From contig CM034128.1 in NCBI GenBank assembly GCA_019914995.1, forward strand, positions 3,970,501-4,034,500: DNA of 64,000 bases, given 5' to 3'. Below the pieces are notes generated by a model. It saw only the letters and a program-made list of their open reading frames with translations, had not been told where the DNA came from and did no database searches. Position 1 is the first letter of the stretch. Each line of letters begins with the position of its first letter. Made by a program: the position numbers and the translations under genes. The DNA comes from Acanthochlamys bracteata. Lineage: Eukaryota > Streptophyta > Magnoliopsida > Pandanales > Velloziaceae. Shown here piece after piece: positions 1 to 64,000 of the stretch.

Positions 1-113
1 TGTCCTCCTATAGTGATTTTTTTGCTTCTAGAGATTATTGGTTTTGCTGTCTAATAATTGCTATTTTTCTTTTGTTTTTTGGGTTTTTGTAATGTTTGTT
101 CACTTGATATCAG

Positions 114-3100
114 AAAGAGGATGTTCACCATTCGATAATATCTGATCTCCAAAATGGGAACTCAGAAACAAGAAGACGGCTTGCTGTTTATTGCTTAAAG
201 GTTTGCCAACTGTCCTCGTATGCAAAATTAAAGAATAATAAGTATAGTCTTAATGATGGAATGCATGCAGTTTATTGCAATATGTTAAAATATTTGGAAT
301 ATATGAAAAGTAAGTTTAAACTAAAATATGATACTCTGCTGTGCCTTGTTATTGTTGTACTAAGAATAATTAACTGCATACTCTTGCTCCATGGAAGCTT
401 CAGGAAATGCCGATTCAATTTGAACTAAAGGCTGAACCTTAAAGGAAGGGGCTTCGCCTTTTGGTAGTGTTTTTGCTAAGACTAATAAAATTTTAGTAAT
501 GTTTTCTGTTTATTCTTTTGGAATTTAGAAATACTTGTTGTGGATTAAATGCTTTTTTACTCTGAAGAATATGACTGGTGTGGGGATTGCATAGTGGTGT
601 AGATACTATCCCAAGGAGATCCTTTAGAAGATTGATTATGTTTCATGGAAACATTGTACGGAGGACATTCTAGAAGGTTGAAATTGGAAAATGATTATGC
701 TAGACAAGCCTGCTAGTGTAAGTACCATATGCTTCCAAACTCTTATGAATTGTTTGGCAGGATGCCTATCTCCCGCAAAGACTACTTGACAAATTGATGT
801 TCATTTATAACTATGTTGAAATGGCACGAGTTACCGGAGTCCCTATCTCGCTCCTCCTTTCGAGGGGCCAGAGCATCAAGGTGCCATTCTCTTGCTATTG
901 CTTACGGTTTTGACACGAGGTGAAGTTTCTATCATCTAAGTTATAGCACTTCCACTTTGTAGGTGCTTTCTCAACTTTTGAGAAAGGCGAAGCAAAGGAA
1001 CCTTGTCCTTCCAAATATTAGAGGACAAGGATCAGGACAAGATTCTTTTGAAGGTGCAACAGTAAGTACTTACAGTTGCAGTTTCTATATGTTTCTGTTT
1101 AGAAATGAGTCAATACAAGTTAGAACCCTCTGAATGAATCGAAGAACCTCCTTCTGAAATGTGTCTTTCTTTTCTCTTTTTTCCTAAGGCTGTTTGCATC
1201 TCTAAGAGAAAGTGAAGAAGAAACAGCCAAACATAGAAGCTTTTATCCTTTGCTGTTGTTTATGAGAGAAAGAACTACTAGGAGAGAAAAGAAGGAAGTC
1301 CTATCTACTACTATTTGGGTTTAGCCCTCCTGAGAGGAGGACATGGAAGAATTCTTCTTCTTCTTTTTTGTCTTTCTCCTTTCACTTTCTCTAACATTAG
1401 CATTTTCTTTTCTATTTTTCTTAAACCAAACATAGTGTAAGCATTCCATTAGGGCCTAGCAGTTGTCTTACTAAAATTTTTGGTCAGCATGATAATGGTG
1501 ACAAATTGGTTTCAATCTCTAACTTAATGACTATCTCGCTTAAAGGTTTTGGAAGCCAGGGTGGGATTTTATGAAAAGCCAATTGCTACTTTGGATTTTG
1601 CCTCTTTGTATCCCTCCATCATGATGGCATACAACCTGTGCTACTGCACTTTGGTAAGTCTAGGTTTCCTTCTCTATCAAGCATAATTGACTCAAACATA
1701 CTTATTCTTCTAAGAAAAACATGGCAGCATTGTTTGCAGAGATAAAATTTAAATTGTTTCCCTTGTTTTGATGTGAAGGTGACAACAGAGAGTGCCCGTC
1801 AGTTGAACTTGCCAGCTGATAGAGTCAATAGAACTCCATCAGGAGAACTGTTTGTTAAAGCTGATCTTCAGAAGGTAGAGGCCATTTATGTCAGATAAGA
1901 TTTTAGGTTGGTTGCTATTTATTGTGTAAAAAATAAGATGATGATTTCGTTTTGTTTGATTTACAGGGTGTACTTCCAGAAATTCTTGAAGAACTATTGG
2001 CTGCTCGTAAAAGAGCCAAAGCAGATCTTAAGGTAGACTTATCCATAAATATGCTTATCTACATATCATCTAGTGATTCTTGATATTTCTCATTGAACAA
2101 TTCTGCCAAAATTGATATCTGGATCTTATGTCATTCAGGAGGCAAAAGATCCACTTGAAAGGGCTGTATTGGATGGTCGTCAACTTGCTCTGAAAGTAAG
2201 GCTTTGCCCTTTTGTTTTTTTGATCTATTGAATCTTTTCTGCCTGCTGATTTAATTTCTCTTGAATACTGAGCTTCATATGCACGAAACATATCTTTGCA
2301 GATTAGTGCAAACTCAGTCTACGGGTTCACGGGTGCTTCTGTTGGGCAATTACCTTGTCTAGAAATATCTTCTAGTGTGACCAGCTATGGTATCTAATCT
2401 TTTATCAGTTAGAATTCTTATATGATGCTCCATTTTTTTCAAATTCCAATTCTCAGATGTGTCATTTCTACTTGAAAATTTTTGTAGCACTTGCAATACT
2501 TCTCAGTTGATATCGCCAGTTTCTTTTGGACGTTCTTTTACTTTACATGTTCAGGTAGGCAGATGATTGAGCAAACAAAGAAGCTTGTTGAAGAGAAGTT
2601 CACATCAGATGGTGGATATGATCATAATGCAGAAGTATGTCAATCTATGGCGTCTAATGCGTTAGAAAAGTACTTTGAAAAGTGGTATTTTTGAGGATAC
2701 ATTTCTGTGATGTTTTTTCAGCTACTTATTTTACTAAAATGATTAATGATTGATATTTTTCAATTATGATTATACTTCTGGTGTCCATTATAAGACCATT
2801 ATTTTTAATGCTGTGACGTTAAGTTTGGTCATGACTCAATCAGAGCTAAAAAGTTCAGTGTTTGTGATGTCTATTGGACTCATGTTATTAGGTTATATAT
2901 GGAGACACCGACTCTGTTATGGTGCAATTCGGTGTGCCAACTGTTGAAGCGGCAATGAAGTTAGGAAGAGAAGCTGCTGAATACATCAGTGGGACTTTTA
3001 CGAAGGTATGTTAAATCTCAATCAAGAGACTGTATTACTTGTATGACCTCTAAATATTGATTAACACCTTGCTACATTCTTCACAGCTTATGGTGCTTTA

Positions 3101-6058
3101 ACTGTGTTTCATACGACGCTTCAGTTTAAAAGTCATAGTTGAACCTGCTTATGCATTCAATCCTAAATGTGATTCCTAGCCATTATTTTAATTATGAAAG
3201 TGATACCTATTCCTTAGTTCTTCCTTTTTGACAGTTTTCAGACTATTGGCATGTCTGTTTATAATAACGAACAAATTTATATACGAGGCATACATATCTA
3301 TATTATGATGACTATATTTATGTGGTTGTGCGAACATGTATATGTGCAGTTAGTATATCATATTTTATATCTATATTTACAGGATTGTTTCTGCTAGGAC
3401 GTTAGTATACTCGTAGACGTAAAGAGCTTCATCGCCTGACCAATCTTTAGCTTCAGTGTTTTGCTCAGCTGCTTTAGTGTGTATTTTTTTAATAGCTTTT
3501 CTTTTAGAAAAGTAATATTTAATTTTCTATGACTATTGTACTTGAAGCCCATCAAACTAGAGTTTGAGAAGGTATACTATCCATACTTATTAATTAGCAA
3601 GAAGAGATATGCTGGATTGTACTGGACCAAACCCGAAAAGTTTGACAAGATAGATACCAAAGGTATGATTTGGACTCTGATTTTAGAATTGGATCTTGAA
3701 CGGGATGTTCTTACTCAATATTTTCTTTTTCTTTAAAAAAGGTATTGAGACAGTCAGAAGAGACAACTGCTTGTTAGTGAAAAACCTGGTAACAGAATGC
3801 CTTCACAAGATATTAATGGACCGAGATGTTCCTGGTGCTGTACAGTATGCCAAAAGCACAATTTCTGATCTTCTCATGAACCGCATGGATTTGTCTCTTT
3901 TGGTTATAACAAAGGTGAAAAAGCTACCTCAAGATGCAAGCCTTTTAGTGAAATTTAGAAAAAATTGTCTGGGATATATTTGTGTGATTGACCTTGTCTT
4001 TAAACTGCTTTGAGTTTGTTGATAGGGTCTGACTAAAACAGGAGATGATTATGCTGTAAAGGCTGCACATGTCGAACTTGCAGAGCGCATGCGGAAAGTG
4101 AGAATCTCTTCTCTATATTATCAAGCTATATACAATGTAACTAATGAGATTTTTAGGAAAGAATAATCTGTTAGCAATCACCTTCATTATTGCCATTTGA
4201 CTCTAAAAGGCAATATGGTCTATCCACATTTTATACTAAAAATTTACAGCATTTTAGAACTTGCGTTCCTGGTCCAGTCCTTGACATTTAAATGCTTAGA
4301 GGAAAATTTTGATTTAAGAGAACTGCTTCTTGTATTTAGTGTATGCCTGTAAGGATTAGCACAAGCATGTTTTACAAAGAGAGGCCTTACCTTCTTTCAT
4401 GAAACTTGAATATGTTTCCTGGTTTACTCGCATGAGTATCTATATGCTAACCAGTATTTCGTATTACTATGATATCACTTTAAGTTTTCATCACCACAAG
4501 CTGCAGTCCAAGACGAGTGAGCGTTCCTATAGAATGAGGGTTTCAAGGTCTAGCTATATCAGATATATGCTATTGAGTCTAAATTCTGAGCTCTTGGCAT
4601 CACATATTTAATTGTTTGTTACTTGTCCTGCTAGAGGGATGCTGCTACTGCTCCAACTGTTGGAGATCGTGTACCCTATGTCATAATTAAAGCTGCAAAA
4701 GGAGCCAAGGTAATTCCATTTCATGCTTAATGAGCAGGTGCTATTGAATGCCATTCTCTATTTTAGTTACACTTTTTTGTCAACAGGCTTATGAAAAGTC
4801 TGAAGATCCGATATATGTTCTGGAGAACAACATTCCAATAGATCCTCATTACTACCTTGAAAATCAGATAAGCAAGGTAATGCCAGTTTGTAGCAGAGAC
4901 TAGACTTGAGAGTCATGTTTTCCTTAAATCTGATGTTACTTGCATCCAGCCACTTCTGAGAATATTTGAGCCAATTCTGAAAAATGCAAGTAGAGAGCTT
5001 CTTCATGGCAGTCACACCAGAGCTGTTTCAATCTCAACTCCTTCGAACAGTGGTATAATGAAGTTTGCAAAGAAACAACTGAGCTGCCTTGGGTGCAAGA
5101 CAGTGATTAGGTAAAATAATTCATCTAAAAGCACTGTGCTTTGAGTTAGTTCACTTAACGCACTTGCTGTCATTCTTGGGACTGCAAAACCTGGAATATG
5201 TGCAGTCTTGTTGACGACAATGAGAGCCAATTGAATGTGCCTAAAGTGAGAGGAATTCTCTTTTGTTCTTAGGCCTTGTCATGTTCACTGGTCTTACAGA
5301 AGTCAAAATTGTGGCTTGAAGTGGCTTAACTATCCTTGTTTGACAGACTGCACAAAGATGCCATGTAGAGAATCCCTGTCTTCAGGGAATATCCCAAAAT
5401 TTGTCCCATTTTCAAGTGGGTTCCTGTTGGTGTTGTAAATTTGCTTAATTTCAGAGGAAAAACATGCTGCCCATGTTTAGATCTATTCACTATTTTTTGC
5501 TGCTATGCTCATATTCATGTTAGAAGTAGTGCTGACTCATCTTGTGATTCCAGTGATGCAGATCAAACACTTTGTGTACACTGCAAAGGAAGAGAAGCTG
5601 AAATTTACTGCAGAACTGTCGCAAATGGTGATCTTCTACCTTTGCTTTCCAATCTTTTCATTGAGTTAAAGGCTCTTCCTTTTCTCTTGCCATGGTCTGA
5701 GTCATCTCACACATGCATATTTCCCACACATCTTACAGTTTCAGAACTAGAGAAGGTCTTTGGTAGACTATGGACACAATGCCAAGAGTGCCAAGGATCA
5801 CTTCACCAAGATGTCCTATGTACAAGGTTTCTTATATATCTTTAACTTCAAACTTCAAATGCTGCTAACATACTATTTAGTACTACCATTATGAATTACT
5901 ACTTTATAGTTCCAACTGCTAAGACTCGCACAGAGTGCTAATATAGTCGCTGTTCTATTGTATGACTCAGTCGTGACTGTCCAATTTTCTACCGAAGAAA
6001 AAAAGCACAGAAGGACATGGCTGAAGCTAAGATGCAGCTTGATAGGTGGAGTTTCTAG
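114..6058 (+). CDS. POLD1: DNA polymerase delta catalytic subunit, C-terminal part (5' end outside window)
   Basis: Family B replicative polymerase that extends the lagging strand in the nucleus with PCNA. Nineteen exons, all GT-AG and all in phase: 114-200, 761-880, 963-1061, 1546-1653, 1779-1874, 1967-2032, 2139-2195, 2302-2389, 2555-2634, 2892-3005, 3548-3662, 3742-3914, 4026-4097, 4635-4709, 4787-4876, 4950-5110, 5554-5627, 5739-5826, 5971-6058. They encode 616 residues ending DRWSF. Polymerase motif A ([10 protein letters not shown]), motif B ([12 protein letters not shown]) and motif C (YGDTDSVMV) are intact. The C-terminal cysteine clusters are both present: CysA (CLGCK..CVHCKG) and CysB, the iron-sulfur site (CQECQ..CTSRDCP). 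Plant POLD1 is about 1095 residues, so the N-terminal and exonuclease half lies upstream of base 1. The gene is tail to tail with the RGLG gene. I see no lesion; the call is near certain. Confidence 0.97.
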
Positions 6059-7515
6059 GTCAGGAAAGTAGTACAGGAAAGCACCAATGTGCTACTTGCT
6101 CATTGTATCAGGTTTTTGGATACCTTTCCATGATTGCATGCTCTCGTCCCCCTTTCTTTCTCGAAGGACCTTCACTGATGACAACATAACTAAATCATGT
6201 TCTGGTTTGTTGTTGCAAATGTTTCATGAAGCATTTTAGGATATCGTACAAATGTAACGTAAGTAAAACCTTGAGAAGGTTGGGGAGAGCTGTCTGGTAA
6301 CTAGTGAAGGTCAAATTTCTCCATGATCTGCTGCAGCGGAGCATATACTTTTGTTCTTGTTACCAATGTCCTGTATCGGATAAGGACAATAATTATATCT
6401 TGAGATGCCAGGATGTCTTTTGGGCATGTTGTAAATTATTTACATGGTCTTGTTGAGAGCATTTAGATGAAGACCAACAAGAATATAGTTGGCTTGATTG
6501 TTGGGGCTGTATATTTCTGTTGTTGTATATGTACCAACAAAATGAATGCATTAATCTACCCTAGTCGTAGACATGCTTGGGTTATAGTTCGTAGTCAGCA
6601 ACTTCCACTCCATGTTTTATGTTAATGTCAACCATGACAGTGACACTCTTCATTTCAGAACGGAGAATTCAAGTATTTTCTTATGCTTTTATCATTGTGC
6701 GACAACAATGACATGAAGAAGCCAGCTGTTTGCCATATCCAAATATGTTTCAGAAGGATAAGGCAACGATCTTCATGGTAGCTGAAAGCCAGCAAGATAC
6801 CTGTCCCAGTTTCACTTGGTGAATTCACTAACGTTGCCTTCAACCATTCAAAAAATTTCGGTTCTCAACTCTCAAACATAAGTTTAGCAATTTGTTGCTA
6901 GAATCAAAATTTTCTTGTTTCTTCCGTTGGACAAAGAGGTGGCAGTGGGCTTCTAACAGTATTCAATCATGATTTCAAAGCAAATTGCTGACTAATCGTC
7001 GCATCAAACTTAGATGAGACATGCGGCAGACTGCATACGCACTACACTACACTGCACAAACAAACAAACTTTTCTTGGCTAGAAGTGGATGAATCAGTAA
7101 TGGCATCTCAGTTGAACAAACAAGCAGAGCTGTACTCTGTGGCATTCACCTGGAAATTACCAAAGTAACAGTTGAACTATAGACTATATGAAATGTTTTA
7201 TTGAGTTTGACATATATAGAATTTTGGTCCACAATATTTACACAATTGATTCAGAATGAACTTTGGTAGAAAGATAAATTACAAGGGCAAGGGATATTCC
7301 AAAGGCATAAAGAAGCATACCAGTACAAACTGCTAAGAGATTCAGCGACAACAAGCTTATATGTAATCTATTATCATAGTCGGTTCTGTGTACTTGAATT
7401 TAAAGAGCAATTTACAGATGCAATATCTGCAGCTGACTACCTGTGACCATTAGAGTGGCTCATGTTTCACGCTGAAGAATACTGCAGGCTGAGGAAGCTT
7501 GAGAGACAGCTTCAA
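6059..7515. other. 3' flanks of two convergent genes
   Basis: The stop of POLD1 and the stop of the RGLG gene face each other across about 1.46 kb. The left part is probably POLD1 3' UTR. AATAAA-like signals in minus orientation (TTTATT near 7197) fit the end of the RGLG transcript. I see no coding exon or mobile element here. Confidence 0.5.
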
Positions 7516-10304
7516 CTAGGAAAAGAGTCTCACACGCATTGTAATAGGTGCTCGGCAGATGGGGCACAAAGATAAAGAGGCACCACATTCCTTGCAAGTC
7601 TACACAAGTGAAAAGATGATAGAGTCAACTGATACTGGATAAAAATAGTATGTTTGCATATTTTGCTACATCTAAAATTCACTTTCATATAAATCAAAAG
7701 CAAACTTTTTTTAGGCAGAAAAGGGAACTCACAAGATGACCACAGCCGAAAGCCATATCCCTCGACTTTGTCAAGCAAATAGGGCAAACCTTTAAAATAT
7801 TTGCAAAATGCTAAAGTGAATCTAAAATATTAAAACAGTAAGCAAGAATCTTTGGATAACAGTACCTGCTCTGTAGAAGCATTAAGGTTATTTGATTGTT
7901 CAGAGCTGCTGAAACTGTCTGACATCTTTGCATTATCATGTTCTATAACTGCACGTGGGGGAGGGAGAACCTTCGGTTTACCAGGTCTTCCCTTATGCTT
8001 TCTATAAAATAAGAAAAGTGAGTAACCTTCGAGTAGGTAGCCAAATCGGTAATCTGTATTGAGCAAATCCAGAAGACGTACTCCATTGGCATGAGACTTT
8101 GTGTAAATCTATACTGAAAAGGAATTTCCATGAGGGCAGCAAGAGCAAAGGCTGCTTCTTTTTTGGTAATCTCCATGTTTGTTTGCATTATCTTCGTGAA
8201 GTCAACGAACTGAAAAATATCACCAACAATAAGAACATGTTTGCATCTTTTTCTTCTAAAAAAAGCAGCTTATTAATATAATAAGTAGCTAATTAAGTCT
8301 ATAAAGATCTCAAATAAATAGCTACTAAGATACACCTGAAAGTTGTCAAATGCTCTCTGAGGTATGTGATCATCAAATTGCTTCATTGCATCCCAAGGTC
8401 CATCTCCCACACCAACCATGACAATTGAAAGAGGATAATGACTGAAAAGTAAAACTTGGTTTGCATTAGAAGTGATATTAAGATAAGAACTTGGAACAGA
8501 AGAAAACATTCGTGCTGCCTTACCTAGCATCAACAATAGCATCTACTGTTGCACGTTCTTGTGGACTCAAATTTCCTTGTGGTACATCAGGGTTCCTAGT
8601 AACCTGATATACTTTCATAGAAGCATTATGCAAACGTATGGAATCAAACACTGAAATATGTAATTTTGTGTTGTTTTTCATTTTATACCTGTCCATCGGC
8701 AATTATCACAAGGACATGGTATTGCCATTTGCTTCTCTCAACAATATCCATTGATGCATGGATGACTGGAGCAAACGCCGTTGGTCCTGCAGATCATAAA
8801 GAATGCAAGTATTAAGCAGCTAATCCTTTTCTTTTAAATTCTGTAGAGTATAGAAGGAAAAAAAACGTAACAATGAATGGTTGATAATTCAGTGAGCTTT
8901 ATTGTAAATGGAAGATATTCAAACATAGAGATGACACTCGAAAGTATTACAGCAATCTGTAGAGATGACAAATATTTAAGAAACCAACTGTTGTAGATAT
9001 TAGAGTATAGGGGAATGCATTTTAAGTCATTGAAGCTGGTGTTACTGAAGTCCTTTTTCAATAACTAATTCAATATTCACTGACAAATAATAAATATTTT
9101 AAGTAGATTCAAGTACCATGCACGAAAAAGTTGAACCTGATAAGTGAAGAATTGGAACAATCTCTCTGTATCGTGCAAGTGCCTCCTCAAAGCCACGACA
9201 AGGTCGATGATCAGAATAAAAGCTGAAGACATTTTGATCACGAGTGGTGGCTAAAATGAAGAGAAGGAAAAACATGTAAATGGCATTGAAAAAGCTCTCC
9301 AGTAAAGGAGTTGATAAACAATCACTAAAAAGAACAAAAAAAACTAACCATCACCAAATCCAAAACAAGGTATCAGATTATCCTCGTCAAATGGAGATAA
9401 TGTGCGACCAATAATGGATATAGCTTGCTCATATGGGTTTCGTATGTTGCCAATTGCATGAAGAGACCTCCTTCCAAATGAGTACCTACCTATTGCCAAT
9501 GGCAAGAAAAAGTTGGCTGCGCTTAGATAACTCTCATGTTAATCCTTGAATTTTAAGCAGGATATTGAATTATGCTAGGTGGGAGGTACTCCACCTACCT
9601 GTCCACTCATTGCTTTTTGTAAAATCAATGCCAAGAATTAAGTTTGATGACTCAAGGCCTGAATCTCTTAATGCATCTATGACCTAAATTAGAGAAATAC
9701 AATCAGAGAACCACCTACGCATAGCGCTAAGTCGTCAAGTGGTTTGAAACCACAGAGTAGAATATGTTCGTATGCAAATGAACGAACAAACTATTGATAT
9801 AATACTATCTCATATATCCAGGTGGCAAATTTCAACAGTAACATGTATAAAATTGATTTTTATACCAGTCTTGCTAAAAGAGCCTATTTATTACTGCAAG
9901 CATATGCTAACTGAACCTACAAACTAGCAAATGTTTTAGCAGTGAAATAGAAATAAAGGAAAGAAGAGAGAGAATATGTGCAAGGGGATTTTGGGGGCTT
10001 AAAAACAACTACTACAATTCGTATAGGAATTTAAAAGACTTAGAAAACTAGCAAATGTTTTAAGCGTATGATTAGCCATCTGCTAAGATATAAAAGCAAG
10101 AATGACGTTCAGTTTTCATTTTTATTTACGCAAGTTTAATGAGGGTACCCAGAAAAGGCATGAATACTAATTGATGTTCATCAAGTCCTTGCATATGAAA
10201 CCATAAGCCTTATTCCATTGTCAAAAGACTTATACCTGATCAAGGGAGCTGAAATTATCAGCTATAAAGGAAGCCTGCTGCTTTGTCCGGTTACTTAAAT
10301 CCAT
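7516..10304 (-). CDS. Copine/VWA-domain RING E3 ubiquitin ligase, RGLG3/RGLG4 type
   Basis: A plant RGLG-family E3 ligase; relatives act in jasmonate, ABA and drought signalling at membranes and in the nucleus. Eleven in-phase exons: 10304-10236, 9683-9599, 9489-9349, 9250-9137, 8786-8689, 8603-8524, 8441-8336, 8209-8082, 8001-7866, 7789-7733, 7599-7516, giving 365 residues. Residues about 35-270 are the VWA/copine domain, with a MIDAS-like DFTKS and the motif [15 protein letters not shown] basic and proline-rich linker (KVLPPP) follows near residue 280. A C3HC4 RING finger closes the protein ([17 protein letters not shown].. CPICRAPI, residues 321-354). The chosen ATG is the first in frame of the exon and gives [10 protein letters not shown]. 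Many relatives instead begin MG and are N-myristoylated, so a further 5' exon may exist. An alternative reading of the 8082 splice would add unrelated residues, so I used the GTACGT donor. RGLG3 is the likely ortholog from its position beside POLD1. Confidence 0.9.
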
Positions 10305-11921
10305 ATAATACCGGTTGAATAAAAACTTATCTCCACAATTTGAAGGAATCTGGTACTCTATCCAAAAGCAAAAAGAGAGAATATAAAAAGTCCCATGAAT
10401 TATTTTGTGTTACTAAAACAAACATTTCTCATCATAGCTCAGATTATCTGTTACAGACTAAAAGTTGCATCCAAGCTATAAAATATCAATCAGCTCCTTC
10501 CTTCTACTTATACGCCAATTATAATCAAGAAAACATTGTCGTGAGTTTTGAATTTGATCACTCACGATCAGTATGAAACAATAAGCAAACACCTTGATCC
10601 TTAACAAATAACAAAGGAAAATCTTTACTCAATCTTCACAGAAACAAGAAATCTAAACTACAATTCTCAATTAGTCTAGAATTAAAAGGAAAACAACAAC
10701 GACGATGCTCACCAATTCAATTTAATCCATGCTTCCTATCAATGGCCAAACTGATAACTTATTAGAGAGAGGGAGCGTAGGCGTTGGTCTTATCGTTCCC
10801 AGAAGCGTAACGGTTGCGTGTTAAAGGGCACCCAGTTGGCGCGAGTCTGCTCCCTCGCGGTTGACTTTAACACAACTGAAACGGAATGGATACTCTCCCA
10901 TTACCCGATATCCAAATCAACTTCAAAGAGAGGTTTCCTCTTCTTTTTTTTTTATGAATTTTTTATTCTTAAAGTAATGTTGTAACAAAGTGGTCAACAA
11001 AGGAACAACCCACAAGCCAACAATAGAATAGAAGAGAGTTTTCCTCTCCCATTACCCGATATCATGCAGAACTTTTTTCCCTGAGAAAAGCTACTTGCTT
11101 TAGTAGAAGAGAATTGCGTGAAGTCTTACGAATAAAAATAGTCGAGTGATAATCAAGAATCTTTAGCACATCTTACGTTGCTTTCTTCCATTAGTCTAAC
11201 AACGATGGCGTTTTCCATAAATCAAAAGTTAACTACGTTCTTTACGAATGACATACACCTACCTTCACCTGCGGAGAAGATCTGGAACGCCAAACTCTCT
11301 AGTCTGGCACTTACAGAACCTTACCGCTTCCCATGCAGCATTGAAAAAAGTAGTTCTTTGAAATATCAGAAAAATAATTTTTTATTTTTTATTTTATAAT
11401 ATATTTTTTATAAATATTTAAAAATTTAAAAAATATAAAAAGTTATAATAAAATTTTTGTATTATATATTTTTATTATTTTTTAAAATAAAAATAAAACT
11501 TATTTTTCAAAAAAATAAAAATATTTTTATTTCAGAATAAAATTTTAAAAATACTTCCGAACTCGGCCTTATGCCAACTACGGCAAAGTATAAACATTTG
11601 AAGTAAAAATACACAACACCAGTAAGATCTGCAGTACAGGCATTCATCATTCCGCAAATACACATTGGTGTTACACTTTAAGAAGAGTATCCCTCCTTAC
11701 TGTTGCCCAACAAAATCAAGGAGGAAATTTCCTGCCTAGCAGTAGTAATACACGATATTAAGTTACACGTATACAACTAGTAAAAAAACAATGTCTAACT
11801 CCTATATTCATCTTTTGAAGTATTTTGAAGCCTGGTGTTAGCTTCGATCTCTTGAGGGACCTGCCACGTCTTCTGGAGACGGTCATCCCTCCCCGATAAT
11901 AGCTATGACTGAACAAGCTGT
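10305..11921. other. Intergenic: RGLG 5' region and PMT 3' region, with one AT-rich repeat
   Basis: The right part of the RGLG leader and promoter probably lies within 10305-10900. A short AT-rich repeat sits at about 11360-11565 (listed separately). The stretch 11580-11921 probably holds the 3' UTR of the methyltransferase gene. No further exon was recognised. Confidence 0.4.
11360..11565. repeat. AT-rich dispersed repeat, copy 1
   Basis: Almost pure A/T tract with the family core: a TTTATAAATATTT block, an AAAATTTAAAAAATATAAAA block, then a TAATAAAATTTTT block. The same order of blocks recurs at many intergenic places in this window. It is probably a short non-autonomous DNA element; I could not fix its ends. 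Confidence 0.45.
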
Positions 11922-14900
11922 CTAAGATTTGGTGCTTGTTTCAACCTCCTTAGGGCGCCACATTGTCTTCTGGAGACACAGTAATCCTTCCTTGTCCTTC
12001 GAGTAGGAAAGTGGCACCTCCCAGTTCATTGATTTTGCCAGGGTCTCTACCTCGGTGACCACATCGCCTGCGTCCCTTACTATCAGGTTGCCTCCAGGTC
12101 TCAGAATCCGATCAACTTCAGCCATTACGGACACCAGATTACATCTGCAAGACAATTTAAGAAGGAAAATAAGGGAGGCATACATGAAGCAATCAATTAA
12201 TCATTAACTATTTCAAATGTACACATTAGCTTTATCACTTCATGTGATTTTTCATAAGTCACAAATAATAGGAGTGCAATCCTAAAAGCCAACTTAACCA
12301 AGTTGTAGTTCAAGTCACACAGATACATAACCTGCATAGTTATATTTTCTGTAGATAATAAAGACTGCTTAGGAAAGTTGTAGAATACAAGCACATAAAA
12401 GACTGACCTCTTTTTAAGTTTGGAAAATAGATGATCAGCATGGAGAAGATCATATGTCCTGGGGTAGGTGCTAAATGATTCGCACCAGTCATGATACATC
12501 CCGAATAATCCACGCTCGTATATAATGGGAAGAGTATCTGGTGCATCAACTGATACAACATTCATGACCCAGACCTTCATTTCCCGTAAAGCTGCAGCGA
12601 AACTGGTCAAAAAGACAGGAAGCACTATTAGAACTAAGAAGCAAAGTGTCAGACTAGAAGAGAAAGGGACATTCTCCTTAGACCCAATTCTACATTCATT
12701 CATAGATAAACCTGTATCATGGATGAATGTTTCATCAGTCGGGAAGCACGACAGGATTTACAGGAAGCTATCGATCACGAATTCTATGTTAAGATAGCAG
12801 CGATTTCTTACCCTCCATATACTGCTCTCATGTCCATGACATTCCTCACAGAGGACCAGTTAATTCCCATTCCATTCATGTAAGACTTGCTGACAACTTT
12901 TTTCCAGTGCTGATAATCTGCTTCAAAATCCTGTGGAGCAGATTTACCATAAACACCAACCTGAGAATCATTCAACCAGTAGGGTGTTTTCTCCAAACGC
13001 AGTGGCCATTGCTCTGGCCATTGAGAACCGCGCACGGAGGAATCCACCGGGATTTTGTGTATGCACGTCTGTAGAGGAACATACCTAGGAATTTGAAAAA
13101 GTAGGAATGAAACATAGTGGTCTTAATCGAAATTGTTTCAGAAGCAAGTCGGTGTCTACAAGCTTTAATCTTACCAGGCTGCATTCGGATCATCAGAGTC
13201 TTTACAAAATGGAGGGCTCTTTTCTGCTCTTTTTGCATAGCACTCATTATCGGACGGTTTTCTATAGATCGCAATTCCTACTTGATTTAGTGCGTCTTTC
13301 GTCTTGGTGACCAGTTCCCAGCACATATTTTTGGTCAATACAGACATTGCTGCCATCCATTTGCACAACAAAACACAAGTTAGAAACAAAAGGCCAGCTG
13401 CCTAGAGAGACTATCCAGAAGATAGAACGCACAGCATTAATGTACAGATCATATTTTATGGGTTCTCTGAACTATATAACAAGCCATATTTCGCAACTCA
13501 TGGTATGTTTGGATTATGTCATTAATTAGTCAACGGAAGGGTGTACAGACAGAAGTGAGCATACAGAATCCTCAAGCCTTTTCCATTTTTATCCATGAAT
13601 CAAAAAGTCAACCAGTACTGCGCACTCAGGAAACTATGTTTCCACATCAACAAGGCAGCCAAAAGCTGCATGTATGAGAGATTATAATTCCTTGATAAAG
13701 AAAGGCAAGAAAAGTAACACTTATGCACAACTATGTCAGAGAGCCTCCATTCATCTCAAAGAAAGCTTGAACATGCCACTTAGTATACTTCTTTCATCAT
13801 TAACATTTTCAGTAGGTGATGCAAATTCCATCAGCCAGAGCTAAGTATTTGTAAGTGCATGGTAGATTGCAGAATCATATACCAAAAGAGCCTTACCTTC
13901 CCAGATCTCAACATCTTCTGCAAGAGTTTGGTAAACTGGAGTCGCGGACCACACGAAATATCCACCAGGACGTAACAAACGGTTCAACTCAAGGAGAAGT
14001 TTGCCACCTACAAAGCAGCTTATGGTTAGTGCCAAAGCTTACAACAAAGTTGATGAATACACAATAACGTCAAGGTAAAACACCTTCAATGTGCCATGGG
14101 ACTCTACAACGTGCACAGTGAATTACATCAAAGACCCTGCTAGGGTAAGGTAGTCTTTGTGTCCCCATTACAGCAGATATGGCTGGAATTCCCCTTTCCA
14201 GGGCAAACTGCACTTGTGCTTCATGCTCATCTTTAGGAGCAAAAGACATGGTAAGCACATCCCTGTCAAAGAGGTAGCCTCCAAAACTAGCAACACCACA
14301 GCCAACATCCAGCACAACACGGCTCCTTTTGCCCCAAGCAATATCAGGCAAGGCCTGGTAAAAAACAGTGAATTAGTAAATTATTGTTTGCAATATGCCT
14401 TTTTTAGGATAAATTTGTCAAGATACTATCTTACTAAAGTTTTTAGTCTTATTTTCATCTTTTGACGCTCACACAGTTTATAGAACCTCAGGAACCAAGT
14501 TATGAATAATTTGCTGCATTATGTGGATGAAAAAGATAAAAAAGGAAAGAGGTATAGAGCAAATAAATGCCGAACCTCCTGGATGGAATCAATATAATGG
14601 AGTGCACCATTCTTGAATTGAGTTCCGCCACCAGGAAAAGTGAGATATTCACCAGTAACTTTTACCCAATTCTGGTGCCCTTTCACAACAGCAAGCTTTG
14701 TATGGGGAACATTGAAGTACCATATCTGCAATGCATACCCAGTTAATAGTTTGCATAGAAAAGAAGTATATATGACAATCACAAGTTGCATACAAATTAC
14801 TTACTTTGTCTCTACTTTTGGGCCACTGTATATGGGGTTTGTAACCTTCTGGAAGCAGAACAAGACAGGTTGGAGGCTCTTCTGGGCAGTGTCTCTCCCG

Positions 14901-16049
14901 ATGTTCATAATGCTTGGTAGTCGTAAGCCTCTTAATAGCATCCTCATTGTCTAGACAAGGAATATAGTCTGCTCCAGCAGTCAAATTGCAAAGTTTCCAT
15001 TTGTATCTGTCAACTTGTTCCTTGGATTTAGAAGATGCTTGAATTTCCTTTTCTTTCTTGGATTCTGCAGATTGTGTAGAAAATGCATCATTCTGAGTAC
15101 TTGTCTCATTCATAAGCTCAGCCTGGGCCCCATCAGGGAACACTTCATTCAGGCTTTGATTCTTTGCCACATTCTGCATACTCTCCTCATTTGAATTTTG
15201 ATCAACTACTTTGTCTTCAGTTTTGCCAGTGTTGTCCTCCATATTACCTTGATCTTTTTCTTCCTGGACCTTTTCACCATCAGTTTTTTCCTCACCCTCC
15301 ATCTTGTTTGGGTTTTCGGATTGCTCTTTTTCCTTGTTTGCAACTTCATTGAAGTTGACCTTTGAATCCTTTTCTTGGTCAGTAGTTGTGTTTTCCTCGG
15401 AATTCTGTTCAGACTCAGTCTGTTGGTTATCTTTCAAACCTTCCTCCGAATTTGGTTTGGATGTCTTTTCTTGTTCATTAGCAGAGCCCTCACTGGAAGC
15501 CTCTTCCTTTTTGTCCTGTGCAATTTCATCGGACTTTTGCTCTGTGCTCTTATCCTGACCATCTTCCTGGGCATCGGTACTTATCTTTTCTTTAACTGGC
15601 TCCACACCATCACTAGTTCCATTCTCATCTTTATATGTATGGGTTTCTGATGTGTCTTCAACAGCATCCGTCTTATCCTCATTGTCCTTGACAGAATCAC
15701 TTCCTTGGGTTTCTGTGTTTTCAGCTATCGTCTCAGGCATACTATCTTTCTGTGGCACAGATTCTGATTCCTCCTGTGGTGCGTTCTCATTGGCCAAACT
15801 ATCCCCTTTTACAGCATCTTCAGGTAGATCACCAGGTGTGTCCTCAAACGTCTTAGAGCTAGCGTTCGGAGTTTGTTGTTTCACCTCAGATTTGTTCTCC
15901 TGGGATGATACATCCACAGGAGCTACAGTAGTTGATGTCATCATCCATACTCCAACTAAACAAAGAGCGACAAACACGACGATAGTTGCTGTCGAGCAAT
16001 AGGATGAGGATTTCCTATTGTCAATACGTGAATATCTCCCCAAAGCCAT
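11922..16049 (-). CDS. PMT26: Probable pectin-type methyltransferase of the QUA2/PMT24-25-26 group
   Basis: Golgi type II membrane protein of the plant PMT (DUF248) family, thought to methylate cell-wall polysaccharides in the lumen. Eight in-phase exons: 16049-14805, 14725-14576, 14354-14084, 14007-13897, 13349-13175, 13084-12812, 12602-12408, 12144-11922, coding 880 residues. Residues 1-16 are a short cytosolic tail ([13 protein letters not shown]). Residues about 18-40 are one membrane anchor ([16 protein letters not shown]). Residues about 45-345 are a low-complexity linker rich in E, D, K, S, Q and N. The catalytic part follows, with the SAM-binding motif [15 protein letters not shown], then [25 protein letters not shown] and [17 protein letters not shown] second half carries [16 protein letters not shown] and [17 protein letters not shown]. 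Arabidopsis PMT26 is 829 residues; the longer linker accounts for most of the difference. I favour PMT26 over PMT24/25 from the gene's position near POLD1 and RGLG. Confidence 0.93.
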
Positions 16050-16081
16050 ATCGTCACATAAAAAGAATTCTCAATATGTAT

Positions 16082-17508
16082 CTGAAACCAATAGAAAAGG
16101 GACCAGCTGTTAGCTCTCTCCAAATACTCAATATCCATCATATGGAAATTTCAGCCTTGAAATATAAATAAGAAACAGGTAAACAAGGAGACAAAATGGT
16201 ATTTTTGGTACCATTATAAGCATTATATCTCAACAAAAATATTCTCGTAGTAAGCCAATGGCTCTAAAGTTCTTGTATTGGTGTTACTTAGAAATCCTAC
16301 TATATATTTTATAGTTTACCATCACAAATACTATGCAATGCACCTCTTGATTAAATTATGGGGAGAAAAGTAGCTCGAAACTTCACCTAACACATTTTTA
16401 AAAATTAACACGATACATGAAGTTACAACTTAGTCTTAAGATCTTGAAACTTCTGAAATATATTTGTCTATAGACCTAAGGCACACCTTGAATGGTAAAT
16501 TAGAAGATGACCTCAGTATTATGAGGATAGCCAAACAAATTATCATACGATATTTGTAAAAATCTGTATAATAAATGAATACATCATTACTGACTAACTA
16601 GTATATTTTGAGAAATGACTCGAATCTAAGGATTATGTATAGATTCTAGTTATACTTCCCCAATATGGTGTCCTAAGAAGATTATCGTTCAAACATTAAC
16701 AAATAGCAACATAAATGGATTGCCACTTTGGATGGAGAACATAAGCACAGGTTAACTTTGATGTGGCATTGACTGTGGCATGAGGAATATAATCTGATTT
16801 GCTATGAATGGTCATAATTTTTGGGGAAAAGATATTCAGTTGTTCAGGATAAGACAAAGTTATGCTACTATATGGCTACAGTAAGACACCATGACTAGTC
16901 AAATGCCAGTAATCAATATAAATATACAGGATGTTAGCATCTTACAACCTCAATCTCATAGTCAAAATAATTCCAAAGATATATTTCACTTCAGAAAGAT
17001 TTGCAATAGCACCAAAGCTTTTGTTTTAGCTCAAAACAATAGAAATAAGCAATTCTAAACACGACAATCAACCAGATCTGAAAAGGAAAACTAAATTTCC
17101 AGTGACAAAAAACATTCGAAGGTGCTAAACAATTCAGCTAATATGCTCCAAACATGTACTAGCTATCGGCTAAAGAGTTAGAAGAGGTGGATTATATATG
17201 AAATTTCAACAACAATGACAAACTACCTAAAACTCATTAGCAGAAAATCTTGAGCAATTCAAGTAAATCCAAGCATCAAAGCTTCCTACATTCCAAGATC
17301 TATTAACTACAACATAGAAAACACCAATCCAAACAACTACAGAATCAACCAAAACAAGCAAAACAACACAACGTCAAACCAGATCTATAAAACACGAAGA
17401 GAGATCTCACTAACAACTAACAGCTACCTACACAAGCTCGCATCAACCCACATTCGTGAAAGAAATCTATGTAACACTTGAATCAAGTAATCAACAACTT
17501 TTTTCTAC
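16082..17508 (-). other. Predicted 5' UTR leader intron of the PMT gene
   Basis: On the minus strand a donor (ATAG/GTAGAA) at 17508 and an acceptor (TTTCAG) at 16082 would remove 1.43 kb, leaving a leader exon above 17509 and 32 bases of leader before the ATG at 16049. The region in between has no ORF of note. A GA-rich leader (GAGAGAGAGAG near 17608-17620) lies just upstream, as expected near a plant transcription start. Confidence 0.5.
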
Positions 17509-18786
17509 CTATTTGAGATTAAAATGCCTCGGATCCAGCGGCAGAGAACCAAACAGCTTTAAAAAAAGAAAAAAAAATGTGTGCTGAGATAAAAAAGTAA
17601 AGGGAGCGAGAGAGAGAGGGAAAGAACTAGAGCGGAGAGCGCGGGGGATCCGAGTAATATATAGAAGAGTAAAGGAGGAGTGGAATCAGGGTGACCTTTG
17701 TAAATTTCGAATAATTAATTACTATTGTTATTGTTTTGATTTGAAAAAGAAATATCACCGTCAAACTAAACTTGCTTTGATTTGAAAAAGAAACTCGACC
17801 TTCGCTAAAATTATTACTATTATCATTATTTGATAATAATTAATCAATATTTTAATGGAGGGCAGGGAAAAGAGGTAGGAGCGGTATCTAACGCAAATTG
17901 TTCCTGGTTATTTGGGTCCGATCAATTTTGGCGTGTTTTATATTAATAAAATTTTAATTTTTTTTCATCAGAATTAAAATTTCACAAAATTTTTATATTT
18001 TAATTATAATAAAATTAAGAATTCGAGTTTTTAATTCTATACAAATAAAATTTAAGTTTTACTATATTTTTTTTTGAATTCACTTCCAATTCATTTTAAA
18101 AATAAATTAAAATATAAAAACTAAACTTTACTTTCAACTTTTTTTTAAAAAAATTTTATTTTTTATTTTTTATTTTCACGAAACTCAAATACGAATATTT
18201 GAAATACGCTATTTGTAAGAAAAATTATGAGTTCAATTATTTCACAACCATCTTCTACTCAATTAGATTGAAAATTAAGTTAATAATTATTTTATTAATT
18301 AAATTTAGTTGTTTTAGAGTGTGTTTAAATTGGTTAGCTGAAATGTTAATGAAGACATCAGCACTGGCCCAACGAAGAAGACGGCACAACTTTGGCAACA
18401 TAATAGACATACAAGGATAAGCTAAGCATATGAGAAGATACTTTAATTACGTTAGTACCCTCTCATTGGATCTGTTGATTCTTGTATTTATTATTCGATT
18501 GAGTTTTAATTAAGCATTGACAGAGCGGATCCTGACATGGTGGGCCCACACGTCGGTGGGTGCGGCTTAAACGGGCTTACTATTCTATGTGAAACCCAAA
18601 ACATGTTTGAGCATTTAGTGGGTTAAGCTAGCCCACTGCTAAAAGCCCTAAAGACAAATCAAACATTTTCCTGCTTGTATTTTATCAGATAACCCTCTCA
18701 AAGTCTCGAGTAACATCTTGCCCAGCGGTTAGAAGACAAATTTTGGTTATGAAAAGTTGGCGTTTGGTATGGCAGTAGTAGTAGCA

Positions 18787-19035
18787 GGTGTGTTTGGAAT
18801 TGTTTATAAAATAGAGTTTTTTTAAAATAGAAATTTTTTTTTAAAAATAAATTTTATTTTTTTTATTTCTAAAAAAAATTAAAATATGCAATAAAAAAAT
18901 CTCATTATATAAAATTTTTTTACCACTTTCTAAATTTTTAAATAAATTTTTTATATAATTATAAAATATATATTAAAAAATATGAAATAAAAAATTAAAA
19001 AATTTTGTTTAAAAAAAAGTAAAAACAAACACACC
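18787..19035. repeat. AT-rich dispersed repeat, copy 2, with short terminal inverted repeats
   Basis: The left end GGTGTGTTTG (18787-18796) and right end CAAACACACC (19026-19035) are a perfect 10-bp inverted pair around an A/T-only interior carrying the family blocks in reverse order. This is the clearest evidence that the AT-rich family is a MITE-like DNA element. I found no convincing target-site duplication. Confidence 0.55.
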
Positions 19036-19269
19036 CTGAGTAGTCACCAACCATCAAAGTAGTAATCTCCAAATTTTTTCTTTCACTATTGCACAAGCTA
19101 CCACAATTAGCTTGTGGTAGTTATAAAAGAATAATAAAAATAAATAACAAAAATAATTTATTATATAAAATTGTTATATATTTTTAATAAATTTTATAAA
19201 TATTTATAAAATAAAAAATAAAAAAGTATTTTAGGAGAACTTTTAACGAAATGCATCTTCAGACTTCAA

Positions 19270-19480
19270 ACGTGCGTTTGGGATTATTTTTTTTAAACAC
19301 AAATTTTTATTTTTTTCATTTAACATATATTTTATAAATATATAGAAAATTTATTTAAAATTTTAAATAATATAAAAAATTTCTATATAATAAAATTTTA
19401 TTATTATTTTTTTTAAAAATAAAAAAATAAAATATATTTTTTAAAAAAATTTTATTTATAAATACTTTTAAATAAATGAC
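19270..19480. repeat. AT-rich dispersed repeat, copy 3
   Basis: Begins with the GTGCGTTTGGGATT type of end and carries the block order ATATTTTATAAATATATAG, AAAATTTATTTAAA, TATAATAAAATTTTATT. It lies about 130 bases upstream of the ascorbate peroxidase leader. Confidence 0.5.
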
Positions 19481-19609
19481 AAATTTTAGTTTGAATTATG
19501 GAGATAATGTTTTTTGAACAAAACCTGACGAAACACTATTGGTTCCAACTCAAAATTCTAACCAATAGAATAGAAATTCCTCCGTTTTTATTCTTCTTTT
19601 GCTCGCGCC

Positions 19610-19687
19610 ATGGCGGGCTGCAGACTGCTGACTTTACTAACCCCGTCCCTCGCCTCTTCGCTCTCACCAAACTCCACAACATCATAA
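19610..19687 (+). other. Upstream ORF in the ascorbate peroxidase leader
   Basis: An ATG in favourable context (GCGCCATGGCG) opens a 25-codon ORF starting MAGCRLLTLL that stops 81 bases before the main ATG. If transcribed it would be met first by scanning ribosomes. Whether it is real or chance cannot be told from one sequence. Confidence 0.35.
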
Positions 19688-19768
19688 CTCCCTGAACACA
19701 AAACCGAATCCAGGCTCTCGTTCTTCTTCTAGTCTTGCTAGATACCGAAAGAAAGAGAGAGAAGAACA

Positions 19769-22700
19769 ATGGCGGAACTGTTATCGGCTTCATCATCGGT
19801 GGCATACTTCGTGCCTTCTTCAGAAACGAAGCGCTCCTCTGCATCTGCAGCGACGCTGATTCATTCCACGCCCAAATCTATCCTCCGGTCATCAACTTCT
19901 TCCGATCGATTTGTTCTTCGCTTCTCACCGAAATCTTCTCGCAAACCAATATCCCATCTACGGCAGGTGAGTAAATTTGCTACCTTGTTAAATCATTGAT
20001 CGGGTTTGCTGGGAGTAGTCAGTGAGAGTTCTCTTAGGAGTGTCTTGTTGATTGTTGGTTTCTAATGGCGTCTGCACGACGGATGATTTATCGGTGGAGC
20101 TGTCTCTTTAAATTTATAACTCAATGATGTGTTTATGTAGAAAATTTGCGTGATTGATATCTGATAATGAGCTTTGGTGCTAACATCTAAACGATGTATC
20201 GATTCCTCAGAAGGTATTGGGGCATCCGGTTCAAATTTTTTGGCAGCGGTGGGTGCCTGGGGAGCTACATGTGCTGCATCTGACTCGGCGCAGTTGAAGA
20301 GTGCAAGAGAGGATATCCGTGAGCTTATTAAGAAGACCTCGTGCAATCCCATTCTGGTACTGCAATCTCAGAATGTGTATTATGAAACTACTTAATAGAG
20401 TTTCACTAGCTTAACTGCTGCAGAATGTATGATGGTTCAACAGAAATATATTAGTTTGACTGTTTACGTCAGTCTTTACAACAATATGGTCCATGGTATT
20501 AAAAACAAGATAATTTACTAATAATGGCAATGAAATGGGGTGATACTGGAATGATTGCTAGATCAGATTCTGTATACGTTTAGAACCAGAAAGACAAAAA
20601 ACAAATGTTATAGGTCGTACGAGAAATTAATAAAACACAGTATATAGTTTCTGCTTCTTAGTTGTTGATTCAATTTTTACAGCTGATGCTGCAGAGAGGA
20701 GCCCCACAAAGAATCTAAAAGTCTAGCTAAAAAAGGTATCTAGGAAAGTTTTGCTTGATGACTGGTCCTGGGTGGGGTTTAAACTTTGGAGAATGCATGG
20801 AGTTCAAATTGAAAGCCCTCAGTGCTGGGCCTTGTGGCTGTATCACCACCTTTTATTGTTTATCTTCATTATCAATAAAGACCAAAGGCTTGCATACGTT
20901 GTTCAATTGCTTGTACTTTGTTGTTTAATCGCTTCCAATATGCTGAAATTCAATCCTCCTACCATTGTTCACTTGCTGTGATATTTAACTGTCCATTGTT
21001 GTTGGATTAACTGATATGTTCAAGTCTCTAAAATTCTGTTTCACTACTATATCACTAAATAATAACTGTTCTGTTTTGTAGGTTCGCCTTGGATGGCATG
21101 ATGCTGGCACATACAACAAGGACATTGCTGAGTGGCCACTTTGAGGAGGAGCAAATGGAAGCCTGCGATTTGAAATAGAGCTTAAACATTCCGCCAATGC
21201 TGGTACTGTGGCCAACAAGTGCAAGAGTAGTTTTAGTCTGCTTTTATAGTTTTTGACGAGCACTGTCTATCATAGGTCTTATAAATGCTATGAAGCTTAT
21301 TCAGCCAATCAAAGACAAGTATCCAAATATTACCTATGCTGACCTGTTCCAACTAGCAAGCGCTACAGCTATTGAGGTATGTCATGATTTTGAGTTTAGA
21401 CAATTTGTTTTTTAAGTGTGTTAAGTTTGAATAGTTATCTTAATCAGCTAGTAATTTCTCGCTTTATTGTCTTGATTAGGAAGCAGGCGGACCCAAAATT
21501 CCCATGAAATACGGAAGGATAGATATTTCTGGTCCTGAGCAGTGTCCAGAGGAAGGTCGACTTCCTGGTGAGCAATTTCACCTCAGCTGAAACATGTTCC
21601 TCAAGTAGCTAAAGCGACTAGCTAATGGATAATATGATATCATAACTATGGTTAGCATTGTTACAGGATTATTGAGTATCATATAATTTGACTGAGCAGA
21701 TTAGGTCGATCATGTTGTATGAATATGTTTTTTGTTCCTTGAGCCTCTTATTATGCTAACCTAAATCTCGAGCTTTTCCATTTTTTTTGCTATTTGCTCA
21801 ATGAAACTAACTTCGAATTTTTTGGCTTTAAGATGCTGGTCCCCCTTCTCCAGCTCAACATTTACGTGATGTCTTCTACAGAATGGGCTTCAGTGACAAG
21901 GTTGCATTCATTTACGTGGTAGTTATGCTCTGTTTCAGATGGATGATCTTAGTATTCATTTAGAACAAATTGTCCTGTAACTGCAGGAAATAGTTGCATT
22001 ATCTGGTGCACACACACTGGGTAGATCTAGACCAGAACGCAGTGGCTGGGGCAAACAAGAAACAAAGTATACAGTATGTATATTGTTCCCCCCTCTTTCT
22101 TTCGTTCTCTCTTTCCTATATAGAGAGAAGAAGTTCTGTCCACCATGGTATTAAGGTATAGTATGTATAATTCCAGTGTTGATTGGTTACTTAACGTGAA
22201 TGGATATGTCAAATCTCTTAGAAAGATGGACCAGGAGCACCTGGAGGACAATCATGGACTATAAAATGGTTGAAGTTTGACAACAGCTATTTTAAGGTGA
22301 AATATTTGATTCTTTTCTAGTATTTGCCATGTAATTGACTAAAGTTTCTAATTGCTGCTGCTCTTGTAGGATATTAAGGAAAGTAAGGATGAAGATCTTT
22401 TAGTTTTGCCTACGGATGCTGTTTTATTTGAGGATCCAACCTTCAAGGTAAGATTAAACAAACTATTGATTACATTATCGCAATAGTCAACATAGTATGT
22501 TTTGATTGAAACTGGTTCACTACTTTTAGGTCTATGCTGAGAAATATGCAGTAGATCAAGATGATTTTTTTAAGGACTATGCTGAAGCTCATGCCAAACT
22601 CAGCAACTTGGGTGCTGAGTTTGATCCTCCAGAGGTAAACTCTATCCGAAACAGCATATCAACTCTATGTTTTTGTCATATGTGCACGGATCCAGTAATC

Positions 22701-23227
22701 GTTAAGCTTTTTCAGTACTGACATACTCTTTTCATATGCAGGGCATCACGATAGATGATGACTCTAAGACACCTGACCATTTTGTAGCAGCTAAACATTC
22801 TTCTTGAAAGGTGGTAATAAATTATCAGCATGTACTTTATTTCCAATATGCTGAAAGATACTGTCCATATTAACCATCATCAATAACCTCTATGTTTAGA
22901 AAATTTATAAACTTTTCTTTTCCTGATGGTATTGAACCATCTTTTCTTCTACTGCTTTGTTTAATGATGAAGCATTTGCAACAGTGTGAAAACAAATAGA
23001 CTGTGTTATCTCTTAGATACAGAAGAACGAAGAAATTTCAGCGAATAAATTCTGTATGTTGTACTTGAATTGCAGAGAGAGCTTTCGGAGACAATGACAC
23101 GGAAGATAAGGGCAGATATGAAGCACTACGAGGCAGTCCAGTCAAGCCTCTTAGATCCAACTATTTCCTAACCATCATGATCTTTGTTACTGGCTTGGCA
23201 ATTTTAGCATCTTTAATTATTCAATGA
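19769..23227 (+). pseudogene. Chloroplast (thylakoid-type) L-ascorbate peroxidase, reading frame broken
   Basis: Relatives reduce H2O2 with ascorbate on the thylakoid membrane or in the stroma. Exons: 19769-19966 or -19970, 20211-20356, 21082-21202, 21276-21376, 21480-21567, 21833-21900, 21987-22073, 22222-22296, 22370-22447, 22530-22634, 22742-22810, 23076-23227. Exon 1 gives a Ser/Arg-rich transit peptide. Exon 2 is only in frame if the donor at 19971 is used. The haem-peroxidase core is well kept: distal RLGWHDAGTYN, proximal [18 protein letters not shown], then KFDNSYFK and [14 protein letters not shown]. The last exon holds PLRSNYFLTIM plus a membrane anchor, as in tAPX. Three lesions: the Arg codon of the conserved WPxRGGANGS reads TGA (21142-21144); TGA replaces a glycine codon just before the tail exon (22805-22807); and the tail exon needs a one-base shift between its KIRAD and YEALRGSP parts. 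The first would end the protein at about codon 137. All splice sites remain, so inactivation seems fairly recent. Sequencing error is an alternative. Confidence 0.82.
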
Positions 23228-24889
23228 GAATCTGCTCAGATCATTACTTTTATCTTTCTGTTTTATGTAGCTACTGTATAGAGAGGGCGCTTTTGGGAGA
23301 TCGTTTTTCGAAAGCGTTTTTAAATTTTTTTAGTTCACATTTTTATTAAATTTTTTTATAATATTCTACATAATTAATTTTAAAAATAAATTTTATGTTC
23401 TAAAATTTTATTATACTTATTTTTATTAATTTTTTTGAAACAAAAAATATAAAGATTGTTTTTTAAAATAAACAAAATTATCCTTTTTTAAAAAAAATAT
23501 TTTTTGTAAGTATTTTCAAACGCTTTTGGAAGTCTATTAACATGCAACCTTATTTACTCCCGGGTTTTGCCTTAACAAATTTGTTTATCTAATGACATAT
23601 TTCAATTATCACAAATTTTACTTTTTTCTTTCAAATTTTGAGTTTGATATTTCACATATTTTTATTATCACTCTGATTTTTTTTGGACACTGAATTTTAA
23701 TCTCGCTAAAGTCTCATTTCAAATTTTAATATACGTGTTTCAAACATCACTTTGGATTCTACTTCTACTGATTCAATTTTTCATCCAAGTTCGCTTTTAA
23801 GAATTTCATTTATGTGAAACTTACTTTCATTTGATTGAAACATACTCTAACTGATATCCTACTTGATAGTCGGTATTTTCCTTGTGGATTATTCTACAAT
23901 GCTCCAAAAAAAGGATAATAAAGTAATTATTCTAAATACATATAAATATTCAAATTAAATTTAGAGGTAAAAATAGGTACTCAAATTTTGAAGTATGTTG
24001 TCACTTATTTTAAAATTATTCTCAAAAGTTTTGTGGTAAAATCTGCTATAAATATTTTCCATTCAGTGCTCGAATGATACGCTGAGAACTATGGTAATTG
24101 GGATAAGTTTTTCTTGGAATGCATGCTCTTATTCTTTTTCTTCTGATGAAATTATTGTTAAACTTTGAAGTTTAGGAGAAACTAAATAAAACTATTATTA
24201 ATCTTTAAGGGATTGTTGTTAAGATATTTAAAATTTTAAATGGAAGAGGTTGAAAGCTTTGTTAGAAAATAATAAGGATTAGAGGCTGGATAGTTGGAGT
24301 CAAGAGAGAATGACGGAAGAGGTAAGGAGGATTCCAGTAAGTGTGTTGTAGAGAAAATTTTTGGAGTAATGACGGAAAAGTCGGAGAATCGAAGAAGCTG
24401 AAGAAGAATGATGAAAAAGTTTTTTTTTTGTTTAAGAAAAATATAATTCAAAGTTACAAATATTTTGACAAATATATTCTTCACTAAAAGTTCTTAAAGA
24501 AAATGAATCGGAACCGTTCAAATATTAATCGATATATAAAAAGAAGATGGTAAAACTAAGTCGAGTAATAAGTAAATGCGCATGCTAGCAAATCCCTTCT
24601 GTAATAGATAACATATGGTCTTGTTATCTGGCTTGTGCTCTGTTTACTTCGCAAGCACCATTAGCTCTTCATCTCATTCGCGTTGAAGTTTTCAGTGAAG
24701 GACTTCAATTACAAAACGACACACGCACTTTCAGCTTCCAGTATTCACTATCAACTGGCAACTGCGGCCCAACCGTTACAGTCCGCAGCCAGGCACAGAA
24801 CTTCGAAAAAAAAACTCGATATGTTACAAGAATAAATAGCAACTTTTTTTGATAATTTGGATATGTTTCAAAACATTCATGTTGTTTAA
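23228..24889. other. Intergenic region between two convergent genes
   Basis: Holds the 3' flank of the ascorbate peroxidase, an AT-rich repeat copy at about 23290-23545, and 1.3 kb of AT-rich sequence up to the 3' end of the aldehyde dehydrogenase gene. I recognise no exon. Confidence 0.4.
23290..23545. repeat. AT-rich dispersed repeat, copy 4
   Basis: Flanked by GCGCTTTTGGGA on the left and ACGCTTTTGGAA on the right, with an A/T interior that contains the TTTAAAATAAACAAAATTA type of block. It lies just downstream of the peroxidase stop. Confidence 0.4.
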
Positions 24890-27800
24890 TCAAGACCTTT
24901 TGAAACCAAGTACAGCAAGAACAAGCGACATAATGTCATTGTTGAGCAACGCCCTTAGAAAACTTTGCTTTCGTAGTGTATAGGGAGGATATCTTGCGGG
25001 AACTTCTCCATAAAAGCTGCGATGTAGAACTCCCTTCATATGACTGAATGCGTCAAATGAGAATTTGCCATGATAGGACCCCATTCCGCTCTCTCCTACC
25101 CCACCAAATGGCAAATGGGAATTTGTGAACTACATAAAGATCCAACAACCATATAGAGTTACAGAGCTTGTATTCAACAGTCAGCTAAGAATCCAAGCAT
25201 AAAACTGATATACTTGTATCAACGACAGACTTACATGAAGAATGGTGTCATTGACTAGAATTCCACCGGCACACACATTATCTACAAACCTCTTCTCCAA
25301 ATTCTTGTTCTTCGTAAAGAGGTATGCTGCAAGAGGTTTTGCTCCCTCATTTATTATATTGAAACTCTCCTCAATATTGTCAACCTACACAATATTGAAT
25401 AACATTAGAATCCTCATATACTAATAATTGGCTTGATAAACACAAGCTTAAGTAGAGGAGCTAAAATTCACTATCAGATTTAGTTTTGCAAGGACTGTAA
25501 ACAAGCGAGACTATCATGTCTTACCAAAACAATTGGCATCAAAGGGCCAAATATCTCTTCTTTCATTACAAGTGAGTTTAGCGGAACATCGAGTAAGAGG
25601 GTTGGAGCTATTTTCCTGCAGTTGGCAGGAAAAACATATGAAATCACTAGCAGTTCTTATCGTTGCTACAAAACAGAATTAAAATCTATATGAGAATGCT
25701 TACAGATGCTTTTCATCCTGCTCACCACCATGTACAATCTTGTCAGAAACTTTCTCTTCCTGTAACATCCTCAACAAGCGTGAGAAATGGTTGGAATTGA
25801 CAATGCGTGAGAGATCTTTAGATTCCAAGGGATCCTTTCCATAGAACTTCTCCAACGTGCTTTTCAGCAGATCGACCTATTGATGAGTCAACTCGATGAG
25901 AGAAATTGAAAAATCATTCCTCGATCTGTACCTTAAGATCAAAGTAGGAGTGTACCAGTTTGGGGGCAAGTGATCGTGTGGTTATAATATAATCTGGTGC
26001 TATGCAGGCCTGACCATTGTTAGATCCCCATTTTCCAACCACAATCCTCTTTACTGCAACCTTGAATTGCAAGAATAAATACAGAATTAGTTCCACAAGA
26101 TGAGAACGTTCACAGTAAAAGAATCTAGGAAATATGAACTTACTTTGATATCGATGTTTGAGTCTACAACTACAGGAGATTTTCCGCCAAGCTCCAGGAT
26201 TACTGGTGTTAGATGCTTTGCAGCTGCGGACATTACAATGCGAGCTACTTTCCCATTGCCTGCAGAACATTCTCATAAACAATTGAGTATAAGTGGGGCA
26301 TATTCTTGCTTTTTAGACTTGGTACATTCTATGTGAAGGGAACAAAAAATCCTCTGATTTTGGTATATATATGCTTTCATGTTATGTTTTCTTTCATTTC
26401 TCTTCTCTGGAACTTAAAATGCTCATTCCATATCAACAACAAAATGAAATGCGAAAAAGCAGAATAATAAGCCACCAAACCCAGCCTCTGACTCAGACCT
26501 TTTTAAGAATCCATGGTACATGAGGTTTATTTCTTAGGGTATATAGGTAGCATTGAAAAGCTAGCTAACTTGTACTAGTATCTTGAGACTCCTGCTCCAG
26601 AATAGTTATTGCAAGTGCCATGGAGAAAAGACTAACCTGTGTAGAGTATTTTGTCCCATTTCTGCTCCAGAAGTGCAGTTGTCTCAGCCACAGATCCCTC
26701 GACAACTTTTATGCAAGAACTATCCACATAAATCGGTAAGATTTTAGCCAAGAGTGATGATGTGGCTGGTGCAACTTCTGATGGCTTCAGCACAACAGCA
26801 TTACCAGCAGCAATAGCTCCAATGACTGGGTCAAGAGATAGCACTGGAAACAGGGGGAAACTAATCCATGAAAATTTGGTAACAATGTCATCATGTAGGA
26901 GATTTGCATTCATAATTGTAGCCAGACATAGAAATCGTATTCTTGTCTTCTTATAGGTCATAGATGCATCTTAAGAAAACCATAACTCAGTATTGAAAGA
27001 AAAAAAAACAGCAGCTACATACACAAAGGATAGTTCCAAGCCGAAATTATTAAAACAACACCCAGGGGCTGGGGCACTATTTCTGCTGATGATGGAAAAG
27101 ATGTAATAGAAGTTGAAACCTACAAAGAATGCAAACAGATTCAATAACTTTTCATTTTCCAAAATATTAATCTTACATGACAAAAAAAAAGCCATAAGTT
27201 TCCGCTACTACAAGAGATCTGTGCAGTACCTTGCTTGGTTTCATCCAACGCTTCAAGTTTTTTAGAGCAAAGCCACAAGAGGACTTGGCAATTGATATCT
27301 GTTATATGAACATTCAGACATGAGCAAAACAATATATACAGTTTGCAGTGAAACAAACACAGTCAAGTGAGAATGTTCCTACGCACTCAAGAGACTAGCC
27401 TCAAGTATTTGTCAATTGTATAGAACACATTCGCTAATGCAGAGACCAATTCAGCGATCAAGCATATAAGCCATGATGACAAGCACAAAGGGAAACTTCA
27501 ACAAATTCCAAGTTTGTTGCCATAAGCAGTCCATGCTATTATTACCGTTTGGCAGTGTGGAGACCTTTTCATCCCAATTTTCTATTTCACATTTCCCAAT
27601 AAATTTTTTACAACATTATATAGAATTTATTTAAAAATATAAAAAAATTGTATGTCATAAAATCTTAATATTGCTTATTGTATTATATTTTTAAAATAAA
27701 AAAATAAACTTGTTTTTTGAAATATCATTAAAATATTTTTCATTTTAGAAAAACAGCACTCTTGCCATCCTAAAGTTGTTACGTGAACGATTTACAACTC

Positions 27801-28663
27801 TTTTAAATACACCATAACAAAGTTCTCCTATCCAAATAGTGAACATTTTGTCCGAATCCGGTTCAATACAAGCAGGAGAAATTAATTGCTAACTGAAAGA
27901 CAGAAATCCTGACAGGTCCTGCCTCTCCAGAAACATTCCTAGTACCAACCACTGGGCCCAGTCCACAGAATCTAGCAAACTCAAAAATTAACAATTTCAA
28001 TTCCGAAATTTTTGTTCAGAACACAAGTTACAGCACTTAATTACCCCTCCTCTTACATATAATTACCGAATCACACCAGTCGAGATAAAATTCAAAATTC
28101 ATGGAACTCTAATTCTGAGATATTTATTTATATATAGGTCGGGAGTGCTAAGGAGGTACTTCCACATTTTCCTATTTCATCCGTCCGATCAAGCAATCGA
28201 CGGTCAAGATGTATCCCATATTTTGAAAAAATATATATACATATTATTTATCCTCCGCAGCCACAATCGTTTGATTGAATCAGAGTGGACGATTGAAAAG
28301 GTTTTGGAAAGAGAGTGTGCAGGAGTGCTTATAAAGGAGAAGTGCCTATATTCCCCAATATATACATATATGATAATTCTAAATTCTGTCAGCAAAAACA
28401 AAGGAGAAAGCAGTAATGTAACCGGAGATATGATTGATTACTTCGTGGAGGAATGATTCGAAGGGTGGCTTGGCGAGATCATCGTTGAGTGCATCAGAGA
28501 TCTCGGACTCGCGCTCAGTCAGCAACCGAAGAAGGCCGCGAAGCTGTGCGGCGCGCCACTCGTACGTACGCGTCTGCCCGGCCCCGAACGTATCCCGCAA
28601 CCCTCGCACCATCGCCGCCGCACGATCGCCGTCGAAGTGGGCCCCAGTACTGCTGTTCTCCAT
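24890..28663 (-). CDS. ALDH3H1: Aldehyde dehydrogenase family 3, ALDH3H1-like
   Basis: NAD(P)+-dependent oxidation of aliphatic and lipid-derived aldehydes to acids, linked in plants to stress detoxification. Ten in-phase exons: 28663-28442, 27298-27230, 27119-27023, 26843-26637, 26259-26144, 26060-25956, 25876-25704, 25615-25525, 25384-25235, 25129-24890, coding 489 residues, close to the 484 of Arabidopsis ALDH3H1. Key sites: catalytic Cys256 in [11 protein letters not shown], general-base Glu221 in LELGGKSP, cofactor-loop residues in [12 protein letters not shown], and the family-3 tail [25 protein letters not shown] split by a few residues into the last exon. The C terminus is hydrophobic ([10 protein letters not shown]) and may anchor the protein to membranes. 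I see no plastid transit peptide, which fits ALDH3H1/3F1 better than ALDH3I1. Exon 1 is GC-rich, unlike the rest. Intron 1 is 1.14 kb and carries an AT-rich repeat copy. Exon 6 has two in-frame donors (see findings). Confidence 0.92.
27575..27765. repeat. AT-rich dispersed repeat, copy 5, inside ALDH3 intron 1
   Basis: Within the first intron. Carries the blocks ATAGAATTTATTTAAAAAT, ATAAAATCTTAAT and TTTTAAAATAAAAAAATAAA in the family order. Ends are not clear. Confidence 0.45.
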
Positions 28664-29819
28664 CTTGCGCTGTTTCTCTGTGTTGCTGGGAAAGGGAGAG
28701 AGAGAGAGGCACGCAAATGCACGAGAGAGACTCCAAAGTCCAAAGCGTGGTTTCTAACTTTCACAGCCATTATAAGATACGGACTAGATAGATATTTTTC
28801 AGTATAAGTCCTTGTTTATAAATTTGGCAAAATTAAGTCTTTTCCTAAAAAGAAATACTTTTTTATATGAGTGTGCAGATGGTCATTCAATTGTTATTGT
28901 TTAGGACTGAATGGCCATTTCGAATTATTTAGAAAGTAAAATTTCTGAAGATATTTCAATTTGTTTTTTAAATTTAAAAGAAATAAAATTATACATAGTA
29001 ATTATTATATTTATATTTTTAAACTTAAACTTTTTATATATTAGAATATCTTAGTAAATAAAATTTAAAAAAAATTTTGAGAAAAAAGATGAAACATAAA
29101 AACAGAATGTTAATGTTGTGGAGTCAAATTGAAAACCAACATGAAACAATAAAATTGATTATCTGATTAGTTTTCAATAGGCACTTAACCCAAATAATAT
29201 ACAAGTCAAATTTAATTAATGAGTTAATAAAGCCCGTCGAGTATTTAAATAGATTCTAAAAAGTCTACCCAACTCCGTTAAAAATGGAGTACATTGAGTT
29301 TATAAACAGAGTTCTTACCATTGTGCAATTTAAGTTATAGGCACAAACGAGGAGATATTGTACGGATCCAGTAGTACTAAACTTCGTTTTGATGGCCTGC
29401 TTTTGCAATCATTGTTATTACAGAAAGTGATTTGGAGATAACGGAGTCTGACTTTAGGACGCGGGCCAATGTGGACGCATGAGAGCGTCGTACTTCTCTG
29501 AGAAATTTTTTAAATTTCAAGACTTGTTTACCCAGGATACTCTATATTCTCCATTACTGAACGGCACTTGCAACAGGATTCAGCAATTTAAACTAACTAC
29601 AAGCACCTACAGATGTTGATTACCAGTAGGACCCACTTGATCTGCTAACGTGGTAGATTAACAAAATAAAATAAGCGTGTAGCGTGGATGGAGAACATTA
29701 GGAGGTTGTTGTCGTTGTTCTGTTCCTTATCGATAGGTGGCAAACAGGTTTGCGTAAAGATGCGGTGCTGTGGTGGGTTCCTATCCTATCACTCCTGTTA
29801 CAGGGGATAGATTACGACT

Positions 29820-29985
29820 TTGAAACTGAAATTTTTTTAAATACAAAATATATTTTAAAATTATTATAAAAAAGTTAATAATAACTAACTTATAATATAA
29901 ATTGTTATATTTTCTTCATTTTATAATTTTATAAACATTATAAAATATTTATTAAAATAAAAAATTTTAAAATAATTTCAAACAT
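29820..29985. repeat. AT-rich dispersed repeat, copy 6
   Basis: A/T-only stretch with TTTTAAAATTATTATAAAA and TATAAATTGTTATATTTT blocks, weaker than other copies and probably older. Confidence 0.35.
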
Positions 29986-31019
29986 CAGCTAAATACATCC
30001 GAAAAGTTTCGACTTGCGACCAAATGTGGGTCCGTGATCGTACCTACACGTTACCACTTAGATTTTTGCATAAGAATCACATGAAACTAATTTCCGAAAA
30101 TTTCAACATAGATAATATTGCATTTATTAACATAGGAGTCATATTAAAAGAGCTTAACTAGGCAAGGACAGTCAAAGTGTCAAACTACTGCAATAAAAAT
30201 ACAACCCTGGTTTTAAGTATATATAATAAATTTGATTTTAAAAAATAAAATGCTTATTTGAAATAAAATAGAGTAGTAACATTCAACAAAACATCTGTTT
30301 TGTGTTATAATACTATATAATAGTCTAATTAATTATAATTTAAACTTTCTAAAGAGCTTAAATTTTATTTAAAATTATTATTTATTTTTTATTAGTTATT
30401 AGATATTTTTATTGGATTAAAGTTTTAATTAGAAATGAGTCGTATTAAATTTAGAATTCTATCACAAAGTATTAGTTCTACCTTTATATAAAATATTCAA
30501 TACCTCACATTATCAATGAAAAGAGTGTTTTTGTTTTAATTTTTTCTATACTCATCTAATTTTATCTATTTCTCATCTTGCTCTAGTAGCTATAACTAAG
30601 AGGTACAATACATCATATTACTAAATAAAACATATGTTAGTGTTATTTTTTTTTCTCACTTTATTTGTTTATTTTTCTGTCTTATTTTATCTACTTCTTA
30701 TCTTATTTTGTTTATAAATTTGTTTACCATTCACTTATAGATTCTATCGCAACCTTACCATTTATTTAAAAATTTTGAATTAAAGAACCATACTTTTAAT
30801 ATAGTATCAGAACTCATTGAGATTTGAAGTAAAGCCCTTTACCCGTGATGGCATAAATATATTTCGGCCCATTAGCATATATAACTCACTCTTGGTCACT
30901 TATAAGCATCGGGTATGTGACACTTTCAAAGTTTTGAGTTGAAAACCCAAGCTTTTAATACATCAAACTGATTCTTTGCAAGTACAAAGAGAGAGAACAA
31001 GCCTAATATCTTCGCCGCC

Positions 31020-31235
31020 AAATAAAATTTTTCTAAAATAAAAAATATTTTTATTATTTTAAAATAAATTTTATTTTTTTTATTTTTACAAAAATAAAAA
31101 AATTATATAATAAAAATTTTTATTACATAAAATTTTTATATATTCTTTAAATTTTTAAATAATTTTTTAAATATTTATAAAATATATATTAAAAAATATA
31201 AAATTAAAAAAAATATATTGAAAAAACGCACTTTA
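31020..31235. repeat. AT-rich dispersed repeat, copy 7
   Basis: Reverse-orientation copy: TTTTAAAATAAATTTTATTT, then TATATAATAAAAATTTTTAT, then AAATATTTATAAAATATATA. Block order mirrors copy 3. Confidence 0.5.
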
Positions 31236-32183
31236 CTGATTCTCATACCTCAAGGGCAAAGCAGAAACTTTGCTGAAGCAAATTCCCTCAAGTCTCCCTA
31301 TAGATGGCGTTAAGCTGCATCAATCAAAATATCAAATACTTGGGTTAAAAAATACATACAAACAGAATCAACTGATTCTGCATTCAGATTGTGAACTGAA
31401 GTGGAAGCTTACTCAACATAGACTTGGAGCCTCTGCATAAATGAAGAAGTAAATCTCTGTTTCTGTTAATGAAGATTTTTCAATTTAAAAAGTATCTACT
31501 TGAAGGTAATAAGGTTTACAAAAATGTATTTTGACCAGGGAATAGCATTATTGTCTCACAATCAAATGGTTTAATCCTATTATGTGGCCTGAAAAACTTG
31601 AATTTTATCCAAACTAGGACTTATAAAAATGCGAAGGGTCTCCAAATTAGAACATTTCTCTCTGTTACCCCACCGTGGCAGAGATCAAGAACCACCCGGC
31701 AGCCTCAAGGTGCAGAATTTAAGAGTCAAGAGCTCCACCGATCCAATCAACAAGCTGTTCTCAAGCACAAAGCTCGACTACAATCTTAGGTCAAATCACT
31801 GCATAAATTACTAATCATCATTTGTACCCGTTTAACCAAATCCACAAGATGAAGAAAGAAACCATGAATCTTTAAAAACCATTTACCTAATATATATGTT
31901 CATACTCATATATAACAATAAATCAATGACTAGCTTTGATTTTCAATTATTATTGTGGTAATGTTAATTAACAAACTGATTATATTTTATCTGATGCGGC
32001 GTGGTGATACTGTGCATTTGCAGGCGGGGCTGGTTGGATTGCTGACACAATCTTCCATTATATTATAATGAAAGATTCTTCGTAAGCTGACGAAGTCTAC
32101 TTTGTAGTTTATGAGGAATCATTTCGCGGAAAAAATCCAAAAGAAGCAAAAAGAAAATTCAACCGCAGCGGGTAATGTCCACG

Positions 32184-32494
32184 TTAGTATTTCCAATCAG
32201 ATTCATCCGAGTTCGTTTCCTTGTCGACAAAAGCAACATTCCTCCAATCACCGGTGAAGATCCTACTCAACATGGTAGCGACGGCTTCGACATTATAGTT
32301 CTTGGTGAGGAACACGACTTCTGTTTCTATTCTTTTTAAAAATTGCTGTCTCCAATTGCAGGCTGAAACTTGAAACAAGAAAACTTAATAAAAATTTTCT
32401 ATTGATTATTAATTGAATCGAACAATAATTATCAGCAGGTGGGGATTGGGAAACACCTAATTCTCGCACTGACGCTTCGCCACTGCGTTGACAT
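32184..32494 (-). CDS. Possible small two-exon gene, 61 codons, unrecognised
   Basis: Exon 1 (32494-32457) reads MSTQWRSVSARI and ends in phase 2 at an AG/GTGTTT donor. Exon 2 (32331-32184) resumes in phase after TAAAAAG and gives RIETEVVFLTKNY..., VATMLSRIFTGDW and a charged tail NSDESDWKY before TAA. The sequence above the ATG (about 32495-32570) is GC-richer than its surroundings, as a plant leader and first exon often are. The basic, Ser/Trp-rich start could be a mitochondrial signal. The acceptor is poor in pyrimidines, which is the weak point. I do not recognise the family; a fragment of a larger gene or a chance frame are alternatives. Nearest neighbour is the NAC gene, transcribed divergently. 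Confidence 0.38.
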
Positions 32495-33385
32495 CGCGGT
32501 TTCTGATTCGTTTCTGGCGCTCGCGTCGGTTTCCTCGCGTGCTTTTGCTTGAATAAAACTTGTGATCGCTCGGCGTCGACAAACTGCTTACGTTATATCT
32601 ATTTGCAATACAAGTCACGTATATATTCTATTGCACTACCAACCGCTTTATCTTTCAGCAGAGATTTTACAATCTCTTCAGAAATAAAAAATCACTGGTT
32701 TCCAAGCTTCTCCAGGATTATTGTAAGCAGTAACGTTGCTTCACTGCTAAGGGGGACTACAAATTAGTAAGAAATATAATAGGTGGATTACTAAACAAAA
32801 AAACGCTGTGGGTTTGGTTTTGCGAAGTTTTAGTTCTAATGAAATGCTGAGATAAGAATTTAGGCGGCGGCTGCCCACCGCAGAAGCACAAGGGACATAT
32901 GGGACCCACAGATAAAACAAATGCCAAGTGGGTGGAATAAAATAAACGTAGCGGCAACCCGTCGGCGCTTCAGCAGGACGCGGCAGTTTCAATATAGATT
33001 CCAAGATGCTCAAACAAAACATTTTCATTAATAAAACGTAAGCAATGACCTAAATTGCTTGCTTACATCAAACCAACATCGCCGTCAACTATTGCTTTCT
33101 GCCACGTGTACTTTGACCACTTACCCGATTGGAGTTCTCTCTGCTTTGCTTCACACACGCAGACGTGCGAGTTCAGGAATCTTAATACGCGCGGGGACTC
33201 GCCGCGGCTCCTATAAATACCAACCATATTCTTTCTGACACGAGTTCCAATTCATTCAATTGTTTTCCGTCGAATCTTATCTAGTCTGCAAAGTAAAAGA
33301 GAGACTTTCTTGAGATTCAGAAGTTTTTTGCTTCCATTGAACTCAATTCTTCGATTTAAAGTTTTTGTTAGATCAGAAGGAGAAG
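32495..33385. other. Promoter region upstream of the NAC gene
   Basis: Nothing coding is supported here. The ORFs on the minus strand lack homology that I can see and have no splice context. The last 300 bases hold the promoter elements listed separately. Confidence 0.4.
33103..33219 (+). promoter_or_regulatory. NAC promoter: G-box/ABRE, W-box and TATA box
   Basis: CACGTG at 33103-33108 within GCCACGTGTA matches the ABA-response/G-box core. TTGACC at 33113-33118 is a W-box core bound by WRKY factors. TATAAATA at 33212-33219 sits about 170 bases before the ATG, a normal place for a plant TATA box with a leader of about 140 bases. The combination fits a stress-induced gene, as ATAF-type NAC genes are. 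Confidence 0.6.
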
Positions 33386-34548
33386 ATGAGCTGTTTGGAG
33401 ATGATGTTTCTACCTGCAGGATTCCGATTCCACCCAACAGATGAAGAACTTGTTCTTCACTACCTCATCCGTCGCTGTGCAGGGCAGCCGATTTCCGCTC
33501 CCATCATTGCTGAGCTCGATCTTTATAAGTATGACCCTTGGCAGCTTCCTGGTGAGCTCCCAATTCACCTTATTAAAATTCGAATTTAGTCTTTATTAGA
33601 TGATAAAGAGTTGCGTCTTATGTTGATGTGTTGATTTGGGTTGATCAGGCATGGCGTTGTACGGAGAGAAAGAATGGTACTTCTTCTCACCGAGGGATAG
33701 AAAGTACCCAAACGGTTCAAGACCCAACCGTGCCGCCGGAACAGGGTATTGGAAAGCAACCGGTGCCGATAAACCGATCGGATCACCAAAGACGTTGGCG
33801 ATAAAGAAAGCACTTGTCTTTTACTCTGGCAAGGCTCCTCATGGAGAGAAGACTAACTGGATCATGCACGAATACCGTCTTGCCGGCGTCGACCGATCTG
33901 CTCGCAAGAAAAACAACCTTCGGGTTAGCACTAACTCCACTGTACCATGCGTCATTCCATTTACCCAAGTGTGAACGTAATCCGTTTTCCAAATTTCTAT
34001 TAAAACAAAAATCAATGCCTCTTTCAAAATAAAATATAAAAAGTGAAAGAAGATTAATTAAAATAGCAGCGGATACCAATTGGGTAAAATCATCTGACGC
34101 GTTTTTAATTTGTAAAATTTTGCAGTTGGATGATTGGGTGCTTTGCCGACTGTACAATAAGAAAGGAGCATCGGAGATTGGTATGAGTCTAGATGGGAAA
34201 TCGATAAGAAATAAAGCAGCACGGCTGATCGAACCGAAAATTGAAAGCCCTCCGCACGTGCCCCAGCACGATATGCACGTGCGCCATTCTCCACGAACGG
34301 AGATGTGGTGCTTCTCTTCATCGTCGGTCGACTCACCGTCGCAAATGCATGGAGATTCCAGTTGTGGGTCTGAGCACGTGCTTTCGCCGACAATCACGTG
34401 CGATTTAGAAGCTGAGAGCCGACTCAGGTGGCGTGAATGGGGAAATGCCTTTGACTTTCCAATCAATAACGAGATTGCCATTGACGCTCCTCTCACACCG
34501 TTCTCCCCAGGTTCATTGCTTGATGAGTACATCTGGAAACCGTTCTAA
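33386..34548 (+). CDS. NAC032: NAC-domain transcription factor, ATAF/NAC032 type
   Basis: Nuclear DNA-binding regulator of stress and senescence responses. Three exons, 33386-33551, 33649-33923 and 34126-34548, code for 287 residues; intron positions match the typical NAC pattern. The NAC domain spans about residues 9-155 with all five subdomains: A ([19 protein letters not shown]), B ([17 protein letters not shown]), C ([20 protein letters not shown] and [14 protein letters not shown]), D ([26 protein letters not shown]) and E ([14 protein letters not shown]). The C-terminal part is acidic and Ser-rich, ending [11 protein letters not shown], a plausible activation region. The ATG chosen is the first in frame; the frame is open further up only through a non-ATG codon. 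I prefer NAC032 over ATAF1/ATAF2 because CSI3, the aspartic protease and APX lie nearby, as they do around NAC032 in Arabidopsis. Confidence 0.93.
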
Positions 34549-34949
34549 ATCGGTAATATTTTGAAACTTGGCTAACGATAGCAATAGAACGAGTTTTAAT
34601 GACTCGGGGAGCCGACGGATTGAATCGGTGGATCGGCCGATCTAATGCGGCCTGGGAGTTTTACTAACTGTAGTATCTGAAACAAGCGGCAAGTATTGAT
34701 AGGGATAATAACTTGGTTTAATGTTTTGGGTCCAGTTTGGTTTTGATTCAGCCATTAATCGTGTTGCCGATAATTTTGGTCTATGTGACTGTGATCGTGC
34801 TTGTAGGCGATTTATCTGCCGCCAGTGTTCGAAATTGAAATGTTGGCCGCTTTTGAATTAGAAAATGATTTTATAATATTATTATGCTAGTGAACTTCAT
34901 TCAGTGTTAATGTACAGTGGTCAACTCTGAAAGTTGTTTGACACTACTA

Positions 34950-35150
34950 TTTCTTAAAATTTTATTTTAATTTTTTATTAATATTTAAAAAAATTTTAAA
35001 ATTTAAAAGTATAAATAAATTAAGCGTAATAAAATTTTTGTAATATTAGTTTTGTATTTTTAAAGTAATAAAAATAAGATTTTTTTGAAGCTCTAATATA
35101 AATTTTTTCTGAAAAAAAGAAATTTATTTCAACACTCTGAGACGTTCCTA
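34950..35150. repeat. AT-rich dispersed repeat, copy 8
   Basis: A/T interior with TTAATATTTAAAAAAATTTT, TAATAAAATTTTTGTAAT and a TTTTTTTGAAGC turn, then a less AT-rich right edge (ACTCTGAGACGTTCC). Confidence 0.4.
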
Positions 35151-35274
35151 AAAAGTGTGATACTCAGTTGCTACCTGGTTCAATACATCCCCAAATATCA
35201 TCACGCACTCTGGAAGAAGGTTCGATTAGAGGTATACACAAATTTCAGATTTATGGTCTTTTAGAGCTTGTTTA

Positions 35275-35470
35275 TTAAAGCGCCAAATTTATTTTTTTAA
35301 AACTTATATTTAAATTAAAATAAATATATAATATAAAATAAAATTTATCAAAAATTAAATTATTTTTAATATAAAATAAATATAAAAGTTTATTTTTTAT
35401 TCAATATATTTAATTTAATTTTTTAAAAATTTATTTTTAAAAAATGAATTTAACATAAAATAAATACGCC
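35275..35470. repeat. AT-rich dispersed repeat, copy 9
   Basis: Edges GCTTGTTTATTAAAGCG and AAATAAATACGCCC form a loose inverted pair around an A/T-only interior. The interior blocks differ from other copies, so this may be a related subfamily. Confidence 0.4.
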
Positions 35471-35629
35471 CTTACATGGGCAGGATTTTTTCCAAAAGCA
35501 ACACGAAAGAAGCTTGTGAGGGAATATCTATGATGTTCTTTTGTCTAAATTTTTCGTTGTCAATATGAAAGAAACTTCAAATAATTCTGAAGTATAATTA
35601 GACATACATGAAGAATTTATGATTGCGTT

Positions 35630-35875
35630 TTGTTCAGCTTGTCGGAGAAATAATTTTTCAATTTTCAATTTCATATTTTTTAATATATATTTTATAAATA
35701 TGTAGAAAATTTATTTAAAAATTTAAAAAATGTAAAAAGATTTTACGTAATGAGATTTTTTTATTTCATATTTTTATTACTTTTTGAAGGTAAAAATAGT
35801 AAAACTCGTTTCTAAAAATTTTTTTTTATTTCAAAAAAGTTATATTTCAAAAACACTCCTAAACGCCCTCTATAA
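35630..35875. repeat. AT-rich dispersed repeat, copy 10
   Basis: Left edge GATTGCGTTTTGTTCAG and right edge CACTCCTAAACGCCC show GCGTTT/AAACGC pairing. The interior has ATATATATTTTATAAATATG, AAAATTTATTTAAAAATTT and a TAATGAGATTTTTTTATTT block, in the same order as copy 3. Confidence 0.5.
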
Positions 35876-36016
35876 ATATCAAAGATAATAATTTGACACC
35901 CTTTATTATTTTAAGAAATTATAAATTTGATTTTTAGTAACTTGCTATTGGTTGATGATATTATCATTTAAATTAAGAGTAGGCTATATTTGAAAATGAA
36001 TAACGTTATTTTTATC

Positions 36017-36507
36017 TGTGACGAATTTAAAATTCTTCTCAAAACCAATTGGCAATGAGAAGAAAGTGAGCCCAAATCTTTATAAATATCATTTCAGGTA
36101 CCATTGATAAGCAATGTAGGACTAAACTTTTTTTAACACCTGCCCTCTAACAGAGCGTTCTTTTTATTATTTTTTTTAATTGAATTAATGTTGGCTACAT
36201 GCCATGTAATGAATTAGATGAAGCGGGCGACTTGCCCGAATGAAACGGGCTATCTGTCCTGAAATAAAGCGGGCTAATTTTGCCCTGAAAATATAGCGGA
36301 CTATGAAAGCCCTGAATAGATATGGATAACAAAGTTAGATTTCACCCACATTTTGGGCCGATCCGGTCCAACCTGGCTCTGATACCATGTGACGAACTTA
36401 AGATTCTTCTCAAAACCAATTGGCAATGAGAAAAGTGAGCCCAAATCTTTATGAATATCATCTCAGGACTATTGATAAGTAATGTGAGACTAAATCTTTC
36501 TTTAACA
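36017..36507 (-). mobile_element. TRIM (miniature LTR retroelement), looks whole, non-coding
   Basis: Two direct repeats of about 120 bases (36017-36138 and 36388-36507) both run TG..CA on the plus strand. Directly inside the right repeat, GCTCTGATACCA (36376-36387) is the complement of the primer site TGGTATCAGAGC used with initiator Met-tRNA, so the element points along the minus strand. A purine-rich stretch, read on the minus strand, lies just inside the left repeat. The host pentamer TTATC flanks it on both sides (36012-36016 and 36508-36512), a 5-bp target-site duplication. Total 491 bases, with no room for gag or pol, as in TRIMs. The two repeats differ at roughly a tenth of sites, so it is old rather than recent. 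Confidence 0.88.
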
Positions 36508-36839
36508 TTATCCAATCTATTGAAGAACCATAATGAATTGCTATACGCTTTTAATGTATAGTGGCCGAACAACCACTCTAGAAAAGGTGCTTGAGCTGTA
36601 ATTTTTTGGTACTATCACAACTATTCATACACAAAGTTTTCTTTTTTTTGGGATTCCAATCAAACTGATCTGCTCTCAATTATCATTGTTCATGGCAGTC
36701 AACATTAACTGCTTTAATTACGGGTCTTGGAGTTAACATTCATTTCATCCTTTGAGCTCTATGGCAATGTTATATTAAGACTTTAAGTTGGATTTGGTTC
36801 GAATTAGTACCCGAAGAGTTTAAGGATGATGTCTAAGTA

Positions 36840-37330
36840 AAAAAAATTTATTGGCCAATTTGAATGTGAGCTAATGATTTATTGTGTGCTAGACTAAGTG
36901 AACTTTGATTGGATGAACTTAATAATTCACGTTCTTTAATAATCTTACATTGGTCGAGAATTAGAATAAGCATGTGCTTATATATGAAAAATATTAATCC
37001 ATAAGTGATTGGTAATCATTTTAGTTTAGAAATTTGATCTTATAAATGGTATCAGAACTTGATGAAATGAAGCCACTCGACATATTATTAGAAGAGATTG
37101 TTAGATCTCTAAGATGGGCTACGCCGACCAAGGAATCTACAGATAGTGCCGGATGAGAAAATAAATAAGCCAATTTAGAGATGAGCATCAATTCAGTTTG
37201 AATTGAGCTAAGTAGGCTCTGAGTTAGTGGACTTAATAACTAATATTTTTTAATAATTTTATATTGTTGGATACTGGAATGAGCATGTGCTTATATGTCA
37301 AATATAGTTTATACCTCATATCAACATTTA
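36840..37330 (+). mobile_element. Probable second TRIM-like element, decayed
   Basis: TGGTATCAGAAC at about 37048-37059 resembles an initiator-tRNA primer site. Stretches on either side share words in the same order: GGACTTAATAA/TGAACTTAATAA, TTCTTTAATAATCTTA/TTTTTTAATAATTTTA and GAGCATGTGCTTATAT/AAGCATGTGCTTATAT. That pattern fits two diverged LTRs of about 160-200 bases around a short centre. It looks much older than its neighbour at 36017. Ends are approximate and no target duplication was found. Confidence 0.45.
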
Positions 37331-39058
37331 GTTGAAATCGTCAAGCTGCAATATGATGTTATGAATAGCGTTATCCATGATGTTCCCTTTGAATTTCTAT
37401 TTGGACAAAAGTTAGCGGATATTGGACTATTCTGCAGGAATTGTCTTTGTATATGGTGTTGACAGTGAAAAGACACCTAGGCATGTAAGTAAACAGCGTC
37501 TTATTTTGAGCAAATGCCTTATATTATGTCTGGCCTATGCACTACATTGGTTATTGTTAACAAGTTTTTATAAGCGGAATGAGTTTAAAGTCAATTGAGT
37601 TTAAAAGTCTATCACTATTCAAAGTGCTAATAGGAGATGAACTTATGTGTTATGGGACATGTATCTGATCTGATCCAGATGCTCCTTATAAAGTAACATT
37701 TTAGCAACATGTAGCCCCCATCCTTGATTAATGGAAGTCAGAAGCTTCAACAAATCTTCTTTTTTACTTCTCTAGAGATTTTCTTTTGCAATGTTATCAA
37801 AGTTCTAAGATAATCTACTGAATGGAGTAAGCCCTTCTGCAAGCATGCACTTTTTAGACATGAATTGGCGTGTGATCCTTTTATTAGCTAATAACACTCG
37901 AGCTTTTTTTTTATGAGATTCTAGCGCAATGCTTATGCTTTTCCTTGCATTAATGCCAACAAAAATTCACTTCTACTTTTGATGCTTGTGTTGGCATTCA
38001 ATTGACTCATGCTAAAGAAGCTCATATGTTGTTTTAGAGGAAGTTCTAGGCATTAGTTTTCGTATTTGCTGTTATGAGACAAAAGTATATTGGTTCTTGG
38101 ATTAGTTTAACTTCCTAGCTTTGGTTAGGTTGGTTTTTAGATATATGAGCACGGGGCTCTATTGCGTCTTACTTCTTTTTCGTGACCACCATAATGTAAC
38201 CAATGTTCGTCGTTTCAGATTGAACTTGTGCCGACAACCACTTTCCCTAGAGTTTGCATCTAAATTGTTTGCAATTTTTGGTTGTTTGGCTTAAGTTTAT
38301 TTGTCTTACCTTGCGTTCTCTTAATTTGTCAATTTGGAAGTCTCTCAATGTTTGCTAAATATTTCACGTACAGATGTCCAACCATATTGTGTAGCATCTG
38401 AAGTTCAAGTGATTGGATGAGTTTACAAAATTTTATTGATTCATTCACAAGGTTGTAGGATTTTCCTTGGCCTGACTCGTCTTCCAACATTTGTATAGTT
38501 TTTATGTGATGGATGTGGTAATGTGATCTTGCAGGTTTGACCTCTGTACAGTTTGTTTCTGGAAACGGCTGACTAGTGTTAGGGAGGAATGGGTAGAATG
38601 AATTGATGCTTATAATGCGAGGAGGATGTATTCTTATTTACAACGCTGCAAACCGTTCAAAAGCACCCATGTTCAAGCAGGTCTGCTAAGCAGATCTCTT
38701 TTCACTTCCAACGTCAGGAAGTCATTTGTTTTATGTACATAATACACGCACTTGTAATTATTAGGACTGGAACGAACGTGTACTTGTTAACATTTTTGAA
38801 TGTATATAAATCTGAATAACTAAACTCTTAATGCAAGGTTAATATGATTGATGCAGATGCAGCAGCGAGTTATTGATCATAAGGAGCTGGACACTGTTGA
38901 CTTAGAATTCCCAGGTTGTTGACGTTAGGCCGGAAGATGGTGCTCCCGTGTCTAGCAGTTTCATTTGCACTGTTCGAGTTAAAGAGAAAAGAGCGGCAGT
39001 AGTGAGAAATTTGAAGTTCACCGTTGAATACACCATAAAATCAAGTAAACCATCAGAG
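37331..39058. other. Unassigned region between TRIM-like element and aspartic protease
   Basis: About 1.7 kb less AT-rich than neighbouring spacers but without a supported gene. A 44-codon open stretch at about 37325-37460 and a few other short frames did not match any family I know. The tract might be a decayed repeat of another class. The last few hundred bases are probably the 3' UTR and downstream flank of the protease gene. Confidence 0.35.
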
Positions 39059-41494
39059 TCATAGAGGTGAAGTTCCAGACTTGGGAAGCCTGTCACAGCT
39101 TGTATGAACCCATCCGATTTGCTTCTGTTCATTATCATAGACCACCATGAGATCCTGCATTGATATATCTGCACAAAGACAAAAGGGAACATACTAGTCA
39201 TTTCCTTGAATTTGTCGGTAGAATTGGATTTGAATTTGCTTCTTGTTTTGTCTTACCTCCAATGATATTGAGGTTATCTTTAATTCCTGCTTCTGTGCCA
39301 TTGAGAATTCCCAGGCAAGCATTCCCTTGTTTCTAAAATATACAAAAAGGAACAGCTACGCATATGTTACAGCAACATATAACATGTAATTGTGCAGGTT
39401 AACTTACGCTGACAATGAGGTAGTTTTCTGGTAAAACTTCGAGCTGTGCTTTCTGTTTCTTCCCGTTCAAGAAGCTGAGTACTAACATCCTGAAGTACTT
39501 GCGGACATCAGCCAGGGCCTTGAACGGCTTTGGCCCTTTCCAGCATATGGGAAGGGTCTGATCATCATTTACTTCTTTTAACGGCTTCCCACTTAGATCT
39601 TTCTTCATCTGTTAATCCACAATTACAGAGCACAGACAAAAATGCATCAGCATTTTCTAATTTTGTGCAAAACGAAAACAAACATCTCTGAAAGAAAGCT
39701 ATTTGTCCTGAATCTAGCCCCTTATAACCAACTAGTCAAAATGATAAAATCAGAACATTAACCTTTGTAAGGAGTGCTTGGTAAGGTGCTGTGCTGAAGT
39801 AAGTATAGGAGCTCCCACTGTCAAAAACCAACTGCATCTCCTTCACCAGCAAGTCCTTCCCATAATAAAGGCTTGCATTCGCAGGTGAGTAATACTTACT
39901 GTACAAATCCATAGTAGCTCATTATTCATATCAGCAACATAATGGAATACACCTCTAACTGAAAACAAGAGTTCTGTTACTAACTTGAGAGTGGTAGACA
40001 TTGGCGTCCAGGTGATTCCAATTATTGGCACTAGATCATCTCCAAAGAATAGATACCCTCCACCGCTGCGGCTAATACAGTGTCCAACCACATTCCGTGT
40101 GATGCCCTGGGCACTGAGCTGTGCCAGAACGCCTATGGCCCCACGGCCGAGTCCCAACATGCCATCCGTAACTGAAGTGGTTTCTGCGCCGAGCTGGTCG
40201 TACCCACAGCCGAAGGCAAGAGTTGGATGGGAAATGGAGTCGTTGGTTAGTCTCATGGCGAAGGTGTCGGCAACAAGGACACCAAGCGAAGACCCACCAT
40301 CAGCATAATCAATCTGGTAATCACACTGCAATGGTGAGTCAGCACACCCGTCATCACGGTTGGGTTGCTTGGTGCTTGACCGCAGCAAGTCACATAGTGG
40401 GTCGTTGCAGGCTACAAGCTTGCTCCTCACTGGCCGATACCATGGGTGAGGGCCCTACAACACAAAGCCGCAAGCAGTTTAGCTGCAATCATTTCATCTT
40501 CCAAAAACAAACAAGGCAAAAGTTTTTAGCAAAAAGATCTAAAAGCTTCATAGAAAAGCTAACGGAAACGAAAAGGAATCACTCTGACTACCTGACAAAT
40601 GAAAACATCCAAAAAAATAAACATAAAAAGAATTTCGCTACCAGATTCTGCGGTAAAAGAACGCAACATAATTACCGTATAAACGTCAGGAATTTTCGAG
40701 ACAAAAAAAAAAAAAGAACAAAAACTAAGATTTAAAAAAATGTTCCAGAGCAATTCCAGCTCCACTATACAGAAACTTCCAAATCTAAAACCAGAACAAA
40801 ATTAAAAAAAGCAAAATATAAAAGAAATATAGTAGCTGCAAAAATTAGTACTGATCGCTGCACCATCCTACGATCAAACACACAAACATAGCTCTGACTG
40901 ACATTATCGCAGCAAACGTTTCGGAAACACATGATAGAATGAGAGAGAGACAGATAGCGGCAAACCTTACTGCATCTGACGCAGGGGGCATCGCACTGGA
41001 GCCAAGTTAAATCGCTACCGCTGTCAACATCGAGGAAGTAAGGCATCGGCGGATTGCCGATACGCACCTCAGCGAAGTAGAACCTGCGGGTTACATTAAA
41101 CAAAAACATTCTCAAAAATCAATCATTCAATGGATTTCTTCTCCACCAGCAAGCTACAAACAAAGCTTCAATGTATCAATCGATATTTACTCCTAAGCAT
41201 GCGATGAATATCTAACAACTAAATCGGTTACCCGTGTGGATAAACATCGCCGAAGAGAGGGAAGACAGCAGAGGCAAACGAACTCCGACTGACGCCGTGT
41301 GTTCGATTAGTAGTAGTCGTCATCATCACTGGCGGCGGCGTTGGTGAAGAACTCTTCTGCTTTTTTAAGAACGAACGAGAGGCGGCGGAAGAGAAGGGTA
41401 ATGCTGCAGCAGCGGCAATGAAAATCAACAGTAGCAGCAGCAGCGAAAGCTTCGCCTCCACCGAAGCAGCTACAGGCGATGAACGGTAACGCAT
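39059..41494 (-). CDS. Secreted A1-family aspartic protease (Asp1-like)
   Basis: Pepsin-family endopeptidase of the plant Asp1-like group, expected in the secretory pathway or apoplast. Seven in-phase exons: 41494-41232, 41083-40966, 40454-39985, 39898-39763, 39608-39408, 39332-39257, 39168-39059, coding 457 residues. A hydrophobic stretch (LSLLLLLLIFIAAAAALP, about residues 16-33) is a signal peptide or anchor. The first catalytic aspartate is Asp108 in DVDSGSDLTWLQCDAPC; the second is Asp310 in VFDSGSSYTYF. The flap-side sequence DYQIDYADGGSSLGVL and FGCGYDQ are typical of the group. Intron positions and the closing DLMVVYDNEQKQIGW agree with Arabidopsis At1g77480-type proteins, which I take as the likely ortholog from synteny. 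The N-terminal part before residue 85 is Ser/Thr-rich and variable. No break is seen. Confidence 0.93.
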
Positions 41495-43515
41495 GTTGAG
41501 TTATTGCTTACAGTGATGATTTCTATTACCGGCGACACGATCTCCGTTTCCGGTAATCGATCGAAGAGTACGAAATCGAGGGAACTAGAGAGAGAGAGAA
41601 ATGGAAACAGCATGCGGGTAGCACCGGGGATTAAATAGAGAGAGGAGAGGAAGCAGGCAAAGACCAAGCAAAATCCAACTGTCGTTTTTCTCTCCTTTTA
41701 TTCTTTGCCTTCGCTATACTTCCTTTTCTTTTTTTTCTCACTATTTTATGTGTTTTTGCTTCGTCTACTGTTATGGTTGTTAGCTCGAAGGCGTAACGGA
41801 AAAAGACAGATTTATTCAATTAAAAAATATAAAAACTAATTTTCAATACTTTGCTTTATAGTCTTTGGTTAACTATGATAAATTTTGCATCATTGAGTAA
41901 TGAATTTTGCTAAATAAATAGTTAAAGGTTTGATATTGCTAATTTTCAGAAATGATCGTAAGCATCACAACCGTTAGATGATTCTTCTCCGCGTTAAAGC
42001 AGTTTTTGATTCAGTGGGACCTTGCCCAGGTGAGACTAGACAAAGAAAAACTGTTTGAAATGAAAGCTTATAAAAAACAATTTAATTATTGTACTTTTAG
42101 CTTAATATGAAATATAGAAAGACTTGGAGGCAAAGAATATGGAGTTGTGGAGAAGGAAAATTTTATTCCTGAACTTAACTTGACGAGATGCTTTTAGTTA
42201 TTCTAGTCTTTCTTGGTTATTAAACAATAGTGCAGACGAAAGAAAAGTAACGAAACATGAACGAGTGATTGATTAGATTATTTACAAAGATGATGCAAAT
42301 TGCAAAAAGCCTATTGTTATATATGCTAAAGACACTTTACGAAGCTTCTTCTCAACAGACTCCTTTCTCATAGAGATTCTACTTCTACACTTGGAGGGCA
42401 AGTCAAATATGAGCAGCTCTTGGTTTTTTATATAATCTCTGCTGGTTTTTAGAAAGTTTAGCCTATGTTTGGGATGCTTAAAATAAAGCTTTAAATAAAC
42501 AAATAAATTTTAAAAGAAGAGTTTTATACATAACAAAAAATTTTTAAATTTTTATAATATTATGCATAAACTTGTTAAACTTAAAATTTAAAAAACACGG
42601 CTGAATGGATACCAAACAAGATCTTAAAATCTCCTCTTAATAAAATTTTTGCGTGCTATTTTGGCTTACCATTAACGCTCATTTGTAGAGTTGTTATTTA
42701 TATGCGCAATTGTATTGCTCTAGTAAAGGAATAAATAGAGTAGGACGTTGTGTAGATTGGTATAGAGCATTAAGCCATTAAAAACTTCTTGGGTTAGAGA
42801 TGAGAGTAACGTTTTTCTTCTCTCCAGATTTTCAACAAAAATACAGGAGGGATTTTAAAAATAAGAATAACTCGAAAATCATTAACTGGGAACCTTAGGT
42901 TGAAACAACGCTATTTCAGTCCTCTCTCACAGACCTTGTTTTCAGTATATACTTAACACTATATAGAGACTGAAGAGAAAAGTAGCAATATAAAAAATCC
43001 CCATATTCGTATAAATAACCGTTGAATAATGTCAACATGAATACAGCTCTCCTCTCTTCTTTTTTACAGAGTAGATGAACCGCATTTCAACCTCTTCTGA
43101 GATACATGTTTGAGGAACACAATACCATGCCTATATGAAACACACTATACACACATGAGACACCCAGAAACCGAGATCCCAACTTGTTACTCCATTCTCA
43201 AAGGACCCAGTGGGGACATTTCATCCTGTTTCCCTGTTCATTGTTCTGGTGTCGCCTTAGGGCTTTTTACATATACAAACACCTCTCTATTGTTTCCATT
43301 GCATCCTTCTGAGAACAAGCTTGCAACATTTGAGCTCAGTGAAAATGAGACTACATGATTCTGGTTTAACTGCTTCCTTGAATTCTTTTCTGAGGAGCAG
43401 ACCAACGTATTTTTCGATAAGTTACAAGCTAGCACAAGACTACGTGATTCTTGCTTTACTTTCCTTCTGCAAAACCACTTTCAAGGAGTAGATCAGTAGA
43501 AATTGGAAATAAAAG
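41495..43515. other. Intergenic region between the protease and CSI3-like genes
   Basis: Left part (to about 41650) is the protease leader and promoter, GA-rich on the minus strand. One weak AT-rich repeat copy lies at about 42470-42605. The rest up to the CSI3-like 3' end shows nothing coding. Confidence 0.4.
42470..42605. repeat. AT-rich dispersed repeat, short copy 11
   Basis: TGTTTGGGATGCTTAAAATAAAG on the left and a right edge with ACACGGCTGAATGGATACCAAAC, around an A/T interior. Shorter than the other copies and only loosely alike. Confidence 0.3.
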
Positions 43516-46500
43516 TTACAAGCTATCACCAGATATCCTGTTGGACCATACAATCTCAATCTCAAGCATTCTTTTCGATGCATCTTTGTGGCCATCATGG
43601 CTTAAGCTGAAAATTCCACTATATATTCCCTCTGTTACAACCTTATCTATTTGAATCGTTACCCTGCCCAGAGTGGTCTGCATGAAAATTTAAATGTTTT
43701 GTACGGAATTAAAATATTAATCAACTTCTAGGTAAATGCGATGGAAGGCCTGCGCCTTCATCAAATCTAGAAGTAGAACAAAATAAAGCTACCTTGCCAA
43801 ATGTACTTTTACTTTTGCAGAGGATGTATAACTTCTGTCCTTTAGGAGGGACATCAAATGCCCATGTGAAACCCTCCTTCCATTCTGGACATGTACAATG
43901 GCTGACAACCTGGTGTATTATCATGTCAAGTAGATATAAGAATTAATAAAGAGGACGAAGAAGAAACAATACCTCAAAATCAACCCAACTTTTTAGGGTG
44001 CTCACCTTGGTCTGTCTTGGAGGTCCATTTCCTATTGTCAATGTGCAAAATGCATTGGTAGACCCCATAGTCTGTTTCAAGTTACTCCCACGCTTTATTG
44101 TGACCGTCAAACAGCCTGGGAAGCAATGCAACAGGCTATCTGCTCTTTCATGAAAACTAGGCGGGCAGGTCTTCATCAAAAGTTGCAATATGGGTATGGC
44201 TTCAGCTGCTATCAAGGCTTGTGCTTTGGCAATATCTTGGTTCATATCTGGCCATGATTCTTTCAAAAGGCAAAGAGTATCCAGTACCGATTCCTGAGCT
44301 GCGTCATTTCCTGCTTTAAGAGCACCCACCAAATGTGGGATGCACAGAGTGGCTGCTTCAGACATGCGAAGTTTTTTAAAGTTGCTAAATATCACAAATA
44401 TCGTTCTCAGGACTTCCTCATTTATGGTTGCTGTGGACCATAATTCTTTCTCCAAGGCAGCTGCAGAATTTGTAAATGATAAAGATATGATTTGACCTTA
44501 TCTGATAGGAAATTTTGTTGCATTCATCTACCACATGCTTCTTTTAGTTGAAAAAAGACAGAGTAACCAAAACCAAACATAAAGCCATATTTTAGATATT
44601 TATATCATGTTTCAGCCTTTTATCAAACGAAATAATTTAAGATGGTTTTATAGCATAAATTTTGAGCATTGGATATCATATACAAAAACCTAACTACAGT
44701 GGACAAACCAAACTACAGTAGAAGAATATGTTGTGAGGAGCAAAAGGACCAATCTAGCTAGCAAAATCAGGCAATTTTGAGAAGATATTGGATAATGATC
44801 ATCTTTGTGTACACCAAGATCAAGCTATACAGAAAGTACATTTTGCAAGATTTGACATCAGCTAACTTGTTTTGCATGATCTGGGCCGTGCCTAGCTACA
44901 AAACAAAATAAAATAATAGGCTAGTTTGCAGACTGGCATGTAGATTACGTATGTATATATAAGGGCAGCATCATCATTTGTGCCTATGATAGGCCCAAGT
45001 GTAAAATACCATGGTGCATGAGTGCATCAATGAATGTGGTAAGAAATAACTTACCTGTCAAGGACCTTATTAGCTCATTTGATACATATTCCTGCAGAGT
45101 ATGATTTGAAAATAAATGTTTGATCAGCAAGGCAGCCTGTGCAGCTACTTCTGCATTTGGAGAAAGAAGTAGTTCCTGCACTACCAGAATCCCCCCAGCT
45201 TCTGCAACTGCACGGCGATTTGTTCTACTGTGCATGACCAAGCTTTGCAGTGCACAAATAACAACCATTTTCATCTCTTCAGTTGGTTGATCCTCAAGCA
45301 AGCTTATTAGTGCACGACATGCAGAGACTGCATCGCCTGCTCGAGCAAGATTTTCACGCTGAAAAAGGTCACCAAGAGCAAGAGTTGCCAAAAACCTAGC
45401 AGGTTGGGACCTAGTCTGTGGATCTAAGAGATACTGAGATAAAGGAGCTATTGCAGATTTAGCAACCTTCATTTCCCGTACTCTTGTGTCATTAAAAAGT
45501 GCTTCAAGCAGTCTTCCAGAAGCTTCTTCACATTGATGGGATCTTAAAAGCTCTAATAAAGCATCAATAGCACCAGCTTCTGCCATCCGTACAGCACTTG
45601 AAACATCACTCTTTTCATAAATGAGGAGAACACTGAGAGCTAGAGTTACAGTACTTTCAGATGTTGAGTGTAATAGTCTAACAAGCACTACTGGTGAGAC
45701 TAGAAAATAATATTCAGAGTTAGATCTTAGGACATTGGATAATACAAGGGCTGCTGACTCCCATAATGCATGACTTGGCTGGGGATCATCCTGAACAATG
45801 ATCTTTGAAATTTCAAAGATCCCCCCGGAATCAGCAACAGCCTTAGGCCAGCTGATTGATATACTTTCAAGTGCTTTAATTGCTGTTTGTTGCAAGCTCA
45901 GAATTCCAATTCCTGCAAGCTGAACAAGGGGTACCACAGCATTCTTTGTAGTGATATCCTGTTGGAAGTGTTCTTGCTCTAATAAATGTGACAGTAATTC
46001 AGTACCAAGCTGCTGGATGGCTTGTGAAGGTGACTCCAGAAATGAAATCAAAGGCTCAACCACTTGGCTTGGAGTTAGTTTCAGGGCTGTGAGGCTCTGT
46101 GGCTTCTCCAATATATTCACCAGTGCTTGCAGCGCACTGTGCTGGCCCCACATAGTAAGGTCTGTACGCTGCAAAACCAAGAAAAGTGGCTCAACTATGT
46201 TCACAGCAGCAGAACTTTTAGCTATGCCACTATTATTTGTCAATATACGAAGGAGCTCGACACTTAATGAACAAAGAGGTCCAGGGGCAACATCAAGCAC
46301 CTCAAGTGCATGATCTATAACCCCAGCTCTAACCATGTCCAGCTTGCAATCAGGACGGTCCTTTCCAAGCTTTATAAGGGCACTGATGCTGGCTTCTGAA
46401 AGTTGATGATTAGAAGCAGAAACAAAACCAACTAGAAGGTCTACAACATCATGACTTGCTGCTGTATCTGCAATTTTGTCATCCTCCAGCAACCTCTCAA

Positions 46501-49500
46501 AAGCTCGGAGTCCAGACTCTAGAGCTGTTCCTGAGTCTGAAGACATTAATGATATTAATGGCTGGATGCAATCTGCTGCAGTTGGCACAAGCCGCATATT
46601 TGGATTTCCAAACAACACGAAGCAGAGTTCTGCGGCACTAGTCTTAAGATCAAGTGAGGAGCTATATAACAAAATCTTGTGAAGAGATTGTAGTGGGTCA
46701 CCTTCAACATCAGTCAGCAATGATACCCTGGAAGAACTACCAGAAGTCAATTTTAATAGTGCAAGGAGAGCAGCATGCTGTTCTTTCTCTGATCCTCCAT
46801 CTAGCACGTCCACCAATGGTTGAAGAGCCTGCCTCGCTATTTCAGTATCGCGAATACTCTCTGCATCAAAGAGATGCTGCAAAGTCCTCATAGCACTAAA
46901 CCTGGCATTTCTTGAGCCCAAACGTAGAACAGCAATAAGCTGATTCAAAGTACTATGAGAAGCTTCATAGCGTAGTAGGTCTGGATTACTATACAGAATG
47001 CCCAAGAGATCAGTTATGGTTGTTTCAGTAGTGTCCTGAGGGCTCAATGAAAGATACTTAGTGAGGGCATCTAGAGCACCAGCTTCAGCCATAGATAGTT
47101 TGTTCGCGTTGCTTCCATCAGCCAACTGCTTTAAGAGATAAACCGCAACAGGAGGAGCACCAAGTCTGTCTGGCATTGGTCTAAGAAGATCCACTAGCAA
47201 AGGGATAGACTTGCGTGCGATTGCACCATATCTCACATCTTCAATGTCAAACAAGACTTCAAGAACAACTTGCTCAGGCTTGTGTCCTAAATTAAATTGT
47301 TCAGACAGGGATACAAGGCTTGGCATGTCACTTTCAACATGACCAAGTAAAGTAATTAACCCTCCAACTGCTCCTGAATTTGCGATAGCAAGAAGTATAG
47401 CCCTGTTTTCAGTGCCAACAAGGCTAGACATAGCCTGAGCAGCAAAATACTTGTCTAGCACCTCATCGGATCTTAACAAGAAAGCAAGATAAGGTACTAT
47501 CTGCATAGTTGCTGGACCTAAAGCAACTGCCGCATCCTGAAATAAGGATGCTAATAGAAGTGCGCTGGTCCATATGCCTTCCATGTCTTCAGATTCTGCC
47601 AGCTGATAAAACAAATCAAATCTCTGGTCTTAGAAGAATTGCAAAGAGGAAAAACTTATATGAAGAAGTGAAAAGAAAACATGCAGAGACATATAGCCGA
47701 AAAAATGATCCTACAAGGGGTAAGATACCAAGAACAAGAAGTATCTCCGTGGTACCAAAACTTCATAGCTTTTACGTAAAAGTGCCAATCTCATATACGC
47801 AACTATTTAAATTTAACTTCTTTTTGAATGAACAAGGAATTTGAGATATTTATAAAGTGAGACTTCGAGCTTCCACCTGAATGCTAGTTCCTCATTTAAC
47901 TAGCTGACCTGTAACTACAGAAATATTGCAGAATAACTGAATATTACAATAGTAGGAGCGTCAATTTGATAATACATAGCAACCAGTGGGATATGTCAGG
48001 CAGTTACTAAGTATTTATCTATAACAAGTGGTAGCAGAAGAAGTAGAAAAAGATTAAAGAAAAGAAATTATCTTACATGAGAATTGGCAGCATACCCAGC
48101 GAGCTTACATGAGAGAACCTCAACTCCACCAGCACCCATGATAGTAGCCTTATGCTTCAAATCAGAAGATGAAATTATAGCAAGCAACCATAAAGCAACT
48201 GTTCCACCCAACAACGTAGCAGTGCCAAGAATCTTAGAATCATCTCCTTCATAATGAAAAACATTTCTTTCCAGGATACTTTTTTGTTCTTCAATATCTA
48301 GACAACTAGAGTTTGCATGATGTCTCAGCATATCGACCAACATATATATGACATTCTTTAGAAGTCCAGATGCATCGAGCATGTCCACTACCTGCTCTTT
48401 GTGCTCCTTGGCAGCACAAATTATAAGAGAAGCCCCACCAACTCTTACTTCTTCACTGGAAGCGCTCATGATCCTTTTTGCAAGAGAAGCAACACATTCA
48501 GGTTTTGCTAAGCGATTCCCAAGTAAAGAAGGATGATCACGACACAGCCTAGAGAGAATTTCTATTGCCTTATCTTGCACCAGCAGAGAACCAATGGATA
48601 GACATTTGAGCAATGGATCTAGACTTGATGGAACTTCAGCAAGTGGGGACCATAGGGGATAGCGGAAGTTAAAACGCTGTTTTGTCCTGGCCAACAGAGC
48701 GAGTACTTCCAAAACATCTGATGAATTGATCTCTTCAATATCCATGGCTGCTAAAATCTCAGTAAAACTAAGGACAACAAAACGGCACTCAGACTTCCCT
48801 GTTAGCACGTCACAAGCAGGAAAATGTTTCAGAAGCTGATGAAAGGCACGTGATGCATTTTTCTTACCCTCCAAGCTGCCTTTCTCTAGCACTCTTGTCA
48901 AAGCTGACGCAACATCTTCATCGATAGCTTCTCCAGCAATTTGCTGATCCGATAGCAGATTTGCCAATGTTGTGACAGCAGTTTCAGCAGCATCAATGGA
49001 AGAAGCTTGTGCCATATGAATGAGCGGTTTTACATCACCTCGTGCTATGTAGGGCATCTTATTCATAGCCTTAGCTCTGTTTGGATGGGAAAGTGCACCT
49101 AGCGCCCTAGCTGACTGTGTTGCCACAACTTGTGTTTTGCTGGTCAGCAGCTTCATGCATGGGTTGACAATTTCATCCAATGCAAGATTGTCACAGATAT
49201 CTTGTCGAACACTGAATAGATCAGCTAGAACAGAAGCAGCACACTCTTGGGATTCTTCATCTGATGAGTTCAAAATTTTAACAAGGGATCTGAGTCCTTT
49301 GTTAGCAGGAGAACCCTTTTGCACCAAGTCATATTGCGAAGCCATGCTAAGCACATGACCCAATACTGTGATGGCATGATATTTTGACCCAGTAGAATCA
49401 TTGAGGAGGAAAGCTAGCAACTGATTGATGGTAGCAGAATCGGCCAAGCGTATTAGCTTTTTAAGTGCCTTTGAAGATGCTTCTTGTCCCTTCATTCCAC

Positions 49501-51400
49501 CACTCCTTAAAAGCCATAGGAGTGCAGGTATTGCACCTGCACTCTCAACACATGCACGGATATCATCACTGTGACAACACAAGTTCCAGAGTACATAAGC
49601 AGCATCTTCCTTAGCTCTCTGGGAACCTGTCTCTAACAGTTGAACTAATGAGGGGATACCACCAGCCACTGTGATCGCCCACTTGCTATCATTAACTTGA
49701 TCAGTTAAGACTGCAAGTAGGGCAACTGCGTACTCCTGATGTTGCTCCCCTGAAAGCCCAAGCAATGAGATGAGCAGCTGGATTCCTTCTCTCTTGCCAA
49801 TAGCGTCCCATATGTCAACCCCATCACAGCAAAGGTTTGTCAAGGATATTATAAGCTGTTGTTGCACATCAACGGAAGCCATGGTTATAAGACCAATGAT
49901 CACCCGCTTGGCTTCTGCATGATCAATCTTACTGGAGAGACAGGAATTACCATACAAGGTTGCTAGGCCCTCAAGAACACGATCTTGTACCAATTTATTA
50001 TCCCGTGGTTTCAACAGCATAATCAGGATATCTTCAATCTGAGTTGCATCTAGCTCGTCTTCTTTTTCATTGAAAAGCATCAATGCATATGCAAGTGTTC
50101 CAATAATATCAGCAACTGGAGCTGATAAATGATGGGATTTTGATAGCTCTCCAAGATAAAGTATTAGGGAAGACATACTACCACAGATGTTGGCTAAAGC
50201 TAGAAATGCATGACTTTGCAAAGCATGGCCAGACTCCCCTTGCATGCATTCCTTAGAAGGAGCTACCACAGCTCCAATCAGAAGGGTTATGCCTCCTGCA
50301 TCGACCACAGCTTTCTTCGCTTCGGTTGATTTGGATGAAAGGGCCTCCAGAGCATCAGCAGCGCTAGCACGAACAGATGTATCATTATGCTTGCCTAGTA
50401 GATCAAGGAGAGCTTTAACAGCTCCAGAACCGATGATTTTAGGGATGCTATCTTCAAAAGCCAGAATTAAACGCGCCAAGAGAGACGCAGCATTTGACTG
50501 TGCTGAGGGGTTGTCAGAAGAAAGGAGGCCAGTAATAATCTCCACACCTCCAGCCTCCAGTGTGGCCTTCCAATATCCATCCTTCTCACCACAAAGGTTT
50601 CTTAAGGCCCCAGTCACAAAGCCCTCCACCACTCTATCTTGTTTCATACTAGGATTGAGCTGTTCCCACAGTGTTGGCACAACGCCTTCTGTGACAAATA
50701 TCTTCATGCCTATATGGTCGTCGGAAAGGCCGCCAGCAGACACTTCAAAAATGGCCTCAGCTGCAGCTTTCCTTGCTTCAAAAGTCTGGGACTTGAGAAT
50801 TGAGAGCAACGGAGGAACACATCCTCCAAGAAGGACTTTTACACGCAAATCTTCCTCCCTACAAAGAGTACTAAGAGTTGCAGCTACATTCACTTTAGAA
50901 GTTAGGGTTCCATTCCTAAGTATAGAGATGAACAGTGGCATAGCCTGAGAGTGAGAGCCGATCATAGTCCTCGCATCCTTCCGTGCTCTGGCAATTGAAA
51001 GCAATCTTGCAGTTGTTAGCTCTCTCTCAGCTTGCGAAGACATCTTCGCATGAAGCTGCTCCAGCAATTGGGCCACAGTGGCCAAGGTGGCTTCAGGGTC
51101 ATCCATAACGGCTGAATCATTTGATTCCCTGGCAATCAGAAAAATAATAACAAACTATGCGAACAATAAAGCATGGCAAAATTTTGCAAATTGGTCATAA
51201 TTTCCCATTCTGACTTTACTTGGCAAAATGTCAGAGGGATTGTGCAAGTGATTTCTTATTGCTCAGAGGCCAGCAAAACAGCCTGCAAAATAAATTGGGA
51301 GTTGCAAAAATTTTGAGGGGAAACAATACCTTGATGTAGAAGATGGCGAGGATGTCGGACGAGATGATGCATCTCTTTGCTCAGGTGAGGATTTCAACAT
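43516..51400 (-). CDS. CSI3: CELLULOSE SYNTHASE INTERACTIVE 3-like armadillo-repeat/C2 protein
   Basis: Giant cytosolic scaffold that tethers cellulose synthase complexes to cortical microtubules. Six in-phase exons: 51400-51330, 51128-48077, 47602-45055, 44460-44006, 43909-43793, 43677-43516, coding 2134 residues; Arabidopsis CSI3 is about 2136. The N terminus is a short Ser/Pro-rich stretch (MLKSSPEQRDASSRPTS). Armadillo/HEAT-type helices fill about residues 40-1990: e.g. KVLLGGCVPPLLSILKS, AGGIPSLVQLLETGS, CVESAGAIPALLWLL, LLVDLLRPMPDRLGAPP, LSQYLLDPQTRSQPARF. A C2 domain closes the protein (about 2005-2125): CLTVTIKRGSN, GPPRQTK, WAFDVPPKGQKLYI. Two very large exons of 3.05 and 2.55 kb hold most of the coding sequence. 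Wording such as AKMSS, SILRNGTLTSKVNVA and DDHIGMKIFVTEGVVP is closer to CSI3 than CSI1. The chosen ATG is on a short first exon that keeps phase; a later Met lies at 51106. No break is seen. Confidence 0.95.
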
Positions 51401-51432
51401 ATACACTAGCTAGCTATCGACCTCAAAGTTTT

Positions 51433-51468
51433 CACTTTCACTTCCACTTCCACTTCCACTTCCACTTC
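51433..51468. repeat. Hexanucleotide microsatellite in the CSI3-like leader
   Basis: Six tandem CACTTC-type units (first one CACTTT), just upstream of the start codon on the minus strand, where they read as GAAGTG repeats. A likely length-polymorphic site. Confidence 0.85.
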
Positions 51469-52572
51469 AAAATCTCTGTCACATCAAAAGAAAAATAAGT
51501 CCTTAATTTCTACCAATTACACTTCCAGCTTACTACTCTAGCTTACTTCAACTTCTAAGTCAAGATTCAAAAAATCCAGTAGAGACCTTCCGGAAACTGA
51601 ATTAAAGATCTCAACAATCTCAGAAATCACAGAAGCAGTAAAATAGGGGAAATCGTGAAACCAACACCAATGATAATGGAGTACTAACCCCTCTCAAGAT
51701 TACCTTAAAAGAGAAAAACTAAGATAAATACTCAAATATAATAATAAATAATTGAAGGCTGCCAAAGTATTCCATGGATCACAGTGAAGCGCAAATAAAA
51801 AAGGAGAAATTTTCAGCACAAAATATTCCACAAAAAGCTTTTCAGATCTCTCCACGTAAAGCAAAATCCAATTACAATTCCATTAAAAACATAAGAGATC
51901 TCGCAACAGTTCAGATCAATCCAACCAGCACATTGCAATCACAAAATTTTGATTAGTAAGTACTACAACCTCTTACCTCCCGGCAACAGGTTCAACTAGA
52001 TCAAATCCAGCGTTACGGTTCGTGTTCCGTTAGAGAAAGACCGGTGGGGAAATGAAAGGAAGACGAATAGGTTTGTTTACAGAATTTTGATTAAACTGTT
52101 GAAGAAATTGAATGCACTAGCTTCAGTTTTTAAGTTGTCGGTTGAGTTGAGAGGAAACGGTTTTCTCCTGTTTGTGTTTTGGTTTTCGTGATGAACGGGA
52201 GGAAGATGAGAGACAGAGCGAGGATTCGAGTGCGACGGAGAGAGAACAAGCAGAGAGTCGTCGTTGCTGCTGCTGTTGTTGTTACTGTTATTGATGTTGA
52301 TGTTGATGGAGACCAGAAATAGGGACCACTGTGCCTGTGCGATGGAACTATAATAGAAATTTTTTTTTGAAATGTTTGGAGTGATTTAAAAATAATTTTA
52401 GTAAAAAAAATATTTTAAGAAATTTTAAAATAATTTTTTATAAATATATATATATATAATTTTATGATGAAATTTATATTTAATTTTTTTTAAATTTACA
52501 AAATATTAATCAAAATTTATTTAAAAATTGAAAGAAATAAAAAGTATGTAAATAGCACTTTAGAGTTTAGAG
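51469..52572. other. CSI3-like leader and promoter region
   Basis: The transcription start probably lies near 52200-52330, where a GA-rich tract and GCT/GTT triplet repeats (52258-52310) occur. Another leader intron may be present between there and 51400 but I could not fix its ends. An AT-rich repeat copy sits at about 52360-52560. Confidence 0.4.
52360..52560. repeat. AT-rich dispersed repeat, copy 12
   Basis: TTTTAAAATAATTTTTTATAAATAT on the left (given in part), ATGATGAAATTTATATTTAA and ACAAAATATTAATCAAAATT following; edges GTTTGGAGTGATTT and AGCACTTTAGAG. Confidence 0.4.
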
Positions 52573-53196
52573 CATAGTTTTAAAACCCAACCCAATGTAT
52601 GATCCCGAAAAATTATCGGATCACCAGATAACCGGACGGGTCATTAGGTCGACCCACTAGATCAAATTAAATTTATTAAATAAATATTAATATATAAATA
52701 TAATTATATATATTATATAGTATTTTCAATAGCAACTATTAAAAAATTATAAGAATAATTGTATACGAAAAATATTGAATATATTTTTAAAATTATATAT
52801 ATATATTTTTAGCTACAGTACTTAAGACAATAGTCAAAAAGCTTAACATATAGTAAAATTTCTATATTTTATGTATTAAAAAAACAAATTATCTACACTA
52901 TATTTTATTTATTTATTAATTTCTAATAAAATATAAAAAATAAGAAAATAAATTAGTAATGGAAGAGTATCCGATAAAGTGCACATTTTAGAGTGCTAAT
53001 AAAAATACTTCTCTATTTTAAATAAATAAATATATATATATATATATATCTTTTTTTTAAATACTAAAATCGGGTCGACCTGTCCAACCGGATCACCAAG
53101 TTGATTCGGGACCCGAATCTTACTGGGTCACTTGCGCGACCCGGTTTTATATTAACTCGACCCGGAATCGATGCCGGGTCGAGTTTTAAATCTATG
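52573..53196 (+). mobile_element. hAT-type MITE, 624 bp, copy A
   Basis: Begins CATAGTTTTAAAAC and ends GTTTTAAATCTATG, a 14-bp terminal inverted repeat with one mismatch. GTTTAGAG occurs immediately on both sides (52565-52572 and 53197-53204), an exact 8-bp target-site duplication, which is the hAT superfamily signature. Both ends are rich in GGGTCGACC-type words; the centre is AT-rich. There is no transposase frame, so it is non-autonomous. Confidence 0.88.
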
Positions 53197-53214
53197 GTTT
53201 AGAGTAACTATGAT

Positions 53215-53400
53215 AAGAATTATTACAAAAATATTTTAAAATTATTTTTTTAAATATTATTCTGATTTCGATAAATTTTATATCATATACATTTATATTT
53301 AATTTTTGAAAAATATATAAATATTACAAAAATTTAAAAATATAAAATATTTTTTAAAATTAAAAATTAATATTCACAAAATAAATGACCTTTTTATTTA
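53215..53400. repeat. AT-rich dispersed repeat, copy 13, between the two hAT MITEs
   Basis: AT-only blocks TTTTAAAATTATTTTTTTAA, ATTTTATATCATATACATTT and AAAAATATAAAATATTTTTT. It fills part of the 353-bp gap between the hAT copies. Confidence 0.35.
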
Positions 53401-53549
53401 TGTTATTTTTTTCTTTACTCAGAATTGGTTGATTTGACTATCCATCCAAGCAATAATTTTCGACTCGTAAGTTACTTAATATTGTCAATTCAAGAGTTTA
53501 ATAAAGCAAAACATAATAATTTTGAAAAAAGAAACTCAATTATGTGAAG

Positions 53550-54173
53550 CATAGGTTTAAAACTCGGCCCGGACCGGTCGAATCGGATCGAAAATTGGCG
53601 ACCCGGCACCGATTCCAGGCCGAGTTAATATAAAATCGGGTCGCACAAGCGACACGATAAGACCCGAATTTCGGATCAACTCGGTGATCCGGTTGGACAG
53701 ATTGATCCGATTTTAATATTTAAAAAAGAAAAAAATATATATTTGTTTATTTAAAATAGAAAAGTATCTTTATTAGCATTCTAAAATATGCACTTTATCA
53801 AATACTCTTTCGTTACTAATTTATTTTCTTATTTTTTATATTTTATTAGAAAGTAATAAATAAATAAAATATATAGTGTAGATAATTTGTTCTTTTTAAT
53901 GCATAAAGTATAGAGATTTTACTATACGTTAGATTTTTTGACTATTGTCTTAAGTACTTTAGTAATTTTAAAAACATATTCAATATTTCTCGTATACAAT
54001 AATTTTTTTATTTTTTTAATAGTTGCTATAGAAAATATTATATAAAAATATAATTGTATTTATATATTAATATTTATTTAATAAATTTAATTTGATCTAG
54101 TGGGTCGACTCGATGACTTATGTGACCCGATAATTTTTCGGGATTATACACCGGATTGGGTTTTACAACTATG
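53550..54173 (-). mobile_element. hAT-type MITE, 624 bp, copy B, inverted relative to copy A
   Basis: Begins CATAGGTTTAAAAC and ends GTTTTACAACTATG. An exact 8-bp target-site duplication, ATGTGAAG, flanks it (53542-53549 and 54174-54181). Its reverse complement follows copy A throughout, roughly nine bases in ten by eye, including ATCAAATTAAATTTATTAAA in the AT-rich part. Same length as copy A. The different target duplications show two separate insertions rather than one duplicated block. Confidence 0.88.
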
Positions 54174-54448
54174 ATGTGAAGGCGACGCTGGACTTGGGCT
54201 TCAATTATGTGAACTTGTAAACTTATCATGAAAAGTGAAAATAAATACTGACGCATCAATTACTAACTAATTAATTATACTAATTTAATGGTTACCGTTA
54301 TTTCGATGCATCTAGTCCTTTAAATGCAAAAAACTGAATGGGTTTCATTCACAATAAGGGATCTCCAGGTGGTCTTCTGCAGATAGTTGTTCAGCTTTTA
54401 AATGTCATAACAATTTAACACGAAGATAGCTGGTATTTGAAAGAATTA

Positions 54449-56717
54449 ATGAGACCAGCTACTCTCTTTCATCCAACTTCTTTCCAGCTCCATCTCCCAA
54501 CTTCTTCTTTCCCGCATCTCGCCGTCAACGGCAGGGGCGCTATGTCCAAAAAGCGGAAAAGAATAAGCTCATGTTCACCGACTTTTAACAATCCTCCTCA
54601 ACCACAAACTTCCAAATCCATCCGCGGCGGTAACCTTACCACTCGGCGTCGCCTTACCTTCTCCTCCTCACCAACTACATCTACCGGCGTTTGGTTTCCG
54701 TTAGGTGTCTCGGGAACAGAACTCTGTCTCTATCTAACTCTCCCGACGGGCCAAACCTTCCGATGGCGCAAAACCGGCCCAACACAGTTCACCGGCGTTG
54801 TGGGCCCGTACCTTGTCTCTTTAGCTCAAAAGGGCCCACTTGATCCGGTAATGTTTCAGGTCCATGTCGCCCCGGATGGTGTCACGTCAGCAGCTGGTGC
54901 TCGGGCCGTGCTGGAGGATTACTTTAACTTGTCGATACGATTGCAGGGGATGTGGGCCAAATTTGCTAACTCAGACCGGCGGTTTGCTGAGCTGGCAACT
55001 CTGTTTGGTGGCGGTGCACGGGTTCTTCGTCAGGACCCGGTTGAGTGTGTGTTCCAGTTCTTGTGTTCTTCCAACAACAACATTGCGCGGATTGAAAAAA
55101 TGGTAAATGTTTGTCCTTTATTGTTTGTTTGATTTGTTATTCATTTATTGAAGTGTTGTTTTGGTTGGCTTCTGGTGTTTGTTTGGGCTTTATAGATTAA
55201 TTGATCCCCGTAAACTGTGCCTTTCTTTTTAGTTAGTAAGTTAACTTGATAACTAACTCTTAATTTCATTGATCTAGATTGTCATTGGTTATGCTTGTAT
55301 CTTGCTTTCAAGTAATGGACTTGACTTTAGCTATCTCAATATTCAAAAGTTGAAAAACATTACTGAAGTACTTCTCAGAGATAGGGACACTTGTTGATGA
55401 TGTAAGTGCTATATAGGTGGGCGTGATATCTGCTTACGGGGAGTATTTGGGGACCATTGGAGGGTTTGATTTTCACCAATTTCCGAGCCTTGAGAGATTG
55501 AAACGTGTTACTGAGCAGGAGCTTAGAGATGCTGGATTTGGCTACAGGTTTGTTTTCAAACTCATTGATGATTAAGGGAAGAATGTGGTAATTAGCAATG
55601 TACTTAGATGATCCACACTTTCTTGCTAAAAAGTAAAAAGTAATGTAGAGTCAAATCCATCAGAGCATGACTATATATACTATCCCTCCCCATATATATA
55701 TAACCAAGATGAAACTATGTTGTAGACTTGACATGGTGTGGATAGAAGTAGATTGCCAAATGACATGACAGTCTGGACCTGTCCAATTTTCAGGCTCATC
55801 TGATCATGTTACGATGCAGAACTCAGAAGCTGCTTTAATTAAGAAGCTCCTAGCTAGCTCTAGCTTGTCATTCCTGAGAAGGCAAAAGAAGCTTATTTTC
55901 TTTTACTTTTTGCAATATATAAATCATCAGTAATCACATTGAATCTTTTTTCAGCGAATACATTATAGCTAGGCTTGTTGGCAACCAATAAGTTGACGTT
56001 TTTGTTCTCATAGAATGTAGAAGCTGCTGTAGCTTACACAGCAGAATGCAATAAAACATAATAAGTAATTAACAGACAAACCATCCAAGCCCTAGTTTCA
56101 TCTTGGTGAAAAAATATAGTTATGCTCTGATGGATTCAACTATCTTGTAAACCTGACATGGTGTGGACAGAAGTAGGCTGATACTGTGTTTTGATATCCA
56201 CTAACAAGCAGAGCCAAGTACATTGTCGGTTCAGTTAAAGCTTTGCTAGCAAAGCCAGGTGGAGGTGCCAAGTGGCTTGGTTCCATCCGGCACTTGGAGC
56301 TTCATGAGGTAACTGAAGCTCTTTGTGCTTTACCTGGAGTTGGACCAAAGGTTGCAGCCTGCATTGCTCTCTTCTCCTTGGACCAACACCATGCAGTTCC
56401 TGTTGACACTCATGTGTGGAAGGTGGGCTACAGACAAACAGTTGGTATAGAACACCAACTTTTATGATACAGACAATTGGAACTAATATGTGATTCTCGT
56501 TTACAATGCCCTGTAGATAGCAACCAAATATCTCTTACCGGAGCTAGCAGGTCTAAAGCTATCACCTAAGCATTCCACTCTTGTTACTGAGGCATTCTTA
56601 GCCAGATTCGGGGCATATGCTGGTTGGGCACAAAATGTATTCTTCATAGGTGAATTGCATTCTCACAAGACATTTGGCGAATTCTTGAAAGAGGAGACAA
56701 CCTCCAAAGACACCTAA
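54449..56717 (+). CDS. OGG1: 8-oxoguanine DNA glycosylase/AP lyase
   Basis: Base-excision repair enzyme that removes 8-oxoguanine opposite cytosine. Four in-phase exons, 54449-55102, 55417-55547, 56212-56422 and 56517-56717, code for 398 residues. The N-terminal 90 or so are basic and Ser/Pro-rich and include a likely nuclear signal (SKKRKRI). The OGG N-terminal domain follows (FPTGQTFRW-like LPTGQTFRWRKTGP), then RVLRQDPVECVFQFLCSSNNNIARI. The helix-hairpin-helix/GPD motif is ALCALPGVGPKVAACIAL with catalytic Lys308, and Asp327 lies in VPVDTHV. The last exon (ATKYLLPELAGLKLSPK.. FGAYAGWAQ) runs straight to TAA. It is convergent with SWI3C, the same pairing as in Arabidopsis. Intron 2 holds an inverted repeat (see below). 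Confidence 0.95.
55652..56137. repeat. Inverted repeat within OGG1 intron 2
   Basis: AATCCATCAGAGCATGACTA (from 55654) and AACCAAGATGAAACTA (from 55702) recur in reverse complement at 56094-56137, giving arms of about 45-65 bases around a 375-base centre. Directly right of each arm a similar 28-base stretch containing GACATGGTGTGGA is found in the same orientation (55724-55751 and 56149-56176). It is probably a foldback-type insertion or a rearranged duplication. Confidence 0.6.
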
Positions 56718-57908
56718 GAAAAGCTGCAGGAGTTTCAAAGGCCACCTCTTGGTGATGTAGTAGTTTTGCACTGCAGATGTTTCTAGTGGAGATACATTCT
56801 TCGGCATCAAAATCTGCAGGAATATCCGATATTTGCCTCTGAGGTTTCTCCAAAGGTTCTTATGCAGACTATCTTCTCCAGAAGCATTCTTTACGCGGTG
56901 GGACTTGGGATGATTCTGGCCCTCATCTTCTAAAGAACTAATTCCATATAAAGCCAGTGGGTGATTATTCTAGTTGAATTTTTTCTTGACCATTTATTTT
57001 TTAAGGTGACCAAGGACCACCTTTTGAAAGCATCATGGAGGTTATGTACAGTGTAGGTTCTGATTTAAGGTATTGTTGCTGTATAAGGATTACAAGCTTT
57101 TTCCAACAGTATTGGTGAACTTCCTGGTTAGATATCTTCGCTGATCGAAAATGTCAAAGATTTGCCTGCCTCTACTATGCTAGTGGCCTGAACCGTGCGT
57201 ATTTGCATTCAGACTTGAACTTTTGTGCTGAAGAGCATACTGAATCTTCAGGAAATATGTTCGTCTTTTTTATTTTAACATTGTTATCATTAAGAGAAAT
57301 CTCATTGTGCTCCAAGTGAGTAATCATGTGAAACTTATGTGATTATAAAATTCTGGCTCAGAGTGTATTTAAAGTTGGGGAGAGCTCTCAATACTGGTAT
57401 TGAAAGGTCTACATTTGTTCTGCCCCTCTAACAAGTCTTTTAAAAAAGTTTGATCTGCGCATTAAGCTGCTTGCTTGGTTGACCTCTTACAGGTTTTGCC
57501 CTGTAAGCATGTCTTCTACATCGCAATAACAGCAAAGAGTGTCTAAAAAATGTCACCAAACACCGTAGATGCAAGAAAGTTGATTTGGCAAAGCTGAACT
57601 TCATCTATGAGACAGTTTCAGGTATCTCTAACATGCACCCAGGACTAGTTTGCTGCAGACGATGCAGAAGATTTCAGAATCATTTAAGGTACCATAAGAT
57701 TAGCAACAGAGTGGCCACAATTGCATTGTTATGCACATTTTACGATTTTGGCCTTGATATTCGAACTACAGTTGCATTCAACTCCTTAATATTCACATCG
57801 AAGAACATGAATCTATTTAGGTGTACTAAAAAATATTGATGATGGCAACAACATCAGCTCGATATAAAAATCATCTAATTTAAATTACATATTCAACATA
57901 TCCTGTTG
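56718..57908. other. Convergent 3' flanks of OGG1 and SWI3C
   Basis: About 1.2 kb between the two stop codons. OGG1's 3' UTR probably takes the left part. A + strand open frame at 57585-57839 has no splice context or family likeness and was not accepted as a gene. Confidence 0.4.
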
Positions 57909-60900
57909 CTAACCTATATTTGTATTATTCCCAGTGGAGTGTCTCAACAATAGATGATTGGGATTAGGTGTGTTTGCCACACTAGAATTGAACATTACAT
58001 TTGGAGAAGGTGCAGATGGAGAAGGGTGTAAAGCAGATAGAGGCAAGCGAGGCCCAAAAGAAAGCATCTGTTGTTGTTGCCTTTGTGCAAGTGGCATCTG
58101 AGCATGACCAGCCAAATTGTTTCCATAAACATGTTGCACATTTGGCTGAGTGACTGATGTTGACATGGTAGGCAGTCTAGGGTTTGAATTCATAACAGTA
58201 GCAGCACTGGCTGCCTGTGCTGTTGTACCCGATGTGGTATTTAGGGTTGCTCCGACTGGACTGTATCTGCCAGTCATCATACGAACCCTATCTGCTGACA
58301 GTCTTTGTCTCGCCTTCTCAACTTGCTCGCATTCCCTCATCAGTAAGGTCTCTATCTCTGCAAACTGCTTCAATTTCAGCTCCAACCTCTTCAGCTGCAG
58401 CAGTCAACCATAAACGAAAATGGTTGAGTTCACGCATTAAGTACGTTAGACAACAACCTACGAGAAATAAAAGTCTGTGTTATCAGATATTCATGTTGCA
58501 ATGACTTATGAGCCATGCTTTATAATTGGACAGCTATAAGCTGTGTCGGATCCAATTCACCCCCTTACGCAAGGATGGTGCAGAATTTCAGGGAGCATAT
58601 ATAACTGCACAGCATAAATGAGAATATTTTTTAAGTCTTATTTGATTTGTTAGCTCGTGTTCTGTAAAGGTTACATTATGCTTAGACTGTGGAAGGGTGT
58701 ATTCAATAATGAAACCAATCTTGAAGCATTATTACAAACTGTGAGCAGCTTGCTTTAGGTACAAAAGAAAGACTGTAATGAGATCCAAAGAGGAACCATT
58801 AACGAATCATCAATCTCCAGGTTAGTAAACAAGAAGAACCATTTCTCATTACAATCAGCCTGAATATGCATAGTTCCAAATGATTGGAGCTACTGGGCTG
58901 AGTGAATGCCAAAAAGATGGGATACTTCTAAATTCCTTTAAGTTACCTTTTATGCTTCCATGTTCATAGAATCACCTAAATTTTTTGCATTCATTCTTAG
59001 ACATAGTGCATGAGTCATCCAAACAAACTTATATACAATGTTTTGGTCACCTAGTAGTCCCATGCGTAGTCTGTACGATCTCAAGTATAGGGGTAAAATG
59101 TTTTGTCTCTTCAACAATTTCATGATGCTGTTGGTGTATACATTCACAAAATTTATAAACAAAAGCAACAAACCTGATTGTTTATGATTGTTGCAGCAAG
59201 TCTCTGGATTTCACGCTCCTCCTGATCTGCAAATAATTTTGCTTTCATTGCCGCAGCAGATAGACCGCACTTAGCAGCATGCCTGATCAACTCAGGATCC
59301 AATGGAGAGCTTGCATCTTTTCTATCTTCTAATGCATCAGCTGAGATAAATAGTTAAAGAAAACATTCAAAACTTCTGAAAAGAGAGAGCAACACTCTCC
59401 AAAACTAGGAAGAATAGGGGAAAAAAGGACCTGTGACCATACCTTTTTGATTGCTTGATTTTGGATATGATCCATATGAACCAGCTGATACATGCGCATT
59501 ATCAAAACTTGACCTTCAAATATTCAAGACATACAGATACTGTTAAATTAAATCAAACAAGCAGAAGAACACATGCATCCTAACAATCAATGATGATATC
59601 ACATGATAACACTAAGTGGCATTGTTTTCTATTAAGAGACAGTCTATCATTTCTTCATCTTAATGTGTTTCAGTGCTAAATATGTGCCAAGTCTCAGGAG
59701 AGGAAGAGAGACTAGCCTGGCAATCTAAATGAGACAAAAATATAAACATGATGTTGTACAAACTTTTCAAAGTGGCCACATTTAACCATGCCAAAGTCTT
59801 GGAAGCAGTCATTGACGAACTTAAGTCAATTCTAGTAAAAACTCTATAATTTGGTTGTTATGAAGTATGTCAATGACATCACTAGCCAAACTCCAAGAAA
59901 ACAACAAACATTATTTCCAGCATCGAAGAGGTCAAACTCAGCTAACCTTGAATCTCCTTTAGTCAGTACTTGCAATGAAGCACTCGCACAAGCAGCAGCA
60001 ACTCTTGGACCAATAGCTGATCCCAAATAGGCAACCTGCAAAAGAGAGGAGTTGAATTGGTGACAGCTTGTAATTTCTTACGAATTCTTGACCACTTCAA
60101 GAAAATAAATAAGTTGAAGACTGCATACACCCCAATACTCCAGATTTCACACCCAATTGGTTAGTACATAGACACGATTGGAAAGAACGGTTTGCTATCA
60201 TACTTGGAGAGTTGCTTATGCACTCATTTATGAGTTTACAATACTGAGCAAGGCCCCACACCAAAATATCCAGTGACTAAAAGACCAATAAGAAGCAATA
60301 TGATAATCACTTCTGTAAACTACACCAATAGAAACAAGAAATAGCTGTGTGCACCATAAATCAGCGATACAGATACTGATAGACTCACCAGAGACATAAG
60401 TGGATTTGCTGAATTGGTAAATGGGAGCTCGTTCTCAGAATGTGAGTGTTCAAGAAGAGATCCTGCAAATATAACAAATGAAAACCACAGAAGAATAGAA
60501 TTTCTTGTACTAAAGTTGTTTGCAAGGAACACAAAAAAAAACCTCAGTGATGTGTAATGAAATAAAGTATTGTACCTTTACCATTACCGATGGAATTTGA
60601 GCCTGACGCATACAAGTGTCCATTTGGAATTCCAGATGAAATGCCTGGAGGAATCTCAATATTTTCAAAAAACCCATTCTCCATTGGAAGTCGTACAAAA
60701 TGGAGTATACATTGCGCCTTTGATTTGGTCCCCACATGTTCAGCAATTTCATTCCAATTATCATTATATCTCTCGACGCCCTCCAAGAGAAGTAAGGTTT
60801 CCTGGTCAGTCCAATTATCTCCGTCTACTTCTGTTGTGTCTTTCTTGGAGTTAACTTTGAAAAAATCTATACTGGAATGTCCAATGATAAATCGGGCATT

Positions 60901-63438
60901 ATGGAAGCAATCAGTGCATAGGACAACATCAGTCTGTTCAAAAAAAGACAGCATTATAATATTTACTCTTTATTCCAGCATAAAGTATAAAATTAAAAAG
61001 TTAATGACTGTTTCCTCATCTTTCATGCAGGAGAAAATTTCAGTTATAAATTACAATTTAAGGGGAAAGGAACTCCTTCAGACTACTTATAGGTTAGATA
61101 ACCGAGTTGGCAGGTCAAAAGCATTTTAAAAAACAGGAGGAACTTTCGATCCTTAGGATACAGTATTGAAAACGTACATGCAGGAGGTTTAGAGAAAACA
61201 ATCGCACCAGATTTATTGAGGCATAGAATTTAGAACAAAATTCATGTAAACTAAATTGAACGAGCAACTACCAAAACGTAAGCTACATCTCACAACATGC
61301 ATATATCGAGGCATAGAATTTAGAACAAAAGTAGATAACGGCAGGGAAGTAAAATAAAGAAGCACTAAACTAGAATGCCAGGAATCACGAAGTTTCAGAG
61401 CCACAAAGCACAAAAGCAACTATAAAGTGCTCAAAATCTAAAACATCAAGTGACAGAAAAGCAAAGAGAGCAAAATAAATGAGAATGTATTTAGTGCACT
61501 AACAATGTTACAGGATTGAAAAAAAAAGGAGTAGGAAAAGAAAATTCAAAAAAACTTATACATCACATGAGAAAGTAATAGTTGATTTGATTGCTTTCCA
61601 GGTAAAGGGCAATTCCAGGTAAAAGGCAATTCCAGGTAAAGGGCCAAAAAAATAATAAATAAATAAATAATAGCACAGCCATCATTAGCATAAAAAAGGC
61701 TTCGAATAAGCACACATCAGGGCCACCTTATAAAGCGCATCAAGAGGGCTGCTGTGAGAATACAGTACCTCTTTCTGAGACTGGTAATGCATGTCAGGCA
61801 AAGGCCGTGAACAATAGCTGCAAGAATATTCTGACAACCGCTCCCTGATTTTTGCATCCAAATCTTCGAGCCCCGCCTCTAAACCTGTTGATCCAGAAGT
61901 CGAAGATGGCTGCAGAGAAACATCCTCAAGTCTGGCACTACATTTTGGCCTTTCAAACAATATGAGACTGTCAATAGACCTTAGAGGTGTTGTTTGAAGT
62001 GAAAGTTCCCCATTAGCTTCCTCTCTAAGAAGTGAACCAGCAATTCTAAGCCTTGGGTGCACCGAAGATGTTGCCATGTAGTTAATTATACCCCATGTGT
62101 CCAAAAACCTTACAATTCGGCTAAGGTCATATAGCTCTGCACTGGCAGCACCCAACACAAGGGATTGACAATCAGAGAATAACAACCTTCTAGTGGGGTA
62201 CTCCAAGTACTTGGCAATAATCTTGTTTCGGAGTGCAATGTACTTCTCCGGTGTGTGGTCCGGTGATTTCCCCGAGAAGAAATGTGGCACTACCTGACGT
62301 TCCAGTCGGTGCACAGTGATTGCCGAAAACCAGTCTACAGACAGCAAAAAGAAGCAAAATTAGTACAATGAACTTCATGAAAAATAATGTTTTGGAGAGG
62401 GGAAAAGGTGGAATTTCAACTGTTATAAATAACTACATCACAAACGAGTAGGTCATAAACTTAGAGGGGGAAAGACAAGTCAATCATTTGCTAAAATCTA
62501 CAACATGAGCCAATGCGAAACTTTTAGGAACTCAAAAACTGAGATTTATTATATTAGCGGGATTCACATGATAAATGACAACGCCAGCAAGCAACTTTGG
62601 CAGTTGATCCAACGCCACAAAAAACAAAAATAAAAAAAAGGATTTGTCAAGCTACAGGTATAAATTAACTAAAATGCAGGCAAATGCATGAACAGAAATC
62701 CAGTATGGACCATACCAGAGTGCATTGGAACTAAGAACAGCTGGCCATCAGGGAGTCTCTTCGTTACACCACAGCCTTCCATGAGCTGTGGCGGAGTGCA
62801 TACATAAGATGACTGCCGTTCCGCAACATCTCCACTGTTTGATTGCTGAGGAAGTGACGGGTTATCAGGAAGCACCAACGATAGTGCCTGCAGCTGCCCA
62901 TGTGAAATGTTCTCTATAAAAGCCAATGATTGCTGCAGAACCCATGAAGGTTGCCTTCCGGAACTAGCAGCACGCTCGGCCGAGACAAGAGCGACAATAG
63001 ACGGATGCGGCCGGTTAACAGCCCTGCGGAGGGCAAGAGGAAACTCCGAAATTCGGACCGCAAGCGAGTCCGATAAAACTTCGGATTCACGGAGATCAAG
63101 CACGGCGTCTGCAGCAACCATACCTCCATCGCCGTTAACATCAACCGCGCCGTTATCTTCTGCTGGTGTTCCAGTGAGGTCATTATCGTCATTTACGTCA
63201 TCTTCTTCTACTTCCTCCTCTTCTTCGTTATTTTCTTCCGTGATTTGAGGAGGCAGCTTCTTCTGTTGGTACTCTCGCTTGTGATAACCACCACCCCGCT
63301 TTCTCTTTCGCCATTTATGTCTCGAATCTTCACAACACAACCAAAAAAAATTCAAAATTAGTGAACCCTAACAGAAAACAAAAGAGAAACAAAAATTTGT
63401 GGGATTTGAATTAAAATACCAGAAGAAGCGGGTGGCAT
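57909..63438 (-). CDS. SWI3C: SWI/SNF chromatin-remodelling subunit SWI3C
   Basis: Core scaffold subunit of plant BRM-type SWI/SNF complexes in the nucleus. Nine in-phase exons: 63438-63420, 63327-62716, 62334-61769, 60933-60576, 60462-60389, 60035-59947, 59513-59443, 59340-59174, 58394-57909, coding 813 residues (Arabidopsis about 807). The start MPPASS lies on a 19-base first exon and continues DSRHKWRKRKRGGG, a basic nuclear signal. An acidic run follows (EEEEEVEEDD). The SWIRM domain covers about 225-310 (VVPHFFSGKSPDHTPEKY, FLDTWGIINYMA). A zinc-finger-like part is about 385-425 (CSYCSRPLPDMHY, VLCTDCFHNARF). The SANT/Myb domain is 437-482 (DNWTDQETLLLLEGVERY, KSKAQCILHFVRLP). The C-terminal helix (FADQEEREIQRLAATI, LKQFAEIETLLMRE) is the dimerising coiled coil, and the tail is Gln/Pro/Ser-rich. 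No break is seen. Confidence 0.95.
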
Positions 63439-63666
63439 GGACAGATCGAAGGGAGTGGAGAACAAAAAATTTTGTATTTTTGGTGAGAGAGAGAGAGAGA
63501 CAGAGGGTGGGAACAACGAACGAGCGGGCAAGTAAAAGGCTGGCTCGGCGCTGCAGCAGCACTGCAGGAACCTGACCGCGAGCTGGTGAGGGTTGGGTAA
63601 TAATTAAACTATTGTGTCCCGCGGGTATGTTGTACCATAAAGCACGTGATATTGAGATTGCTCTAC

Positions 63667-63683
63667 TGGGCCTTTAATGGGCC
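63667..63683. promoter_or_regulatory. Paired site II (TGGGCC) motifs upstream of SWI3C
   Basis: TGGGCC at 63667-63672 and 63678-63683, with GTGGGCT shortly after. Such TCP-bound site II motifs are common in promoters of plant housekeeping and proliferation genes and can act in both directions. Confidence 0.5.
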
Positions 63684-63873
63684 TTGATAAGTGGGCTATC
63701 AAAAAAAAACTTTATTGCGTTATTAATACAGGATTATCAGTTTAAAAACCTACAATCACGCAAAGACTTGGAATTTTTTGCTTCCTTTCATTAATTCAAT
63801 CAATCCAGAGATTAGTATCAGTAGTAAGAGAAAATACTGGTGAGGAACTGAAGAAGAGTTTCTTTCTTGATGA

Positions 63874-64000
63874 ATGATGGATTTAAGAACCAGGATCAAT
63901 CCCATTCAGATGAAAACTACAACCAGGTACTCCAATACCTTTGAAACTTCTAGTACTCCTGCAACTTGTTCATCTCAAAAACTTAGCCCAACCTCCATGC
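63874..64000 (+). CDS. Possible start of a + strand gene running off the right edge
   Basis: From ATGATGGATTTAAG at 63874 the frame stays open to base 64000 (42 codons, Thr/Ser-rich, MMDLRTRINPIQ). A competing frame starts at ATG 63870 (MNDGFKNQDQSH) and reaches a CAG/GTACTC donor-like site. Neither is recognised. The position opposite SWI3C and behind site II motifs makes a divergent gene plausible. Confidence 0.25.
   Translation, partial: MMDLRTRINPIQMKTTTRYSNTFETSSTPATCSSQKLSPTSM

What the first reader, a model, noticed from the sequence alone, without database searches (positions are those of the whole stretch)
19769..23227. Thylakoid-type ascorbate peroxidase gene is whole in structure but broken in frame
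All twelve exons, their splice sites and the active-site motifs survive. Yet TGA stands for the Arg of WPxRGGANGS, a second TGA precedes the thylakoid-tail exon, and the tail exon needs a one-base shift. The kept exon structure points to recent loss of a usually important plastid antioxidant enzyme, at its ancestral locus. Other outcomes are possible: the second TGA could be the end of a stromal isoform made by alternative splicing (known for single-gene species), but the first TGA would stop both forms. Frames and stops are seen directly; loss of function is inferred.
Basis: partly seen in the sequence, partly recalled or inferred. Interest (0 to 1): 0.75.

Follow-up and report, generated by a model that had tools for sequence, protein, structure and literature searches.

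The report
Dying duplicate of chloroplast ascorbate peroxidase
The window holds a recently broken spare copy of a plant's chloroplast ascorbate peroxidase gene, while a fully open sister copy sits at the matching place on another chromosome, so the plant has very probably not lost the enzyme.

Summary
A 12-exon chloroplast ascorbate peroxidase (APX) gene lies at 19769-23227 with every GT-AG splice site kept, TGA codons at 21142-21144 and 22805-22807, and a lost base in the tail exon. 'Loss of the enzyme' fails: the same genome holds a completely open 429-aa sister gene at C5:7181041-7177455 (-), in a collinear duplicated block of similar synonymous age (APX body dS 0.53; neighbouring pairs 0.44 to 0.51 pooled). 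So this is one of two copies from a block (probably whole-genome) duplication. It stayed under strong purifying selection (body dN/dS 0.065; replacements 7 here, 7 in the sister) and broke late, by one rough model within the last 5.5% of its separate history. The sister keeps both ends of a dual stromal/thylakoid splice gene, including the terminal Asp of tobacco stromal APX. Ordinary duplicate-gene death; the odd point is how fresh it looks for a gene with four disabling changes.

The parts
19769..19966 (+). exon 1 (transit peptide), ATG start; donor CAG|GTGAGT with a tandem GT 4 nt downstream (19971)
20211..20356 (+). exon 2; 146 nt against 147 in the C5 sister: one base lost, gap placed near 20228-20229 (exact place uncertain)
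20295..20297 (+). TGA reached in the ATG frame (codon 95) if spliced as in the sister
21082..21202 (+). exon 3 (distal motif RLGWHDAG)
21142..21144 (+). premature TGA where the sister and tobacco 1IYN have Arg in WPxRGGANGS
21276..21376 (+). exon 4
21480..21567 (+). exon 5
21833..21900 (+). exon 6
21987..22073 (+). exon 7 (proximal-His motif ALSGAHTLG)
22222..22296 (+). exon 8
22370..22447 (+). exon 9
22530..22634 (+). exon 10
22742..22810 (+). exon 11; lacks two codons found in the sister (near 22769)
22805..22807 (+). second premature TGA (Gly codon in the sister), 3 residues short of the tobacco stromal APX end
22927..22928 (.). junction of a 16-nt deletion in intron 11, over the place where the sister has a putative stromal acceptor plus Asp-stop
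22935..23034 (+). conserved intron-11 stretch: 32-35 of 40 identical per sliding window (the 11 whole introns have 57-75% identity); probable splice-regulatory or stromal 3'UTR sequence (inferred)
23076..23227 (+). exon 12 (thylakoid anchor); one base lost between 23116 and 23117

Best explanation
It is an inactivated duplicate (pseudogenised ohnolog) of a dual-isoform chloroplast APX gene. A block, probably whole-genome, duplication made two loci, here called by contig: C3 (the window) and C5. Both were kept under strong purifying selection for most of their history. C3 then lost function through frame losses in exons 2 and 12, nonsense changes in exons 3 and 11, and loss of the place of the stromal alternative end. 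C5 stays open and has the anatomy to make both the thylakoid form (tail exon) and the stromal form (alternative Asp-stop end). Shown here: lesions, intact sister, collinearity, similar dS, low dN/dS. Inferred: whole-genome rather than segmental duplication, lack of a C3 product, expression and splicing of C5, the order of the lesions.
For: Intact sister, 12 exons, 1290 nt, 429 aa, no stop, Pfam peroxidase 4e-46, 568 bits to 1IYN. The window matches C5 as an inverted collinear series of blastn blocks from 11.6 kb to the window's end. APX body dS 0.533 (whole mature part 0.467); neighbour pairs dS 0.513 over the 940 codons of 6 stretches without a stop in C5, 0.438 over all 10 stretches, 1766 codons. 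APX body dN/dS 0.065; polarised by tobacco 1IYN: 7 C3-derived, 7 C5-derived, 3 ambiguous replacements, giving a neutral fraction of the C3 branch of at most 0.055 in a simple model. No third copy or second haplotype found in the searched assembly.
Against: No reads, transcripts or other individuals were available, so assembly error or a segregating null allele is not excluded. Four disabling changes with no excess of replacements in the body is somewhat more than expected: at the upper bound 0.73 nonsense changes expected, P(2 or more) 0.17, at half that fraction about 0.06. The exon-2 frame loss could be offset by a tandem donor 4 nt downstream, though the upstream donor is a perfect consensus (recalled rule). 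The polarity test rests on one outgroup protein. The collinear series has long gaps without matches (about 23-32, 42-48 and 48-58 kb).
Confidence: 0.87

Rival explanations
1. Some or all lesions are assembly errors, or this haplotype carries a null allele of a gene that is intact in other individuals; the constrained body then reflects a gene still working in the species.
For: No excess replacement in the C3 body (7:7) despite four lesions; both frame losses are single missing bases, the exon-2 one near a run of six T.
Against: Neighbouring coding exons show few breaks: of 10 stretches compared with C5, 8 align in one frame throughout and 2 change frame only near the end of the stretch, where I take the open frame to run into an intron (not tested); ORFs of 1028 and 881 aa are open. 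Two lesions are substitutions, one in a CG context typical of true mutation (recalled). The 16-nt and 6-nt gaps are not typical read errors (recalled). No second haplotype contig was found.
Confidence: 0.08
2. Two-step history (a version of the best explanation, not exclusive of it): the copy first lost one isoform, as in published partitioning of stromal and thylakoid forms between duplicates, worked for a time as a one-isoform gene, and then died.
For: Tail exon dN/dS 0.33 against 0.065 for the body, Fisher p 0.013 on rounded N:S counts; second TGA lies 3 residues short of the tobacco stromal end; intron-11 deletion covers the stromal end. Rubber tree HbAPX4 is a published one-isoform case.
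Against: Tails may evolve faster in working genes too, and exon 1, the transit peptide, has a similar ratio, 0.31; no outgroup for the tail could be obtained (one search found no paper). The intron stretch before the tail exon stayed well conserved. The lesions hit both ends, so which went first is undecided.
Confidence: 0.2
3. The locus still makes a useful product: splicing at the tandem donor offsets the exon-2 frame loss and TGA readthrough or a short product of about 136 aa has a function.
For: The tandem donor GTGAGTAAAT exists in this copy and not in the sister, and would offset the exon-2 loss; body constraint was high.
Against: The exon-3 TGA would still end the protein before the proximal His; a second TGA and a frame loss lie behind it; the first donor is a perfect consensus (recalled rule).
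Confidence: 0.03
4. One reading: recent loss of the plastid APX function from the plant at its only, ancestral locus.
For: The copy in the window is broken.
Against: An intact sister exists on C5.
Confidence: 0.02

Closest known systems
Chloroplast APX genes with alternative splicing to stromal and thylakoid forms (pumpkin, spinach, tobacco, castor bean)
   Same: Exon plan, tail exon, and in the sister an alternative acceptor reading Asp-stop (PMC9855080 section 3.4 read; PMC3095285 and PMC9266299, passages only)
   Different: The window copy has four disabling changes and lacks the stromal end
Rubber tree HbAPX4, a duplicate predicted to encode only the stromal form (PMC9855080, section 3.4 read)
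   Same: Duplicate of a dual-isoform gene that lost sequence at the 3' splice-choice region
   Different: HbAPX4 lost the element for the thylakoid form and is predicted to encode a protein; the window copy lost the stromal end and is broken in four places
Pseudogenised ohnologs after whole-genome duplication (general, recalled)
   Same: One copy open, one disabled, collinear neighbours, some neighbours lost from the other block
   Different: Nothing in kind; fresh-looking for its number of lesions

Membership tests
Chloroplast (stromal/thylakoid) ascorbate peroxidase | Best match to a chloroplastic APX rather than cytosolic APX | tested here: met
   1IYN 549 bits against 212 for the best cytosolic chain
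Chloroplast (stromal/thylakoid) ascorbate peroxidase | Open reading frame through the peroxidase domain | tested here: not met
   Window copy: stops and frame losses. Sister copy on C5: met
Chloroplast (stromal/thylakoid) ascorbate peroxidase | 12 coding exons with a last exon for the membrane anchor | tested here: met
   exon plan from passages of PMC3095285 and PMC9747090; PMC9855080 counts 13 because it counts the stromal exon
Dual-isoform (alternatively spliced) chloroplast APX | Short stromal exon reading Asp-stop between exon 11 and the tail exon | tested here: not met
   Sister has TTTGCAG|GAT TAA; the window copy has a 16-nt deletion there. Splicing itself not tested
Pseudogenised duplicate (ohnolog) | Collinear block with an intact copy of the same age | tested here: met
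Pseudogenised duplicate (ohnolog) | Duplication was of the whole genome | not tested
   Only one block was compared
Pseudogenised duplicate (ohnolog) | Absence of a functional product | not testable with these tools
   No transcripts, reads or proteins on hand

The most novel reading that the evidence does not exclude
The copy was a working one-isoform or dual-isoform plastid APX until almost now and intact alleles still segregate: its catalytic body shows no trace of relaxed selection after a duplication at dS about 0.5, so the species may be caught in the act of losing one of two long-kept plastid APX genes, possibly after isoforms were partitioned between the copies.
Probability: 0.15. Interest if true: 0.45.

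Novelty: new member of a known kind. Interest (0 to 1): 0.22.

Why it matters
It corrects a claim of enzyme loss: the genome keeps an intact plastid APX gene. It gives a small example of late duplicate death, in which both copies of a redox gene were held under selection for most of their history and one then failed. The pair would be a natural case for asking whether partitioning of splice isoforms precedes the death of a duplicate. An annotation that called the window copy a functional tAPX would be wrong if the lesions are confirmed.

Tried and rejected
Looked for a third plastid APX copy or a second haplotype by protein and DNA: beside C3 and C5, only weaker APX or peroxidase hits, and two DNA queries returned C3 and C5 alone. 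Looked for tail-exon sequences of other plants in paper text to polarise the tail: 0 papers. Searched for papers on APX pseudogenes with whole-genome duplication: 2 papers held all five terms, both off topic by title and start of abstract; a broader search listed 20 of 64 papers, none of them by title about a lost plastid APX of a seed plant. A New Phytologist paper on partitioning of splice forms (Qiu 2020) and one on a tobacco splice factor are cited by PMC9855080 but not held; I have not read them. Tested alternative splice choices around intron 1 for a stop-free frame: 28 donor-acceptor pairs keep one to the end of exon 2; the only one with the usual acceptor (20211) is the tandem donor at 19971, and it does not remove the exon-3 TGA. 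A first exon table with wrong end points (window side) was replaced. The pooled control dS first used only 6 of 10 pairs; all 10 were pooled later. The species was not identified; no relatives of this genome are held. Rejected: reading the second TGA as a natural stromal stop, since the sister has a sense codon there.

Full report
What is there. The window is contig C3:3970501-4034500 of an unnamed 195.5 Mb genome in 557 contigs; that it is a plant is my inference from the genes. At 19769-23227 lies a 12-exon gene whose translated exons match tobacco chloroplastic (stromal) APX 1IYN at 549 bits; the best cytosolic chain scores 212. All 11 introns begin GT and end AG. The TGA codons at 21142-21144 and 22805-22807 and the one-base loss in the last exon are in the sequence as reported.

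Exon 2 is 146 nt; the sister's is 147 nt. If spliced as in the sister, the frame from the ATG is lost in exon 2 and ends at TGA 20295-20297, codon 95. A tandem donor 4 nt downstream (GTGAGTAAAT; the sister has GTGAGC) would offset this loss with the usual acceptor. The first donor is a perfect consensus by the usual rule (recalled), so I take that as a minor possibility, and the exon-3 TGA would remain. Intron 11 lacks 16 nt after 22927, and exon 11 lacks two codons.

The sister gene. A search of the whole genome with the window protein scored 61 of 61 candidates. A full set of similar exons appears at one other place, C5:7177458-7180484 on the minus strand. Elsewhere there are only parts: exon-3-like hits at 42-45% identity on C10, C8 and C11, 72-80% hits over 29-30 residues of the proximal-His region on C3 (9.03 Mb), C5 (2.44 Mb) and C1, and weak peroxidase hits; I did not classify these loci. 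Two DNA searches with parts of the gene return only C3 (100%) and C5 (83 and 85%). The C5 gene spans 7181041-7177455, has the same 12 exons, 1290 nt, and reads as one 429-aa protein without a stop; Pfam gives peroxidase PF00141, 4e-46, residues 97-327. A transit peptide and a hydrophobic tail are my reading of its ends. In its intron 11 stands TTTGCAG|GAT TAA, which would give a protein ending SSGKD; tobacco 1IYN ends STGKD and aligns to that last residue. A published account of castor bean and other Euphorbiaceae describes such a short exon for Asp plus stop before the tail exon as the source of the stromal form (PMC9855080, section 3.4, read). So C5 probably makes both forms; splicing was not tested.

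Origin of the pair. blastn of the window against 110 kb of C5 shows an inverted collinear series of blocks from window 11.6 kb to its end, with repeats off the line (near 18.8, 27.6 and 36 kb) and long stretches without matches (about 23-32, 42-48 and 48-58 kb). Of 14 window ORFs tried as controls, 10 gave pairs; CSI1_a gave only a poor remnant (43% identity, 3 stops) and CSI1_b, OGG1 and ALDH gave no hit. The 6 pairs without a stop in C5 pool to dS 0.513 and dN/dS 0.184 over 940 codons; all 10 pool to dS 0.438 and dN/dS 0.225 over 1766 codons; single stretches range from dS 0.25 to 0.78. The APX body (exons 2 to 10, 265 codons) has dS 0.533, dN 0.035, dN/dS 0.065; the whole mature part (336 codons) has dS 0.467 and dN/dS 0.106. 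The APX pair is thus about as old as its block. The APX-like hits at C3:9.03 Mb (-) and C5:2.44 Mb (+) would also fit inverted homoeologous contigs, but that is one more pair and a similar hit lies on C1. Whole-genome duplication is the likely cause but was not tested genome-wide.

When it broke. Against tobacco 1IYN as outgroup, the body has 7 replacements on the C3 side, 7 on the C5 side and 3 that cannot be placed, besides the nonsense codon. A simple profile likelihood puts the neutral fraction of the C3 branch at 0 with an upper bound of 0.055; it assumes equal branch halves and dS as the neutral rate. At that bound 0.73 nonsense changes are expected and two or more have P 0.17; at 0.03, P 0.06. 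So the death was late and the number of lesions is on the high side but not impossible. The tail exon has dN/dS 0.33 (Fisher p 0.013 against the body) and exon 1, the transit peptide, 0.31. A working tail may be less constrained anyway, so an earlier loss of the thylakoid form is only suggested. Against it, intron 11 between 22935 and 23034 keeps 32 to 35 of 40 identical positions per window, where the 11 whole introns have 57-75%; nearer the tail exon the windows fall to 26 and 28 of 40.

Assembly error. Of the ten neighbouring coding stretches compared with C5, 8 align in a single frame and 2 (methyltransferase PMT_ex1, aspartic-protease-like ASP) change frame near the end of the stretch. 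I take those two as open frames running on into an intron, since they lie beyond the Pfam matches, but did not test it. In-frame stops on the C5 side lie at the edge of the stretch in three and inside in one, SWI3_d. ORFs of 1028 and 881 aa are open in the window. These stretches were picked as long open frames in the window, which favours unbroken ones there. Four breaks in 1.29 kb of APX coding sequence still stand out, but reads are needed to close the point.

Literature seen. PMC9855080: passages and section 3.4. PMC3095285, PMC9266299, PMC9747090, PMC5397514: passages only. PMC3095285 and PMC9266299 say that tobacco, spinach and pumpkin (the second: pumpkin and spinach) make both forms from one gene and that Arabidopsis (the second also rice and tomato) uses separate genes. 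PMC9747090 reports Ka/Ks under 0.1 for APX duplicates of grasses, in line with the 0.065 found here.

Verdict. The copy is broken, the enzyme is very probably not lost. It is an ordinary pseudogenised duplicate, of some interest for its late death and for the dual-isoform gene it came from.

Noticed in passing
window 44984-51154 (-) and C5:7151944-7152255: A long armadillo-repeat gene (Pfam Arm for 48068-51154; it looks like CELLULOSE SYNTHASE INTERACTIVE 1, name recalled) is open here, while the C5 stretch searched keeps only a remnant with 3 stops at 43% identity: the reverse loss to that of APX.
   Followed up: partly
window 54419-55132 (+) and 26632-26970 (-): Exons of an 8-oxoguanine glycosylase (OGG_N) and an aldehyde dehydrogenase have no match in the 110 kb of C5 searched.
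   Followed up: no
C5:7145499-7145990: The C5 partner of window 57909-58403 (-), which I take as part of the SWIRM/SWI3-like gene next to it, shows an in-frame stop inside the aligned stretch (SWI3_d); could be a second broken duplicate, this time on C5, or an intron edge.
   Followed up: no
C5 sister, exons 3 and 7 (C5:7179580-7179460 and 7178690-7178604): The intact sister has HDSG and GRARP where tobacco and the broken copy have HDAG and GRSRP: two changes near active-site motifs in the copy that must carry the function.
   Followed up: no
window 18792-19029 and 27575-27753: AT-rich repeats with several matches off the collinear line in C5, probably short transposable elements (inferred).
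   Followed up: no
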